Shown here: one piece after another, positions 1-64,000 of the stretch
Position numbering within the stretch: position 1 is the first letter of the stretch
How the letters are laid out: every line of letters begins with the position of its first letter
Source: Oceanisphaera avium
GTDB taxonomy: Bacteria > Pseudomonadota > Gammaproteobacteria > Enterobacterales > Aeromonadaceae
DNA: 64,000 nt
NCBI RefSeq assembly: GCF_002157875.1
Contig: NZ_CP021376.1
Location: 558,001-622,000 of the forward strand
Direction of reading: 5' to 3'
Made by a program: the position numbers and the translations under genes
Notes under the pieces: generated by a model
Databases searched by the model: none
Seen by the model: the letters and a program-made list of their open reading frames with translations, nothing else
What the model was told of the DNA's origin: nothing

Positions 1-129
1 CATCCCCATTCCGATGGCGGTTTCTAACTTGCCGGACACGCCCATAAAGGGGCATAAGCCTAAAAACTTCACTAATACGAAGTTGTTGACCAGCACGGTG
101 CCGACAAATAGCAACAAGTATTCAGACAT
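1..129 (-). CDS. rsxA: RsxA/RnfA, electron transport complex subunit A (5' end only)
   Basis: The reverse strand from 129 to the window edge encodes 43 residues beginning [20 protein letters not shown], followed by a conserved stretch containing [18 protein letters not shown]. This is the N-terminus of RsxA/RnfA, an inner-membrane subunit of the Rnf/Rsx ion-translocating ferredoxin:NAD oxidoreductase (in E. coli it also helps reset SoxR). The part seen is the first transmembrane helix and the conserved Cys-Pro loop that follows. The rest of the gene lies outside the window, and rsxB would be expected after it. The identification rests on strong remembered similarity to E. coli RsxA over the visible part. 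Confidence 0.93.
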
Positions 130-346
130 GATCACTCGGCGATTTAAAATGACAGCGGTCATTATCGGACTTTATGGCGCATTTCACAATGGCACATCCG
201 TCTTGATAACCGGCTGTAGGGATTAAAAAAGCCAGCAATGACGTAAGTTAAGCTATTGATTAACATAATGTTCACAGTGTTAACAACAGCAGGGCAGCGA
301 GCAGTAGTCACCCTTAGGACTTAAGCCATTGGCTTTGCCAAAAACG

Positions 347-378
347 ACAAAACGCGAGGGATGAGCCTCACGTTTTGT
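347..378 (-). terminator. Rho-independent terminator after the small Cys-rich gene
   Basis: An inverted repeat pairs ACAAAACG at 347-354 with CGTTTTGT at 371-378, with an inner GAGG/CCTC pair. Read on the minus strand the stem is followed by a T-rich run, as expected for a terminator of the short gene that ends at 455. Positions 130-346, between rsxA and this hairpin, hold no gene that I can see and probably carry the rsx promoter. Confidence 0.6.
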
Positions 379-454
379 AATTGTTCACTGTTTTAATTTA
401 ACTGACAGACTAATTAATAACGGCCAACTAAGTGACAGACGCTAGGCTTAATGA

Positions 455-562
455 TTATTGGGCCTGCGTTTGTTGTTCAGCTTGTGCTTCAGCTTCAGCT
501 GCTGCACGTTCTTCTTCTTGGCGAGTATGTTCGCCGCCGCAACCACCACAACATCCGCTCAT
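455..562 (-). CDS. 35-residue Cys/Gly-rich small protein (CCGSCGG-like)
   Basis: A short reading frame on the minus strand encodes 35 residues starting MSGCCGGCGG and continuing with an Arg/Glu/Ala/Gln-rich tail. A good ribosome binding site (GGAGAT, 567-572) sits just upstream of the ATG and a terminator-like hairpin follows the stop. The three cysteines in a CCGGCGG block resemble the small CCGSCGG-motif proteins seen widely in gammaproteobacteria, whose function I do not know. The cysteines could bind a metal, while the tail is low-complexity and probably helical. The isolated position, own RBS and own terminator support a real monocistronic gene. Confidence 0.7.
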   Translation of the reverse strand: MSGCCGGCGGEHTRQEEERAAAEAEAQAEQQTQAQ

Positions 563-689
563 CTTTATCTCCTATGACTGACTTAACGCTTGGTCTTGAA
601 CTGAAGCCAGTATAGTGAAGCCATTAAATAAAAAATGTGATCTAGCGCAAGTAAGTGGTATTTAAAATGCATATTACGGTTTACCGATT

Positions 690-707
690 AAAAAGCCGCG
701 CTTTTTT
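690..707 (-). terminator. Terminator-like hairpin after pfkA
   Basis: AAAAAGC at 690-696 pairs with GCTTTTTT at 700-707 around a three-base loop just beyond the pfkA stop. The stem is short and AT-rich apart from the GC pairs next to the loop, and the minus-strand side ends in a T run. It fits a weak intrinsic terminator. Confidence 0.5.
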
Positions 708-718
708 ACAAATTTTTT

Positions 719-1681
719 CTAGAACAAGACATTCGAAAGCTGATACAGCTCTTCATTAAAGGGGCGCTTTAAGTGCTTAATACAGTCAATGATATCGTGA
801 TGCACAATGGCATTACTTTGTAAGCCCACACAGCGCCCACCATAGCCTTCTAATAATAACTCTACTGCGCGAGCACCCATGCGACTGGCTATAATTCGAT
901 CCACGGCCGTAGGGGTACCGCCACGTTGAATATGCCCTAAAATAGTGGCGCGAGTGTCACGCCCAGTCGCGGCTTGAATATCATAGGCCAGACGATTGGC
1001 ATCGCACATATTTTCACAAATGGCGACGATGGCATGTTTTTTACCCTTAGCCACCCCTTCAAAAATTTGCCCAATAAGCTCGCCTTGATCGTAGGGGACC
1101 TCCGGCACTATCACGTATTCGGCACCCCCTGCCACGGCGGCTGACGAAGTCAGATCTCCACAGTGGCGGCCCATAATTTCCACCACCGAAATACGATTAT
1201 GCGAGCTACAGGTATCACGCAGTCGATCAATGGCCTCTACTGCCACATTCAGTGCCGTATCAAAACCAATGGTAAAATCTGTGCCGGCAATGTCGTTATC
1301 TATAGTGCAAGGAATGCCAATACAAGGAAAGCCAAGCTCAGTGAGGCTCATGGCGCCCATATAAGAGCCATCGCCCCCTATTACCACTAGGGCATCAATG
1401 CCATGGTGTTTAAGATTTTCCACCGCTGTTTGGCGCACACTTTCTTCTTTAAACTCAGGAAAGCGCGCCGAGCCTAAAAAAGTCCCGCCACGGGTAATGA
1501 CATCTGATACCGAATAGCGATCAAGGGGGCGTATTTCGTTATTAAATAAGCCTTTATAGCCATTTTGAATACCAAATACTTCCAGTTTATGGTGTAAGCC
1601 GGCTCGCACCACGGCGCGGATCGCCGCGTTCATGCCAGGCGCATCGCCACCACTGGTTAATACGCCAATGCGTTTAATCAT
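719..1681 (-). CDS. pfkA: 6-phosphofructokinase PfkA
   Basis: Phosphorylates fructose-6-phosphate with ATP to fructose-1,6-bisphosphate, the committed step of glycolysis, in the cytoplasm. From the chosen start ([16 protein letters not shown]) the protein is 320 residues, the length of E. coli PfkA, and aligns with it end to end. Visible motifs are the N-terminal nucleotide-binding glycine loop, GGDGS near 102-106, the catalytic TIDND near 126-130, and GHIQRGG. An upstream in-frame ATG would add 16 residues, but the family start is the internal one at 1681. tpiA lies just upstream on the same strand, so two glycolytic genes sit together, though a hairpin separates them. Confidence 0.96.
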
Positions 1682-1740
1682 GGCTGCTCTCTTATTGTAA
1701 GAATGAATGAAGACTAATTTATAACTCAAGCTTAGACGAC

Positions 1741-1762
1741 GGCGCTGTTAACACTCAGCGCC
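1741..1762 (-). terminator. Hairpin between tpiA and pfkA
   Basis: GGCGCTG at 1741-1747 pairs perfectly with CAGCGCC at 1756-1762. It lies just past the tpiA stop. No T run follows on the minus strand, so it could be a weak terminator, a processing site or a 3' stabilising stem. Confidence 0.35.
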
Positions 1763-1782
1763 TGCGTGAGAGTGGCTAAAAA

Positions 1783-2547
1783 TTAAGCACCCGCTTGAAT
1801 AATAGCGGCGAATTCGTCTGCATTTAAGGCGGCACCGCCCACTAGTGCACCGTCGATGTCGGGCATAGCAAATAAGCCAGCGGCACTGGCGCCTTTAACG
1901 GAGCCGCCATAAAGAATTTGCACCTTGTTCGCAATTTCAGCATCACTGTTAGCTAAAAAAGCGCGAATATCGGCATGCACTTGCTGTGCTATCTCGGGGG
2001 TGGCGGTTTTACCGGTGCCAATGGCCCACACTGGCTCATAAGCAATCACCGCTTTATTCAAAGCGGTAATGCCACATTTATCGATGACCGCCTGAAGCTG
2101 GCGCTCAACCACGGCTTGGGTTTCTTTAGCTTCAAACTGCTCATTGGTTTCGCCAATGCATAATACTGGCGTTAAGCCCGCTTGTTGAATAACGGCAAAT
2201 TTTTCGGCTACTAAGGCATCATCTTCTTGATGAAGAGTGCGCCGCTCACTGTGGCCCACTAACACATATTGCACATCAAACTCGCTGTACATGCGGGCCG
2301 AGTTTTCGCCGGTATAGGCGCCTTCGGTATTTAAGCTGGCATCTTGTGCGCCCAAAATAATGGCACTGTCAGCTAATAGCGTTTGTGCTTGGCCTAAAAA
2401 TAACACAGGCGGACAAATGGCAACGGCGACCGTGGGGCATTCGGTGGCAGGCACTTTTAACGCTTTAATCAGCTCAGCTACCATGGTTTTACTACCATTT
2501 AGCTTCCAATTACCCATCACTAAGGTTTGGCGTGTGTTCTGTGTCAT
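1783..2547 (-). CDS. tpiA: Triose-phosphate isomerase
   Basis: Interconverts dihydroxyacetone phosphate and glyceraldehyde-3-phosphate. The 254-residue product has the full TIM-barrel signature set: NWKLNG with Lys at about residue 15, GHSERR with His at about 99, AYEPVWAIGTG with Glu at about 171, and the phosphate-binding GGSV. The start at 2547 (MTQNTRQTLVMGNWK) is preferred over an ATG six codons upstream because AGGGA is well spaced before it and family members begin close to this point. It lies upstream of pfkA on the same strand. Confidence 0.96.
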   Translation of the reverse strand: MTQNTRQTLVMGNWKLNGSKTMVAELIKALKVPATECPTVAVAICPPVLFLGQAQTLLADSAIILGAQDASLNTEGAYTGENSARMYSEFDVQYVLVGHSERRTLHQEDDALVAEKFAVIQQAGLTPVLCIGETNEQFEAKETQAVVERQLQAVIDKCGITALNKAVIAYEPVWAIGTGKTATPEIAQQVHADIRAFLANSDAEIANKVQILYGGSVKGASAAGLFAMPDIDGALVGGAALNADEFAAIIQAGA

Positions 2548-2687
2548 GTCTTGTTCCCTGTGCATAAAATGGAGGCATTATAGGGGCTGGCCTCAAGCAA
2601 GGCCATCCCCATCGGTGTAGGCTCAGTCTTGAGCTGGCGTTAGCGATAATATTTACCTCCGTCTGCTCGTGTTTTGTTTAATGCTTG

Positions 2688-3476
2688 CTAAGAGCTTGGC
2701 ACCGGGCGCTCGGCACTGGGTTTAAGTTGTTGCCATAACAGTCCTAAATACTCATGCCAAGCCGTTTCACTTCGGGCTAGATAATGGCTACTGGGCAAAT
2801 AGGTATACAGGGGCAAGGTGGCGTTACTTTCTTTGGCTAAATGACCAACAGGAGCGGCGATGGGATGCGCACCTTGGGCGTTAAATAAGCTCATGCTGCG
2901 CGGCATATGGCTAGCGGAAGTAACTAATAACGCACGGCGATTATTAATTAATGGTGCGATTGCTACCGCTTCTTCAGCGGTATCTTTGGGCTTAGGCAGC
3001 GCCATTATGCGCTCAGGCGCTATACCAAATTGCTGGGCCACTGCACTATAAAGCTCGGCACTGCTGCGCCCCTCGCCACCGGCATAGCCGCTCACAATTA
3101 AACGCGCCTCTGGAAAAGCGAGCGCTAAGTAAATACCCTCACTAATGCGCGCTAATCCCGCATTCCCTAACTGACTTAATAGCGGCAAGTTAGTGTTCGC
3201 TACTTGGGCGGCGCCCAGTACAATAATATCTTGTATGGCTTGGGAGTCTGGCGTCACTAAATAAGGAGGATAAGTGCTCTCAAGAGGGCGAATTAAGGCA
3301 TTGGCCACCGGGCGGGTAGAGAGTAAACACACACTCATCGCAGCGAGGGTCATGAGTGTGAGGCCCGTGCGCTTAGCTTTAAAAAAGAAAAACACCGCGC
3401 CTAATAACGCTACTATTAACAATAAGGGCAGCGGCAATAAGCCCGTTCCCAGCCATTTTTTTGCCAAAAAAACCAT
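2688..3476 (-). CDS. elyC: ElyC (YcbC), envelope biogenesis factor, DUF218 family
   Basis: An inner-membrane DUF218 protein. In E. coli ElyC is needed for peptidoglycan assembly at low temperature and affects undecaprenyl-phosphate carrier use. From the chosen start the N-terminus (MVFLAKKWLGTGLLPLPL) aligns residue for residue with the E. coli start. Two membrane segments (about 10-35 and 38-58) precede the soluble domain, which carries the ESTYP, VTSASHMPR and PKDTAEEA motifs. An ATG six codons upstream is possible but gives a non-conserved extension. It diverges from the cmoM-mukFEB operon, the same arrangement as in E. coli, which supports the assignment. Confidence 0.9.
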   Translation of the reverse strand: MVFLAKKWLGTGLLPLPLLLIVALLGAVFFFFKAKRTGLTLMTLAAMSVCLLSTRPVANALIRPLESTYPPYLVTPDSQAIQDIIVLGAAQVANTNLPLLSQLGNAGLARISEGIYLALAFPEARLIVSGYAGGEGRSSAELYSAVAQQFGIAPERIMALPKPKDTAEEAVAIAPLINNRRALLVTSASHMPRSMSLFNAQGAHPIAAPVGHLAKESNATLPLYTYLPSSHYLARSETAWHEYLGLLWQQLKPSAERPVPSS

Positions 3477-3551
3477 TCCTACGCCTGCACTCATTTTTTA
3501 TGTTTATAGAGTGTGACAGAATAGCGGCCCCTGAGTCGTTAAGAAATAGCC

Positions 3552-4376
3552 GTGCACACCACTTCCAAACTTAATACTAACTTCGATGGCCGAGCGGCAG
3601 TCTTTGCCCGCAATATCTATGGCACCACTAAAGGGCGCATTCGCCTTGCGGTAGTAGAGCGCGATCTTAAGGCGCTGTTGGCGAGCCTTCCAGCCCATAA
3701 AAAGTTGCGTATTTTAGACGCCGGCGGTGGCTTTGGCCCGTTATCGCAAGACTTGGCCGCATTAGGTCATGAGGTGGTGTTGTGTGACTTATCCGCAGAT
3801 ATGCTGGAGTTAGCGCACCAGCAGGTGAGTGACAAGGGGTTACTTAAGCAGTTTTCTTTTATTCATGGTCCCATTCAAGATTTAAAAGTAGCTGAGCTTG
3901 GTCAGTTTGATATTATTTTATGCCACGCGGTGTTGGAGTGGGTGGAGCAGCAAGCGCAATTACTCGCCTGTTTAGCCGCCTTGCTGGTGGAAAACGGCCA
4001 TTTATCATTAATGTTTTATAACCGCGACGGCCTTATGTATCACAGCTTAGTTATGGGGCATTTTGATTACGTCTACGCTGATTTAGTCAAAAAGCGACGC
4101 CAAAAACTCACTCCTAACTGGCCCTGTCGCCCACAGCAAGTGAATGACTGGCTAGGTGCCCTGGGGCTTGTTATAACTGACTGCAGTGGCGTGCGGGTAT
4201 TTCACGATTATATGGTGGCCAAGCACATTCGCCTAGAACAAGCCGATGAAGTGATAGCCATGGAATTAGCCCATGCCAAGCAAGCGCCTTTTATGCATTT
4301 AGGGCGCTACCTGCATTTAGTGGCAAAAAAGACAGTGCCCGGCTCACCGCTAAAAGAGAAAGAGAGCAACACATGA
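3552..4376 (+). CDS. cmoM: CmoM (SmtA), tRNA 5-carboxymethoxyuridine methyltransferase
   Basis: An SAM-dependent class I methyltransferase that methylates the carboxymethoxyuridine at tRNA wobble position 34 to its methyl ester. The GTG-started product is 274 residues (E. coli about 261). It shows motif I around residues 55-62 (LDAGGGFG), the acidic CDLS after strand 2, HAVLEWV, LSLMFYN and the family-typical GVRVFHDY and LGRYLHLV. The N-terminal NFDGRAAVFARNIYGTTKG matches the family strongly. The stop overlaps the mukF start as ATGA, and cmoM precedes mukFEB as in E. coli, so it is probably the first gene of that operon. Confidence 0.93.
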   Translation: MHTTSKLNTNFDGRAAVFARNIYGTTKGRIRLAVVERDLKALLASLPAHKKLRILDAGGGFGPLSQDLAALGHEVVLCDLSADMLELAHQQVSDKGLLKQFSFIHGPIQDLKVAELGQFDIILCHAVLEWVEQQAQLLACLAALLVENGHLSLMFYNRDGLMYHSLVMGHFDYVYADLVKKRRQKLTPNWPCRPQQVNDWLGALGLVITDCSGVRVFHDYMVAKHIRLEQADEVIAMELAHAKQAPFMHLGRYLHLVAKKTVPGSPLKEKESNT

Positions 4377-5697
4377 CAGACGTGTCCCGCACCCTGCCAG
4401 ATTGGATCGGCTGGGTAAAAGAAGAGCAATGTCAGCTGAGCTTGCCCCCGAGCGGTTGGCATTATTGCTTGCCATTGAGATTTTTAGTCAACATAGCGAG
4501 CAGCCACAACTATCTGAGACTGACTTACAGCACGCCTTTCGCTTTGTCAGCCAAGGTTTTAACCAAGTCGCGGAAACGCTAATTAGCCGAGCTAATAATG
4601 CCATTAATGATCTGGTGAGTCAGCGATTACTCAGTCGTTTTCAAGGGCAAGCGGGAGAGGAAGAAAGTCGCTATCGGCTCACCCGCTTAGGGATGGGCAT
4701 AGTAGATTTTTTTGTTACCCAGCGTGATGTTAGCCAAATTAAGTTATCACTGCAGCTGGAGCAAATTAGCCTAGATTTAGAAAAAATCGCCACCACCATG
4801 GCCAGCCAACCCAGTGCTGAACAATGGCAACAAGAAGTAGCAGGGCGCTTAACTTATTCAGTAGCCGAGCAATTAGCGCGCATCGATGACACCCAGCGCG
4901 CCATGGATGAACAGCAAAATGCAGTTAAAGCCAATATCGGTGCGCTATTAAATAAAGATTGGCATGAAGCCATTCATGCCTGTGAGCAGTTATTACGAGA
5001 AACCGGTCAGACCTTGCGTGAGTTACAAGACACGCTCGACAAAGCTGGGCATGGCTTGCAACTGAGCTTATTAAAAATTGAAGAACAACTGCATGATGAT
5101 GCGCGAGGGCAGGCATTAGCGCCGTTATGTCAGCAACTGCAAGCGCGCTTAGACGCCATTATTTTATGGGGCAGTCAATGTATTGAGTTATGGTCGCGCT
5201 ATGACTTACACGTACACCGCTTTATTCGTACCGCCATCGACATGGATAAAAACCGCGCCTTTAGCCAGCGTTTACGCGAGTCGATTCGCCAATTTTCTCA
5301 GCATAATTGGCAATTACGCATTGCCGCCTCTGCCCCTTTACTAGAGCTGCGGGCAGAGACATTAGCCGCCTATGCAGAAGAAGTGACCGGCGAGCTACCC
5401 AGTGAGCTTGAATATCACGAATTACTGGATGTGAGCGCTGAATTGTCAGGGCGCATTCGCGAGCATTTGCAATATTTTGCCGATGCCAGTCAACCACTGG
5501 ACTTGGGCCAGGTGCTAAAAGACTATTTAGCTGATTTTCCTCATTACCAACACTTTGATATTGCCCGGCTGCTGATCGATGAAGCGGTGAAGCTTGGCCA
5601 CGCCAACGCCGAATATTTAGGCGCCGCCCAGCCAGAGTGGCAAACCATTAACGCCCATGGGGCCAAGGTACAAGCACATGTTATCGACCAATACTGA
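4373..5697 (+). pseudogene. mukF: MukF, condensin kleisin subunit, frameshifted as sequenced
   Basis: MukF is the kleisin that joins MukB heads and MukE in the chromosome condensin. The natural start is the ATG at 4373, overlapping the cmoM stop. It reads MTDVSRTLPDWIGWVKEEQC, which fits the E. coli MukF N-terminus, and then QLSLP. That frame fails at the C5 run at 4445-4449. The rest of MukF continues in the next frame from PERLALLLAIE to the end, including RANNAIND, STIKING conservation of FIRTAIDMDKNRAFSQRLR, EEVTGELP and GAKVQAHVI. One added C restores a protein of about 441 residues (E. coli 440). Initiation at an internal ATG (4429) could give a product lacking about 20-25 residues. Because MukF works with intact MukE and MukB downstream, sequence error is a strong possibility. 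Confidence 0.9.
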
Positions 5698-6379
5698 GTT
5701 CGCACTCGCGCCGCGCTTGGCCGAGGCCATCGCTAATCCGTTATTTCCAGCACTAGATAATCAACTGCGTATTGGCCGCCATATTAGTGCCGATGAGCTA
5801 GAAGCTCATTCTTTACTACAAGAATATTATCCAGAGCTAGAGGCTTTTTATCAGCGTTATCAAGTTGAGCTAGTGCGTGCGCCTGAGGGATTTTATTATC
5901 TGCGCCCGCGCACTAATAGCGACATCAGCACCTCTATTTTATCTGAGCTAGAAATGCTGGTAGGAAAGGTGTTGTGCTATTTGTATTTAAGCCCCGACCG
6001 CTTAGTGAATGAGGGCGTTTTTTCCCTACTCGACTTACAAGAAGAAGTGTTGAATCTGGCCAATGAAACGGCCTTATTACGCATGGTAAACCAGCGTGCT
6101 GGCGGCAGTGATTTAGATAGGCGCAAACTGCAAGAGCGCCTTAAAAGCGCTATTCGCCGTTTAAAGCGCATTGGCATGGTCACCAGCGTGGGGAGCCAAG
6201 ATAAGTTTCGTATTACCGAGGCCGTGTTTCGCTTTGCAGCGGATGTGCGAACCGATGAAGATCCGCGGGCGCTACAACTGCGCATGATCCAAAACGGCGA
6301 AGCCGTAGAGTCAGAGTCCACTGAATTAGCGTTAACGGATCCACTTGACGGTGAGCAAGCCGAGCAGGAGCGTGAGTGA
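5678..6379 (+). CDS. mukE: MukE, condensin subunit
   Basis: The winged-helix (kite) subunit that binds MukF in the MukBEF chromosome-organising complex. The start at 5678 (MLSTNTEFALAPRLAEAIAN) overlaps the end of mukF by 20 bases and matches the family start; an in-frame ATG seven codons earlier is less likely. The 233-residue product carries the conserved ANPLFPALD, LRIGRHI, RAPEGFYYLRPR, VGKVLCYLYLSPDRL and DKFRITEAVFRFAADVR blocks. Length and order match E. coli. The stop overlaps the mukB start, so expression is probably translationally coupled. Confidence 0.95.
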   Translation: MLSTNTEFALAPRLAEAIANPLFPALDNQLRIGRHISADELEAHSLLQEYYPELEAFYQRYQVELVRAPEGFYYLRPRTNSDISTSILSELEMLVGKVLCYLYLSPDRLVNEGVFSLLDLQEEVLNLANETALLRMVNQRAGGSDLDRRKLQERLKSAIRRLKRIGMVTSVGSQDKFRITEAVFRFAADVRTDEDPRALQLRMIQNGEAVESESTELALTDPLDGEQAEQERE

Positions 6380-9300
6380 TGAATAATCAAGCCAATATTT
6401 TTAGTGCTAATGAGCAGACCGCGCCCCTACGCGCCGAGCAGGCCACGGCTGCACCCGACTTAATGCGCAATAAATTTCATTCGTTGACCATGGTGAACTG
6501 GAATGGTTTTTTTGCCCGTACCTTTGAGCTAGATAGCTTAGTCACCACGCTGTCTGGCGGTAATGGCGCCGGTAAGTCCACCACCATGGCCGCCTTTATT
6601 GCCGCCTTAATTCCCGACTTAAGCTTATTGCATTTTCGTAATACCACCGAAGCGGGCAGTCAATCGGGCAGCCGAGATAAAGGCTTATATGGCAAATTAC
6701 AGCGTGGTCACTGCTATTCATTGATCGAGATCAATGGCTCGCAAGGAGAGCGGATTTGGTTTGGCGTCCACCTTGAGCAGGTGGCGAATCGGGATAATAA
6801 AGTGAATCTTAGCGCCTTTAGTCTGCGCGCTAACGAGGCTAATTTGGCCAGTTTTAAGCCCACGGAATTATTGTTAGCCAAGTTAGAAGATGGCCGTGGC
6901 CAAGTGCGCTCCCTCCATGAATTAAAAGCGGCCGCCATAAGTTGTGACTTACAATTTACTCGCTTTACTACCGTCTCTGATTATCATAATTTCTTATTTG
7001 AGGTGGGTGTGACGCCGCGTAAACTCAAAGACCAACGAGACAGAGTAAAGTTTTATCGCTTAATTGAAGCCTCTTTATATGGCGGTATTTCCAGTACCAT
7101 TAGTCGCAGCCTAAAAGATTATTTATTGCCAGAAAATGCCGGTATTCGCCAAGCATTTAATGACATGGAAGCGGCCATTTTTGAAAATCGGCGCACCTTA
7201 GAAGCCATTCGTGAAACTCAGCGCCAGCGTGATGTCTTTCGCCAACTTATTACTGAAACTACTCACTATGTGGCTGCCGATTATGTGCGTAACCAATCAC
7301 AAAAACAGCACTTATCAGAGCAAGCACTGGCGGCACGCAAGGCGCTCAGCCATGAGCGAAAAATTTTAGCAGAAGAAAGAGCGCGCCTCATTTATTTAGC
7401 CGATGAACTCGAGCAATTAGGCGCACGTGAGCGCATGTTAACTCAAGAGCTCGACATGGCCTCTGAGCATCTTTCTCGAGTGTTAAATGGCGTTAAGCTG
7501 CATGAAAAAATTGACAGCTATGAAGATGAATTATCAGAGCTCAGTGAAAAGCTGGCGATCCAACAAGAAACCTTAGCTGAGTTGCAAGATGAGCACGACA
7601 GTGTGGTGGCAAACAAGCTGAGGTGTGATGAAGAAGTGGATAGCTTAAAAAGTCAGCTTGCCGATTACCAACAAGCGCTAGACACCCAACAAACACGAGC
7701 CATTCAATATCGCCAAGCGTGCACCGCTCTTGAAGACGCTAAAATTATCTGTGACTTAGCTGATTTAACGCCTGAGAACGCAGCGCAACAAGAACAAGCC
7801 CATGTAGCTGCTGAGCACACCCTAACGCAGCAAGTGTTAGCTCAGCGCCAACAATTATCTTTAGCAAAAGCGGCACGGGCGCACTACGATCATGCCCTTG
7901 AATTATTAACCAGCATAGATGCCAGTGCGTCTCGTAGCCAAGCGTTTATGCGCGCTAATCAATTGCTTGAGCAGGGGCGAGAATATCAAGCGTTATTAGC
8001 GCGCGAAACCCCTATTCACCAGCTCTATCAGCAAGCAGAGCAACAACTTGAAAAACGCCATAAAGCGCAAGCCCTACAAGCAGAATTGGCGCAATTAGGC
8101 TGCCAAGTTGTCAATACTGATGAGCTGGAGAGCCTGCTCGCAGAGTTAGATGAACAGCGCAGTGAGCTGGAAGCGCAATTAGGCGAATGTGGCGATCAGC
8201 TGCGCCAATCTCAGGCACAGCGTAGCCAAATTGCACCAGAGGTGGCGCGCCTTCGTGCGCACGCCCCCGTTTGGCATAAGGCGCGGCAGCAACTGACTCG
8301 GTTACGTGAATTATCGACACTACCCTTAAGCGATGCCAGTGAAGTGACGGCGGCCATGCAACAAGCACTGCGCGCCGAGCACAGCAGTGAGCAAGCTAAG
8401 CAAGCCGCTTTACAAAACAAACAACAACTTGAGTTACAAATTCGCGCGCTGCAAGGTGGCAGTGATGCCGACCCGCGCCTGCTTGCTTTATGCGAACAAT
8501 TAGGCGGGACTTTATTAGCCGATGTTTACGATGACATTAGCGTTGAAGATGCGCCTTTTTATGAAGCGCTGTATGGACCGGCACGCAGTGGCATAGTAGT
8601 GGCAGATCCGCAGGCAGCATTGGCACAATTACAACTGCTTGAGTCTTGTCCGCAAGATGTCTATCTCATTCAGGGCAACCCCGATGCTTTTGATGAAGAT
8701 GTGCTTCAAGTCACTGAGCTAGATAATGCGATTTGGGTAAAAAATGGTGAGCGCCAACTGCGCTATTCCCGCTTTACTAGCGAGCCCTTATTTGGGCGCG
8801 CTGCTCGAGAGGCTAAAATTGCCCAGCTTAATCTTGAACTAGACACGTGTAATGCCCACTACGCCGAGTTTTCCTTTACCCAGCAAAAGCAAAGCCGTTT
8901 GTATCATCAGCTCAGTGAGTTTGTTAGCCAAGATATGCAAGCCGCCTTTGGCGATAACCCTGAGTGGGAGCTAGAACAGCTCAGTACTCAGCAACACCAA
9001 GTGGATGACAGCATCAACGCTCTTGAAGCTGAGCTTAATCAGTGGCAGGCCAAGCGCGAGCAGCTACGTCATCAATATCAGGTAGCGCAGCGTTTATTAC
9101 CGCTGGCGGAGTGCTTAACAGATACCGAGTGTGAAGCCCGCTTAGCCACCGCTCGCGCCGAGCTGGACGCCTTGGCTCAAGCGCGAGACTTTATGGCCAA
9201 GCATGGCCAATCGTTGGGGCGCTTAGCCGAGCAAGTACAAGTACTGCGCCAAGATCCAGGTGAATTTGAGCAATTACAACACAGTGTGCAAGCAGCAGAA

Positions 9301-10878
9301 GAAGCGTTGACTACGGCGCGTAATAAAACTTATGCACTGACTCAGTTAGTCGCACGCTTACCCTATTTAGCTTACGCCGATGCTCAGCAGTTACTCGATC
9401 AAAGCTTTGCTATGAACGACAGCTTAAAAACCAAGCTGGTGGTAGCCGAGGAGGCGCGGCGCAAGGCGCACCTTCGCCAAGAGCAACTTAGCGCTCGCCT
9501 CACCGATGCACTACAAGCGCGCACTGCGCTAGTGAGTAGCTTTGATGCTCGCAACCAAACTCTCAGCGAGTTTAAAGAAGAATTTACCGCACTGGGCATT
9601 ACGCTCGCGGATGATATGGAAGCAAAGGCATTAGCGAATAAGCGCGAGCGAGAAAATGACTTAGTGCACACCCGTAGTCGTCGCAGCCAAACTGATGCCC
9701 AGCGCCAAGTATGTAAACGCGAAATTGAGTCACTCAGCCAGCGGCTAAGTAAAGATGGCCAAGGTTATTTTGCGGCTAGAAAAGCACTGGTTAATCATAA
9801 AGCCAACTGGGCACAAGTGGTGCGCTTAGCGCGTGATAATGATGTAGAGCGCTGTCTTGCCAAGCCGGAGCTTGCCTATTTAGAAGCGGATGAGCTGCGT
9901 TCTATCTCTGATAAAGCACTGGGGGCGCTGCGCTTAGCGGTTGCTCAAGATGAAGAGCTTAGAGACGCGCTGCGCTTTAGTGAAGGCCAGCATAATACGC
10001 TACAAAAAGTACAGTTTTATGTATTGGTGTTTCGCCACTTACAAGCGCGTATTCGCCACGATATTATTCGTGCCGATGATCCAGTAGAAGCGCTAGAAGA
10101 GATGGAAGTGGAGCTGGCTCGACTTAGTGATGAGCTGCAACAGCGTGAGGGGCAATTATCTTTATCTTCTCATGAAGTGGCGGCAAAAATTAATACCATT
10201 ATTCGTCGCGAGCAAAACCGGATCCGCCAACTTAATCAGGGCTTACAAAATATCCGCTTTGGCTTAGTGGCGGGCGTGCGTTTAAATGTCAATATTCGTG
10301 ATAACTATGGGCGCTTATTAAATGCACTGAGCGATAAAGAAGGGCGCCACCAAGATTTATTTTCCAGTAAAGATCTCAGTTTTTCTGAAGCTATGGGTAA
10401 GTTGTTTCAGCGTTTAAACCCGCAGCTAGAACAAGGTGAGCGCAGCCCCCAAGTGCTGGGCCAAGCTTTGCTGGATTATCGTAATTACCTCGACTTAGAC
10501 ATTGAAGTACAACGAGGCAGTGATGGCTGGCTGCGCGCTGAAAGTGGCGCGCTCTCTACGGGTGAAGCCATTGGCACAGGTCAAGCTATCTTGCTGATGG
10601 TGCTACAAAGCTGGGAAGAGGAGTCACGCCATTTACGCTCTCGGGATATTTTACCCTGTCGATTATTATTTTTAGATGAAGCAGCCCGCCTTGATACGCG
10701 CTCTATTGCCACGCTGTTTGAGCTGTGTGAGCGCCAAGATATGCAGCTATTAATTGCCGCGCCAGAAAATATCAGCCCAGAAAAAGGCACCACTTATAAA
10801 CTTATTCGCAAGGTTCATGGCAAGGTTGAACAAGTACACGTGGTCGGCTTAAAAGGCTTTGCTAGTGAGCTAGCTTAA
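6379..10878 (+). CDS. mukB: MukB, SMC-like condensin ATPase
   Basis: An SMC-type ATPase of about 1499 residues that with MukE and MukF compacts and segregates the chromosome. Visible parts are an N-terminal head with the Walker A GGNGAGKST near 60-68, long coiled-coil arms rich in Gln, Glu, Leu and Ala, a central hinge around 690-780, and a C-terminal head with the signature LSTGEAIGTG near 1390 and the Walker B LLFLDEAARLD near 1430. The ATG at 6379 overlaps the mukE stop as TGATG with AGGAG eight bases upstream. This gives about 28 residues more than E. coli, whose start aligns at MRNKFHSL (6463), so the extension may be real or the start may be later. A terminator follows. Confidence 0.95.
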   Translation: MNNQANIFSANEQTAPLRAEQATAAPDLMRNKFHSLTMVNWNGFFARTFELDSLVTTLSGGNGAGKSTTMAAFIAALIPDLSLLHFRNTTEAGSQSGSRDKGLYGKLQRGHCYSLIEINGSQGERIWFGVHLEQVANRDNKVNLSAFSLRANEANLASFKPTELLLAKLEDGRGQVRSLHELKAAAISCDLQFTRFTTVSDYHNFLFEVGVTPRKLKDQRDRVKFYRLIEASLYGGISSTISRSLKDYLLPENAGIRQAFNDMEAAIFENRRTLEAIRETQRQRDVFRQLITETTHYVAADYVRNQSQKQHLSEQALAARKALSHERKILAEERARLIYLADELEQLGARERMLTQELDMASEHLSRVLNGVKLHEKIDSYEDELSELSEKLAIQQETLAELQDEHDSVVANKLRCDEEVDSLKSQLADYQQALDTQQTRAIQYRQACTALEDAKIICDLADLTPENAAQQEQAHVAAEHTLTQQVLAQRQQLSLAKAARAHYDHALELLTSIDASASRSQAFMRANQLLEQGREYQALLARETPIHQLYQQAEQQLEKRHKAQALQAELAQLGCQVVNTDELESLLAELDEQRSELEAQLGECGDQLRQSQAQRSQIAPEVARLRAHAPVWHKARQQLTRLRELSTLPLSDASEVTAAMQQALRAEHSSEQAKQAALQNKQQLELQIRALQGGSDADPRLLALCEQLGGTLLADVYDDISVEDAPFYEALYGPARSGIVVADPQAALAQLQLLESCPQDVYLIQGNPDAFDEDVLQVTELDNAIWVKNGERQLRYSRFTSEPLFGRAAREAKIAQLNLELDTCNAHYAEFSFTQQKQSRLYHQLSEFVSQDMQAAFGDNPEWELEQLSTQQHQVDDSINALEAELNQWQAKREQLRHQYQVAQRLLPLAECLTDTECEARLATARAELDALAQARDFMAKHGQSLGRLAEQVQVLRQDPGEFEQLQHSVQAAEEALTTARNKTYALTQLVARLPYLAYADAQQLLDQSFAMNDSLKTKLVVAEEARRKAHLRQEQLSARLTDALQARTALVSSFDARNQTLSEFKEEFTALGITLADDMEAKALANKRERENDLVHTRSRRSQTDAQRQVCKREIESLSQRLSKDGQGYFAARKALVNHKANWAQVVRLARDNDVERCLAKPELAYLEADELRSISDKALGALRLAVAQDEELRDALRFSEGQHNTLQKVQFYVLVFRHLQARIRHDIIRADDPVEALEEMEVELARLSDELQQREGQLSLSSHEVAAKINTIIRREQNRIRQLNQGLQNIRFGLVAGVRLNVNIRDNYGRLLNALSDKEGRHQDLFSSKDLSFSEAMGKLFQRLNPQLEQGERSPQVLGQALLDYRNYLDLDIEVQRGSDGWLRAESGALSTGEAIGTGQAILLMVLQSWEEESRHLRSRDILPCRLLFLDEAARLDTRSIATLFELCERQDMQLLIAAPENISPEKGTTYKLIRKVHGKVEQVHVVGLKGFASELA

Positions 10879-10921
10879 TACCTCAGCAGTTGGTTAAGCT
10901 TAAATTCTGTGCTATTAAAAT

Positions 10922-10951
10922 AAGCCTCTGCCCTTTATGGGGGAGAGGCTT
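10922..10951. terminator. Bidirectional terminator between mukB and the DHA2 transporter
   Basis: AAGCCTCT at 10922-10929 pairs with AGAGGCTT at 10944-10951, extended inward by C/G pairs. A and T runs flank it on both sides and the two neighbouring genes converge here, so it can serve both. Confidence 0.75.
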
Positions 10952-10957
10952 TATACA

Positions 10958-12469
10958 TTAGGTGCGTAAAGGCTTGGGCTCTGATTGGTGTTGGTTAAAT
11001 TGTCTAGGGCTAATAGCCACAATAATTAATACCAATATTGCCATCACTGCTAAGCCAATATATAAACCATACACAGCATCAAATACGCTATGGCGTAAAT
11101 AACGACTCGCTTCAGCCACTTGATCAGATTGTTGTAAACTTATCACTACCTCGTCTATTTCTTTGGGTAAACTCGCCTTTAAGTGCGCCGGTGCTTGGGC
11201 TAATAAATGCGCCAAATTACCATTAAATAATGTACCAAACACCGCAATGCCTAAGCTTTGGCCTAAAAAGCGTGAAAACATGTTTGCTCCTGTGACCACA
11301 CCTCTTTGTTGCCAGCCCACTGACGCCTGCGCGCCCACTAATAAAGGCGTCGATAATAAGCCAAAGCCTGCCCCTAATAGCACTTGGTCAAGGGCGATTA
11401 ACCAAATAGATGCTTGATAAGGCAACGCTAAAAAACCAAGAGTGGCCAGCAAAATTAAGACACTGCCAATGAGGGCGGTATTGCGATAGCCAATACGCAA
11501 ATATAACTTAGCCGATAACGTAGAAGCGCTAGGCCAGCCAATACTAATGGCCGCCAATACCAGACCGGCACTAATGGCATTTAAGCCATACACAGCTTGA
11601 GTAAAGGTGGGTAAATATGCAGTTGGCACCATAATAATAAAGCCCATGCCAATCATGGCTAAATTTGCGCCCACTAATGCAGGGTTTCGCCACAGCCAGC
11701 CCGGCATGATGGGCTCTTTTGCACGAGTTTGGGTCCACAGTGCAAAGGCTAATAATAATGCGGCCACACTAAAGGCGATAAGGCTGGCGTTTGAGCTCCA
11801 CGCCCAAGCGGTTCCGCCTTGCATGAGAGCAAAAATTAAACTGCCCACGCCTGCTAAAATCGCCATTGAACCTAAATAATCAATGTGATGGCGCTTTTTA
11901 AGCACATCTTCATGTAAAAAAGCCACCAGCAAACCAATGGCCAGCACGCCAATAGGAAGATTTACTAAAAATATCCAATGCCAAGTTACATATTCTACAA
12001 AGGTGCCGCCCAGTAAGGGGCCAGAAATAGCAGCTATGCCCCATACACTCGATAAATAACCTTGGACTTTACCGCGCTCTTCTAAGCTATATAAATCCCC
12101 AGCCAACGTATTGACGGTGGCCATAATGGCGCCGGCGCCTAAGCCTTGTAAGCCTCTAAATACAATTAGACTGGGCATATCCCATGCCCATGCACAGGCC
12201 ACTGACCCTATTAAGAAAATGCTGGCGCCAGTAATTAAAATGGGTTTGCGGCCATACAAGTCGGCGAGCTTGCCATAGACGGGAATAGTCACGGTTTGGG
12301 TTAATAAATAAATAGAAAATACCCAAGTAAACAGAGAAAAGTCCCCTAGCTCAGCCACTATTTGTGGTACCGCAGTCGAGACAATAGTGACATCCATGGC
12401 AGCCAACATCATAAACAACATCAGGGCGGTTAAAATCCAAGGGCGATGAGCGATAGCAGTGGCAGACAC
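10958..12469 (-). CDS. MFS multidrug transporter, DHA2 (EmrB/QacA) family
   Basis: A 503-residue inner-membrane protein with about 14 predicted helices, the size and layout of the DHA2 drug:proton antiporters. Motif D1-like LAAMDVTIVSTAVPQI sits in helix 1, motif A GKLADLYGRKP follows helix 2 (about 65-75), and the antiporter motif C region GIAAISGPLLGG lies in helix 5. The substrate cannot be told from sequence. No HlyD/EmrA-type adaptor or TetR/MarR regulator is adjacent, so it probably acts alone in the inner membrane. It converges with mukB and diverges from the EAL gene across a 315-base gap. Confidence 0.88.
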   Translation of the reverse strand: MSATAIAHRPWILTALMLFMMLAAMDVTIVSTAVPQIVAELGDFSLFTWVFSIYLLTQTVTIPVYGKLADLYGRKPILITGASIFLIGSVACAWAWDMPSLIVFRGLQGLGAGAIMATVNTLAGDLYSLEERGKVQGYLSSVWGIAAISGPLLGGTFVEYVTWHWIFLVNLPIGVLAIGLLVAFLHEDVLKKRHHIDYLGSMAILAGVGSLIFALMQGGTAWAWSSNASLIAFSVAALLLAFALWTQTRAKEPIMPGWLWRNPALVGANLAMIGMGFIIMVPTAYLPTFTQAVYGLNAISAGLVLAAISIGWPSASTLSAKLYLRIGYRNTALIGSVLILLATLGFLALPYQASIWLIALDQVLLGAGFGLLSTPLLVGAQASVGWQQRGVVTGANMFSRFLGQSLGIAVFGTLFNGNLAHLLAQAPAHLKASLPKEIDEVVISLQQSDQVAEASRYLRHSVFDAVYGLYIGLAVMAILVLIIVAISPRQFNQHQSEPKPLRT

Positions 12470-12784
12470 AGGCTTTCCTTAGCGTGAGTGTATTAAAGTG
12501 AAGGGTTATCAATACCTAACTTAGCGCAGCTGAGCAAGTCACAACGCCAGTTTAGTACTAAAGACTCTTTTGAGTAAGCTATGCTCAACTAATAGCAAGC
12601 GGATAAAGGGTGTTTATGCGTTGCGCTAATAAGCGTGATTGAGCACAGTTTAAAAAAAGTGTTAGCGTTTTTCTTACGTCCGGTTTTGCACTTAGGTTAG
12701 AATTAGCCAACGCGAGCCCTCACAGAAGGCATGAGTTGGACTCGTGTTTTACAGCATACGCGTTAAATCGATAAGGGGAGTTAT
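12470..12784. other. Intergenic region between divergent transporter and EAL genes
   Basis: This 315-base stretch contains no open frame I would call. It must hold both divergent promoters. A purine-rich RBS (AAGGGGAG) lies just before the EAL start. No convincing operator palindrome was found. Confidence 0.5.
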
Positions 12785-13555
12785 ATGTATGGCCAACCAG
12801 ATACATGTTCACGACTAGTCTGTAGCCACTGTGCCGACCAAGGCACATTAGATTTTGATTTTACCATGGCTTTTCAACCTATTATCAATTGCCAGCGCCA
12901 AGAGATTTTTGGTTATGAAGCGCTGGTGCGCGGTCTAAACCAAGAGTCGGCTTATTCGGTGATTGCCAAAGTAAATGATGAAAATCGCTATTTATTTGAT
13001 CAATTATGTCGGGTTAAAGCCATCGCTCTGGCCGCTAAGCTTAAGCTATCCACTATGCTCAGCATTAATTTTTTGCCTAATGCCATCTATCAGCCAGAGC
13101 GCTGTATTCGCACCACGCTTGCGGCGGCAAAAGAGCATCAGTTTCCTACCGAGCGTATTATGTTTGAGTTTACGGAAGTGGAAAAACTCGAAGACAATAA
13201 ACATATTCAGCGGGTAGTGGAATACTACCAAGAGTTGGGCTTTACCACCGCCACCGATGACTTTGGCTCAGGCTATTCTGGCTTAAACTTATTAGCAGAT
13301 TTTCAAACCGATATTATTAAGCTCGATATGGAGCTTATCCGTAATATTGAGGTGTTGCCGGTGCGCCAAGCCATTGTAAAAAATTGCTTACAGCTTTTTA
13401 AGGACTTAAACGTACGACCGCTTGCCGAGGGCATTGAAAGTTTAGGCGAATATAATTGGTTGCGTGAGGCGGGAGTAGAGTTAATGCAGGGTTACCTGTT
13501 TGCCAAGCCGGGCTTTGAGTGCTTACCTAGTGTGGATTTTTCAGCCTTTAACTAA
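12785..13555 (+). CDS. Stand-alone EAL-domain protein, probable c-di-GMP phosphodiesterase
   Basis: A 256-residue protein consisting of one EAL domain (about 24-250) behind a short Cys-rich leader (Cys 8, 13, 16). The residues needed for c-di-GMP hydrolysis appear intact: EAL at 45-47, Asn in SINFLPN at about 95, Glu in FEFTE at about 128, DDFG at 158-161, Lys in KLD at about 179, Glu in AEGIES and Gln in MQGYLFA at about 235. It should therefore be catalytically competent rather than a degenerate sensor. No GGDEF, PAS or membrane segment is present. A strong terminator follows, so it is probably monocistronic. Its architecture resembles the EAL half of BluF-type proteins. Confidence 0.88.
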   Translation: MYGQPDTCSRLVCSHCADQGTLDFDFTMAFQPIINCQRQEIFGYEALVRGLNQESAYSVIAKVNDENRYLFDQLCRVKAIALAAKLKLSTMLSINFLPNAIYQPERCIRTTLAAAKEHQFPTERIMFEFTEVEKLEDNKHIQRVVEYYQELGFTTATDDFGSGYSGLNLLADFQTDIIKLDMELIRNIEVLPVRQAIVKNCLQLFKDLNVRPLAEGIESLGEYNWLREAGVELMQGYLFAKPGFECLPSVDFSAFN

Positions 13556-13585
13556 GACCACTTAATAACAATTAGCACCTAAAAA

Positions 13586-13604
13586 AGCCCCGCACTGCGG
13601 GGCT
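13586..13604. terminator. Bidirectional terminator after the EAL gene
   Basis: AGCCCCGC and GCGGGGCT form an eight-base-pair GC-rich stem with a tiny loop. It is preceded by AAAAAA, giving a T run for the minus-strand ybiO-like gene, and followed by TGTTATCTT on the plus strand. Confidence 0.75.
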
Positions 13605-13632
13605 GTTATCTTATTAATCAAAAGATAAGGAG

Positions 13633-15966
13633 TTAATTGTCATCTTTTTCATTAGGCGCATCATCGGTGTCGCTGTTATTTTTAAGCTTCACGGTAAGGG
13701 GAGCCTGAGTGCGCTTTGGTTGTTGAGCCAGCGCACTGTCTACGCTTTGCTCAATCACCCGTAAATTGGCCGCCGGCGCATGTCCGGCTTTATCTTCACC
13801 AAAATATACGCGGCTGTGAGGGTAGGGGATCTCAATATTTGCTTGTTCAAAGTATTGTTTAACCAAGCGATTATAAGCACGCCCCACGGCCCACTGCATG
13901 CCAGGTGTTGACTTAATTCGCACTCGAATATTAACGGAGCTGTCTGCAAGCGCGACGACACCTGATACTTCAAGTGGCGCCAAAATTTCATTTTTCATGG
14001 CTTCGCTGGCCGCTAGCTCATCATACGCCAGCTGCAGTTGCTGAATGGCATCATCAATATTTTCCCGATACGCCACTCGGTATTCACCCACATGAAAACC
14101 AAAGCCGCGCATGTAGTTAGACACCGTATCCACACTTGAAAATGGAATAATGTGATAGGTGCCGCTTAAGTCGCGAATACCTACCGAGCGAATACTTAAG
14201 CGCTCCGCAGTCCCGGTAATGCCACCTAAGGTCACTACATCGCCGGTATTCATGGCATTTTCAATTTGAATAAAGATGCCCGTAATAATGTCTTGTACGA
14301 GTTTTTGCGCACCAAACCCCACGGCTAGACCTAACACGCCAGCACCGGCAATTAAGGGACCAATATTAATACCAATTTGGGAGAGCGCTATCATAAAGGT
14401 CATGGTCGCGAGTGTGATAGCCAGCGCATTGCGAAACAACAACAGCAAGGTTTGGGTGCGAGCTGAGGGCTGGCCGGTGCCGGTTTCAGGGTTAAGCTTA
14501 TGCTCAATCAGGCTGGCTAATACCACCCATACCATGGCGGAAATGCTTAAAATAATGGCCACAGCAATGATTTTACTCATCAATTTGCCGCCGGCTTCTG
14601 ACTCATACCAAGCGGTTAAGTCTACGACATGCCAAGCATTCAAGATGAGTAGCACCGCCATGCTCACGATTAATACACGAATAAAGCGCAGCGCCGTCGG
14701 CACATAGCTGTTAAGGCGAGGCTCCAGCAAGGGGAGTTTGCGCCGCAATTCATCCGATAAATGAATATGGCGACCAATGGTTTGGCTTACTAAAGTGGAC
14801 AGCAAAATAGCCAACACGATTAACCCTAAGGTTTTAAGCGTGGCAATTAAGACAAAGGGCAAGGCCAGCTCAGGGCTGAGTAAGGTGAGTACAAATACTG
14901 TACTAAAGTAGGCCAGCGCCAACCAATGCCAAATACGAGATAATAAGATCAAACTAAACTGACTGGCATTCATAGTGCTTTTTTCAGCTTGTAAGCGAAT
15001 AGCACGGCGCAGTCGCACCCGGTTTTTAAGGATCACTAACACCGCATAAATATACGCCACCACCATTACTAAGGTGTTAACGGCCTGAGCGAGGGTCGCC
15101 GACATATTAATGTTAACTAAAGGCTCCACCACTAATACGCCATAGCCCACTAAGCCAATTAATAAGGCAAACCAGCGATTCCAATATCGCGCTTCACTGG
15201 CATTAATAGGCAATAAGCGCAGCCCATCGTAGCGAGAAGAAAACAACACCCGCAAGCCTGCTTTTAGTAACTCAATCACCAAAAAGGCATTTAAAAATAG
15301 CGAGCCTTGGGTGGTGAGCTCACCGGTAGTGCCAATAATAAAGGTCGCAATCAGTCCGCCTGCCGTATAAGCCAAACCAATAGCAATTACATCCACTAAG
15401 GCCGCTAACGCCACGCCCACGACTAAGCGCAGCACCGGCGTTTTGCTTTTTCCATGGCGAGACCAATGACTTAATCTGGCAAACAGCGGCATGCTTAAGC
15501 GGCGTAGTAACCAAAACAATACCCAAGTGGCGATAATTACTAAGCCTAGGTTGATGCTGGCATGCATAAATTCTTTACTGTCAAAGTCGCTATTAAGTGC
15601 GTCTTTGTCATCCACAAACATCGCTTGGGTTACATTGGCCAAACTATGAAATTGTGCGCCTAAGTCGGTGGCTATTAAGCGTGTCGTGGCGGCTAATTGT
15701 TTGGTTTTAGAAGGGCGAGTCGCGGTGTGTTCCGCAACTGGCACTGCTTCTTTGGCATCTTGGGAGGTTTGTTCCCCTTGTTGCTGGGCCAATAATTGCA
15801 GTTGTTCAATTAATTGCTGGCGGGTTTGTTCATTTTCTAGCACTTCTACTAACGCTTCGTAGGGAGCACCCGCAGCGGGGGGAGAAGTGTCAGCATGGGC
15901 AAGGCTCATAAAAGGAGCACAAAGCAGCCAAAATAGCAGCAAGGGTAGCGTTTTCAGTGAATTCAC
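13633..15966 (-). CDS. ybiO: YbiO-type moderate-conductance mechanosensitive channel (MscS family)
   Basis: A 777-residue MscS-superfamily protein that releases solutes on hypo-osmotic shock. It has a signal peptide (about 1-25, cleaved near AHA-DT), a Gln-rich periplasmic segment, roughly ten membrane helices, then the MscS pore helix and beta domain (LIAGAGVLGLAVGFGAQKLV near 540, followed by DIITG). The C-terminal vestibule carries GMQWAVGRAYNRLVKQYFE and ends in an acidic low-complexity tail. Size and domain order match E. coli YbiO (741) rather than the larger periplasmic-domain MscK. It lies alone between two terminators or promoters. The exact gating class is inferred from similarity. 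Confidence 0.85.
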   Translation of the reverse strand: MNSLKTLPLLLFWLLCAPFMSLAHADTSPPAAGAPYEALVEVLENEQTRQQLIEQLQLLAQQQGEQTSQDAKEAVPVAEHTATRPSKTKQLAATTRLIATDLGAQFHSLANVTQAMFVDDKDALNSDFDSKEFMHASINLGLVIIATWVLFWLLRRLSMPLFARLSHWSRHGKSKTPVLRLVVGVALAALVDVIAIGLAYTAGGLIATFIIGTTGELTTQGSLFLNAFLVIELLKAGLRVLFSSRYDGLRLLPINASEARYWNRWFALLIGLVGYGVLVVEPLVNINMSATLAQAVNTLVMVVAYIYAVLVILKNRVRLRRAIRLQAEKSTMNASQFSLILLSRIWHWLALAYFSTVFVLTLLSPELALPFVLIATLKTLGLIVLAILLSTLVSQTIGRHIHLSDELRRKLPLLEPRLNSYVPTALRFIRVLIVSMAVLLILNAWHVVDLTAWYESEAGGKLMSKIIAVAIILSISAMVWVVLASLIEHKLNPETGTGQPSARTQTLLLLFRNALAITLATMTFMIALSQIGINIGPLIAGAGVLGLAVGFGAQKLVQDIITGIFIQIENAMNTGDVVTLGGITGTAERLSIRSVGIRDLSGTYHIIPFSSVDTVSNYMRGFGFHVGEYRVAYRENIDDAIQQLQLAYDELAASEAMKNEILAPLEVSGVVALADSSVNIRVRIKSTPGMQWAVGRAYNRLVKQYFEQANIEIPYPHSRVYFGEDKAGHAPAANLRVIEQSVDSALAQQPKRTQAPLTVKLKNNSDTDDAPNEKDDN

Positions 15967-16250
15967 CAGTGGCCTCCGATCGGCGGTCAGCGTTATGGGT
16001 TAGCAAAGCAAAAATGATTACTTTAATAAAAAAAGCAATCCGACTCAGTAGAGTAACACAGCTTTTGGCGTCGTTTATATTTTCAATGGTTTAGTCGGCT
16101 TAAAAAATAAAAACTTGCTACGTACCCTAAGTAATTGCTGACTAGATTAGCTTATTAAAGATAAGGAGTGAGTGGACTCTTTATAGTGAGCGGCTTGCTA
16201 TCGACTAGAATAGGAGCGCAAGCGACAATCTCTGACATCAAGGAGTGTTA

Positions 16251-16769
16251 ATGAAAAAATTACCTATTCCCATTGCTTTATCCGCGCTGGCGCTGAGCGT
16301 AGCGCTAAGCCCTCTAAGCCAAGCCGAGGAAGTTAAGGCCGCCTCAAGTGAAGTAGTACGCCATGCCTTGCCTGACTCAGACTTTCCTATTTCATTGGCA
16401 GTAGAAATACCGGCCAATAAAACTGTGGTGCACTTAAGTGGCCAAGTGCCCATCGCTATTGACGATAACGCCGATGCGAATAGCATCCGTGCCTATGGCA
16501 CCCTAGAGCAGCAGACGGTGTCTAGTCTTAAAGCGATTGAAAAAACGCTGGCATCACTGGATCTCACCCTCAGTGATGTTTATCGCATGCAAGTGTTTTT
16601 GGTAGCCCAAGAGGGCAAGGTAGATTTTGATGGCTTTATGAAAGGCTATACACAGTTTTTTGGTACTGCTGAGCAAGCTAACTTGCCGGTACGCTCAGCT
16701 GTGGAAGTGGCGGCGCTCGCTAACCCCGGCTGGCTAGTTGAAATTGAAGTTTCTGCTGTGCGCCCGTAG
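16251..16769 (+). CDS. Exported RidA/YjgF-family protein
   Basis: The 172-residue product begins with a classic signal peptide (MKKLPIPIALSALALSVALS, cleavage likely after SQA near residue 25) followed by a RidA/YER057c/UK114 domain. Cytoplasmic RidA deaminates reactive enamine/imine intermediates from PLP enzymes. Here the domain retains the fold signatures (VYRMQVFLV and LPVRSAVEVAALA), with Arg in PVRSAV as the usual active-site residue. Export is unusual for the family core and points to another substrate. The start at 16251 is fixed by AAGGAG eight bases upstream; a GTG two codons earlier lacks that spacing. A strong terminator follows. Confidence 0.8.
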   Translation: MKKLPIPIALSALALSVALSPLSQAEEVKAASSEVVRHALPDSDFPISLAVEIPANKTVVHLSGQVPIAIDDNADANSIRAYGTLEQQTVSSLKAIEKTLASLDLTLSDVYRMQVFLVAQEGKVDFDGFMKGYTQFFGTAEQANLPVRSAVEVAALANPGWLVEIEVSAVRP

Positions 16770-16799
16770 CGCTTACTTACACTTTTTGTCCTATATAGT

Positions 16800-16822
16800 G
16801 CCGCCTCACAGGCGGCTTTTTT
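16800..16822 (+). terminator. Terminator after the RidA-like gene
   Basis: GCCGCC (16800-16805) and GGCGGC (16811-16816) form a GC stem with a five-base loop, followed by six T at 16817-16822. Confidence 0.85.
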
Positions 16823-17389
16823 ATCTTAACATTGTTCTTAATGCCCATTTTCTTCGTTATTTTCTATTTTTCACAAAATATTTTTAGTCTGGCATTTTTC
16901 ACCCCGCGCCAGTGTGGGCGCGGGGTGGCGTACGTGAACGATAGGAGCCAAATAAGTCTTGCGCCTAATCATGACACACTCAAATAAAAGCTGATACTAA
17001 TCATGTAGTTAACTTGATAATCTAAAACTCGCTATTTGGAAACATTCGCATTCTCATTGTTTTAACACTCGCGAGGTCGGCTTAACTTAAAGATTAAACG
17101 CTCTTTTATTACTCACCACCGCCTTTACTCATTCCTTTAATTAGCGCAAGTCTGCTTGCTTAAAACTTAATTAGCTAATACAGGCACGAAGCAGGGACCG
17201 TCTCGTTGTTAGTAGTGGCTAACGATTAGCCAGTGCGGTGGCGTTATCCTTTGATTGCAGGACATGGAAGGTCTAAGCAACAGATTAATGGCCCAGCAGC
17301 ATAATAGAAAGCTTGCCGCTTTAAGCTTGATTTGGCTAATAAACCAAATGGAGTGGTCATTATGTATTATCTGTTTGGAGTAATGTATT
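16823..17389. other. 567-base gap with an isolated GC-rich hairpin
   Basis: No gene is evident. The sequence is AT-rich except for a perfect ten-base-pair inverted repeat, ACCCCGCGCC at 16901-16910 and GGCGCGGGGT at 16917-16926. No T run follows on either strand, so it does not look like an intrinsic terminator. Smaller inverted repeats are TGGCTA/TAGCCA near 17216-17233 and ATTTGG/CCAAAT near 17330-17349. The last part should carry the promoter of the acyltransferase gene. Confidence 0.5.
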
Positions 17390-18346
17390 TTGAGTAGGAA
17401 CATATCGCTGGATGTATTAAAGCTAGTTATGGCTTTTATGGTAGTGGGTTTACATGCTGGTTTTTTTAGTGAAATAAGCGAGCTCGGTGAATATCTATTT
17501 GTAAATGGTTTCTTTAGAATTGCCGTGCCTATTTTTTTTATTATTAATGGCTTTTACTTCTACACCACTCTAAAAAATGGCTCACCCCAGTTATGGTTTA
17601 AAAGAGTGGCGCTATTATATATAGTGTGGATGGCATTTTATTCTTATTATTGGGCCTTTAATCCTGGTTTATCCATAACTGGTATCTTAGAGCTAATAAT
17701 GAAGTTTATCGTGGGCTACCACCACTTGTGGTATATCTCCAGCATGATGGGGGCGGCCGTGTTAGTGCTAATATTAAGAAAAAGTAGTACAAAATTAATG
17801 ATATTAATTATTGCAGCTACCTTTATACTTGGTGTGTTTATACAATACACGGGTAATTATCGAGTATTTCAAGGGGGCTTATTAGATCTGTTATTTAATA
17901 CTACCTGGATGCATCGTAACTTTTTATTATTTTCATTTCCTTTTTTTGCTATTGGCTATCTAGTTAACAAATACTCTGTGCATAAAATGATATCAGAAAA
18001 AGTGGTGCTCGTTGGTGCATTTTTAGGGCTAGCCCTGCTTGTAACTGAGTCCTATCTAAATTATCACAATCCTAATAGAGAAGGAGATTTTGATAACTTT
18101 ATAAGCTTAATTATTGTTTGCCCGTTAATTTTTATCTTGTTTAAAAATAAAGAGGTAAGTGGTAATACCAAAAGTATTGCGCTTTATTCCTCTGCTATTT
18201 ATTTTGTGCATGCCTTTGTCTTGATCTTCCTAAGAGAAGTGACTCACTTTGAAGGTGTCTCTTTAACCTTGATGGCAATATTACTATCGGCTATGGCATC
18301 GGCCTTTATTATTGCTATTAATAATAGAGTGAAAGTCATTTTATAA
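17390..18346 (+). CDS. Acyltransferase family 3 (OafA-like) membrane protein
   Basis: A 318-residue polytopic membrane protein (about ten helices) of the acyltransferase-3 family, which transfers acetyl or other acyl groups to surface polysaccharides, lipids or small molecules. The N-terminus ISLDVLKLVMAFMVVGLHAG contains the conserved helix-1 His (about 22), and an Arg-bearing segment FFRIAVPIFFIINGFYFY follows, both diagnostic. The only workable start is TTG at 17390 with TTGGAG upstream. The base composition is clearly more AT-rich than the neighbours, and the gene is flanked by a long gap and its own terminator, so recent transfer is likely. The acceptor substrate cannot be predicted; O-antigen or exopolysaccharide is plausible. 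Confidence 0.82.
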   Translation: MSRNISLDVLKLVMAFMVVGLHAGFFSEISELGEYLFVNGFFRIAVPIFFIINGFYFYTTLKNGSPQLWFKRVALLYIVWMAFYSYYWAFNPGLSITGILELIMKFIVGYHHLWYISSMMGAAVLVLILRKSSTKLMILIIAATFILGVFIQYTGNYRVFQGGLLDLLFNTTWMHRNFLLFSFPFFAIGYLVNKYSVHKMISEKVVLVGAFLGLALLVTESYLNYHNPNREGDFDNFISLIIVCPLIFILFKNKEVSGNTKSIALYSSAIYFVHAFVLIFLREVTHFEGVSLTLMAILLSAMASAFIIAINNRVKVIL

Positions 18347-18366
18347 AATAATATAATAAATACCTA

Positions 18367-18400
18367 GGCTAGGAATACATCACATTCCTAGCCTTTTTTT
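18367..18400 (+). terminator. Terminator after the acyltransferase gene
   Basis: GGCTAGGAAT (18367-18376) pairs perfectly with ATTCCTAGCC (18384-18393), and seven T follow. Confidence 0.88.
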
Positions 18401-18621
18401 AATGGCCATGCTTTTTTCAAGATGGTATTAAGTGCTATTAATTATATTAGAATGCCAACGTACGCACTCATATTAGGTTTTTCTCCGATTGCAACTTAAG
18501 GAGGGGCTGATTTAATAATGCCACCGCGCTAGACTGGTCGGTGTTAGTGGTTTTTTGAGGTGCGGCTCTTATAAAGGGGCGCATGCTAAATAGCCATATT
18601 GTACAACCACAGGAGCGGTAA

Positions 18622-19833
18622 GTGTCACAACTACAATTGGCTATTTTACTGGGCATGACGGTCGCGCTAGGCCCGCTAGCACTGGATGCCTATCTGCCGG
18701 CGTTTCCTGAGATTGCCTTAGCGCTTGGCGTTGAGCACAATGATGTGGGCTTAACCTTAAGTATTTATGTGGCTGCCTTAGGGTTAGCGCAATTAGTGGG
18801 TGGCCCGTTATCAGATCGTTATGGTCGCCAAATTGTTTTAATGAGTGGCTTATTAGTGTTTACGCTGGCCGCATTAATGGTAGCGCAATCTGGTAACTTA
18901 AATGACATGCTGATGTGGCGCTTACTACAAGGCATAGGCGGTGCTTTTTGTGCGGTGTCGGTGCCGGCCATAGTGCGTGATCAGTGTCATGGCGTAGCAG
19001 CGGCACGCTTATTTGGCCTGATTGGCTTAGTGATGTTTATTGCGCCGGCGGCGGCGCCAAGCATTGGCGTGTTAATGCTGGCGGTCGGGGATTGGTCAAC
19101 CATTTATCTGTTGTTGGCCGGCTATGCGGTATTTTTGGCCATAATATTGCGCGTAAGTTTATTTAAACGCTTGCCTACTAAAGCGCCGGTTCATACTCCG
19201 CTATCAACGCTGGTGACCAATTACGGTTTAGTGTTACGCCATACCGTTACTATGCGCTTTATTGGGCTGCAGGCGTTGTGCTTTAGTGCCATGTTGGTGT
19301 TTGTGACTAATGCTTCTTTTATTTACCAAGAATGGTTTGCGCTCTCTAATACGCTCTTTTCTGCTTTATTTGCCGCTAATATTGTGGCCATGGCTAGCCT
19401 AAATATTTTTAACCGTTATTTGTTACGCCACTTTGAAGCTGTCTCCATTTTGCGAGTCTCGGTTATCTTGCAGTTTATCGCCTTACTCGTGTTAGTGGCG
19501 CTGGCCTGGAGCGGCGCACCTTATTGGTTAATTGCGCCAAGCATTGTGTTAGCGGTGGGTTTTATGGGCTCTATTGTGCCTAATAATATGGCTAATGCTT
19601 TGGAGTTTTTCCCACACCTTGGTGGTACCACCGCCGCTTTATTAGGGGCGACTCAGTTTAGTATGGCTGGCGGTATTAGTGCTTTTTCTACCACCTTAAG
19701 CACCCACTCCCTATTACCGCTGGTATTACTAATGGCGATCTGTTCATTAGGAGCCTTGTGTTTAGCACTAGGCGCGCCGCGAGCGGTACGAAAAGAAACG
19801 GCGCGCTTAAACGAGCTGGGGCGCTCAAGCTAA
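18622..19833 (+). CDS. Bcr/CflA-family MFS efflux transporter
   Basis: A 403-residue, 12-helix drug:proton antiporter of the Bcr/CflA (DHA1) family, whose members export bicyclomycin, chloramphenicol, florfenicol or sulfonamides. Helix 1 carries the family-typical LGPLALDAYLPAFPEI, motif A GPLSDRYGRQ lies at about 62-71, and a motif C-like proline/glycine segment AAAPSIG is in helix 5. The start is GTG at 18622 with AGGAG six bases upstream. The small cytochrome c gene follows at 53 bases, and the two may share a transcript. The drug substrate is not predictable. Confidence 0.87.
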   Translation: MSQLQLAILLGMTVALGPLALDAYLPAFPEIALALGVEHNDVGLTLSIYVAALGLAQLVGGPLSDRYGRQIVLMSGLLVFTLAALMVAQSGNLNDMLMWRLLQGIGGAFCAVSVPAIVRDQCHGVAAARLFGLIGLVMFIAPAAAPSIGVLMLAVGDWSTIYLLLAGYAVFLAIILRVSLFKRLPTKAPVHTPLSTLVTNYGLVLRHTVTMRFIGLQALCFSAMLVFVTNASFIYQEWFALSNTLFSALFAANIVAMASLNIFNRYLLRHFEAVSILRVSVILQFIALLVLVALAWSGAPYWLIAPSIVLAVGFMGSIVPNNMANALEFFPHLGGTTAALLGATQFSMAGGISAFSTTLSTHSLLPLVLLMAICSLGALCLALGAPRAVRKETARLNELGRSS

Positions 19834-19885
19834 ATTGATAACTTTTGATAATAAGTACTTTTGATAGTAAGTAAAAGGAACAAGC

Positions 19886-20260
19886 ATGGCTAAAAAACCC
19901 AGTAACAAGCGTTGGTTTGTCATTATGGCGGGCTTAGCCATTGCCGTGTTGATTGGCAGCCAATTAATACCTAATCAGAATGCGCGACATCAGCAAGGTC
20001 AGCTTGCTTATGATGAGCATTGTGCGAGCTGCCATGGCAGTGACTTAACCGGCACCCGCCAAGGGCCGCCATTTCTGCATGTCGTGTATGAGCCGTCCCA
20101 TCATGGCGATGAGGCGTTTTATCGCGCCATTGCTAATGGGGTGCAGGCGCACCATTGGCGTTTTGGTGATATGCCGGCGGTGCCAAAGGTGAGCCGTGAG
20201 CAAGCCAAAGAAATTATTGCCTATATTCGCCAGCGGCAGCGCGAGGTAGGTATTAAGTAG
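19886..20260 (+). CDS. Membrane-anchored class I cytochrome c
   Basis: A 124-residue protein with an uncleaved or cleaved N-terminal hydrophobic segment (about 10-28) and one cytochrome c domain. The heme-binding CASCH motif is at 46-50, and the likely axial Met is in GDMPAVP at about 96. The domain should lie in the periplasm and shuttle electrons, but the partner cannot be told. It is similar to small mono-heme cytochromes annotated only as c-type cytochrome. A strong terminator follows 23 bases after the stop. Confidence 0.85.
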   Translation: MAKKPSNKRWFVIMAGLAIAVLIGSQLIPNQNARHQQGQLAYDEHCASCHGSDLTGTRQGPPFLHVVYEPSHHGDEAFYRAIANGVQAHHWRFGDMPAVPKVSREQAKEIIAYIRQRQREVGIK

Positions 20261-20282
20261 CTTAGCTCTGTCAGTAAGGAAT

Positions 20283-20305
20283 AAGGGAGCTGCGGCTCCC
20301 TTTTT
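20283..20305 (+). terminator. Terminator after the cytochrome c gene
   Basis: AAGGGAGC and GCTCCCTT form an eight-base-pair stem with a TGCG loop, followed by a T run at 20301-20305. Confidence 0.85.
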
Positions 20306-20388
20306 ACTAAGACTTGAACCCCGTTGCCACAGTAAGTGAACTAAGTATTTTGTCAGGCTGTCAGCTTTACAAGGCTTATCAGAGAAAG

Positions 20389-20409
20389 ATACCGGGGCAA
20401 GCTCGGTAT
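20389..20409. repeat. REP-like palindrome (ATACCG...CGGTAT)
   Basis: In the 292-base gap before the GST gene, ATACCG and CGGTAT are separated by a short GC-rich centre containing GGGGCAAGC, and the element continues as GACGG. This resembles the widespread small extragenic palindromes of the ATACCGG-n-CCGGTATGACGG type. I saw only this copy in the window. Confidence 0.45.
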
Positions 20410-20553
20410 GACGGCATGGAGAGGAGGTTAGCTTATTACGCCATCCTGACACAGCTAAGGATGATAACTAAAGGTTACAGCTAATAGCCAAGTGTGACCT
20501 TTTTTGTAACTTGGCTACAATGACGGGCTTAGTTCACTTAGCTTGGAGCCATA

Positions 20554-21213
20554 ATGTCTAATACACTGCCGCGCTTATATTCTTTTCGTCGTTGTCCTTA
20601 TGCGATGCGCGCGCGCCTTGGGCTATTATTTGCCGAACAACAGGTTGAGCTGCGAGAAGTGGTGCTAAAAAATAAGCCTCCCGCCATGCTAGCTCTTAGC
20701 CCTAAAGGCACAGTGCCGGTGCTGGAGCTACTTAATGCAGACGGCTCCACCCAAGGAGTGATTGAAGAAAGTATAGAAATAATAGAGTGGGCGCTTAACC
20801 AACAAGATCCGCAAGGATTATTAAATACAGACTTAGTTGGTGCTAATGCCTTAGTTGAATACAACGATACTGATTTTAAAGACAGCCTCAATCGCTATAA
20901 ATATGCCGAGCGTTATCCTGAATTTAGCCAAGTAGAATATCGCCGACAAGGCGAAGTGTTTTTGCAGCAACTTGAAAACTTGCTAGCTAAACACACTTAT
21001 TTGCTAGGCGCACACATAAGTTTCGCTGATATTGCCATTATGCCCTTTGTGCGCCAATTCGCTCATGTGGATCGCGAGGTATTTTATAGCCTGCCTTACC
21101 CTAAGCTGCAGCAATGGTTACAAAATTGGTTAGAGCACCCCGTATTTAAACAAGTGATGGTAAAGCGTAAAGCTTGGGCGCCTGAGGATGACACTGTGAT
21201 ATTTAAGCTTTAG
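20554..21213 (+). CDS. Glutathione S-transferase family protein
   Basis: A 219-residue protein with an N-terminal thioredoxin-fold domain and a C-terminal all-helical domain, the GST layout. The N-terminal RRCPYAMRARLGL motif puts a Cys at residue 14 in the CPxAxR position typical of Grx2/omega/YfcG-like bacterial GSTs, suggesting thiol-disulfide or deglutathionylation chemistry rather than classical conjugation. The cis-Pro of the fold is in GTVPVLEL, with EES following for glutathione binding. The C-terminal domain has LLGAHISFADIAIMPFVRQF. It stands alone, upstream of a convergent gene. Confidence 0.85.
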   Translation: MSNTLPRLYSFRRCPYAMRARLGLLFAEQQVELREVVLKNKPPAMLALSPKGTVPVLELLNADGSTQGVIEESIEIIEWALNQQDPQGLLNTDLVGANALVEYNDTDFKDSLNRYKYAERYPEFSQVEYRRQGEVFLQQLENLLAKHTYLLGAHISFADIAIMPFVRQFAHVDREVFYSLPYPKLQQWLQNWLEHPVFKQVMVKRKAWAPEDDTVIFKL

Positions 21214-21269
21214 AGCAGATCGGCAAAACGGCGTAATGTTGCAGCAGGTTATTATACCAAACAGTAAAA

Positions 21270-21677
21270 TTAACGGCTTACCTCCGTCGCGTGTTGAAAG
21301 TCAGAGTCTTGCTTTAGAAAATACCGAGGCACGCCCAGTATGACTGTTGGTGCTGCAGTACGGTTTTCGGTTAGCTTATTAAAGTCTTTTTTTGCCGCAT
21401 TAACCGAATCATCAGTGAAGACAGTAACGGACAGTTGAAGGTGCTGTTCGCCTTCTTCTAGTACATAAAAGAAAAACGGCGCTACCCTATCTAATTGCTG
21501 TAATTTGTCTTGGGGCAAGTCTAGTGCAGTTGCCACTACTTGAGGGGGAACCAGCTTACAAGGAGTATCGGCTAGGGAAGTATCATAGAGATGACTGGCC
21601 GCTGAGGCAGTTCCTAAACTAAAGATAAATGCGCAACTTAGTGAAATAAGAGCAGAGTTAAGCGTCCTTAAGCTCAT
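21270..21677 (-). CDS. Secreted hypothetical protein
   Basis: A 135-residue protein with a clear signal peptide (hydrophobic core at about 8-22, cleavage likely after ASA near residue 27), giving a mature protein of about 108 residues. I do not recognise the family. The mature part has a single Cys (in TPCKLVPPQVV), hydrophobic beta-like strands such as APFFFYVLEE and HLQLSVTVF, and ends with basic residues. It is probably periplasmic. A plausible RBS (GGGAGAAC) precedes the start at 21677. No operon partner is seen: it converges with the GST gene and is followed upstream by a 357-base gap. Confidence 0.65.
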   Translation of the reverse strand: MSLRTLNSALISLSCAFIFSLGTASAASHLYDTSLADTPCKLVPPQVVATALDLPQDKLQQLDRVAPFFFYVLEEGEQHLQLSVTVFTDDSVNAAKKDFNKLTENRTAAPTVILGVPRYFLKQDSDFQHATEVSR

Positions 21678-22034
21678 GTGTTCTCCCTAAATTTTACCTG
21701 AATAACAGCCAAATAAATATTAAGCCTAGTTCAAGAATAAAAGACTGCTTACCGTCGAGTAAAATAAGGAGCGATGACAAGCTATTAATAATTAAAGTTA
21801 TTATGATGCTATAACGACTTACTCTAATGCTAGGTGCTTGCTGGTTAATAGTAATAATTTACAGCAGCTCGAGGTATTTATAACTCTAAGTTCAGAAGGT
21901 TTTATCTGATTTTTATAATAAGAAAAGCCAACACAATGTTGGCATTTCTTTAGTCAAATAATATTAGTTAAACAATATAAGTTAAACAATATTTAAGTTA
22001 TTATTTTATGTTCTAGGCTTAATCAAGGTCATGG
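21678..22034. other. Intergenic region holding the gntP terminator
   Basis: This 357-base AT-rich gap contains the terminator of the gntP-like gene near 21922-21943 and should contain the promoter of the secreted hypothetical gene. No further gene or repeat is evident. Confidence 0.5.
21922..21943 (-). terminator. Terminator of the GntP-type permease gene
   Basis: GCCAACA (21927-21933) pairs with TGTTGGC (21937-21943). On the minus strand the stem is followed by TTTTCTTATT. Confidence 0.7.
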
Positions 22035-23393
22035 CTACAACATAATTAAGGTTAGGATATAAACCACTACCATGGCGGTCACCCCTTGCACTAAGGTGGC
22101 CATAGTTTGAGCCCGATAGGCTTGTGGAACACTCATCTTACTAAACTGAGTCACCACCCAGAAAAAGCTATCGTTGGCATGAGACACTGTCATGGCGCCG
22201 GCACCTATGGCCATCACGGTAAGCACTCGGCCCATTTCACTGCCTAAGCCAATATCGCCTAACATGGGCGCCACTAAGGCGGAAGTAGTTACTAGTGCCA
22301 CGGTAGACGAGCCTTGGGCAGATTTTAGTGCCGCTGATACTAAAAACGGCATAAAAATACCTACTCCTAAGCCCGATAAGGTCATGCCTAAATAGCTGCC
22401 CACCTCAGTGGCCTTGATCACAGCGCCAAAGGCTCCGCCGGCACCTGTGATTAATAAAATAGGCGCAGCAGACACTAAGCCACTGGCAATATGCTCACTA
22501 AATTGTTCAAGCTTATTAGCACCTTTAAGCAAGCTAAAAGATAAAAACAAGCCAATTAATAAAGCATTTAACGGTTGTCCCAAAAAGTTAAGCAATTGAT
22601 AGGCAGTGTCTTTACCAAAAGGAGCGGCAGGAAAGTTCGCCACTGAGCCTAAGCAAATAAGTAATATTGGAATAAAGATGGGCGCGAAGGCATTAAAGGT
22701 GCTGGGCAACACCCCATAACGCTGTTTCATTTGCTCAAATGCTTCGGCTTGCTCTATTAGCTCTTCTGCGCCTTCGCCGTCAGGTTGTTCATGTTTAAAG
22801 CGATTTGCCCAAAGCAAGCCGGCGGCGGCCGCAAACGCAGATACCAATAAGCCTACGCCAATCACTACACCAAGGCTGGACTCTAATCCTAAGTTGCCCG
22901 CAGCCGCTATGGGGCCGGGAGTCGGCGGCACAAAAGTATGAGTGGCATATAAGCCCGTTGCTAGCGCCACACTCATGGCCACACTGGAGACCTTCATCCG
23001 ATTAGCGAGTGACTGCTTAAGGGAGTTTAAAATCACGTAGCCTGAGTCACAAAATACCGGGATAGACACTAAATAACCGATAATAGACACGGTAAGCGTG
23101 GGAAAACGCGGCCCGAGTAATTTTATCACGGCTTCCGCCATGGTGATGGCGGCGCCGCTTTTTTCTAAGATCACGCCAATAATGGTGCCCAGCACAATTA
23201 CTAAGCCGATGTAGCCTAAAATACCGCCAAAGCCATCACTAATAGTTTTGGCGGTATCGGCTAGGGGTAAGCCACTACTAAACGACAATAAAAACGCTGC
23301 TAATAATAGAGTAATGAAGGGGTGTAGCTTAAATTTAGCCGTCGCTAATACGATAAAAGCGATAATGGCGATTAAAATAAACACGCTAGACAT
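22035..23393 (-). CDS. GntP-family gluconate/organic acid permease
   Basis: A 452-residue membrane protein (12-14 helices) of the GntP family, which imports gluconate or related sugar acids and hydroxy acids by proton symport. Family features include the start SSVFILIAIIAFIVLATAKF, GTIIGVILEKSGAA, the conserved SIPVFCDSGYVIL in the middle, ATHTFVPPTPGPIAAAG, and a C-terminal SHANDSFFWVVTQFS. No gluconate kinase or dehydratase gene is nearby, so the substrate is open; glycerate, fructuronate or idonate are alternatives. It has its own terminator and a 346-base upstream region. Confidence 0.88.
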   Translation of the reverse strand: MSSVFILIAIIAFIVLATAKFKLHPFITLLLAAFLLSFSSGLPLADTAKTISDGFGGILGYIGLVIVLGTIIGVILEKSGAAITMAEAVIKLLGPRFPTLTVSIIGYLVSIPVFCDSGYVILNSLKQSLANRMKVSSVAMSVALATGLYATHTFVPPTPGPIAAAGNLGLESSLGVVIGVGLLVSAFAAAAGLLWANRFKHEQPDGEGAEELIEQAEAFEQMKQRYGVLPSTFNAFAPIFIPILLICLGSVANFPAAPFGKDTAYQLLNFLGQPLNALLIGLFLSFSLLKGANKLEQFSEHIASGLVSAAPILLITGAGGAFGAVIKATEVGSYLGMTLSGLGVGIFMPFLVSAALKSAQGSSTVALVTTSALVAPMLGDIGLGSEMGRVLTVMAIGAGAMTVSHANDSFFWVVTQFSKMSVPQAYRAQTMATLVQGVTAMVVVYILTLIML

Positions 23394-23739
23394 AATGTCA
23401 GTTCCTAGTGGTAGGAGAGGCAGGTGATAAAGGCTGCACCTTAGCTTAAATAAGGAGGCGTATCTTTTAACATACTCACACTTTTGCTTAATTACCTATG
23501 CATTAATCGGTATAACACAGAATTTGTGGTGTTAAGTTTTGTCTAAGGTTAAATTGATGGTGTTTTATTTGAGGTTGTAGGGCTCTCGTCTTTTGTAAAT
23601 TATCCTCGCTGTGAGTGAAGTATAGCCCTTCAGGTCACGCCGTTTGCGCTTTAAGCTGCGCCATGTAAGCTGGATAAGCACAATAATATTTATAGTAGTT
23701 TCACTTTAATTTTCTTGATGCTTATCTAAGGACGATAAA
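23394..23739. other. Intergenic region between divergent gntP-like and PfpI genes
   Basis: This 346-base stretch has no gene that I can see. It must hold both divergent promoters. No clear operator palindrome was found. Confidence 0.45.
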
Positions 23740-24321
23740 ATGGCTGCAAAAAAGATTCTGATGCTAGTGGGCGATTACGTTGAAGATTACGAAGTGATGG
23801 TGCCGTTTCAAGCGCTGCAAATGGTGGGTCATACGGTGCATGCGGCGTGTCCTGATAAGAAAGCAGGGGAGTTTGTTCGTACTGCGATTCACGACTTTGA
23901 AGGGGATCAAACTTACAGTGAAAAGCCGGGCCATAACTTTGTGCTCAACTGTGATTTTGCCACCGTGAAAGCCGAGGATTACGATGCGCTAGTGGTACCC
24001 GGCGGGCGCTCTCCTGAATATTTACGCCTTAATGACAGGGTGCTGGAGTTAGTAAAAGCCTTTGATAAAGCCAATAAACCCATCGCTGCTGTGTGTCATG
24101 GCCCGCAATTACTCGCTGCCGCGGGTATTTTAAAAGACCGTGAGTGCGCTGCCTATCCGGCCTGTGGCCCCGATGTTAGTTTAGCGGGTGGCCAGTACGT
24201 GGAGCTGGATGTAAGCAAAGCCCATACCCAAGGTAACTTAGTGACTTCGCCGGCGTGGCCAGGCCACCCTGAGTGGCTAGCGCAATTTTTGCGCCTACTA
24301 GGGACTACCATTACTCACTAA
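23740..24321 (+). CDS. DJ-1/PfpI family protein
   Basis: A 193-residue protein of the DJ-1/PfpI superfamily, whose members act as glyoxalase III/deglycase-like enzymes, chaperones or, less often, proteases. The nucleophile elbow [10 protein letters not shown] puts the reactive Cys at about 119 with His 120 next to it, and the partner Glu is in GDYVEDYE at about 16. [13 protein letters not shown] matches the PfpI branch. The protein lacks a signal peptide and is cytoplasmic. It has a promoter region of its own and a good terminator. The precise reaction cannot be assigned from sequence. Confidence 0.87.
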
Positions 24322-24339
24322 TTTTATCTGCTCTTTTTT

Positions 24340-24366
24340 AGCGCCTTGTTATGCAAGGCGCTTTAT
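24340..24366 (+). terminator. Terminator after the PfpI gene
   Basis: AGCGCCTTG (24340-24348) pairs perfectly with CAAGGCGCT (24354-24362), and TTTATT follows. The rest of the 306-base gap to the universal stress gene holds no other gene. Confidence 0.82.
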
Positions 24367-24627
24367 TAACTAATCCTTCTTTATCCCTTCTTCTGGTTAG
24401 CAGTATGGTCTGTTAAAGGTCTGAGTCTTAAAAATGCGCCTTAGCTTGCAAATATTGCCGCATCTTTGTTTTTTCTGACTATGCTCAATCTTCAAGCCCT
24501 TGACTTGTTAAGCGATTAATCCGTTTTTTAGGTTAATAACTGCTGCGTGCCAGGATGGCCCGGCAGGGTTCGCCAATGCTTAATGGCGAATAAAAATAGA
24601 ACATTGTGCTACAAGGAGGTAGAAACT

Positions 24628-25614
24628 ATGTCTCATACTGAGCTTGGCGCTCACCCGTCGCTGTGCCACTTAACAAAACCTTGCGCTCAAATTGATCATG
24701 TATTGGCCTGTGTCAATGGTGATGCTTCTAGTGAGGCCGTGTTGCAGCATGCCTGCGCTTTAGCGACGGCGTTTTCTGCACGCCTTAGTCTGTTACAGGT
24801 ATTAGAAGTGAGTGTCTCGCAAGAGCCCATGGATCCCGTGGAATGGACGCTGCACCATTACGATAAATTAGAGTATTTAGACCGCTGCCTAAGTGATATT
24901 AAAGAAGTGAGTGCTGAGGCGGTGATAGTCGCGGGGCGCGCTGGCGAGAGCATTATTAGCTGGTCACAAGAGCACGGCGCCACGCTGATTGTACTGGGTC
25001 GAGGCGCTCAGCACGCGCGCCTTGGTGACACGGCGCGCCGGGTAGTAGAGGGCGCCCAGGCTTCGGTATTATTAGTGCCTTCTCAAGCGATGTTAAATCC
25101 TAGCCACGCTTATGAGCGATTACTTATCCCCCTTGATGGCTCTTGTCGCGCCGAATGTGCCTTGCCGCTGGGCCTGCGCTTGGCGGCTAAATCTCACTCT
25201 ACGTTACTGATTATTCATGCCGCTCCTCATAGTGACTTGATTGAGCGCGACCGCCTTAATGGTCACGCTAGCAGCTTACGCGAGCAGTTATATCGCCACA
25301 ATGAAGCAGCCGCGCAACGTTATTTAGATGAGCTGCGCAGTCGTTTGCCTGAGCAAATTCAAGTGAGCCTGCATATTTTGCCCAGTGCAGATGCGAGGTG
25401 CGCGCTATTAACGACCACTCATCAACACGCCCTCGATTTAGTCGTACTCTCGGCCACGGGTAAAAGTGGGCATGGCGATATGCTGCTTGGCAGTGTGGCA
25501 GATTATTTAATTCATCGCCTTGATGTCCCGGTATTACTGGTTCGCCAAGCGCAGCCTAAAATGGCAGCGCAAGATAATATTCAAACGCTAAGACGACCAG
25601 GGCAGGGCATGTAA
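24628..25614 (+). CDS. Tandem-domain universal stress protein
   Basis: A 328-residue protein with two UspA domains (about 20-155 and 165-312). The second domain has the ATP-binding motif GX2GX9GS in GKSGHGDMLLGSVADYL. The first has a weaker version, GRGAQHARLGDTARRV. Such proteins respond to stress and may bind ATP; their targets are mostly unknown. The start at 24628 is set by AAGGAGG seven to eight bases upstream, and an earlier in-frame start would add 27 residues without family support. The stop overlaps the next start as TAATG, so it is coupled to the cyclic glucan synthase gene and may adjust it under osmotic or energy stress (inference). Confidence 0.87.
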   Translation: MSHTELGAHPSLCHLTKPCAQIDHVLACVNGDASSEAVLQHACALATAFSARLSLLQVLEVSVSQEPMDPVEWTLHHYDKLEYLDRCLSDIKEVSAEAVIVAGRAGESIISWSQEHGATLIVLGRGAQHARLGDTARRVVEGAQASVLLVPSQAMLNPSHAYERLLIPLDGSCRAECALPLGLRLAAKSHSTLLIIHAAPHSDLIERDRLNGHASSLREQLYRHNEAAAQRYLDELRSRLPEQIQVSLHILPSADARCALLTTTHQHALDLVVLSATGKSGHGDMLLGSVADYLIHRLDVPVLLVRQAQPKMAAQDNIQTLRRPGQGM

Positions 25615-28600
25615 TGACACCAACACTTCATGATAAACAACCCACGCCCAACAACCCTCATCAGACACTTCCTCACGGAATTACCACCGGGCGCGCCAAC
25701 GCCGTTCCAGCATGGCAACACCTTGCTGATATGTTGCCTTGGCTTACCCACGTTCATGAGCACTGTCTTAAGCCTAGCGCGCCATTAGCAAAGGCTGCAC
25801 CTTGGCTATTAAATAATGAGTTTCATCTTCGCCGCGCGATACGCCAAGTGCGCCAAGATATGCCAATGGCGTTCTATCAGCGTCTGCCACGTCTTTACCA
25901 TCAACAATATCACGGCTTGCCCCGTATCTATTGGCTAGCCCGACGATTGTTCACCAATAGCCAAACCCACCTTAGCCAGTCCTATATTGTAGATTTTGTT
26001 AACGATTATCAGGGCGAATCACCGCTTAACTTGGCGGAGCTGTGGGCCTTAGGCGCCATGTTGCGCTTAGTCTGCTTAGAAGTGGTGGTGGCGGCGACGG
26101 CTCAGTTATTACCTGATCTCACCCCGCCTTTTAAGATTAGCCATGTTGAGCTGCCAGACGAGATTGAAGCTAGCCTGGCCTTATCGCAGGCGATCATGGT
26201 GCTCATTTCGCTGTCGTCAATTTCTTGGCAGCAATGCGTGGAGCAAACCAGTGAAGTAGAGCGCATTTTAAGACAAGATCCCGCCAAGGTGTATGGCGCC
26301 ATGGACTTTGCTACCCGAGACCGCTATCGCCATGCAGTGGAAAATATTGCCGAGCTGGCAACGCAGCCGGAGTGGCAAGTGGCTAATAAGGCCCTTAGCT
26401 TAGCAAAGGCGCGCTGGCCGGCGCGGCGAATTGGTCATGTGGGTTATTGGTTAATTGATGATGGCCGCGCGCGCTTAGAGCGCGAGACGGGCGTGGTGTT
26501 AAGCCGCTATCAGCGCCTAAAGCGCAGCCTAAAAGCGCGCCCGGGTGTGGCATATAGCCTAATGTTGGCAAGTATCACCTTGCTTGCTTGGCTGATTCCG
26601 GCATTAATTTTATCTCATCTCGGTGCACAAGGGCGTACTTGGTGGTTAGGCCTTGGTTTATTTTTAGCGCCCGCCTTAATTATTGGGGTCACGCTGAGTC
26701 ATTGGCTGCTAAGTCGCCTTACTAACGCCTGCATCTTGCCCAAAATGAGTGTGGAGCAGGGCTTAAAAGAAGGCTGGGATACGTTGGTCGTGATGCCGAT
26801 TATTTTACGCCATTGTAATGAGGTGCGCTCCTTTATTGAGCGCTTAGAAATGCATTGGTTATCTAATCCCGATCCTAAAGTAAAGCTTGCGCTATTAAGT
26901 GATGTTGCTGATGCCAAGCGCCAGCAATTACCAGAAGATGAAGCCATAGAGCGGGCTTTGGTAGAGGGAGTACGCGCGCTGAATGAACGCTATGGCGTAG
27001 CGCAACCTTTTATGTTGTTGCATAGGCGCCGCTGTTGGAATGCCAGTGAAGGGCGCTGGATGGGATGGGAGCGAAAACGAGGCAAGTTGGAGCAGCTAGT
27101 CGCCTTAATAATGGGACAAGATGTCAGTGCCTTTGCCATCCAAGAAGGCCAAATTAATGCCTTAGCTACCATGCGCTTTGTGGTGACCTTGGATGCCGAT
27201 ACTTTTAGCCAGTCTAATAATATTAATCGCTTGATCAGCATTTTAGCGCATCCGCTTAATCGCGTAGAGTTTGATGTTAGCACGGGCAAGGCGCTGCGCG
27301 GCTACACCTTTATTCAACCGCGTATTGAAATTTCGCCCAAAGCACGAGTGCACTCTTTATTTAGTCAATGGTACTCCGGTGATACTGCCCTTGATATCTA
27401 TAGCCAAGCGGTATCGGATGTATATCAAGATGTATTTGGTGAAGGTATTTTTACCGGTAAAGGCGCTTTTGATGTGGCGGCATTTCATCGCTGCTTAGAC
27501 GGGCGCGTTCCTGAGAATGCGATTTTAAGTCATGACTTATTTGAAGGCCTGCATGGGCGCACCGGTTTAGCCAGTGATGTGGTTTTTTATGAAGAGTTTC
27601 CCGATACCTATTTAGCGTATGCGCGTCGTGCAGCGCGCTGGATCCGAGGTGACTGGCAATTAACACCTTGGTTAGGGCGCCAGGTCCCCAGTCGCCAGCA
27701 ATGGGTAAGCAGTCGTTTTAGCTGGCTGGGCCGTTGGCAAATGCTGGATAACCTAAGACGCAGTTTAGTCGCGCCGCTATTGGTATTGTTAGCGCTGTGT
27801 GGTTGGCTAGTGTTACCGGGTCATGCCCTATTGTGGACGGGGCTTGCGATAAGTGCACCGGCTATTTATTTAGTTATCGATTTTGCTAGTCGCCTTTCCC
27901 GTGTGCGAAAACTAGGCTTTAGCCAGCGCATGTTGCATCCCTTGTCTGAGCATGGGGCGCGTTGGTTATTATCTATTATCTTTTTGGCCCATGAAGCCAG
28001 TGTTGCCCTTCAAGCCATGACTTGCGCCCTTTGGCGAGTGCATGTGTCGCGTCGGGGTTTATTAGAGTGGGTGTCAGCGGCACATAGCCGAGATGAAGTA
28101 GCGCACACCTTATTAGGCACTTGGCGCGAAATGAAATGGGCGCCACTTGCTGCACTGGCAATGACCTTATTATTGGTCGTGGTGAATGCCAGTGCCCTAT
28201 GGGGCGCGGCGCCGTTATTGTGCTTGTGGTTTATCTCGCCGCACATAGCTTGGCTGATCAGTCGTGAAAAAACTGCGCCAAAAGCACAGTTAGCTCACCA
28301 AGATAGGCGTTATCTGCGCTTAATTGCGCGGCGCACTTGGTTGTATTTTGAAACCTTTGCCGGTCCTGATAATAACTGGTTACCTGCCGATAACTACCAA
28401 GCGCCCCCTTATGAAGATACCGCCCATCGCTCCTCGCCAACTAATGTGGGCATGTTATTTTTAGCCGCCCTTAATGCCTGGGATTTGGGGCATATTGGCC
28501 GACGAGATTTATTGGCGCGTACCACCTCTGCCTTGGACACGTTAGATAAATTAGAAAGCCATGACGGTCATCTTCTTAACTGGTTTGATACTCGCACTTT

Positions 28601-31600
28601 AGCCTCACTGGCACCGCGTTATGTCTCAACTGTGGATAGCGGTAACTTGGCGGTGAGCTTGTTAGTGCTCAGCGCCGGTTGTAAAGAAGCAGCGACCGAT
28701 GCCTTATTGCCGCCCGCGCGCTGGCAAGGGCTAGAAGATTGTTTACAGCTATTATTAAGTGAGCTAATTGCACTTCCTAGCGCCATAAGAGCACCGATCG
28801 ATGAGCAACTCAGGGCGTTTTTGCATCAAGTCAGAGAGAATGGCGCTTATGCCTCACTTTGGTATAGCGCGCTAATTAAACTTAATGCAGGGGACTGGCA
28901 GCACATAAAACAAAGCCTTGCCGAGGGAATTGCGAATTCAGACCGTCCTGGCCATGAAATTCATGTATGGCTAAAGCGCTGTGATCACCATCTAATGACC
29001 ATGATCCGCGATCTTGAAGCTCTGGCTCCTTGGTACCCACTCCTGAGTGCACCCTCTGCTTTGTGCGCTGAGTTTGCTGAACTGATCAATGCTTTGCCCG
29101 CACCCACTATGCCTCTCGTGGAGATGAACGCGCAGTTAGTTAAGACACATCAGCTATTAGAAGGGATACAGAGTTCGCGCACCGAGTCGGCGACTCATGA
29201 ACACACACTGTGGTTAGACAACATGGCCGCTGCGCTGCAACAAACCAAGTTGGCCGGTGAGCAAATCAGCGCTGATTTTTTACATTGTGCTGCGCGCGCC
29301 GAGGCGCGGGCATTTGCCATGGCTTTTGCGCCTTTATATGACCAAGAAACCCATACCTTTGTGATTGGTCATAACCTCGACTCGGGACAGCGAGATGTTC
29401 ACCACTACGATCTACTGGCCAGTGAGGCGCGCTTAGCCAGCTATTTTGCGATTGCTAAACGTGATGTGCCGCTAAAACATTGGTTTTATTTAGGACGGCC
29501 ATTAACCCGTGATGGCCGGCAGCTTAGCTTGCTATCGTGGAATGGCTCCATGTTTGAGTATTTAATGCCCACCTTATTGTTGCCAAGCGATGGCCATCGT
29601 TTATTAGGTCAAAGTGAGCGCAGTGCCGTTAACTTACAACGCCAATATGGCGCCAAACTTGGACTGCCGTGGGGGATTTCTGAGTCGGCTTTTGCCACCC
29701 GCAATGACGCCCAAGATTATCAATACCAAGCCTTTGGCGTGCCGGCGTTAGGATTAAAATATGGCCTTGAGCAAGACTATGTAGTGGCTCCCTATGCCAG
29801 TGGCTTAGCGCTTAGTGTGGCGCCCCAAGCTGCCTGTGCGAATTTGCGCCACCTCGAGCAATTAGGGTTGCGAGGCCGCTATGGCTTTTTTGAAGCGGCG
29901 GACTTTACGCCCCAGCGCCAATCGGCCAATAACCGCCTAACCATAGTGCGCTCTTATATGGCCCACCACCAAGGGATGATGAGTGCGGCCATTGGTAATG
30001 CACTAAATAACAATATTATGGTGCGCCGCTTAAGCCAACACCCCAAAATGCGTGCCACTGAGCTGTTACTACAAGAGCGCATTCCTTGGGAGCGTTATTA
30101 TGAACAAGCGCAGTTTGGTGAACAACCCCGTCAAGCTAAGCTCGCCACCCCGACGTTATCTCCTATTAGCGTGCCCGAGTTAGGGACTTGGTCAAGCCCC
30201 AAAGAGGCGGGCCCCCAAGTGCAGTTGCTGGGTAACGGCCGTTTAGCCGCTTGGCTTACCGCCAGTGGTGAAAGTGCGCTAACGTGGCGCGATATTATGC
30301 TCACTCACTGGTCAGCAGATGCCAGTATTGCGGGAGGGGGGGCCAGAATGTATTTGAGTGTAGGAGAAGAGGTGTGGTCTGTGGGCCAGCAACACCCCGG
30401 CACGCTACACTTTAGCGGTCATAATCTTGAATTTAATCAGCACTATCAAGGCCTATTAAGCCACCTTGAAATAATGCTAGCCGCTGAAGATGATGCCGAG
30501 TTTCGCCGCTTAAGCTTGTTTAATGACACCACTCAGCCTATCACAGTACAAGTGACCAGTTATGCACAGCCGGTCTTGGCTTCACAAAGTGAATATGAGC
30601 GCCATCCCGCATTTAGTAAGCTGTTTATTCATAGCGAGCATGATAGCGCGCAAAATTTGCTGCTCTTTCAACGTCGAGCTCGGCGGGTAAACGAGCACAC
30701 GCCGGTATTAATCCATCGCTTAATTACCGATGATCCCGCCATTAAAGCCATCGGTTATACTAGCTGTCGGCGAGAGTTTTTTGGTCGACAGGGTGATATT
30801 TTAGCGCCACTAGGTGCGCGCCAACTGTTACAAGGTGCCACTGGCTGGACGCTAGATGCAGCTATGGTCTTACAAGCCAAAGTCGTGTTGGCCCCTCATG
30901 CCCAAGTGGCGCTGGACTTTATAACGGCCGTGGCTGCAACCAAAGAGAAAGCGCTGAATATTAGCAAACGCTACCCCCATAACGCAGCCATTGACTGGGC
31001 ACGACAAGACGCCATCCAAGCCACGGCCGTTAGCGCCCATGCGCTGGGATTAGACACCGCTACCTTAGCCGACGCCCAAAGGCTGTGCGCTAACTTAGTG
31101 TTAACCACTCGGGCGCACAATTTACTTACTCCCATGGCTCATAACTTACCCAGCCAGCCCCAATTATGGAGCTTAGGTATTTCGGGGGACTTACCGATTG
31201 TGTTGTTGTGCATTAAAGATGCATTGCACATGCCTTTGCTTGAACCCCTAATAAGAGTGCATAAATGGTGGCAAAGGTGTGGTTTAAAAGTGGATTTAGT
31301 GTGTATGCAAGCGCACAGCGCTAGCTATCAAAATCCGGTGAGAGAGCGCTTATTTAGCGTACTACGAGAGTTAAACGCGAATAACAAAAGTGCTGATGCC
31401 GCGCTGCACTTAGGCGCAAAGGGCGGCATTCATTTACTGGATGCCCCCAGCTTAAGCGCTGAGTTGCGCGACTCTCTCGCAGCCACTGCACGAATAACGC
31501 TGGATGCCAGTGTAGACAGTTTGGCGCATGCTATGCGCTCCTCTTCGCTACCCTTAAGCCCAATGCCGCTATTTCAGCCTTTAATTGTTGAACCTATGGC

Positions 31601-34105
31601 AGAGGCTGGCTACCAAGTCGCGCCTTTAGTGCGCCCTAATGATCTGCTCTTTGATAATGGCGTGGGCGGCTTTGTCAAAGACAGCGGTGATTATTTAATC
31701 CATTTAGATGCTGGCCAAACCACGCCAACTGCGTGGAGTAATATTCTAGCAAATGAGACTTTTGGCAGCTTAGTGACGGAGGCCGGCCTTGGCTTTACTT
31801 GGGGCTTAAACAGTGGTGAGCATAGGCTTACTCCGTGGTCGAATGACCCTTTATTAGACGCGCAAGCAGAAGCGCTTTATTTGCGTGATGAACAAACTGG
31901 CGCTATTTGGACCCCTACACCCTTGCCCGCAGGTGGCGCTAAGAGCTGTCAGGTCCTTCATCAAACGGGAGCGACCACCTGGCGCCGCCATGAGGAGGGC
32001 TTAGAACAAACGCTCAGTGTGTGTGTGGCGCCCCAAGCCTCGGTGAAGTTGATGCTATTAACGCTCACTAATCCGAGTCCTTACCCGCGGCGTATTACGG
32101 CCACCTATTATGCCCACTGGCAATTAGGCGCCATTGCACGCGTGGCAACGCCGCATGTGGTGGCGGGCTATAGCGATGAGCATGGCATTTTATTGGCTCG
32201 TAATGATTGGGATCCAGAATTTGCAGGGCGCACCGCTTTTTTAGCCTCGAGTCGCGTCGCCCATAGCGTCACCTGCGACCGAGCCAGCTTTATAGGAGCG
32301 AATAATGATGCCGCTCGCCCTGCAGGATTAATAGCTTGGAGCCTAGATGGCAATATTAATGAAGTCGTTGATAGTTGTGCCGCTTTTCAGGTGCATATCA
32401 CTGTGCCAGCGCACGCCATTGCAGAAACCGTGTTTGTATTAGGGGAAGGAGAGGACTCTGCCCATGCCCAAACTCTCGCCAGTACTTGGCGCCAAGTAGA
32501 GCGCGTTAAACAAGCACTATTAGAAAATAAAGCACTGTGGCAAGAGCGCTTAAGTCAGGTGCAAGTGAGTACGCCAAACGCAGCATTTAATATTATGGTG
32601 AATCGCTGGCTAAATTATCAAAGTTTAGCTTCACGAATTTTTGCTCGCGCCGGCTTTCAACAAGCCAGTGGTGCGGTGGGCTTTCGTGATCAACTACAAG
32701 ACATGATGTCGTTACTATTAAGTGACCCCACCCGGGTACGCAGCCACCTCTTAGCCTGCGCCGCGCATCAATTTGAACAAGGCGATGTTCTACACTGGTG
32801 GCATCCACCCAGTGGGCGCGGCGTAAAAACACGCTGCTCTGATGATATGTTGTGGCTGGTTTATGGCTGTGCGCGCTATGTGATGGCGACTCAGGATATA
32901 GGCTTGTTAACAGAGTCGGTGGCGTTTTTATCGGCGCCGCCGTTACATAAGGATGAGCGTGATCGTTATGGCGTGTTTAGTGAAGGCGAAAGTGGCACTG
33001 TATTTGAGCATTGTCGGCGTGCGCTAGAGTATGGCATGACTCAAGGCGCTCATGGCCTGCCATTAATGGCGGGAGGTGATTGGAACGATGGCATGGATCG
33101 CGTGGGTGATAAAGGCAAAGGAGAAAGTGTGTGGTTGGCGTGGTTTATTGCCGAGTGCGCCGATGGATTTGCAACTTTGTGTGAACTGCTAGTAGAACAC
33201 AATGAGGGGGCTGCGGATTATGGGACGCTGAGCCATTATTGGCGGGAGCGCGCGCATCAAGTGCGGCTAAACATAGAAGCTACCGCTTGGGATGGAGCTT
33301 GGTATGTGCGCGCCTTTGATGATGAGGGGGTTGCGTGGGGCTCAAAGCAGGCAACAGAGTGTCAAATTGACAGTATTTCACAATCTTGGTCGGCGTTGGC
33401 CGCCGGCTTATCCCCCAGCGCACGTTAGCGGCACTGAATTCTGCTAGCGAACACTTAATGAACAATGAGGCAGCGATTGTGAAGTTATTAGCGCCCCCCT
33501 TTGCCGAGACGCCGCGGGATCCTGGCTACATTCGAGCTTATCCGCCGGGAGTGCGAGAAAATGGCAGTCAGTATAGTCATGCTGCTGCTTGGTTGGGGTT
33601 GGCTAACGCTCGGGTAGGAAAGGGCGATATGGCTTATGAAATTTTTACTAGACTCAACCCCATTTATCGCAGTGATAGCCTTATTAAAGCCCAGCACTAT
33701 CGTGGTGAGCCTTATGTCGTAGCCGCAGATATTTGCGGCCAAGGGCCACACAGTGGCCAAGCCGGTTGGACTTGGTATACGGGCGCCGCCAGTTGGAGCT
33801 GGCAATTAGCGGTGGAGGGCATATTAGGCATAAGCTTACATTTAGGCGAAGTGCGTATTGCCCCTTGTTTGCCGCGCGATTGGGGCAGTGCCACAGTGCG
33901 CTTGCATAGAGAGACCGCAAGCTTAGTTATTCATATTGAAGACCCGCACCACTTAGGTAGCGGTTGGGTCGCACTGACCGAAGCGGGGCAAGCCTTACAA
34001 GGTAACACCCTTGCTTTCCCAAAAGCAGGAGCAGAGCGTACCGTGCATGCCCGACTGTGGCCGAGTGAGCAAGCGGCGGCTCAGGCGCTTAGCGCTAATT
34101 CATAA
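25614..34105 (+). pseudogene. Cyclic beta-glucan synthase (NdvB/Cgs type), frameshifted as sequenced
   Basis: A giant inner-membrane enzyme of about 2830 residues that makes cyclic beta-1,2-glucan in the periplasm. The order seen is an N-terminal region, membrane helices (about 315-375), a GT84 domain with the DAD motif near 525 and RWIRGDWQ near 675, more helices (about 720-790, 840-880), a glucoamylase-like domain (SPTNVGML, STVDSGNLA), a carbohydrate-binding region with HQGMM, and a GH94 phosphorylase-type C-terminus with GDWNDGMDRVG near 2488. The frame stops at 33428. The C-terminus (RTLAALNSA, DPGYIRAYPPGVRENG, QYSHAAAW, GWTWYTGAASW) continues in the next frame. The switch lies in the C5 run at 33412-33416, and one added C joins the parts cleanly. 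A strong terminator follows. Confidence 0.9.
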
Positions 34106-34123
34106 CTTAATAGCTATAAAAAA

Positions 34124-34157
34124 TAGCGCCGCCAATGATTGGCGGCGCTTTTTTTTT
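34124..34157 (+). terminator. Terminator after the cyclic glucan synthase gene
   Basis: AGCGCCGCCAAT (34124-34135) pairs with ATTGGCGGCGCT (34138-34149), and a nine-base T run follows. It is among the strongest terminators in the window. Confidence 0.92.
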
Positions 34158-34192
34158 AGCCCAGTGTTAATGGACAGTTTTAAACATCAAGC

Positions 34193-34606
34193 TTAAACCA
34201 CGCCTGTGGTGTCGACGGTTAAGCCTTGCTCGGCAAACACTTCTTTTGCCACACTGAGGGCATTAATGACACTTGGAAACCCGGTGTAAGGTAATAAGTG
34301 CATAATACAGCCGACAATTTCTTCTGGCGTTAAGCCAACGGTTAAGCCAGTTTTAATGTGCATTTTAATCTGCGGTTTTCCCTGTGCCACCAGTGCTGTG
34401 ATAGTGGCGAGCACTTTTTGCTTGTTGTCTAAACCAGGGCGGGAATAAATGCCACCAAAGGCAAACTCTACTACATACTTTTCTAAGTCCGGTGCTATGT
34501 CTTTAAACGCCGCGCCTATGTCCATTTCACCGGTAGGGTTCTCATCAGGAGAAGCGGTCAGCTCTTGAATTTTAGCGATGCCTTTTTGATATAAATCGTC
34601 AGCCAT
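34193..34606 (-). CDS. Carboxymuconolactone decarboxylase-family protein
   Basis: A 137-residue all-helical protein of the CMD/AhpD superfamily. The core shows IGAAFKDIAPDLEKYVVEFAFGGIYSRPGLD, a catalytic-domain helix with Lys/Gln, and EEIVGCIMHLLPYTGFPSVINAL, which matches the gamma-carboxymuconolactone decarboxylase branch. It has only one Cys there rather than the AhpD CxxC, so peroxidase activity is unlikely. The start at 34606 has AGGA at suitable spacing; an upstream in-frame ATG would add 12 residues. No aromatic-degradation genes are adjacent, so a true PcaC role is doubtful. Confidence 0.82.
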   Translation of the reverse strand: MADDLYQKGIAKIQELTASPDENPTGEMDIGAAFKDIAPDLEKYVVEFAFGGIYSRPGLDNKQKVLATITALVAQGKPQIKMHIKTGLTVGLTPEEIVGCIMHLLPYTGFPSVINALSVAKEVFAEQGLTVDTTGVV

Positions 34607-34860
34607 GATTATGTCCTTTTTAACTAACACTTTGTAAAACATGATGAATTTTAAATAAACCCAGCCAAGTTTACCTAACTACCGCCTTGCAAGACAGCGC
34701 CCTTGGCTTAAGTTAGCTAAGGCAAATTTAGGAGAGCGCTTAAGTGTGGTCACATTTTGACTAAGCAAGACGGCGAAATAACGCGGTGGCATCTTGGTTC
34801 TGATAAGCTGTCACTTATTATTATTTCTTCTTATTTTAAAAAGACGAGGGAGTGGGCTAT

Positions 34861-36414
34861 ATGACTCAACCTGAAGAACTCCATCTTAACTTGCGAAATT
34901 TACAAGTTGAGGATTATCCCCAGCTGCAAGTGTTAATGGATCGCGTTTATAACGACATTGGTGGCGCTTGGCCGCAAGACACCATCACTGCGCTGATTGA
35001 CCAGTTTCCTGATGGCCAGATTTGTATCGAAGACGGCGATCAATTGGTGGCGGTGGCGCTTACCGTATCGGTGAAGTATGAGCGCTTTAGTAACCCTCAT
35101 ACTTACGATGATTTAATTTTAAGTAATGAACAGATCAGGCACAGTGACAAGGGCGACTCCTTGTATGGCTTAGATGTGTTCATTCAGCCAGAATATCGCG
35201 GCTTTCGCTTAGGCCGACGTTTATATGAAGCGCGCAAAGAGCTATGCCGCTCACTAAATCTGCGGGCTATTTTAGCGGGAGGCCGTATTCCTGGCTTTCA
35301 TAAACATGCGGATGAATATAGCCCAGCTCAATATATAGAAAGAGTGGGGCGCAAAGACATTTACGACCCTATTTTAAGCTTTCAGTTAGCCAATGATTTT
35401 CAGGTAACGCGCTTAATGCGCAAATATTTGCCAGAAGATAAAAAATCTCTTGGCTATGCCACTTTATTAGAGTGGCGCAATATTTTATATACACCGCCAT
35501 CTTCCATTCTTAATGAGAAAAAAACCCAAGTGCGCATGGGGGCGGTGCAATGGCAAATGCGTGAGTTTTCCTCCGTTGATGAAGTGTTAGAGCAAGTAGA
35601 ATACTTTGTTGATGCACTGTCTGATTATAAAAGCGACTTTGCGCTGTTTCCGGAGTTTTTTAACGCGCCCTTAATGGGCTTAACGGATCAGTTAGATCAA
35701 ACCCGCGCCATTCGTTATTTAGCGCAATACACCGAGCAGTTTCGCGATCGCATGTCAGAAATGGCGGTTAGCTATAACATCAATATTATTGCCGGCTCTA
35801 TGCCAATTATTGAAAATGACCGCGTTTACAATATTTCTTACCTGTGTCATCGCGATGGCCGAGTGGATGAGCAACGTAAAATCCATATCACGCCTCACGA
35901 ACAACGCGACTGGGTAATTGAAGGCGGCAATAAGTTTGAAGTGTTTGATACCGATGCCGGGCGGGTCGCTATTTTAATTTGCTATGACATTGAGTTTCCT
36001 GAGTTAGGACGCATTGCCGCCAGCCAAGAAGTGGACATTATTTGTGTGCCGTTTTGGACTGATACTAAAAACGGTTATTTACGCGTTCGCCACTGTGCCC
36101 AAGCTCGGGCCATTGAAAATGAGTGTTATGTGGTGATTGCCGGCAGTGTGGGTAACTTGCCTAAGGTACAAAACCTAGATGTGCAATATGCGCAGTCTTC
36201 GGTGTTTTCGCCGTCCGACTTCTCTTTCCCTCACGATGCGGTAATGGCAGAAACCACACCTAATACCGAGATGATGATGTTTTCTGATCTGGACTTAGCA
36301 AAGCTGATGGTGGTGCGAAATGAAGGCTCAGTGACTAATTTAAAAAACAGACGCACCGATTTGTACCATATTGCTTCCTCCCTTACCGATAACACCAAGC
36401 CCGAACTGTCGTAA
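34861..36414 (+). CDS. GNAT acetyltransferase fused to carbon-nitrogen hydrolase
   Basis: A 517-residue two-domain cytoplasmic protein. The N-terminal part (about 1-215) is a GNAT acetyltransferase with the acetyl-CoA loop in RGFRLGRRLYEAR. The C-terminal part (about 220-500) is a nitrilase-superfamily amidohydrolase with the catalytic triad visible as Glu in LFPEFF (about 264), Lys in RKIHIT (about 339) and Cys in ILICYDIEFPE (about 373). This fusion is a known conserved architecture in bacteria; its substrate is not established as far as I know. The ATG at 34861 has GGAG eight bases upstream and is preferred to the in-frame GTG nine bases before it. A terminator follows. Confidence 0.87.
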   Translation: MTQPEELHLNLRNLQVEDYPQLQVLMDRVYNDIGGAWPQDTITALIDQFPDGQICIEDGDQLVAVALTVSVKYERFSNPHTYDDLILSNEQIRHSDKGDSLYGLDVFIQPEYRGFRLGRRLYEARKELCRSLNLRAILAGGRIPGFHKHADEYSPAQYIERVGRKDIYDPILSFQLANDFQVTRLMRKYLPEDKKSLGYATLLEWRNILYTPPSSILNEKKTQVRMGAVQWQMREFSSVDEVLEQVEYFVDALSDYKSDFALFPEFFNAPLMGLTDQLDQTRAIRYLAQYTEQFRDRMSEMAVSYNINIIAGSMPIIENDRVYNISYLCHRDGRVDEQRKIHITPHEQRDWVIEGGNKFEVFDTDAGRVAILICYDIEFPELGRIAASQEVDIICVPFWTDTKNGYLRVRHCAQARAIENECYVVIAGSVGNLPKVQNLDVQYAQSSVFSPSDFSFPHDAVMAETTPNTEMMMFSDLDLAKLMVVRNEGSVTNLKNRRTDLYHIASSLTDNTKPELS

Positions 36415-36423
36415 ATAATTAAC

Positions 36424-36450
36424 GCGCCTAACACCCGTTAGGCGCTTTTT
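36424..36450 (+). terminator. Terminator after the GNAT-nitrilase gene
   Basis: GCGCCTAAC (36424-36432) pairs with GTTAGGCGC (36437-36445), and TTTTT follows. Confidence 0.85.
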
Positions 36451-36541
36451 CTTGCCAGCCAACCTTCAAAGCAGTGTTACACTGCGCGCTTGACTGTGAT
36501 CAAACTCTTGATGACAGCTTATTTTAGCCAGTGGATTACCT

Positions 36542-36883
36542 ATGTCAGATAAATTTTTCTTTAAAGGCCGCCAAGATGCGCGCCAAAGTCATATTAAATA
36601 CGGTTATGCCACTCAGGCTAAGCTTCGCCCAGGCAGTAAAAAGCAGCCATTGCAATTAGTGGTCACCAGTGAGGCTCGCCGCCAAGAGATAGCGGCCCAA
36701 GTGAGTAGCGCTAAATTATTTGCTGACATTAAGCTCGACACCACTGAGGGGGCTAACGAGTCTATTAGCGAGTTAACTGCGTTGTTAAATAAGCCAAGTG
36801 CCGTTAATGCCACTAAGGCACCGGCGCGTAATGAGCCCTGTCCTTGTGGCAGCGGCAAAAAATTTAAACACTGTTGTGCTTAA
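36542..36883 (+). CDS. PBPRA1643-type SWIM/SEC-C metal-binding protein
   Basis: A 113-residue protein ending in a SEC-C zinc motif: Cys 100 and 102 in NEPCPCGSGKKFKHCC, with His 110 and Cys 111/112 completing the metal site. The N-terminus MSDKFFFKGRQDAR and the HIKYGY segment match the small family named after PBPRA1643 of Photobacterium, found in marine gammaproteobacteria. Its role is unknown; SEC-C motifs bind zinc and often contact ribosomes or SecB. The RluA-type gene follows in the same direction after 51 bases, so the two could be cotranscribed. Confidence 0.87.
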   Translation: MSDKFFFKGRQDARQSHIKYGYATQAKLRPGSKKQPLQLVVTSEARRQEIAAQVSSAKLFADIKLDTTEGANESISELTALLNKPSAVNATKAPARNEPCPCGSGKKFKHCCA

Positions 36884-36934
36884 CACTAAGAGCATGGGGG
36901 GGTTACCAACAAGCTACGAATGTGAGGATAATAG

Positions 36935-37627
36935 ATGAGCGGGCAAGGTGATGAGTTTATTGCGCCTCGGTGTGAGGGTATTGTCCGTATCTTGTATCAA
37001 GATGCGCATTTATTAGTAATTGATAAACCCAGTGGTTTATTAAGCTTGTCTGGTAAAAACCTCCAAAACTGGGACTCTGTTCACTATCGCTTAGTCCACG
37101 GCCAAGCGGGCGCGACGCCCGCTTTTAAAGACGCTAAATTGCCCCATCGCTTAGACTTTGGTACTTCTGGCATCATGCTGGTTGCGCTTAATGCGCATGC
37201 CGCCAAACAGCTCAATAAGCAGTTTCAAGCAGGCAGCATTACTAAGCGCTATTTGGCCATACTAAATGGCCATGTGAGCCAAGAGAAGGGGGACATTAAT
37301 GCGCCCATTGCCAAAGATCCCTTATTATTTCCGCGGGTGAAAATTAGCCAGCAAGAGGGCAAGACCTCTATCAGTGACTATCAGGTATTAGCGCGCTTAA
37401 ATAAGCCTAAGCGCACACTGGTGCAATACAGTCCGCGCACTGGACGCACTCATCAATTACGCATTCATAGCCTGCACTTTGGCCACCCTATTTTGGGCTG
37501 TGATCTCTATGGCAATGCTCAAAGCCTGCAACTCGCTCCACGCTTAATGCTGCATGCCAGCGATATTTACTTTACCCACCCCGAAACCGGCCAAGCATTC
37601 CACGGCCACAGCCCAAGTCCGTTTTAA
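36935..37627 (+). CDS. RluA-family pseudouridine synthase
   Basis: A 230-residue RNA pseudouridine synthase of the RluA/RsuA superfamily, which isomerises uridine in rRNA or tRNA. The catalytic Asp lies in HRLDFGTSG at about residue 74. VLVIDKPSGLLS and RTGRTHQLRIHSLHFGHPILG are the other family motifs. There is no S4 domain. Size and motifs are closest to RluA (23S U746/tRNA U32), but other single-domain relatives are possible, so I do not assign the exact target. The stop lies only a few bases from the decayed integron integrase on the other strand, so this gene marks the core-genome border of the accessory segment. Confidence 0.85.
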   Translation: MSGQGDEFIAPRCEGIVRILYQDAHLLVIDKPSGLLSLSGKNLQNWDSVHYRLVHGQAGATPAFKDAKLPHRLDFGTSGIMLVALNAHAAKQLNKQFQAGSITKRYLAILNGHVSQEKGDINAPIAKDPLLFPRVKISQQEGKTSISDYQVLARLNKPKRTLVQYSPRTGRTHQLRIHSLHFGHPILGCDLYGNAQSLQLAPRLMLHASDIYFTHPETGQAFHGHSPSPF

Positions 37628-37639
37628 GCTTAACCCCTC

Positions 37640-37976
37640 GGATATATCACCTAACGATCGATCTAGAACGCGAGCATATAAAAATACCATGGCATTCAGT
37701 GCTAGATTTTGTGTGGCCGCAGCTACTTGACGCTCCGTGGCTAGCCAACTGAGAAGTGCATTCACACAAGCTCTAGCGAATGTCGAAGACTGTGAAAGCG
37801 GATGAAATAACGGATCCAATACCAATAGTTTTTTCGGTTCGAATACGGTAATGATTGAGGCGGGTTACTGAACAGAGTTGTTCATGCAAACGTAACTGGT
37901 GAGCTTGGCTATTTATAAAAACTCTATTGCTGTTTTTATAAATAATAGCAATAAGAGGGGCTAACATTGAAGTCAA
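37640..37976 (-). pseudogene. intI: Degenerate integron integrase (IntI) N-terminal remnant
   Basis: On the minus strand three adjacent frames together give an IntI-type tyrosine recombinase N-terminus. One frame has TRLNHYRIRTEKT, the next YWYWIRYFIRFHSLRHSLEL, and the third VNALLSWLATERQVAAATQN followed by LALNAMVFLYARVL. This order matches the SAM-like core-binding domain of integron integrases (RH/NHYS-RTEK-Y-WI-FI-FH-RHP ... VEAFL-LA-E-VAA-TQN-ALNA-FLY). At least two frameshifts are needed and the catalytic domain with the Arg/His/Tyr residues is absent, so it cannot be active. It points away from the attC-bearing segment to its right, the normal integron geometry. The exact ends are approximate. 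Confidence 0.8.
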
Positions 37977-38259
37977 GCTAATACAGATTGCTGAGCGTGA
38001 GAAACTAGTTAAAACATTGTTTTTACAGTGCTTTTATAAAATAGCATTATCTTGTTAATGCGTAGTTATACCGACGCGTGCGTTATATATTAACGCCGCA
38101 CGCGGTTTAATTACTGTTATATTTTTGTTAGAAATCACAACTCAGAAATATCTTAATCCCTGTTTTAAAGTGTGAATTCTTTCCCACTTTATACGCTGTA
38201 CAGTTAAGGACGTTTAGATTGTAATGAGTACAACCATTGTATAATGAGGTGGTAACGGT
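37977..38259. other. AT-rich region between IntI relic and first cassette ORF
   Basis: This stretch lies where attI and the cassette promoter would be in an intact integron. It has several core-site-like GTTA sequences (38056, 38064-38071, 38082) and the palindrome described separately, but no certain attI. No ORF is supported. AT content is much higher than in flanking core genes. Confidence 0.5.
38075..38104. repeat. Palindrome with back-to-back attC-core-like sequences
   Basis: CGCGTGCG (38075-38082) pairs perfectly with CGCACGCG (38097-38104). The interior reads TTATATATTAACGC, so a GCGTTA-like right core is followed immediately by a TAACGCC-like left core. Two attC ends abutting, or a collapsed empty cassette, would look like this. 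A chance hairpin or a protein-binding site are alternatives. Confidence 0.45.
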
Positions 38260-38901
38260 ATGAATGTGTTGGAAAACCTTAGAGTACTCAAAAAAGACAT
38301 GGAAAGTAACGGATGGGTGATCGATGCGTTTCCGTTCACATTTAAAGCGGTAGACTATATTTTACTAGTTAAGCTGTACGATGAAAATGATGCTAAAAGA
38401 CCAGAATATGCACTTTTGGAGCTAGAGTTTTTGAAAAAAAATGACATTTCAGATAACTTGGTTGCTCCAGCGAATACCATGAGACTTTTGATTACGCCTC
38501 AAGAGCTACGAACGTATTTTGGTATTGAATGGTCAGAAAATTTGCGTGATATCTTAAGTCAATTTTATGAATACCTCTCGGGTTTTATCCCTTTATCTGT
38601 TGGTTTGCACAGAACTAAAGAAATTGATGTTGCTATGGTTGAATCGTTGTCAAAGAGTGATAGTGAGGATCCAAGAAAATTATACTGTTTTTCAGCTAAG
38701 AGAAATCCGAACGATGGGAATAGAAGTCCATATAATGATAATAAAACGCGAATATTAAGACCAATTTTATATTCGAAACTATCAGGTGATCCTCAAGTAA
38801 GTTTTAATTACTCATTAGAAGAGAGTAAGAAAAAGTCTGACTCAGAAATAATCAGTAACTTTAGTTCTAGCCACAAATTAACCGCTAGTAGAAAAATATA
38901 A
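38260..38901 (+). CDS. Integron-cassette hypothetical protein
   Basis: A 213-residue soluble protein that I do not recognise with confidence (it may belong to one of the uncharacterised DUF families seen in genomic islands). It starts MNVLENLRVLKKDMESNGWV, has no signal peptide or membrane segment, is mixed alpha/beta in its first 130 residues (VDYILLVKLY, ALLELEFL, ITPQELRTYFG), and has a Ser/Lys/Asn-rich, probably disordered C-terminus. Codon use is AT-rich, unlike the flanking genes. Its stop codon lies inside the left end of a VCR-like attC site, in the orientation expected for a gene cassette. RBS GAGGTGG precedes the ATG. Confidence 0.75.
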   Translation: MNVLENLRVLKKDMESNGWVIDAFPFTFKAVDYILLVKLYDENDAKRPEYALLELEFLKKNDISDNLVAPANTMRLLITPQELRTYFGIEWSENLRDILSQFYEYLSGFIPLSVGLHRTKEIDVAMVESLSKSDSEDPRKLYCFSAKRNPNDGNRSPYNDNKTRILRPILYSKLSGDPQVSFNYSLEESKKKSDSEIISNFSSSHKLTASRKI

Positions 38902-39022
38902 CAAAGCATTTAAGAGTGATTCTCAACGCTTGGCATTTTTACTGTCATCGTTGGGTCTTGTGTTTATGGGGATATGGTTAAGGTTCGTGGTAGCGTTGCT
39001 CACACCTTAATGCGGCGTTATG
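38898..39022 (+). mobile_element. VCR-like attC recombination site
   Basis: About 125 bases with imperfect dyad symmetry. The left end ATAAC-AAA-GCATTTAAG (from 38898) pairs with the right end CTTAATGC-GGC-GTTAT (to about 39021), with one unpaired T that would become an extrahelical base. Inside, CAACGCT near 38923-38930 is repeated as its complement AGCGTTG near 38993-38999, corresponding to the inner L boxes. Length, outer cores (TAAC ... GTTAT) and inner boxes match Vibrio-type repeats. The site directly follows the 213-residue ORF. Confidence 0.88.
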
Positions 39023-39030
39023 ACTATGCT

Positions 39031-39321
39031 TCAGTAACAGGCTTTGATGTCTCTGTAAAAGTTTTCATGAGTACCAAGTACCATCAGTTCGAGTGTCATA
39101 ACGCTATCTTGGTAGCTATAGCCAAGTAGAGTAAGCTGTTTAATCATCTTGAACTTGTGAACACGCAAAAATAAGAGATCTCCTTTTTTTAGTTCTCCTA
39201 TAAAAGGATCTTCCATGATGGCCTTGATAGCATTATCCAGATCATTTTTCTGATTTGCGTGCAGTTTCTTTACCGTTTTTTTGAAACTTGGTGTTTGTAA
39301 AACGCGGTTTACTTTAGCCAA
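39031..39321 (-). CDS. RelE/ParE-superfamily toxin
   Basis: A 96-residue basic protein with the RelE/ParE toxin layout: N-terminal TPSFKKTVKKLHANQKNDLD, a central FIGELKKGDLLFLRVHKFK, and a C-terminal strand LTLLGYSYQDSVMTLELMVL followed by HENFYRDIK. Relatives cleave mRNA on the ribosome or poison gyrase. The antitoxin gene lies immediately upstream and overlaps it by eight bases; the best start is TTG at 39321, inside the end of the antitoxin gene, whereas an upstream ATG would run through antitoxin codons. It stops nine bases from the attC site, so it fills one end of a cassette in reverse orientation. Confidence 0.85.
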   Translation of the reverse strand: MAKVNRVLQTPSFKKTVKKLHANQKNDLDNAIKAIMEDPFIGELKKGDLLFLRVHKFKMIKQLTLLGYSYQDSVMTLELMVLGTHENFYRDIKACY

Positions 39322-39535
39322 AAGTATATTCCTCAAGCTTACCTGCTTCTTTTTCTGCTTGGGCAATAATGGCTTGTTTAACGAACTCGTAGGGAAGATC
39401 AGGGTTGTCTTCCATCATTTCTCCAATTTTTGCCCAGTGCTCAATTTGTTTAGGCGTTGTTCTGCTATAAGCCTTAGCCATGATGGAGGCTTTTTCTACG
39501 AGTGCTTGGTCGAGTCTGATGCTTGCTGTAGACAT
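39314..39535 (-). CDS. ParD-like antitoxin
   Basis: A 73-residue protein starting MSTASIRLDQALVEKASIMA, then RTTPKQIEHWAKIGEMM, matching the ParD-like antitoxin family (ribbon-helix-helix N-terminus). The C-terminal acidic helix (QAEKEAGKLEEYTFG) would wrap the toxin. It is the first gene of a two-gene operon with the downstream RelE/ParE-type toxin. A near-perfect operator palindrome lies at 39563-39579, 28 bases before the start, suggesting autorepression as in other type II systems. RBS AAGGAGAA is well placed. Confidence 0.87.
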   Translation of the reverse strand: MSTASIRLDQALVEKASIMAKAYSRTTPKQIEHWAKIGEMMEDNPDLPYEFVKQAIIAQAEKEAGKLEEYTFG

Positions 39536-39562
39536 GATTTTCTCCTTGTGTGGAATTATGAT

Positions 39563-39579
39563 TGTAGCGTAACGCTACA
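39563..39579 (-). promoter_or_regulatory. Operator palindrome of the toxin-antitoxin operon
   Basis: TGTAGCGT and ACGCTACA form perfect eight-base arms around a single central A. It sits 28 bases upstream of the antitoxin ATG, where the RHH antitoxin would be expected to bind and repress its own promoter. Confidence 0.7.
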
Positions 39580-39595
39580 TTTGTGGCAATCTTTC

Positions 39596-39706
39596 ACAAT
39601 AAGGTGCTGTACGCGACACTTACGCTAGTCCGTTTTTGTGTTTCGCTGCGCTCAATTTTACACATAAATGTCTTTCGCTCAGTTCGCGTGAGCTTAGCAT
39701 TATGAG
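39596..39706 (+). mobile_element. Degenerate attC-like site after the toxin-antitoxin pair
   Basis: About 110 bases running from ATAAGG near 39599 to CATTATGAG near 39706. The two ends are partly complementary (ACGCGACACT on the left; the complement of the right end reads ACGCGAACTG), with TCGCTGCGCTCAATTTTACAC in the centre. The right end CATTATGAG parallels GTTATGAC of the clear attC. Pairing is much weaker than in that site, so this is a tentative call. Confidence 0.4.
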
Positions 39707-39996
39707 TATCTAGTACTAATGCTCACGCGTCGGCCATGTTTATTGCTGAATTTATCTAAGATAGTGATTCATCTTTATTCGTAAAGGATTACCGTTTTAG
39801 GCTACTTATCCTCTGTTCTACAATTCTCTGTTTCCTATCAATACCGACGTCGCTGGGCTTTAGGCGCTTAACCCGCTATCATATAAAACCTTACATTTTA
39901 TAATGTTATTGTGCTGACTTGCTAATTAAGGGGTAGCTAATTAGCGACGACTACTCATTCTGCCTACTCAGTTTTATTAGGGATATCCACCACATC
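39707..39996. other. Gap at the right edge of the accessory segment
   Basis: No gene is seen. An imperfect inverted repeat pairs CGCGTGAGC and GCATTA (39685-39703) with TAATGC and TCACGCG (39717-39729) and overlaps the end of the attC-like site. The remainder is AT-rich and should carry the carbonic anhydrase promoter. Confidence 0.4.
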
Positions 39997-40833
39997 ATGA
40001 AGATGAACCGTATTTTTTTACTGGTTTCCAGTGCCATGTTATTGAGCGGCGTGTCTGCTTTTGCATCTGCCACCGAGCACCCTGTTGCTAAGCAGCGTCA
40101 AGCATTAGCCAGTAATACTCACGATCAGGGCTTTGGCCCACAATCTCCACGAGATATTAGCCAACTGGCAGGAGAGAATAAGATTGCCTTTAATCCCGCG
40201 CCGCCGGCCAGCGCCATGAATTTGTGCAATATTCATTTTCATCGCAACGCTGAGCATGCGGGCGGCGAATTTAGCAGCCCAGCCGAAGATGATAATCAAG
40301 CCGGTTTTCGCTACTCAGGCACGCTCACTCGTGCCGAGTTAGCACCCGTTAAGCAAGCTATTTGCCCCAGCGAGCAAAGTAGCTTAGCCACAGGTGATAC
40401 CATAGAGTTACATTATGTTTACTCTAGCGCTAAGGTCAGCCCTGGCCCCACGCTGGGTGCGTGTTTTAACGATGCCATTAAAAATCCACAGCTGCGTGCC
40501 ATCGCCCAAGTCTATGTGCTCGTTAACGACGAAAAGGCCTTGGATTTTAACCAGCTAACAGCCGTGAGTGAACAAGATGGCTTGTATCAAGCCATCAATA
40601 TTCCTACTAACACCGGTGATGCCATTGAATATGCAGGCTCTACTACGGGCCCAACCTACAATGAAATTGGCTCGCCATTTCAAGTGACCTGGAGCGTGAA
40701 GCCCAAGGTTGCTAAAGTAAATATTGCCAGTGTAGGGCAGTGGTGTGAGAGTAATATCTTTGAAGAAGACCATGCCCATGGTGTGCGAAACTTAGTAATT
40801 AATCCTGATTTATTAGCGCCCATTACTCAGTAG
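39997..40833 (+). CDS. Delta-class-like carbonic anhydrase, exported
   Basis: A 278-residue protein with a signal peptide (about 1-26, ending SAFASA). The mature part contains LCNIHFHRNAEHAGGEF, which matches the zinc-binding region of the delta-class/diatom TWCA1-like carbonic anhydrases; His 80, 82 and 87 and Cys 77 lie there. Further family segments are QAICPSEQSSL, LHYVYSSA and VTWSVKPKVAKVNI. It should hydrate CO2 to bicarbonate in the periplasm, useful for pH and inorganic carbon supply. The identification is from remembered similarity and I cannot confirm all metal ligands. It is monocistronic with a strong terminator. Confidence 0.78.
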   Translation: MKMNRIFLLVSSAMLLSGVSAFASATEHPVAKQRQALASNTHDQGFGPQSPRDISQLAGENKIAFNPAPPASAMNLCNIHFHRNAEHAGGEFSSPAEDDNQAGFRYSGTLTRAELAPVKQAICPSEQSSLATGDTIELHYVYSSAKVSPGPTLGACFNDAIKNPQLRAIAQVYVLVNDEKALDFNQLTAVSEQDGLYQAINIPTNTGDAIEYAGSTTGPTYNEIGSPFQVTWSVKPKVAKVNIASVGQWCESNIFEEDHAHGVRNLVINPDLLAPITQ

Positions 40834-40875
40834 TGGCTATCACTCAGTAAGTTAACAAGCTAACATAGAAAAGCC

Positions 40876-40906
40876 ACGGGGATACTCTTGAGTATCCCCG
40901 TTTTTT
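40876..40906 (+). terminator. Terminator after the carbonic anhydrase gene
   Basis: ACGGGGATACTC (40876-40887) pairs perfectly with GAGTATCCCCGT (40890-40901) around a two-base centre, followed by a T run. Confidence 0.92.
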
Positions 40907-40971
40907 ATTAGCCTTTTTTACGGCGCTTTACTCAGCACCGCTACATACGCTTAAGTTGGTAGAGATTAATA

Positions 40972-41592
40972 GTGAGCCAAGCTAGCCCTTATAAAATTCG
41001 GCCCACCCGCAGTGAGATGCAACAGCTCCCTCCCTTTGCTGGGCTTGACCTCACCAATATTAAGGTGTTATCTGCGCCTGCTGATATTGCAACAGCGCGA
41101 GCGCATTTAAGCCAGTGCCAAGTATTAGGGTTTGATACCGAAAGCAAACCGACTTTTCAAGTGGGTGAGCAAAGCTTAGGCCCGCACTTAGTGCAGTTAG
41201 CAAGTGATAAGGTGGGCTATTTATTTACTCTAAATGATGACTTAAGTAATCAATTATTAACTGAGTTATTAAGCTCAGAGCAAATATTGAAAGTAGGCTT
41301 TGGCTTAAAATCTGATCGCGGCCCCTTGCAGCGTAAACTCGGTATCGAGCTGGCGGGCATGCATGAGCTTTCTAAGCGAGTAAAACAACTGGGTTATCAG
41401 CATCCGGTCGGTTTACAAGGGGCAGTGGCGATTTTATTAGAGCAATATTTAGTGAAGTCTAAACGGGTGGCACTCTCTAATTGGGCAAAACCGGTATTAA
41501 GCGAGGCGCAAATCCGCTATGCGGCCAATGATGCTTACGCCAGTTTGCGTATTTATCAGGCCTTGGCCGAGCGTGATGCCGTGTGCCAATAG
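40972..41592 (+). CDS. DEDDy 3'-5' exonuclease (RNase D/WRN-like)
   Basis: A 206-residue single-domain exonuclease. The DEDDy signatures are visible: Asp and Glu in LGFDTESKP (about 55-58), Asp in GLKSDRGPLQ (about 110), and Tyr/Asp in RYAANDAYASLRIYQAL (about 182-186). It lacks the HRDC domains of RNase D and is the stand-alone type often annotated as 3'-5' exonuclease domain protein 2. The substrate may be RNA or DNA. It starts with GTG at 40972. It stands alone and converges with the endonuclease/exonuclease/phosphatase gene. Confidence 0.85.
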   Translation: MSQASPYKIRPTRSEMQQLPPFAGLDLTNIKVLSAPADIATARAHLSQCQVLGFDTESKPTFQVGEQSLGPHLVQLASDKVGYLFTLNDDLSNQLLTELLSSEQILKVGFGLKSDRGPLQRKLGIELAGMHELSKRVKQLGYQHPVGLQGAVAILLEQYLVKSKRVALSNWAKPVLSEAQIRYAANDAYASLRIYQALAERDAVCQ

Positions 41593-41688
41593 CAGGCGAT
41601 GAACCTGCAGATTATCGCGTTGCAGGACCGAATCAAAAGCTAAAAAGTAACTGGCAATAACAAGGTTTATATAAGCTAATTACATCGA

Positions 41689-42770
41689 TTATTCAGGGAT
41701 GGGCACTTCTTTATGGCTGACATCCTCTGCGGCTAAGGTTTCCTTGGCTTGTTGCTTATCCTCTTGGTCGGCGTTTAAGTGCGCTTCACCCGTCGTGTGA
41801 TGAGGATGCAAACTCAATACGGTGAGTAAGGAAAAATGATCCGAGCCTTTTAAAGACAAGCGCTTAATGCTGATAACTTTAAAGTGACGGCTATGGAATA
41901 AATGATCTAGGGGCCAGCGGATAAGCGGGTATTTAGCGTTAAAGGTATTAAACATTCCTCGGCCAATTCGCGGGTCTAATAAACCACTAATTTTTCTAAA
42001 TAAACGAGTAGTGCGTGACCAAGCCACATCGTTAAGATCGCCCGCCACTAATACGGGTAATTTCGCGTCTTTTACGCTTTTTGCTACCATCACCAACTCG
42101 GCATCGCGCGGGCTGACTCATCGTTTTCACTGGGGCTAGGTGGAGCTGGATGTAAAAAGTGCGCTTGTACCTTAATGTTATGCGCCACTTCTATTAAGCA
42201 GTGCATTGAGGGCACGTCTTTTTCCACTAAATAGCGAATTTGACCATCATGCAGCGGCAAGCGTGAATAAAGATGCATGCCATACAGATTTTCTAGCGGG
42301 CATTGTAAACAATAGGGGTAGTTTGCTGCTAAGGGCGCCAGTTGCTGTTGCCACCATAAGTTAGACTCTAAGGTAATGAGGATATCGGGTTGATGCTCCT
42401 TTACTAACTCAAGCAAGCTCTTGGCATGGCGATTGGTGGCTAAGACATTGGCATTGAGCAACTTAAGGCAGTGCTTGGGCGAAGTTTGAGTTTCAGTCTC
42501 CGCTTCTTTAGGATACAGCCGAGTGTAGGGCGCAATCCACCAAAGTTGATAGACAAAATATGCGGTATTTAGGGACAAGATCAACCAAGCGCTGAGTTGG
42601 CTTAAGTCTAAGCGCCACAGTCCTAAAATAATTACTAGACCAATGACCACACTAAATTGCAAGCGTGGGAAGTCGAGGTCACGTACCCACCACTGAGCAC
42701 TTTTTGATAAAGGCACTAACGTAACCACGCTGGTGAGTAAGGTGGCGAGCCAAAATAGGGTTAATTCCAT
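41689..42770 (-). pseudogene. Membrane-anchored endonuclease/exonuclease/phosphatase family protein, frameshifted as sequenced
   Basis: The product would be about 360 residues: three N-terminal membrane helices (about 1-75), then an EEP domain with NANVLATNRHA, Glu in [27 protein letters not shown] and the terminal SDHFSLL. EEP enzymes cleave phosphodiesters or phosphomonoesters; the substrate is unknown. The first frame ends at 42090 after SENDESARA. The second frame resumes with [13 protein letters not shown], the usual continuation. The break lies at about 42104-42112. One added C in the minus-strand CCC, giving SAPRDAEL, or loss of a GC pair, giving SARDAEL, repairs it. The start at 42770 is favoured over one four codons upstream on spacing. 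Confidence 0.82.
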
Positions 42771-43035
42771 AAACACATCCATCCGTTGCAGTGCTAAGGC
42801 TCACGCTTTAAGGCGCGTACTTAAAAATATTCATACTGGGCGACTTGGTAGAGAGCAAACATGATATGCAAGAAGCGTTTAGCTTGTCTGCGTATCTCGC
42901 GAGCGGCTAGCATAGCGTATTCTGTGCTTAAGGCTGCTAAAAAAATCTTTGGCGCCTAAGCGCTAATCCATAATAAGACGCCACAGCCATTGGCCGCTGT
43001 GGAAAATGGGCATTAATTATTATTAAGGGAAAGCG

Positions 43036-43920
43036 GTGTTTATTTGGGAGGGTGTGTCTGAGTTTGTCGCGGTAGTAGAGCGAGCAAGTTTTACCCAAGC
43101 AGCACAGCAACTACAGGTGTCTACCGCGCACGTGAGTCGCCAAGTCAGTGCCCTTGAAGCGCGTTTGGGTATTAAGCTGTTATATCGCACCACGCGTACG
43201 GTGTCGGTGACGGAAGCGGGGCAGCAATATTATCAGCACTGTCGAGTTGCGCTAGATGGCTTAGAAGAGGCGCAGCATCAACTAACGCAACGCCAAGCAG
43301 AGCCCCAAGGAAAACTTAAGATCACCGCCCCCGTTACCTTTGGTGAAAATACCTTAGCGCCGCTCATTAATGACTTTTTAAAACTCTACCCCAAGCTAGA
43401 TATCCAGCTGCATTTAACCAATCAACAGCTTGATCTGGTGGCGGAAGGTTATGACTTAGCACTGCGTTTAGGGAAATTAGCAGACTCCAGCATGATGGCC
43501 AAGCGCTTAGGGGGACGTACTCAATATGTCTGTGCTTCACCTGAGTACCTTAAGGCGCACGGCCGGCCGCTACATATTACTGATCTCGAACAGCATAATT
43601 GTTTATTAGGCAATTTAGACTACTGGCGGTTTCAAGAACAGGGCCAAGCGCGAAAGGTGAGCGTGCGCGGGAATCTGCGCGCTAACAGTGGTTGGGTATT
43701 ATTAGATGCCGCCCTTAAGGGGATTGGCGTAGTGCAATTACCGGATTACTATCTGCGCGATGCCTTAGCCCACGCGCATTTAGTAGCGTTACTAAATGAG
43801 TTTACGCCAGCGGATGATGGCATTTGGGCGCTGTACCCTCATAATCGGCATTTATCTCCTAAAGTGCGTTTACTATTAGATTTTTTTAGCCAACGACTGC
43901 CTAATGCCACCCAAATATAA
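43036..43920 (+). CDS. LysR-family transcriptional regulator
   Basis: A 294-residue regulator with an N-terminal winged helix-turn-helix (about 3-62; FVAVVERASFTQAAQQLQVS then SRQVSALEARLG) and a C-terminal periplasmic-binding-type effector domain (about 92-290). KITAPVTFGENTLAPLI and ASPEYLKAHGRP place it in the large YafC/AaeR/DmlR-like branch. The start is GTG at 43036 with AAGGGA upstream. LysR genes often regulate a divergent neighbour; the gene opposite is the membrane EEP gene across a 265-base gap, so that is a possible target, but no T-N11-A operator was clear. The effector is unknown. Confidence 0.88.
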   Translation: MFIWEGVSEFVAVVERASFTQAAQQLQVSTAHVSRQVSALEARLGIKLLYRTTRTVSVTEAGQQYYQHCRVALDGLEEAQHQLTQRQAEPQGKLKITAPVTFGENTLAPLINDFLKLYPKLDIQLHLTNQQLDLVAEGYDLALRLGKLADSSMMAKRLGGRTQYVCASPEYLKAHGRPLHITDLEQHNCLLGNLDYWRFQEQGQARKVSVRGNLRANSGWVLLDAALKGIGVVQLPDYYLRDALAHAHLVALLNEFTPADDGIWALYPHNRHLSPKVRLLLDFFSQRLPNATQI

Positions 43921-44067
43921 TCACTGGCCTCAAGTAGCGCGGCCGCTACTGTTTGGACTTGTCTAGTGCATGACCATTATTTGTGCGCCTGGTCAGTTAT
44001 CTGGGTAGCAAGCTGTGGCTAATGCCTAGAGTTTGCTATGCTGGCGCTCGCTAAATAAGGAGACAAG

Positions 44068-44433
44068 ATGCGCATCGTTTTTGCATTATTAGGCGGGCTG
44101 GCTTTGCTATTAGGGATTATTGGGGTATTTTTACCCGTTATGCCTACGACGCCGTTTATCTTGTTAGCGGCATTTTTATTTAGTAAGTCTTCACCCAAAA
44201 TTCATGCGTGGTTAGTTAATCACCCTTGGTTTGGCCCATTAATCCAAGACTGGCAAGCTCATCGGGGCGTACGCCCACATATTCGTCGTAGAGCCTTGTG
44301 GATGATGGCAATAAGCTTTAGTTTCTCTATGTATGTACTGCCGTTATGGCAATTAAAGTTAGGGTTAGCGTTGGGGTTTGCGATAGTGGTGTTTTGGTTT
44401 TTACGCTTACCCGTTATTAGAGACGCTCCTTAA
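44068..44433 (+). CDS. ybaN: YbaN-like inner-membrane protein (DUF454)
   Basis: A 121-residue membrane protein with about three to four helices. The family block LGIIGVFLPVMPTTPFILLAAFLFSK and the SPKIHAWLVNHPWFGPLIQDW stretch match DUF454/YbaN. Its function is unknown. In E. coli ybaN precedes apt, dnaX, ybaB and recR, the same order as here. RBS AAGGAG lies just before the ATG. Confidence 0.9.
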   Translation: MRIVFALLGGLALLLGIIGVFLPVMPTTPFILLAAFLFSKSSPKIHAWLVNHPWFGPLIQDWQAHRGVRPHIRRRALWMMAISFSFSMYVLPLWQLKLGLALGFAIVVFWFLRLPVIRDAP

Positions 44434-44591
44434 ACGATAAAAGTAACGAAAATTGGCAAGGAAGCCAACGAGGTTGCATGGCGTAAAGCGTGTAACTATC
44501 TAGGCCTAGTCGTCGCAATGTGTTTCGTCTTGTTATTACAACAGGCAGCCCGGTGGGCAATTAAGGCGGCGTTTATGATGACACTTTCACT

Positions 44592-45137
44592 ATGAAACAA
44601 GAAACCTTAAAACTAATTGCAGACAGTATTACTTCTATTGCTGACTATCCTCAACCCGGTGTGGTATTTCGCGATATCACCAGTTTAGTAGAAAACGCCG
44701 CGGCCTTTAAAGCCAGCATTGATGCACTGGTTGACTTGTATCGCGATGCAGGGATTAACAAAGTGCTGGGCACGGAAGCGCGAGGGTTCATCTTTGGCGC
44801 CCCAGTGGCGGCTGCGCTCGGCGTGGGGTTTATTATGGCGCGAAAGCCAAATAAGCTGCCTCGAGAAGTCATAGAGGTGGCCTACGATCTGGAATACGGC
44901 CAAGATAAATTACAAATCCATATTGATGCCATTGCGCCTGGTGAAAAAGTGCTGATTATTGATGACTTGCTGGCCACTGGCGGGACCGTGGAAGCGGCTG
45001 TTAAATTGGTGCGCCGTTGTGGTGGTGAAGTGCAAGAAGCGGCGTTTGTCATTGCCCTTCCTGCGTTGGGCGGCTTACCGCGTCTTAATAAATTAGGGAT
45101 CCGTGTGAACAGTCTTATTCAGTTTGATGGGCAATAA
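44592..45137 (+). CDS. apt: Adenine phosphoribosyltransferase
   Basis: Salvages adenine to AMP using PRPP. The 181-residue protein matches E. coli Apt (183) from start to end: [18 protein letters not shown], the base-contacting [22 protein letters not shown], and the PRPP-binding [13 protein letters not shown] at about 119-131. It lies six bases ahead of dnaX and is probably cotranscribed with dnaX-ybaB-recR, a conserved gammaproteobacterial order. No unusual residues were seen. Confidence 0.95.
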
Positions 45138-45143
45138 CTGCCA

Positions 45144-47639
45144 ATGAATTATCAGGTTCTCGCTAGAAAATGGCGGCCCCAGCGCTTTAATGAAGTAGTG
45201 GGCCAGCAGCATGTATTGAGTGCGCTGGTAAATGCACTGGCACAAGGGCGCTTGCATCACGCTTATTTATTTAGCGGCACCCGCGGGGTGGGTAAAACCT
45301 CCATAGCTCGACTGTTAGCTAAGGCGCTTAATTGCGAACAAGGTATTACTGCTGAGCCTTGTGGTACTTGCAGTAGTTGTGTTGAGATTGAGCAAGGTCG
45401 CTTTGTTGACTTACTAGAAATTGATGCCGCCAGTCGTACTAAGGTGGAAGACACGCGCGAGCTGCTGGATAATGTGCAGTATCAGCCAGCCCGCGGGCGC
45501 TTTAAGGTGTACTTAATTGATGAAGTGCACATGCTATCGCGCCATAGTTTTAACGCCTTATTAAAAACTCTAGAAGAGCCGCCGCCGCACGTTAAATTTT
45601 TACTAGCCACCACAGATCCGCAAAAACTGCCGATTACGATTTTATCCCGCTGTTTGCAGTTTCACTTAAAAAGCTTGTCGGCTGAGCAAATTAAGGGGCA
45701 GTTGCAACATATTTTGCAACAGGAGCAGTTGCCCTTTGAAGAACAAGCCACCGCAGCTTTAGCCCGTGCTGCCGATGGCAGTGTGCGTGATGCACTAAGC
45801 CTGACTGATCAAGCACTGGCTTTTGGCAATGGTCAGATAAACTTGATTGATGTGGAAGTGATGCTGGGGAATTTAAACCACAACCAGCTAATGACTTTAG
45901 TGAATGCGCTGCTAAGCGGTGAGGGTGGTGTAATGTTGGCCCAAGTGGCAGAGCTTGCCAGTATGGGGCCGGATTACGATCATATTTTAAAAGAAATGGT
46001 GGGTTTTTGGCACCAATTAGCATTAGCACAAATTGTTGCAGCGCCTGCAAGCTTGCCCTTTGCGAGCGAGTTAAATCGCTTAGCGCCGCTGATATCAGCA
46101 GAGCAAATTCAGCTGTATTATCAAATTTTCTTACAAGGGCGTAAAGATCTGCCCTTTGCCGCAGACGGTCGCGCCGCACTGGAGATGACCTTGCTGCGCG
46201 CACTGGCCTTTAGCCCCAAATCGGTAACTCCAGCCCAGCAACAGGGGCATAGTCAGCCACACAGTGCACACTTAACCGTAAAAAAGCCTGAGTCGCAGCC
46301 AGCACCGCGCCCGCTGTCTGCGAGCACCCGCAATGAGCCGTTGCCCGCATTAAGCCTTGGCCAAGATGAGCAAGCCGTTGCACCTCAGATCGAGCCCGCA
46401 CTCGCGCCGCAAATAGGCGACCTGTATCACGAGCAAGAGACAATTTTAGCGCAAGCAGCAAAGTTTGGTTATCAAGAATACAGTGATCACGCGACTTTAC
46501 CTGCTAAGGCCGAGTTATCTACTGAGAAAACAACGGCCGAGCCGATCACTGAAAATACCACCGAACCAGAGTTAGACGCGAAAAGCCCAGCCATAGAGGC
46601 GGCAATGAGCGATGAGGCTGCGGATAACGTGGCGCAAATACGGCGGTTATTACAAACCCGCAATCGCTTGCGCAGCCAAGAAGTCGAGCCCTTGGCTAGT
46701 CAACCTACTCGGTCATCATTAGCCGCAGCTAAAGAGCCTCTTGCAAGTAAGGAATCCTCAACAAATAAGGGGTCTTTAGCAAGTGAGGAGCCTTTAGCAA
46801 ATAAAGAGTCTTTAGCAAGTGAGGAGCCTTTAGCAAATAAAGAGTCTTCAACAAATAAGGGGTCTTTAACAACCGAGCAGCCTTTAGCAGCTGTACCGCC
46901 CTTAACACAGCCGCAACAAAATCCTCTAGCTACAGAGCGAGAGTTTGGTCAACGCCAGAGTGCTGAGTTAGTCCCCTTAACCGCCTATGACGACATTAGC
47001 CAAGCCGAGTCAGACGACGCGCCGCCTTGGTTAGATGACACAACTTTAGCTGAAAATATCATCGTTGAGCCCCAAGGTGGCGTACAAAAAACTGTCCCCG
47101 TATCGAGTACAGTTGCTGTTTTAAAAAGTGCGGATGCGGGCAAAAATAATCCAGGTGCTAAAAGTAGCGCTTTATCGAGTGTGCAACGCCCTAGCACTGT
47201 AAGTGCAGCAGGGGAGCCTGAGCCACTTAAAGCCAGCAGTTTGTTAGCGTTTGCTACTGATAAATGGGCGCGCTTGGTATTTGAATTATCGTTAGGCGGT
47301 TTATTGCGCCAACTCGCCATGCACTCCAGCCTTGAACAAATGGCAGAGCAGCAGTGGCGATTATGGCTTAAACCTGCCCATAAGCACTTATTTAATGAGG
47401 AAAGTACGCGCGAGCTTAAGGGTTTATTAAACGCCCATTTACAGGCCACTATTTCGCTTGAGGTGCAAATAGGCGAGCAAGAGCATCAGCGAACGCCGGC
47501 AGATATTGAACGCGAGCTTTATTTAGCCGCTATTGCTAAGGCAAAAGATGAAATTGAGGCCGATGATGCGGTACAATTTTTAATATCGCGCTTTGCTGCT
47601 CAGTTAGACAGTGACAGCATAGAGCCTATGAACCCCTAG
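45144..47639 (+). CDS. dnaX: DNA polymerase III subunits tau/gamma (DnaX)
   Basis: The clamp-loader ATPase of the replicative polymerase. The 831-residue tau form has an AAA+ domain with Walker A GTRGVGKTS at 45-53, the zinc cysteines at 64, 73, 76 and 79, LIDEVHML and the sensor SRC, a collar domain to about 365, then a long low-complexity linker and a conserved C-terminal domain (about 690-825) that would bind DnaB and polymerase alpha. E. coli tau is 643 residues; the extra length is linker, including nine copies of an 18-base repeat. A slippery AAAAAAG with a stop in the -1 frame and a downstream hairpin predicts a gamma form of about 382 residues. Confidence 0.95.
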   Translation: MNYQVLARKWRPQRFNEVVGQQHVLSALVNALAQGRLHHAYLFSGTRGVGKTSIARLLAKALNCEQGITAEPCGTCSSCVEIEQGRFVDLLEIDAASRTKVEDTRELLDNVQYQPARGRFKVYLIDEVHMLSRHSFNALLKTLEEPPPHVKFLLATTDPQKLPITILSRCLQFHLKSLSAEQIKGQLQHILQQEQLPFEEQATAALARAADGSVRDALSLTDQALAFGNGQINLIDVEVMLGNLNHNQLMTLVNALLSGEGGVMLAQVAELASMGPDYDHILKEMVGFWHQLALAQIVAAPASLPFASELNRLAPLISAEQIQLYYQIFLQGRKDLPFAADGRAALEMTLLRALAFSPKSVTPAQQQGHSQPHSAHLTVKKPESQPAPRPLSASTRNEPLPALSLGQDEQAVAPQIEPALAPQIGDLYHEQETILAQAAKFGYQEYSDHATLPAKAELSTEKTTAEPITENTTEPELDAKSPAIEAAMSDEAADNVAQIRRLLQTRNRLRSQEVEPLASQPTRSSLAAAKEPLASKESSTNKGSLASEEPLANKESLASEEPLANKESSTNKGSLTTEQPLAAVPPLTQPQQNPLATEREFGQRQSAELVPLTAYDDISQAESDDAPPWLDDTTLAENIIVEPQGGVQKTVPVSSTVAVLKSADAGKNNPGAKSSALSSVQRPSTVSAAGEPEPLKASSLLAFATDKWARLVFELSLGGLLRQLAMHSSLEQMAEQQWRLWLKPAHKHLFNEESTRELKGLLNAHLQATISLEVQIGEQEHQRTPADIERELYLAAIAKAKDEIEADDAVQFLISRFAAQLDSDSIEPMNP
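46280..46321 (+). promoter_or_regulatory. Programmed -1 frameshift signal in dnaX
   Basis: A AAA AAG is in frame at 46280-46286. After a -1 slip the next codons are GCC and TGA (46286-46291). Eight bases beyond the heptamer, GCAGCCAGC (46295-46303) pairs with GCTGTCTGC (46313-46321) with one mismatch. This copies the E. coli dnaX layout that makes gamma. No SD-like enhancer was seen about ten bases upstream. Confidence 0.8.
46734..46895 (+). repeat. Nine-copy 18-base in-frame tandem repeat in dnaX
   Basis: Units are variants of GAGCCTTTAGCAAATAAA and GAGTCTTTAGCAAGTGAG, alternating in the middle copies. Each encodes six residues of the type E-(S/P)-L-A-(N/S)-(K/E). The unit is a multiple of three, so copy-number change keeps frame. 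It lies in the tau linker downstream of the gamma stop. Confidence 0.9.
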
Positions 47640-47713
47640 TGGTCGTACATTAAGTATGTATGCCGAGCTATTTTTAACTAATTGTATTTTTAACTAACTA
47701 AGAGTGAGCTGAT

Positions 47714-48043
47714 ATGTTTGGTAAAGGTGGAATGGGCAATATCATGAAACAGGCCCAGCAGATGCAAGAAAAAATGCAAAAACTGCAAGAAGAATTAGCA
47801 CTGTTAGAAGTGGTAGGTGAGTCCGGTGCAGGGTTAGTTAAAGTGACCATGGCGGGCAGCCATTCAGTGCGCCGCGTTGAGATTGACGATAGCCTGTTAC
47901 AAGATGACAAAGAATTGCTGGAAGACTTGTTAGCGGCTGCCGTTAATGACGCTGTGCGTCGCGTGGAAGAGCAAAATAAAGAGCGCATGGGTGAAGTAAC
48001 CGGTGGTATGTCATTACCCCCGGGCTTTAAAATGCCGTTCTAA
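47714..48043 (+). CDS. ybaB: YbaB/EbfC nucleoid-associated protein
   Basis: A 109-residue DNA-binding protein of the YbaB/EbfC family, a dimeric tweezer-like nucleoid-associated protein. The Met/Gln/Lys-rich N-terminal helix ([19 protein letters not shown]) and the core [21 protein letters not shown] are typical, as is the C-terminal [11 protein letters not shown]. It lies between dnaX and recR, the conserved position, and is followed by a terminator-like hairpin. Confidence 0.95.
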
Positions 48044-48051
48044 GATAACTT

Positions 48052-48075
48052 GGGGCTAGCGCTAGCCCCTTATTT
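48052..48075 (+). terminator. Terminator-like hairpin between ybaB and recR
   Basis: GGGGCTAGC and GCTAGCCCC form a perfect 18-base palindrome, followed by TTATTTT. It may partly separate recR expression from dnaX-ybaB. Confidence 0.65.
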
Positions 48076-48174
48076 TACTGTGCCCAACCTCATTTAATTC
48101 CTTATTATTATCCTGATTTTGTTGCTCTTTGGCTTAATCTTAAGATATTCCTCGATGTTATTAAGAGTCTCCCT

Positions 48175-48783
48175 ATGCGCTTTAGTCCTTTGTTGGATGA
48201 GTTAATTAAAAGTTTGCAAATTTTGCCAAGTGTGGGTCCTAAATCAGCGCAGCGCATGGCGTTTGCGCTACTAGAGCGCCAACGCAGTGGCGGGCGCCGC
48301 TTGGCTCATGTTTTAGATGAGGCCTTAGAAAAAATTGGCCATTGTCGCCAGTGTCGTACTTTTACCGAAGAAGATATTTGCCCCTTGTGCGCTAACCCAA
48401 AGCGCGCCCAATCTGGTCAATTATGCATAGTAGAAAGCCCGGCTGATGTTGTGGCTATAGAGCAAACGGGTCAATACTTGGGCCGCTATTTTGTACTCAT
48501 GGGGCACTTATCGCCCCTCGATGGCGTGGGGCCAGAAGAGCTTGGGCTTGATAAATTAGAACACTGGCTTGGCGATGAGGCGTTTTCTGAGCTGATTTTA
48601 GCTACTAACCCAACAGTAGAGGGGGAAGCGACGGCCTATTATATTGCTGATATTGCCAAGCATCATGGGGTGAGTGTTAGTCGCATTGCCCACGGTGTGC
48701 CCATTGGTGGAGAGCTTGAGCTAGTGGATGGCAATACCTTGAGTCACTCTTTTATGGGGCGCAAGCATTTTGATAATTCCTAA
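48175..48783 (+). CDS. recR: Recombination mediator RecR
   Basis: RecR works with RecF and RecO to load RecA at gaps. The 202-residue product has the N-terminal helix-hairpin-helix ([14 protein letters not shown]), a zinc finger with Cys 57, 60, 69 and 72, and a Toprim domain with [30 protein letters not shown] and [15 protein letters not shown]. Length and motifs match E. coli RecR (201). The gene order dnaX-ybaB-recR is conserved. It converges with cdd. Confidence 0.96.
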
Positions 48784-48824
48784 TACCAGATAGGACTATT
48801 ACTTGCGCCCTTAGTTTATGCGCC

Positions 48825-49733
48825 TCAGGCGTGGTGCTCACTCGAGGGATCAGAAGCGTGGTTAAGAGCAAGAGGGGGGACAGAGGTACTGACTGTTACT
48901 CTCTCTAAGGCGGGCGCTCCTAAACTGGCTAAGAGTTGTATACAGCCATTTGCTTGTGAAATACCTGCGCTGGCCTCAACGAGTACGGCGCGCTCAATAT
49001 CACAGGCTTGATAACCTTGTAAGTAAAGCTGACTGAGTGCGAGATGCAGCGGACCTAAGCTGGGATTAAAGCCACTATTTTCTAAATAGCGCCCGTGGCA
49101 AATTTGTCCATCTGTTAATAACAAGACCACGCCTGCATAATTTCCTGTGTAAGGGGCATAACTGGCACTGGCTTGATCCCACGCCATTAGCGTTAGCGCA
49201 TCTTCCATGCCCTGTTGGCTCGCTAATAAAGAAGTATTAGAAGAAGTGAGCAAGCCATTAGACTGAGCGGGTTGCGCCGGATTAAAGGCGTGGGGTAATA
49301 GCTCTTCTAGCATAGCGTAATGCTCCGGCCAGCTAACGAGCAGCGATGTCTGATTAAGCTCTTGTAGGAACTGGCGACATTGGCCACAAGGCGCATGGCT
49401 AATAAAGATTTTTTCTAGGTGTTGCTCGTCCCAAAGCATAGCGTGACCCACCGCTGCTTGTTCAGCATGTACAGTGTGGCTAAGGGATTGATGAGCAAAT
49501 TCAAGATTAGCGCCTAAATACCAATAACCTGAGCCACCTATAACTAGCGCGCTTACTTGCAGCTTAGAAATGGGCGTGTGTGCTTTAGTTTTGGCCTGTT
49601 CTAGTAAGGCAAAGGCGAGCGCATCTGTGCCTAAGTCACAGGTCTCAAGCAGCAGTTGGACTTGCTCTGGGCTATAGCGAATGACGTGACTCAGTCTATG
49701 TTGCTCCAGCGTTTTTGCTAAGGTATCACTCAT
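48825..49733 (-). CDS. cdd: Cytidine deaminase
   Basis: Deaminates cytidine and deoxycytidine to the uridine forms in pyrimidine salvage. The 302-residue protein is of the large dimeric E. coli type (294). The zinc site is visible as HAEQ (His 89, Glu 91) and PCGQC (Cys 116 and 119), and the C-terminal half is the degenerate second domain of this class. It lies downstream of sbcB-lrgA-lrgB on the same strand; yohJ-yohK-cdd is also the E. coli order. It ends the cluster and converges with recR. Confidence 0.94.
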   Translation of the reverse strand: MSDTLAKTLEQHRLSHVIRYSPEQVQLLLETCDLGTDALAFALLEQAKTKAHTPISKLQVSALVIGGSGYWYLGANLEFAHQSLSHTVHAEQAAVGHAMLWDEQHLEKIFISHAPCGQCRQFLQELNQTSLLVSWPEHYAMLEELLPHAFNPAQPAQSNGLLTSSNTSLLASQQGMEDALTLMAWDQASASYAPYTGNYAGVVLLLTDGQICHGRYLENSGFNPSLGPLHLALSQLYLQGYQACDIERAVLVEASAGISQANGCIQLLASLGAPALERVTVSTSVPPLALNHASDPSSEHHA

Positions 49734-49787
49734 TATTTGCTCCTCTGATGAGTAGTAAAGTAAGCCTGCCTTAAGCTAGGTACTGAC

Positions 49788-50476
49788 TTATCCTATCAAC
49801 CAAAGATACAAATGAAACAGAGGTGGCGCCAATAAGGCGGTGGCAATGCCACACACCACCATGGCTAAGGAGGCAAAGGCGCCTTGTACCGGCCCCACTT
49901 CGGCCGCTGCCCCTGTGCCAATCGCATGCGCGCCTGCGCCCATGGCTAATCCTTGGGCTTCGGGGTGGGTGACACCAGCTAATTTAAGCAAGGGAAAGCC
50001 AATAATGGCGCCCATCATGCCCACAATAATCACCAAGCCTGCCGCGATAGCAGGAATGCCCCCATAGTTTCACTCACGCTCATGGCCAGCGGCGTGGTAA
50101 TAGACTTAGTGGCAATGGAGGCCAGTAACTGAGGATTGGCGTGTAAAATGCCACCCAGTAATAAGGTGGTGCCCACCGAAATAAATACCGAAATGCTACA
50201 ACACAGCACAATCGGCCACAGCTGTTGGCGGATTTTCGCCAATTGTTGATATAACGGCAGAGCAAACGCCACCACTGCTAATTCTAATAACAAGGCCAAC
50301 GGCTGGGTGCCTGCTTGATAGGCTCGGCTGTCTTGGCCGGTGAGTAGCAGCAAACCAATAATAATGAGGGCGGGCAGCATAATGGTATTAATAAGTGGGC
50401 TTTTATAATGGCGTGCTAATTTTTTAACCGCTAAATATAAGAGCGCCGTTAGCGGCATGGCTAACCAAACCATCAT
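49788..50476 (-). pseudogene. lrgB: LrgB/YohK-family membrane protein, frameshifted as sequenced
   Basis: Partner of LrgA in a holin-like/pyruvate-transport-linked membrane pair. Combined, the two frames give about 230 residues (YohK 231) with roughly six to seven helices. The first frame ends after ATKSITTPLAMSVSETMG. The second resumes as GIPAIAAGLVIIVGMMGAII and continues with GLAMGAGAHAIGTGAAAE, the standard LrgB sequence. The break is the C5 run (G5 on the coding strand) at 50059-50063; a sixth base restores TMGGIPAI. It overlaps the lrgA stop by four bases. Confidence 0.87.
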
Positions 50477-50850
50477 GCTTGCATCCTTTGATATAAACGC
50501 CCAACCGCCAGTAAAATAAGGATGAGCCCACTTAAAGCCGCACTTAAAATTAAGCCTAAGCCTTCACTTAACACATCTACATAGCCTAATAACCCCGCCG
50601 CTACGGGGATAAATAGTAACGCCATATGGCGCAGCAATAGCTGGCCACTGTGGTGGATCCAAGACAGAGGGATCAACTGACAAGTTAATAAAAAAAACAG
50701 CACTAATAAGCCCATAATGCTGGCAGGAAAGGCAAAAGGCAGCAGCAACACTAATGCTTTTCCCAATAACAAGCAGGCAATTAACACCATAAAACCCCGT
50801 GTTAAGAGAAACAGGGGATTATTAAGTAGCCGACTAAAGTGCTTGCACAT
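50473..50850 (-). CDS. lrgA: LrgA/CidA-family membrane protein (YohJ)
   Basis: A 125-residue protein with four predicted helices. The family signature FPASIMGLLVLFFLL lies in the second helix and HMALLFIPVAAGLLGY in the third. LrgA/CidA proteins are holin-like and have been linked to murein hydrolase control and pyruvate handling. The start overlaps the end of sbcB by 17 bases, and the stop overlaps lrgB by four, so sbcB-lrgA-lrgB look translationally linked. Confidence 0.88.
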   Translation of the reverse strand: MCKHFSRLLNNPLFLLTRGFMVLIACLLLGKALVLLLPFAFPASIMGLLVLFFLLTCQLIPLSWIHHSGQLLLRHMALLFIPVAAGLLGYVDVLSEGLGLILSAALSGLILILLAVGRLYQRMQA

Positions 50851-52255
50851 AACGGGCGACGGCCTCCAGTAATGCTATCTTGGTTTCATCTTCTTGATGC
50901 GCTAGCGCCAGTTGCTGCAAGTTTTGCATATAAGGCTCAACTTGCCCCGAGAGTTTATCCTGACAGTGTTGGCGCCAGTGCTGCCATTCAGACTCGGTTA
51001 AGGTGTGAGGGTAATTACGCGCCCGATAGCGAAATAATAACTCACTGAGACGGGGGTCATTAAATTGCAAAGGTAGATCACCTAAAGCTTCCGGCTGAGC
51101 GCTATGAATAAGGGCCATGGCGGCTTTGTCGGCGGCGCCAAAAAAACCACCTTCATAAAGGGCGCCATCTACATCCGTGGTGGGCGCAAAATGATTGGGT
51201 AGTTGATATAGCGCCACTACTTTTTCTCTTAGCTCGGGATGGCGACGGATAATATCTAAACTGCGCCGACACTGGGCTCTATCTATGCCGAGCTCATCGG
51301 CTCTTTGCTCACTTAAGGCACCGGCTTTGGCGAGCGAAGGGCACTTATTAATGTGCACCAGTTTAATCGGTATCGGTAAATGCTCTCCTAAGTCCGCATG
51401 CTTAGTATAAAGCCGCTCTTTGAGTTGTTCCGCAGTCAGCTCCAGCAAGGGGCTAAGATCCATGGCTAAATTAACGCAAATAACGGCATTGTTGTTGTCA
51501 GGATGCCAAGCCAGTGGCGCAATCCAAGTCGCACAGCCTTGCCAAGCAGAAAACTGCCCTGAGACATGCACTAAGGGGGTGGCGTTGGCGATATCTATCA
51601 GCGCTTTAACTTTATGTTTATTACGCAGCTCAAATAAGTAATCAAATAGTTTAGGCTGAGCGGTGCGTAATAATTTAGCCACGGCGATGGTTGCGCGCAC
51701 ATCAGATAACGCATCGTGGGCATTAGCATGGGCAATATGATTCGCTAAAGTGAGTTGCTCTAACTTAAAGCTGGGTTTGCCATCTTCATCTTCTGGCCAC
51801 TTAATGCCCTCAGGGCGCAGCGCGTAAAAGGTGCGTACTACATCCAGTAGATCCCAGCGTGAATTACCTTGTTGCCAACTGTAGGCGTAGGCATCATAAA
51901 AATTGCGGTATAAGGTGTAGCGGGTAACTTCATCATCAAAGCGAATATTGTTATAGCCCAAAATACAGGTATTAGGCTGACTAAATTGCTGATGAATACG
52001 CTTAATAAACTCAGCCTCACACACGCCTTGTTGTTGAGCCTGTTGGGGCGTGATACCGGTAATGAGGCTGGCCTCAGGGGAGGGCAAATAATCGCTGGGT
52101 AATTGGCAGTACCACATCTTAGGCTCGCCAATTTCATTAAGCTCACTATCGGTACGAATGGCGGCAAATTGTACTGGTCGGTCATAGGCGGGGTGCAAGC
52201 CTGCCGTTTCATAATCATGAAATAAAAAAGACGGTGGATTTGCAGGCTGACTCAT
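50834..52255 (-). CDS. sbcB: Exodeoxyribonuclease I (SbcB)
   Basis: A single-strand-specific 3'-5' DNA exonuclease acting in recombination and mismatch repair. The 473-residue protein matches E. coli ExoI (475) throughout. The DEDDh active site is visible: Asp/Glu in FLFHDYETAG (about 14-16), ILGYNNIRFDDEVTRY, and the late NAHDALSDV. The SH3-like and helical C-terminal domains follow (LDIIRRHPELREKV, LFRYRARNYP). The ATG at 52255 agrees with the family start; a GTG two codons earlier is possible. It overlaps the next gene, lrgA, which is an uncommon pairing. Confidence 0.95.
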   Translation of the reverse strand: MSQPANPPSFLFHDYETAGLHPAYDRPVQFAAIRTDSELNEIGEPKMWYCQLPSDYLPSPEASLITGITPQQAQQQGVCEAEFIKRIHQQFSQPNTCILGYNNIRFDDEVTRYTLYRNFYDAYAYSWQQGNSRWDLLDVVRTFYALRPEGIKWPEDEDGKPSFKLEQLTLANHIAHANAHDALSDVRATIAVAKLLRTAQPKLFDYLFELRNKHKVKALIDIANATPLVHVSGQFSAWQGCATWIAPLAWHPDNNNAVICVNLAMDLSPLLELTAEQLKERLYTKHADLGEHLPIPIKLVHINKCPSLAKAGALSEQRADELGIDRAQCRRSLDIIRRHPELREKVVALYQLPNHFAPTTDVDGALYEGGFFGAADKAAMALIHSAQPEALGDLPLQFNDPRLSELLFRYRARNYPHTLTESEWQHWRQHCQDKLSGQVEPYMQNLQQLALAHQEDETKIALLEAVARYVQAL

Positions 52256-52434
52256 AATCACAGTTTCTTAAATGATAGGGATGCACTGTAAGGCAGTGGA
52301 TCAATAAAACAAAGGTGATAAGGGTATCATGTCGCTAAGGGAGCGGTAAGGGGAAGACGAAGTGGTAATAGAGGGTGGTTAATACTAAGCGCGTCAACTT
52401 TTGGTATTAAGATAAGCAGTGATGAGTCTTGATT

Positions 52435-52465
52435 AAAAGCGAGCTGCTTGAGCACGCTCGCTTTT
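52435..52465. terminator. Bidirectional terminator between maoP and sbcB
   Basis: AAAAGCGAGC (52435-52444) pairs perfectly with GCTCGCTTTT (52456-52465). It lies just past the maoP stop on the minus strand, and T or A runs sit on both sides. Confidence 0.8.
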
Positions 52466-52486
52466 AGTTACAACTAAGCCTTGGGA

Positions 52487-52828
52487 TTACTCACCGCTAT
52501 CTTCCACAGGCTCAAAGTCATCATCCGCCGCACTGCCAGAGGTCATAGGCGAGCATAAACGGTGCACGCGCTTAGGCCCAATCACCTTAAGATATTTTAA
52601 CCATACCTTAGCTTGCTTACTGTCAGTGGCATTGCCTGCTTGCACTTGCTCTAGAAAGCGTTGTTCTTCTGGGCCATTAGGTTGCGCTTGTCCGCTGTAT
52701 AAGGCTAACAGCGCATGGCCTGACTCTTCCAGCAGTTGGGCTTCTGCTACTGTAAACTCGCCACAACGACGCAAACCGCGAGGAAAATGGGCGAAGTCCT
52801 GAAATGGCTTGTTTGACTCAAAGCTCAT
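52487..52828 (-). CDS. maoP: MaoP (YifE), Ori macrodomain organisation protein, DUF413
   Basis: A 113-residue protein matching E. coli MaoP (112): NKPFQDFAHFPRGLRRCGEF, then TVAEAQLLEESGHALLAL, WLKYLKVIGPKRVHRL, and an acidic tail. MaoP acts with the maoS site to organise the Ori macrodomain in E. coli. The start at 52828 fits the family; an upstream ATG would add 17 unconserved residues. A terminator follows. Its presence fits a MukBEF-type chromosome. Confidence 0.9.
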   Translation of the reverse strand: MSFESNKPFQDFAHFPRGLRRCGEFTVAEAQLLEESGHALLALYSGQAQPNGPEEQRFLEQVQAGNATDSKQAKVWLKYLKVIGPKRVHRLCSPMTSGSAADDDFEPVEDSGE

Positions 52829-52931
52829 GTTCTTTCTCACTTTTATTAATGGCTCTTTGATTCGCGCAAAGTATGGCACTCAGCAGAAGGAAGCAAAATC
52901 AAAATTTTTAACGTCACGTTAAAAATATTTT

Positions 52932-52954
52932 AATGCTTCAATTGTAGAAGCATT
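52932..52954 (-). terminator. Possible terminator of the TPR membrane protein gene
   Basis: AATGCTTC (52932-52939) pairs with GAAGCATT (52947-52954). On the minus strand an AT-rich tract ending in TTTTT follows after a few bases. Confidence 0.5.
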
Positions 52955-52997
52955 TTAGGCTAACTGTAAGCTTAGGCTGGTCGCGTCAATCTTAGTC

Positions 52998-53891
52998 TTA
53001 ACTGTCGCTATGACTGTCTGTACCTTCATGAGTCAGCTCAATAAACCGTGGGTGTTGGCGTAGCTGATCAAATTCTTCATCATCGGACGCCACTTCTCCT
53101 AAGTGCACATTATTTTTAACTGCTAATTCTAAATCAGATAAGGCTTGCTCCTCATGCCCCATTCCCGCATGAGCACAAGCACGTTGATACAAGGCATGAG
53201 CGTTTTGTTGATCCACTTGTAAAACGCGATTACATAAGCTGAGCGCCCATTGACGTTCATTCATCATTAGCGCCGCATCTGCTTTGTGGGTCATGGCATC
53301 TAAGTCGCCGGGTTTGATATCAAGTATCTGATCATAAATATCAATTTTAGCCTGCGGACTTTGTTCTTGACTGGCGCGCAACCACAAGCCGTGAATTTCT
53401 TGAAAACGCTCAATCTCACGATAGTTCTCTGCGATGACTTTGGTCTTGCGCTGCAGTTCACGCTCAATTTGCTTTAATTTATGCTCATAGGTAGTGGTGA
53501 TTTTTTTCATCTCGGTTTCTGCATAGTCCCGAGCGGTTTTCTTTAGCTCTCTTAAGGACTGCCAACCGATAATGGCTAATACAGAAGCAACCCCTGCTAA
53601 TAGATAGAAAAAGTAAGTTACCGTCACGTTCGCATAACTTATCGCTTTATCGGCGACGTTCAGTTCTTTTTGCACAATTTCGTCGGTCACTTTTACTTGG
53701 AATTTTGCCATCTCGGTGCGCAGCGCCTTAAGTTCATCAAGCATGTAGCGCTCCATAAAAGGAGTGAGGCGGGTGCGAACTTGGCTTTCAGTCTCAGCCT
53801 GCGCTTGGGGGAGGAGCTCACCGGGTGGGTCTTGGGCGAGAGAAGAGAAAGAGCATACTAATAAGAAGCTAAAAACTAAAAACTTTGCCAT
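52998..53891 (-). CDS. Membrane-anchored coiled-coil/TPR protein
   Basis: A 297-residue protein of unrecognised role. It has a signal peptide (about 1-19, ending SLA), a short periplasmic helical stretch (about 30-85), one transmembrane helix (about 90-110), a charged coiled coil (about 113-170, rich in Glu, Lys and Arg), and a C-terminal TPR-like helical repeat (about 175-265, including LDAMTHKADAALMMNERQWA and ALYQRACAHAGMGHEEQALS). The TPR end is therefore cytoplasmic and likely a protein-binding scaffold. The C-terminus resembles the FDQLRQHPRFIEL ending common in TPR proteins. It is monocistronic. Confidence 0.72.
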   Translation of the reverse strand: MAKFLVFSFLLVCSFSSLAQDPPGELLPQAQAETESQVRTRLTPFMERYMLDELKALRTEMAKFQVKVTDEIVQKELNVADKAISYANVTVTYFFYLLAGVASVLAIIGWQSLRELKKTARDYAETEMKKITTTYEHKLKQIERELQRKTKVIAENYREIERFQEIHGLWLRASQEQSPQAKIDIYDQILDIKPGDLDAMTHKADAALMMNERQWALSLCNRVLQVDQQNAHALYQRACAHAGMGHEEQALSDLELAVKNNVHLGEVASDDEEFDQLRQHPRFIELTHEGTDSHSDS

Positions 53892-54000
53892 TGGGTACCT
53901 AATACAAGTGAAAGCTTGAATACTGTAATGAGGGTAACCTTAGGCTGGCAGAGGTACAAATAATGTTAGGGTAAGGCTAGCGCCTTACCCTAAGGCGTCA

Positions 54001-54210
54001 TCAAGCTAACTCAACTTCTTCAGCTTGCGGACCTTTTTTACCTTGCGTGACGATAAAGCTTACCGCTTGACCTTCTTGTAGCGTTTTAAAGCCATCGCCG
54101 TGGATGGATGAAAAATGGACAAAAAGATCCGGCCCCGATGCGCGAGTGATAAACCCAAAGCCTTTTTCTTCGTTGAACCATTTAACTGTGCCTGTTTCTT
54201 TTGTGCTCAT
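54001..54210 (-). CDS. Cold-shock-domain protein (CspA family)
   Basis: A 69-residue nucleic-acid chaperone. RNP1 (KGFGFIT) and RNP2 (DLFVHFSSI) of the cold-shock domain are intact, along with the KWFNEEKG start strand. The start is [12 protein letters not shown] at 54210; an upstream in-frame ATG would add a non-family leader. Relatives melt RNA secondary structure; cold inducibility depends on a 5' UTR that I cannot judge. It diverges from the ectoine operon. Confidence 0.94.
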
Positions 54211-54413
54211 AATCTGTGTCCGATACTGTCCATAGAGGTGACAACAGGGTATTGCCACTTACTTGAGAATAGCAGCTCTTTCTAAGGGCGCTAATAATGG
54301 CGATAAGCCCTGTGAGCACAGGGCTGATAGTTAGCATGGCCGTAGTAATTATTTATTAAATTAAGACCAAAATGCATGGCTCCCTAATTAAAAAAAGCGA
54401 ACTTCGCTTGCAT

Positions 54414-54440
54414 TTGACCGATGGTTTGTTAGGTTAATAG
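54414..54440 (+). promoter_or_regulatory. Candidate ectoine operon promoter
   Basis: TTGACC at 54414-54419 could be a -35 box and TAATAG at 54435-54440 a -10 box; the 15-base spacer is short. A small inverted repeat, AAGCGAA/TTCGCTT (about 54395-54409), lies just upstream. A -10 further down (TAAATA) is an alternative. Confidence 0.35.
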
Positions 54441-54485
54441 AGGATTTTTACTTAGCCCACTAACTAAATAAGGTTAGGACTATAA

Positions 54486-55013
54486 ATGATTGCTACTGAC
54501 ACGGACACAGAAACTAAGATTGGCTTGCAACTGATGTTGCGCCACCCAAAATCAACCGACGGTTATCAGATAAACCGCTTAATCGAACGTTGTAAACCTC
54601 TAGATACTAACTCCACTTATTGTAACTTACTGCAATGTTTACACTTTGCTGATACCTGTATTTTGGCAGAAAATCAGCATGATGGCGCACTACTGGGGTT
54701 TATCTCTGCCTACCGCAAACCTGCTGAGCCAAACACCTTGTTTGTCTGGCAAGTAGCCATAGATAAACGCGCACGTGGTGAAGGCTTAGCCCGCACTTTG
54801 CTCACTAACTTATTAGCCTCTGAAGCCTGTGCTGGCGTTACTCATCTTGAAACCACCATTACTGCGGATAATGCCGCTTCATGGGGTTTATTTGAAAGCT
54901 TTGCTCGTAGCCAAGGCACCGACTCAGGCAGTCGTAACCTTCTCTTTGATCAGCATCATCACTTTAACGGTGATAGCGCCAGCGAAATTTTATTTCGCAT
55001 TACCCTTGGCTAA
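54486..55013 (+). CDS. ectA: L-2,4-diaminobutyrate acetyltransferase EctA
   Basis: A GNAT enzyme that N-acetylates diaminobutyrate, the second step of ectoine synthesis. The 175-residue product has LRHPKSTDGYQINRLIERC and the DTNSTYCNLLQCLHFADTC block typical of EctA, the acetyl-CoA loop KRARGEGLARTLL (about 99-111) and HLETTITADNAASW. It is the first gene of ectA-ectB-ectC-ask on the plus strand. ectB follows after 75 bases. Confidence 0.95.
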   Translation: MIATDTDTETKIGLQLMLRHPKSTDGYQINRLIERCKPLDTNSTYCNLLQCLHFADTCILAENQHDGALLGFISAYRKPAEPNTLFVWQVAIDKRARGEGLARTLLTNLLASEACAGVTHLETTITADNAASWGLFESFARSQGTDSGSRNLLFDQHHHFNGDSASEILFRITLG

Positions 55014-55088
55014 TCGTCACCACGATTATTCTCGCTGATCGCTTAATGATTTAATTTTTGATTTGCACTCAGACTTTAAGGAGTCCTT

Positions 55089-56363
55089 GTGAGTAATATA
55101 TTTGATGTAATGGAATCAACGGTACAAACCTACGCTCGCTCTTTTCCGGTGACCTTTAATGAAGCCCGCGGCGTCCATTTATTTGATAATACCGGTAAGC
55201 GCTATTTAGACTTTTTAGCCGGTGCCGGTACCTTAAACTACGGCCATAACCACCCCGAGCTTAAAGCAGCACTGATTGAGTATATTCAAAATGATGGTAT
55301 CGCCCATGGTTTGGATATGCACACCACGGCCAAAGCGGCTTTTTTAACTAGTCTGCAGCAGATCATCCTAAAGCCTCGTGGTATGGATCATGTCGCCCAG
55401 TTTACTGGCCCAACCGGGACTAACGCCGTAGAAGCGGCGATGAAGTTGGCGCGTAAAGTGACGGGTCGTAATAATATTGTCGCCTTTACTAATGGCTTTC
55501 ACGGCGTGAGCTTAGGTGCTCTCGCTGCCACCGGTAACCAGCACCACAGAGGTGGCGCCGGGACTTCGATGGCTGATGTGAGCCGCCTCCCTTATGATGG
55601 TTACCCAGGAGCGGGTGAAGATAGCCTGTTATTATTTGAAACCATGCTTAACGATAACTCCAGCGGTCTTGATAAGCCGGCGGCAGTATTGTTTGAAGTG
55701 GTACAAGGCGAGGGTGGTTTAAACGCTTCTTCCTTTAAGTGGTTACAGCGTTTAGAGAAAATCTGTCGCGCCCACGATATCTTAATGATTGCCGATGATA
55801 TTCAAGCAGGCTGTGGCCGTACCGGTACCTTCTTTAGCTTTGAACCAGCCGGTATTAAGCCTGACATTATTACCTTGTCTAAGTCACTAAGTGGCATGGG
55901 GTTACCCTTTGCGTTAGTACTGCTGCGTCCTGATCTGGACCAATGGGAGCCGGGTGAGCATAACGGTACTTTCCGTGGTAATAACCACGCATTCGTTACC
56001 GCACGTAAAGCGCTGGAGCTGTTTTGGAAAGATGACACCTTTGGTGCCGATATTCGTAAAAAAGGCGAAATCTTAACGCAACGCATGCAAGGCATTGTAG
56101 ATCGCTTCCCTAAACTGTATGAAAAAGTGAAAGGGCGTGGTTTGATGCAAGGTATTGCCTGTCATGAAGGTGAGATGGCAAGCATTATCACTAAAAAATG
56201 CTTTGAGCGCGGCTTAGTCATTGAGACCGCTGGCCCAGACGGTGAAGTCGTGAAGTGCTTATGCCCACTGATCATCACTGAAGAGCAGCTAAACCAAGGT
56301 TTAGACTGGTTAGAAGAAGCGTCAGCTGAAGCTGATGCAGAGCGTATGCGTAAAGCCTCATAA
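55089..56363 (+). CDS. ectB: Diaminobutyrate-2-oxoglutarate aminotransferase EctB
   Basis: A PLP-dependent class III aminotransferase making L-2,4-diaminobutyrate from aspartate semialdehyde, the first dedicated ectoine step. The 424-residue product has the family start YARSFPVTFNEARG, GAGTLNYGHNHP, TGPTGTNAVEAAMKLARKVT, the cofactor-binding IADDIQAGCGRTG, and the PLP Lys in TLSKSLSGMG at about 265. It starts with GTG at 55089 behind AAGGAG. A terminator-like hairpin lies just after the stop, before ectC. Confidence 0.96.
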   Translation: MSNIFDVMESTVQTYARSFPVTFNEARGVHLFDNTGKRYLDFLAGAGTLNYGHNHPELKAALIEYIQNDGIAHGLDMHTTAKAAFLTSLQQIILKPRGMDHVAQFTGPTGTNAVEAAMKLARKVTGRNNIVAFTNGFHGVSLGALAATGNQHHRGGAGTSMADVSRLPYDGYPGAGEDSLLLFETMLNDNSSGLDKPAAVLFEVVQGEGGLNASSFKWLQRLEKICRAHDILMIADDIQAGCGRTGTFFSFEPAGIKPDIITLSKSLSGMGLPFALVLLRPDLDQWEPGEHNGTFRGNNHAFVTARKALELFWKDDTFGADIRKKGEILTQRMQGIVDRFPKLYEKVKGRGLMQGIACHEGEMASIITKKCFERGLVIETAGPDGEVVKCLCPLIITEEQLNQGLDWLEEASAEADAERMRKAS

Positions 56364-56373
56364 AGTAGCATTG

Positions 56374-56403
56374 CTGCCAGCCTCGTTGCTGGCAGTTTTA
56401 TTT
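56374..56403 (+). terminator. Terminator-like hairpin inside the ect operon (ectB-ectC)
   Basis: CTGCCAGC (56374-56381) pairs perfectly with GCTGGCAG (56388-56395), then TTTTATTT follows. It has the form of an intrinsic terminator but lies 50 bases before ectC, so it would attenuate rather than end the operon, unless ectC has its own promoter. Confidence 0.75.
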
Positions 56404-56452
56404 CATTGCTAAGGCGAGTCCTTAGCGCACAGTCACAAATTAAGGAAATCCC

Positions 56453-56848
56453 ATGATAGTACGTACCTTAGCCGAATGTGAGCAAAGTGAACGCCGTGTT
56501 AAGTCTGAGACTGGCACTTGGGAAAGTACGCGCATGTTGTTAAAAGATGACAATATGGGCTTTTCATTTCATATCACCACTATTTATGCCAATACCGAAA
56601 CTCATATTCATTATCAGAACCACTTGGAGTCTGTGTATTGCATGAGCGGCGATGGTGAAATTGAAGACTTGGCTGATGGCAAAATTTATCCCATTAAGCC
56701 GGGCACTTTGTATATTTTAGACAAACACGACAACCACTTATTACGTGGTGGCAGTGAAGATATGAAGTTAGCCTGTGTCTTTAATCCGCCGCTAAGCGGT
56801 AAAGAAGTACATGATGCCGATGGCGTTTATGCTTTGGATAGCGAATAA
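56453..56848 (+). CDS. ectC: Ectoine synthase EctC
   Basis: Cyclises N-gamma-acetyldiaminobutyrate to ectoine. The 131-residue cupin-fold protein has [40 protein letters not shown] with the metal-binding and substrate-contacting residues, [11 protein letters not shown], and [12 protein letters not shown]. These match the family closely. RBS AAGGAAAT precedes the ATG. No ectD (ectoine hydroxylase) lies downstream, so hydroxyectoine is not predicted from this locus. Confidence 0.96.
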
Positions 56849-56860
56849 GTCTCATGCTGC

Positions 56861-56935
56861 AAGCGGGAGTCCGCTCCCGCTTACGAGCATTTTCACTGGG
56901 CAGGTTCAGGTATGCTTCCAGGCCCAATGAAAATG
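56861..56935. repeat. Two tandem hairpins between ectC and ask
   Basis: First, AAGCGGGAG (56861-56869) pairs perfectly with CTCCCGCTT (56874-56882) around a TCCG tetraloop. Second, CATTTTCACTGGGC (56888-56901) pairs with GCCCAATGAAAATG (56922-56935), with one mismatch in 14. Neither is followed by a strong T run. They may be mRNA-stabilising, processing or attenuating structures in the operon. Confidence 0.75.
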
Positions 56936-56977
56936 TGCGACTACAGCTAAGATCTGTTTTTAAAAAAAGGAATAGAT

Positions 56978-58414
56978 GTGTCACACACAGTAGAAAAAAT
57001 TGGCGGTACTTCGATGAGCGAGTACCAAGCCGTGCGCGATAATATTATTTTGCACAATCGCACTCCCGAGCAGTATTACCAGCGCCTGTTGGTGGTGTCT
57101 GCCTTTGGTGGCGTCACCGATGGTTTATTAGAATGTAAGCGCACCGGTGCGCCTGGCGTCTATGCGACCTATGCCGATGCAGAAGATGACAGTGCGTGGG
57201 AGCAAGCCCTCGATAATGTGCTTAATCGCATGGCGCAAATTAATGAAGATATGTTTGGCTTAAGCCCAGAGCGAGCGTTAGCCGACTCATTTTTACAAGA
57301 ACGCATTGCCGGTATCCGGGAATGTTTGCATCACTTGCGCCAAGTTTGCGCCTTTGGTCAGTTTCAATTAGCTGAACAGCTACAAACCATTCGTGAGTTA
57401 TTAGCAGCCATGGGTGAAGCGCACAGTGCCCATAATATGGTGCTTTATTTACGCCAAAGTGGGGTAAATGCCGTATTAATGGACTTAACGGGATGGCGCA
57501 GTGATGAAGCGCTGCCGCTCGATGAGGTGCTAACTCAAACTCTAGCGCGCTATGATCTTAGTAGTCAGTTACCCGTCGTCACCGGCTATGCCCATTGTAA
57601 AGAAGGCTTAATGAGTCGCTTTGATCGCGGCTACAGTGAAATGACGTTTAGTCGCTTAGCTGTGCTCAGTAAGGCCCGTGAAGCCATTATTCATAAAGAG
57701 TTCCATTTAAGCAGTGCTGATCCTCGCTTAGCCGGTGAAGACCAAGTGATCCCCATTGGCCGTACCAACTATGATGTGACCGATCAGTTGTCTAACTTAG
57801 GAATGGAAGCCATTCACCCGCAAGCGGCTAAAGGCCTGCGCCAAAAAGATATTCCACTGCGGGTGCGCAATACTTTTGAGCCGGATCATGAAGGCACCTT
57901 GATTACCACCGATTACCGTAGCCCGTCTCCTTGTGTGGAGATGGTCGCAGGGCGGCGTAATATCTTTGCCGTTGAGTTATTTGACCAAGATATGGTGGGG
58001 CGGGTTTCTCATTACGCAGAGTGCTTTACCGATGAATTGGATAGCATGCGCTTAAACTTAGTGTCTAAAGACATGAATGCTAATACGCTGACTTACTATA
58101 TTTCCGGTAACCGTAAAACCGTGCGCACGTTAGTGGCGGCGTTACAGCGTCGTTTTGAAAACGCCGATATTAACACTCATAAAGTTTCTGTAGTCTCGGC
58201 GGTAGGCAGTGATATGAGCATTCCTGGTTTATTAGCGCGCTCAGTTGCCGCCCTTAATAAAGCCGGCGTACCCGTGCGAGCCGTTCACCAATCGCTGCGT
58301 GCGGTTGAGATGCAGTTTATCGTTGATGATGAATACTACGAGCAGTCAGTGGTGTCGCTACATGATGAACTGGTGCAAACGGATGCAGAAACTGTGGCGT
58401 TAGCCGTGGCATGA
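56978..58414 (+). CDS. ask: Ectoine-specific aspartokinase (Ask_Ect)
   Basis: Phosphorylates aspartate to supply aspartyl phosphate for ectoine. The 478-residue protein has the kinase N-terminus VEKIGGTSMSEY, VVSAFGGVTDGLLE, GYAHCKEGLMSRFDRGYSEM and two C-terminal ACT domains (about 320-465). It clusters with ectABC, as in many marine gammaproteobacteria, where the dedicated copy is thought to escape amino-acid feedback. The start is GTG at 56978 after AAAGGAAT. A clear terminator follows, closing the operon. Confidence 0.94.
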   Translation: MSHTVEKIGGTSMSEYQAVRDNIILHNRTPEQYYQRLLVVSAFGGVTDGLLECKRTGAPGVYATYADAEDDSAWEQALDNVLNRMAQINEDMFGLSPERALADSFLQERIAGIRECLHHLRQVCAFGQFQLAEQLQTIRELLAAMGEAHSAHNMVLYLRQSGVNAVLMDLTGWRSDEALPLDEVLTQTLARYDLSSQLPVVTGYAHCKEGLMSRFDRGYSEMTFSRLAVLSKAREAIIHKEFHLSSADPRLAGEDQVIPIGRTNYDVTDQLSNLGMEAIHPQAAKGLRQKDIPLRVRNTFEPDHEGTLITTDYRSPSPCVEMVAGRRNIFAVELFDQDMVGRVSHYAECFTDELDSMRLNLVSKDMNANTLTYYISGNRKTVRTLVAALQRRFENADINTHKVSVVSAVGSDMSIPGLLARSVAALNKAGVPVRAVHQSLRAVEMQFIVDDEYYEQSVVSLHDELVQTDAETVALAVA

Positions 58415-58453
58415 AATGAATCGCCATAAGCTTGCTAGTTTTTAGCGAACGTT

Positions 58454-58484
58454 AAACACCGCCTTAGCAGGCGGTGTTTTTGTT
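58454..58484 (+). terminator. Terminator of the ectoine operon
   Basis: AAACACCGCC (58454-58463) pairs with GGCGGTGTTT (58470-58479), followed by further T. Confidence 0.9.
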
Positions 58485-58546
58485 TGACTTCCCTGAAGGC
58501 GTGATTTTTGGCACACTGCGCCATTAATTGATAAAGGGGATTGGTG

Positions 58547-58828
58547 ATGGCAAAGCGAGCCTGTGCCTTACATATTTTAGTGAACACTGAAGCTGAATGT
58601 TTGGCCTTAAAAGAACAATTACGAAAAGGCGCTGACTTTCATAAGCTAGCTAAAAAGCACTCTACTTGCCCCTCCGGTAAACGAGGCGGAGACTTAGGGG
58701 AATTTAATAAAGGCGATATGGTGGGCTCGGTAGATAAAGCGGTATTTTCAGGCCCTGAGTTGGCTATTCAAGGGCCGGTGAAAAGTCGCTTTGGTTATCA
58801 TCTAATTAAAGTCTTGTATCGCACTTAA
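58547..58828 (+). CDS. ppiC: PpiC, parvulin-type peptidyl-prolyl isomerase
   Basis: A single-domain cytoplasmic parvulin of 93 residues, the same length as E. coli PpiC. Conserved stretches are [42 protein letters not shown], and [12 protein letters not shown] with the active-site His residues. The ATG at 58547 matches the family start; a GTG six bases earlier is less likely. It lies 132 bases after ask, beyond that terminator, so it is not part of the ect operon. Confidence 0.94.
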
Positions 58829-58898
58829 GTGATATAACCGACCTTTTAAGGAGTTGCGCGCAACTTGTTCGGTCATTCTTACCTGTCAAGGAGTGCGC

Positions 58899-60521
58899 AT
58901 GTTTCTTGAACATATCCAAATTCGTAACTTCTTAGGTTTAAACCAGTTGTCGCTTACGCTTAATCAAAGCACCGCTTTAATGGGCGAGAACGCCTGGGGA
59001 AAAACTAGCCTCTTTCGTGCTCTGTTTCGACTCATGGGTCAAGGCGGCTGTTGTTATCAATTTTTGGATGATGACTTTTATCGTCATGAGTCTGATGACT
59101 CGATCAATGACTTATCCATCACGCTGACTTATCGTGAGCATCGCCCTGGAATTAGTGAGCATTCTTCGCGATTAGCGCGCCTTGCGCCGGCGTGGGTAAA
59201 ACACAAAGATGGCTTTCATCGTATTCACTATCGCGCCAGTGCTAAGCGCAAGGGTGAAAAAGTCCATAGTTATCACGGCTTTCTAAATGGCGCGGGCGCT
59301 GAGTTAATCGTTGATAATAGCGCGTTATTAGTGCACCAACTCATTGAAATGAATCCGGTGTTTCGCCTTCGAGATTCACGCGGTATTCCCCAAGACTTAC
59401 CGATAGTGAGTTTAAGTGGCGATTATGATCTGTTATTAACGCAATTGAGTGAGCAGCTGGCGGCGTCGGATGAGCTGAGTCAACAAGATATAAAAGCCGG
59501 TCTGGATGCGGTGCGCCAATTACTTGAGCACTATTTTACGCCACAAGGGGCCACTAGCCGCGCCCCACGCCGCGCCCGTGATATTGCGATGCACCCAGTG
59601 ACCTTAAGCCAGTTAGGACGCTTTAATAACTGGCAGCCTAAAGGAGAAGAAAGCGGCTTGTCGCTGGCATTATCCGCCATAGCGCACACTATTTTACAAG
59701 CGCGCGGCGGTCGTCCTATTGAGATTGGCGCGCGTCCTTTATTATTAATTGAAGATCCAGAGAGTCGCTTGCACCCGACGGTGCTCGCAGCGACCTGGGG
59801 GATATTGGATCGCTTTCCGGGGCAAAAACTCGTTACCACTAATTCAGGTGACTTACTGTCGGCGTTTCCACTGCATCATTTGCGCCGCTTAGTGCGCTAT
59901 AAAGAGCAAACTAAAAGCTTTCAAATCGGTAATGAAAAATATAACGGCGAAGATATGCGCCGTATCGCTTTTCATGTGCGCATTAACCGTCCCATGTCTT
60001 TATTTGCGCGCTATTGGTTATTAGTAGAGGGCGAAACGGAGATATGGTTACTGAATGAACTGGCGCGAATTTGTGGCTATGTGCTACCTGCGGAGGGCAT
60101 TCGCATTATTGAATTTGCCCAATGTGGCTATAGCCCCTTGCTTAAAGTAGCCAGAGATTTTGGTATTGGTTGGCATTTATTAACTGATGGTGATGAAGCC
60201 GGGCAAAAGTATGCGCAAGGTGTGCGCAATCAATTACGCAATGAGCGTGAGGAAGACCGCCTCACCGTGTTGCCAAACGTTGATATTGAACATTATTTAT
60301 ATGCGAATGGCTTAGAGCCTATTTTTCGCCAAGAAGCACAAATTTATGACAGACACACGCCCGTGAGTCGCATTATTGAACGTGCCTTGAGTCGGCGTAG
60401 TAAGCCGGGCATGGCCTTAGCAGTGGTTGAGGCTATTGAGTTGCAGGGCAGTCATAAAGTGCCGTTAGAAATTCGTCGTATGTTTGCACGTATGATAGCG
60501 AATGCACGTCGTCAACGTTAA
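58899..60521 (+). CDS. ybjD: OLD-family ATP-dependent endonuclease (YbjD-like)
   Basis: A 540-residue protein with an ABC/AAA-type ATPase domain and a C-terminal Toprim domain, the class of E. coli YbjD and P2 Old. Walker A is GENAWGKTS at about 29-37; the ABC signature/Walker B region is near LLLIEDPESRLHP (about 283-295); Toprim motifs are LLVEGETEIWLL (about 372) and LTDGDEAGQ (about 428). The start at 58899 has AAGGAG upstream and matches the YbjD start; an earlier in-frame ATG adds 15 residues. YbjD-like genes are often core genes, while some OLD relatives act in phage defence. A membrane protein gene follows after 22 bases. Confidence 0.88.
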   Translation: MFLEHIQIRNFLGLNQLSLTLNQSTALMGENAWGKTSLFRALFRLMGQGGCCYQFLDDDFYRHESDDSINDLSITLTYREHRPGISEHSSRLARLAPAWVKHKDGFHRIHYRASAKRKGEKVHSYHGFLNGAGAELIVDNSALLVHQLIEMNPVFRLRDSRGIPQDLPIVSLSGDYDLLLTQLSEQLAASDELSQQDIKAGLDAVRQLLEHYFTPQGATSRAPRRARDIAMHPVTLSQLGRFNNWQPKGEESGLSLALSAIAHTILQARGGRPIEIGARPLLLIEDPESRLHPTVLAATWGILDRFPGQKLVTTNSGDLLSAFPLHHLRRLVRYKEQTKSFQIGNEKYNGEDMRRIAFHVRINRPMSLFARYWLLVEGETEIWLLNELARICGYVLPAEGIRIIEFAQCGYSPLLKVARDFGIGWHLLTDGDEAGQKYAQGVRNQLRNEREEDRLTVLPNVDIEHYLYANGLEPIFRQEAQIYDRHTPVSRIIERALSRRSKPGMALAVVEAIELQGSHKVPLEIRRMFARMIANARRQR

Positions 60522-60543
60522 CTGAGTTATTTTTGGAGATGTC

Positions 60544-61260
60544 ATGACAGACTTACTCGCTGGGCGCTTATTTGCGCCACTCGCGCTTTCGGCCATTGGC
60601 GCGTTGGCGTTATTAGTATTGGTATTAATGAAAGGTGACTTATGCCCCGGTCAACGTCGGCGGATTAGTGATGGTCTAGTATCGGTGTGGGCGGTATTGG
60701 GCTTAAGTTTAATGCTCGGCGTAGAAGCTAAGGTGCCGTCGCTGATGCTGGGCTGGGGCGCGCTTACTTTAATAATGGGGTTGGCCGTATTAGTTTATCA
60801 AGCCCGCCTAGCAGGAAAACGCAGCCTCAGTATCACTTGGCAGTGGCCTGCCAGCTTAATGGCTGCCGGCTTAGCGGTGTGGATTATGTTTCGCGTGGGG
60901 CCGGCTGGGCTTTTTATGTTAGGCGCTGGGGGTTGTGTATTTGGCCATTTAATCATGGTACGCGCCAAGCACCGACTACAAGCATTTAATGTGTTACTGC
61001 CCCTGGTGGGTGTGGGCTTTAGCCTGCTCTTTACCTTGGTATTAGTAGTACAAGCTAGTATTCAAGCCGATGCGTTAGTGATTGAGTCATTAGTGTGGCC
61101 CTTTGGTCAGCTCTGTGGCTTAGTGTTAGCGGGAGCCTTAGTGTGGTTATGGCCGGTATTTAGAAAAGAAGCGACCTCGCCTCCTGTGCTGGCGGTTGCT
61201 ACCTTGTTAATTTTAGGCGCACTTACCTTGGGGCAAAGCATTATTTGGCAGTTAGCCTAA
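60544..61260 (+). CDS. Hypothetical polytopic membrane protein
   Basis: A 238-residue protein with about eight predicted transmembrane helices and few charged residues between them. I do not recognise the family. A Cys-Pro-Gly-Gln-Arg loop (GDLCPGQRRR) lies after the first helix, and positive charges (RRR, RLAGKR, RAKHR) suggest inside loops there. It starts 22 bases after the ybjD-like gene, so the two are probably cotranscribed, but I cannot tell whether they work together. The upstream sequence TTTTTGGAGATGTC provides a good RBS. Confidence 0.7.
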   Translation: MTDLLAGRLFAPLALSAIGALALLVLVLMKGDLCPGQRRRISDGLVSVWAVLGLSLMLGVEAKVPSLMLGWGALTLIMGLAVLVYQARLAGKRSLSITWQWPASLMAAGLAVWIMFRVGPAGLFMLGAGGCVFGHLIMVRAKHRLQAFNVLLPLVGVGFSLLFTLVLVVQASIQADALVIESLVWPFGQLCGLVLAGALVWLWPVFRKEATSPPVLAVATLLILGALTLGQSIIWQLA

Positions 61261-61373
61261 TGGGGTTGGTAACATTAATTAAACAGCAAAAAAACTCATC
61301 CTGATAAACAATTTCTCTCGTTGAGCTTGAGCCGTAAGGCTCCTAGAATGCGCGCCTCAAATCCGGAGGCGTC

Positions 61374-62510
61374 ATGCGATTAATTCCCCTTTATCTACAC
61401 CTTATCTTGCTTACTTTAGGTAATGCGTTTTTGCTAACCTTAGTGGCGGTGTATTTAAGTGCACAGGGAACGCCGGCGGCACAAATTGGCTTAGTGGGCT
61501 CCGCTTTTTACTTAGGCATGCTGGGCGCGAGCTTTTTTGCCGATCATTTTATTCAACGCTTAGGGCATATTCGCGCGCTGGTGTGCTGTTGTTTAGTGCT
61601 AGGTGTGGCCGCTTGGGCGCTCACTTGGACTAATTTATTACCGGTGTGGCTGTTACTGCGCATGTTAGCTGGCATGGCTGCGGCCATTGGCTTTGTGGCA
61701 GTAGAAAGCTGGGTGTTGGGAGCATCTCCCCTTAATAAGCGCTCTTTTGCGATGGCGCGTTATATGTTGATTTATTATTTCAGCTACGGCATTAGCCAGC
61801 TATTTATCGACTGGGTCCCAACTCTGGGCGCAACGGGTTTTATGGTGGCTACCGGTTTATGTTTTTTGTCCATGCTCCCGCTGTATTGGGCAAAGCAGCC
61901 AGACTTACACACTCAAAGTGCTACTGAGATGGCGGTGATGCCTACGGCGCGCGCCGATCGTACCTTAGGGCTAGTAGGGTGCTTAGTGGCAGGCATGCTA
62001 CTGGGAACCTTGTCTTCTTTAATGCCGATTCAGCTTGAGCAGTTGGCGTTAGGAGAGGAAGTGGGTTTATATATGGCTTGGCTTATTTTATGTGGCATGG
62101 CTTTTCAGTTACCTAATGGCGTCTTGGCCGATACCTTCGGTAAACGCATTATGATGGTCGTACAAACGGCCATGGTAGCAGTGGGCTGTGTAATATTGTG
62201 GGAATATGACAGTAAAAGTGCTCAGTTAATTGCCTTTGCCTTATTAGGTGGCGGGGGGTTTACTTTATATCCCACCACTATGTCTTATGCCTGCGGAAAA
62301 ATGCAGGGGCGAGCCTTAGTTAAAATGGCACAAAAGCTTATGTTCACTTATAGCATTGGCTCGCTCACCGGCCCCATGATCGCCGGCATTATGTTAGAGC
62401 GCCAGCAAGGTGGCTTGTTTTTATTTGTGATGTTGCTAGTGAGTGGCTGGGCAGTGGGATTACTCATGATGCGCTTGCTCGCCGATAAGCCAGTGGGCAC
62501 CACTATTTAA
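61374..62510 (+). CDS. MFS transporter, YcaD-like
   Basis: A 378-residue protein with 12 predicted helices. The start LIPLYLHLILLTLGNAFLLT, then GMLGASFFADHFIQRLGHIR (a motif A variant), MLAGMAAAIGFVAVESWVL and the late GGGGFTLYPTTMSYACGKM match the YcaD branch of the MFS. YcaD has no established substrate. It is separated by 113 bases from the preceding membrane protein gene, with an RBS (GGAGG) before the ATG. Confidence 0.85.
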   Translation: MRLIPLYLHLILLTLGNAFLLTLVAVYLSAQGTPAAQIGLVGSAFYLGMLGASFFADHFIQRLGHIRALVCCCLVLGVAAWALTWTNLLPVWLLLRMLAGMAAAIGFVAVESWVLGASPLNKRSFAMARYMLIYYFSYGISQLFIDWVPTLGATGFMVATGLCFLSMLPLYWAKQPDLHTQSATEMAVMPTARADRTLGLVGCLVAGMLLGTLSSLMPIQLEQLALGEEVGLYMAWLILCGMAFQLPNGVLADTFGKRIMMVVQTAMVAVGCVILWEYDSKSAQLIAFALLGGGGFTLYPTTMSYACGKMQGRALVKMAQKLMFTYSIGSLTGPMIAGIMLERQQGGLFLFVMLLVSGWAVGLLMMRLLADKPVGTTI

Positions 62511-62635
62511 TTTATTACTCTTTTATTGTGATTTTTATGAATGAACACCGCGCTTAGCTGTGTTCATTTTTGTTTGTGCGCTATATGTTAGGTAATATGA
62601 TCGGTCCTTTCACCTTTGCCTTCTTGGAGGCCAGT

Positions 62636-63109
62636 ATGAAATATAAAGCTTACTCAGCAGTGGCATTAGCAGGCGCGCTCGCATTGGCTGGCTGTGCCAA
62701 CCCCGATGTGTATTCAGGCGATGTGTACGGCAGTCGCGCCGCTAAACAAGCGCAAAGTGTGACCTATGCGACCGTTACTTCTGTGCGCCCCGTACTTATT
62801 CAAGCCGGTGATGAAAATCCTAACTTAATTGGTACTGTGGGCGGCGGTGCAGTAGGGGGTATTTTAGGTCACCAAGTGGGTGGCGGAACCGGACAAGCCC
62901 TTGCCACCGCAGTAGGTGCGATTGCCGGCTCTATGGTGGGCTCGCGTGCCGAAGATAAATTAAGCCAAGTAAAAGCTTATGAAATTGAAGTGAGAACTGA
63001 TAGCGGTGAAAATTTAATCGTAGTACAAAAAGCGGATCGGACTTGGCAGCCCGGACAACGCGTACGCTTAGTGGGTTCAGGAAGTAATCTTAGCGTTGCC
63101 CCTTATTAA
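62636..63109 (+). CDS. SlyB-like outer-membrane lipoprotein (glycine zipper 2TM)
   Basis: A 157-residue lipoprotein. The signal peptide ends in a lipobox LALAGC with Cys at 20; Asn follows at +2, compatible with outer-membrane sorting. The middle region (about 83-117) is the glycine zipper: GTVGGGAVGGILGHQVGGGT and then AVGAIAGSMVGSRAEDK. The C-terminus (YEIEVRTDSGENLIVVQK, QPGQRVRLV) is the SlyB/YcfJ-type beta domain. The start at 62636 has GGAGG upstream; a longer in-frame reading adds 22 non-signal residues. A strong terminator follows. Confidence 0.9.
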   Translation: MKYKAYSAVALAGALALAGCANPDVYSGDVYGSRAAKQAQSVTYATVTSVRPVLIQAGDENPNLIGTVGGGAVGGILGHQVGGGTGQALATAVGAIAGSMVGSRAEDKLSQVKAYEIEVRTDSGENLIVVQKADRTWQPGQRVRLVGSGSNLSVAPY

Positions 63110-63126
63110 TAGGCTTATCACTTAAC

Positions 63127-63152
63127 AAAAAGGCGCCCTAGGGCGCCTTTTT
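63127..63152 (+). terminator. Terminator after the SlyB-like gene
   Basis: AAAAAGGCGCCC (63127-63138) pairs perfectly with GGGCGCCTTTTT (63141-63152). Confidence 0.92.
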
Positions 63153-63236
63153 GTTGTAAAGAGGGTAGTAATTATTTCTAGGGTAGTGCTTTTATTATTG
63201 TTATTGCTTTTTACAGTGCGGACTTCCTGGGCTCAT

Positions 63237-63320
63237 TTACATCTGTGCCAAGGAAGGCGCAGAGATAGCGACTAATGCAGCGCCGACTGTAAAAATGATA
63301 GTAATAATTAACTCTTTCAT
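63237..63320 (-). CDS. 27-residue hydrophobic small protein
   Basis: A short minus-strand frame encodes MKELIITIIFTVGAALVAIS followed by seven residues ending in QM. A strong RBS, AGGAAGG, lies seven bases before the ATG. It is a single hydrophobic helix that could be a small membrane protein, or a signal-peptide-like leader (APSLAQ resembles a signal peptidase site). I do not recognise a family. The favourable RBS and otherwise gene-free context support translation; length makes it uncertain. Confidence 0.5.
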   Translation of the reverse strand: MKELIITIIFTVGAALVAISAPSLAQM

Positions 63321-63871
63321 TTTTTAACCTTCCTCGTTGATTGACTGTGCATTGAATATACGCCACTTCCGTTGGCTTTTCAAACGCTAAATTGAAAATA
63401 TGAGCGTTATCATCAAAAATAGTGCTCAACGTCTCATTTTTGGTACTAATGCTTTCTGTAGCGGACTTTATAATTCACCTTTCATAGTGATTTTTTCATT
63501 TTTATTAATTACAAGTTATTTAATAACAACGACTTAAGTGATTTTATGGTGCCAAAGAAATACTTGGGGTTGAAAGCATTCCGAGAAAATAGTTTATCAA
63601 TATAGCGCAGCTTAGTAATTTAATTAAGAAGTTACTTATATAAAAAAGACATTTATTGGTTGAAATTCAATCATAGATTTATTTTAAACTGACTTGACTG
63701 TCAAAATCTCGCGAAGCTGGTCTTATAAACAAAATAGATGAGTAAATGAGGTACTTGGGGCTTAGCTACCAGCCGGCGGCTAAATAATGGCGGCAGCCAG
63801 CCATTAAGATCACTCGAACGTCGTTTTCTGCTACACTGCGCGCCAGTTTTAATCTGAGACTTGGAGTGGGC
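63321..63871. other. AT-rich gap before hrpA
   Basis: This 551-base stretch has no gene that I can support. It should hold the promoter of the 27-residue ORF (minus strand) and of hrpA (plus strand). Sequence just before 63480 is AT-rich; no repeat or RNA gene was recognised. Confidence 0.5.
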
Positions 63872-64000
63872 GTGACGCAGTCGGTGGAGCAGTGGCAAGC
63901 ACAATTAACAAAATGTCGTGGTAGTGACCGTGCGCGCTTAAGTGCGCGTTTACGGGGAGCGGCAAAACTTGCTCACCCTAAGCAAGCACAAGTACTGCAA
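63872..64000 (+). CDS. hrpA: HrpA, ATP-dependent RNA helicase (5' end only)
   Basis: The last 129 bases give 43 residues from a GTG start with TTGGAG upstream. They include GSDRARLSARLRGAAKLAHP, which parallels the E. coli HrpA N-terminal LRDRLRFSRRLHGVKKVKNP. HrpA is a DEAH-box RNA helicase of about 1300 residues that rescues stalled or collided ribosomes. The helicase core lies beyond the window, so the call rests on the N-terminal similarity only. Confidence 0.72.
   Translation, partial: MTQSVEQWQAQLTKCRGSDRARLSARLRGAAKLAHPKQAQVLQ

Follow-up and report, generated by a model that had tools for sequence, protein, structure and literature searches.

Pseudo-integron decay is well described. 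According to Nemergut et al. 2008 (PMC2426708), almost a third of integron integrase (intI) genes are pseudogenes, at least a fifth of carriers have several, and genomes in which a functional intI is accompanied by a pseudogene from a foreign clade form a named class. Clusters of attC sites without an integrase, termed CALIN in the account of IntegronFinder 2.0 (PMC9024848), are proposed there to be degraded integrons, and LexA control of intI, lost together with integrase inactivation, is described in PMC3108266. The gap between an rluA-type pseudouridine synthase gene and a delta carbonic anhydrase gene of Oceanisphaera avium holds an integron remnant consisting of an intI pseudogene, an attI site and two gene cassettes, and this remnant fits the published course of intI decay. 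Like the pseudo-integrons described in PMC2426708, it has a broken intI of a foreign clade while another intI of the genome appears functional, although here most of intI is gone and attI and cassettes have been retained. Like a CALIN as defined in PMC9024848, it carries attC sites without a working integrase, but the intI remnant and attI persist and the second attC is decayed.

With the Pseudomonas-type chromosomal integrons of Halopseudomonas and Stutzerimonas (intact example: genome G791, loci L146/L156), the locus shares the N-terminal third of intI and the attI site, whereas its own intI is cut short and broken in frame, and its attC1 belongs to the Vibrio type. With Vibrio integron cassettes (VCR-type attC), it shares attC1, the DUF6037 protein and a toxin-antitoxin (TA) cassette, yet there are only two cassettes, they sit on a Pseudomonas-type attI outside Vibrio, and the end of cassette 2 belongs to another attC subtype. 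On the observed anatomy, homologies and empty site in relatives, it is very probable that the gap carries a dead Pseudomonas-type platform with two Vibrio-type cassettes. The original prediction, of an integron relic with a decayed integrase, is upheld by the intI similarity, the attC and the canonical layout; the Pseudomonas-type platform, the Vibrio-like cassette 1 and a separate, apparently intact integron go beyond it.

The window analyzed is the whole 64-kb stretch at positions 558001-622000 of a single 2.90 Mb contig, and coordinates below are window positions unless stated otherwise. The following features were placed in it:

36935..37627, plus strand: rluA-type pseudouridine synthase gene, left flank, outside the integron (PF00849, E 6.7e-29)
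37640..37916, minus strand: intI pseudogene, Pseudomonas-type, residues ~1-96 in three frames (tblastn with relatives, TIGR02249)
37930..37945, plus strand: possible LexA box in the intI promoter, half of it decayed (CTG half retained, CAG half gone)
37972..38119, plus strand: attI, expected crossover between 38116 and 38117 (alignment with the L146 attI region)
38117..39017, plus strand: gene cassette 1 (left edge from the attI alignment, right edge from attC1)
38260..38901, plus strand: DUF6037 gene in cassette 1 (PF19503, E 3.5e-75)
38897..39022, minus strand: attC1, VCR type, bottom strand (covariance models R1 and R2)
39018..39699, no strand assigned: gene cassette 2, inverted toxin-antitoxin pair (Vibrio sp. 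HDW18 array; the right edge rests on attC2)
39031..39366, minus strand: ParE-like toxin ORF (PF15781, E 2.1e-36; true start possibly further inside)
39314..39535, minus strand: ParD-like antitoxin gene (PF11903, E 2.7e-17)
39595..39704, minus strand: attC2, probable, decayed, of another attC subtype (R1, 29.5 bits; homology to five attC sites)
39997..40833, plus strand: delta carbonic anhydrase gene, right flank, outside the integron (PF10563, E 2e-72)

The Pfam matches agree with the original naming of the flanks (RluA-type synthase and carbonic anhydrase) and of the toxin-antitoxin pair. The layout is canonical, with intI pointing away from the cassettes and attI in between, and the insert is AT-rich, its GC content being ~32-44% against ~45-53% in the surroundings. 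Beyond the attC sites of the remnant, no attC match in the 64-kb window scored above 10.3 bits (R1) or 11.7 bits (R2); thus, the long array of a large sedentary chromosomal integron is lacking. A once larger array had been envisaged, and we found no evidence of more than two cassettes.

The integrase remnant was delimited by tblastn with integron integrases, which places residues 1-30 at 37916-37827, residues 29-50 at 37833-37768 and residues ~55-96 at 37765-37640, all on the minus strand. An IntI-like N-terminus in three minus-strand frames, as predicted, is therefore present, but it does not reach 37976, since the similarity ends at 37916 and only the ORF continues. These pieces cover just residues ~1-96 of 321 in three frames with two frame breaks, and the C-terminal ~225 residues are missing on the rluA side, where the break adjoins the rluA stop codon. 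A complete integron combines a full-length integrase (with catalytic domain and IntI-specific patch), an attI adjoining intI and an attC oriented correctly to attI; here the later integrase domains are gone, attI adjoins intI, and two models give attC1 the correct orientation. In a pseudo-integron, intI is broken by a frameshift, a stop or a major deletion, and the two frame breaks plus the loss of ~225 residues put the locus in this class. The two frame breaks could stem from indel sequencing errors, because two other genes in the window are also split, but the loss of ~225 residues could not. One of these, a GH94 (cyclic glucan synthase-like) gene at 25614-34105, lies in two overlapping frames with a frame break or sequencing error at ~33.4 kb; the other, an endonuclease/exonuclease/phosphatase-family gene at 41689-42782, also lies in two overlapping frames and is split at 42090-42096.

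A single-frame piece of the remnant (37643-37825) by itself matches TIGR02249 (E 7.7e-10), and a longer ORF containing it matches PF13495 (E 2.4e-9). The TIGR02249 match alone is unspecific, because weak matches to that model occur in all 14 of 14 control genomes; the assignment becomes specific through close relatives among the integron integrases. With the 61-aa single-frame piece as query (E≤0.001), 87 proteins matched, the best at 73% identity over 55 aa (90% of the piece), and the 10 of these 87 for which an organism is named all come from Pseudomonas, Halopseudomonas or Stutzerimonas. Judged by these nearest relatives of the 61-aa piece, the remnant is that of a Pseudomonas-type integron integrase. 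The integrase of the other integron in this genome has only 40% (62 aa) and 46% (26 aa) identity to two of the pieces, and in the order, the piece found matches in 51 of 295 genomes (E≤1e-6), this genome among them; identity in the nearest of the others was 51-62%. Nine loci were compared for integrase type, eight of them from the genus, seven of those with an integrase match. The Pseudomonas type was the best match in none of these seven and in the ninth locus, a Pseudomonas-type example. Of 45 residues at positions with 97% or more conservation in 70 relatives, the remnant retains 41, and the relatives themselves keep a mean of 99% (lowest 80%); therefore, the gene looks recently dead.

The Pseudomonas-type integrase P0116 was matched in 3 of 369 genomes of the class (E≤1e-120), the best being L146. 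Local alignment of 37972-38119 with the attI region of L146 scored 73, compared with a maximum of 29 in 500 shuffles. The alignment stops in GTTA, where cassettes join, and cassette 1 therefore begins at 38117. Upstream of intI, at 37930-37945, the CTG half of a possible LexA box is retained and the CAG half lost, while the full CTG-N10-CAG, the motif as in PMC3108266, stands at the corresponding place in L148, L146 and the other integron of this genome. A complete integron also has a cassette promoter Pc; the search for one returned 8 promoter-like sites against a shuffle mean of 6.8, no excess over chance.

Cassette 1 encodes a DUF6037 protein of 213 residues with only 4 differences (98% identity) from the Vibrio metschnikovii protein P0001. 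Relatives of this family range from Vibrio to Bacillus and Chryseobacterium; the fold of the protein encoded at 38260-38901 is predicted confidently, and the searches run against solved structures gave no match. A VCR-like attC at ~38898-39022 had been proposed, and attC1 was found there with both models (R1, 125.1 bits, E 1e-30; R2, 123.2 bits, E 5e-26), and attC sites from Vibrio records and genomes are up to 91-92% identical to it; its folding departs from chance by a z of only -1.32. With 37600-39990 as query (E≤0.01), there were matches in 242 plasmid records, of which 128 were Vibrio; with 37980-39900 (E≤1e-10), 98 of the 394 genomes searched in the order gave a match, this genome being one of them. 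Among the matches listed, both queries hit the attC or the TA pair. The DNA of a donor cassette was searched for and not found, and we therefore infer that the cassette moved as a unit.

Cassette 2 is an inverted ParD/ParE-like pair. In Vibrio sp. HDW18, a stretch 72.6% identical over 654 columns covers an attC and the TA pair, which is flanked by attC sites on both sides in that array. Among 17 TA-pair loci inspected by eye (two being duplicates), an attC adjoined the pair in some and was absent in others, so the pair is not exclusively a cassette. The weaker attC-like end that had been noted here was reported by R1 at 39595-39704 (29.5 bits, E 1.8e-5), a partly circular score, as R1 contains four of the five relatives of attC2. 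R2, which contains none of these five, did not report it at E≤10. Matches to 39590-39712 were found in 6 of 394 genomes, own included (E≤0.001), and the five other places are attC-shaped and all detected by R2. The prediction thus stands on R1 and on five attC homologues but not on R2, on folding alone (z -0.24, not distinct from chance) or on end complementarity (p 0.26, with 30 of 67 control pairs scoring equally well). From this homology, attC2 is a probable decayed attC of another subtype. A CALIN has at least two attC sites and no intact integrase nearby; here attC1 is certain, and attC2 was reported by R1 but not by R2.

The flanks had been taken for core genes, which does not hold at the cut-offs used: rluA (67% identical to that of Oceanisphaera pacifica) occurs in 10 of 23 same-genus genomes (E≤1e-50) and carbonic anhydrase in 7 of 23 (E≤1e-10), own included in both counts. 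Both genes are present in 4 of 23 genomes, own included, and are adjacent in all four. The gap measures 2,372 bp here and 266, 354 and 445 bp in the other three, where blastn returned gene ends and short chance matches only, and a scan with R2 (E≤0.1) gave no attC. The insert is absent from these three genomes, which have an empty site; the comparison rests on these three, the other 19 same-genus genomes being uninformative on the site. The original prediction was to be abandoned if neither IntI similarity nor an attC covariance-model match existed, or if the segment were conserved in all relatives; both signals are present, and these three genomes with adjacent flanks lack the segment.

At ~0.46 Mb from the remnant, the same chromosome carries an unrelated integron that appears intact and has attC sites of another, shorter type. 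Its integrase (L008:6634-7626) scores 419.9 bits, and its array of short attC repeats extends over L008/L009, at ~1.04-1.06 Mb of the chromosome. A VCR-type attC (61.4 bits with R1) also occurs in a second orphan locus, at 1.19 Mb, which resembles part of the resident array with 90% identity over 677 bp. At this locus (L012:780-1620), a RelB/RelE-like pair, identified by eye, lies between an own-type attC and the VCR-type attC. Searched in its own genome (E≤10), attC1 found, besides itself, only this orphan locus and two chance stretches of 14 bases. At the right attC edge, 15 nt are identical in both orphan loci, through chance or common history.

The Pseudomonas-type nearest relatives of intI, the attI match, the Vibrio-like DUF6037 protein and the empty sites lead to the reading that an integron was laterally acquired with Vibrio-type cassettes and died here, apparently recently. 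Its IntI would have inserted circular cassettes at attI through recombination between attI and attC, and would have died after, or about the time of, the arrival of cassette 1, an order that is reconstructed rather than dated directly. The gene has lost its C-terminal two thirds on the rluA side, and the rest is broken in frame in two places. The cassettes would now be fixed unless an integrase acts in trans, and the TA pair may help to retain the segment. The idea that the cassettes landed at a chance secondary site beside an unrelated recombinase fragment, without any integron platform, draws on the TA pair also standing without an adjoining attC in several inspected loci, but the intI remnant, attI and cassette junction follow one another in the canonical order and orientation, and an attI alignment far above shuffles practically refutes it; we give it almost no credence. 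Hardly more credible is decay of an ancient integron of the genome's own, with a once larger sedentary array, of which the remnant would be a duplicate or the split-off end of the resident one. Broken integrases lie within contigs of other same-genus genomes (G001, G004, G016 and G021), so such decay is frequent in the genus and affects its own integrase types, and the genome does have orphan cassettes that are related to its resident array. However, the intI pieces are closer to Pseudomonas-type integrases than to the resident one, attI matches the Pseudomonas type, and the insert is missing in relatives.

A more serious competitor, though still an unlikely one, is that attI outlived its integrase and that the genome's own intact-looking integrase inserted the Vibrio-type cassettes later, in trans, with the dead platform as a dock. 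The unrelated, apparently intact integron on the same chromosome, the nearly unchanged state of cassette 1 beside a broken intI, and the 677-bp resemblance of the 1.19 Mb locus to the resident array would all suit such late insertion. Against it, intI also looks recently dead, hence no delay is needed, and the attC sites of the resident array are of another type. We likewise doubt, to the same degree, that the dead integron is a still-working dock, a spare landing site on which the unrelated resident integrase acts in trans through attI and attC1; if it were, the shared 15 nt and the VCR-type attC at both orphan loci would be traces of the same traffic.

On the preferred reading of a laterally acquired integron that died in place, the locus is a compact case of integron turnover, combining a foreign platform and a Vibrio-like cassette that has hardly changed with a dead integrase, an unrelated integron on the same chromosome that appears intact, and relatives in which the site is empty. 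It can be used to ask whether attI sites and cassettes outlast the integrase beside them and whether another integrase can serve them in trans. Decay has run in parallel in a same-genus genome, at locus L143 (G016:C3, ~104-106.5 kb), where a broken intI of another type has a VCR-type attC, 87% identical, nearby.
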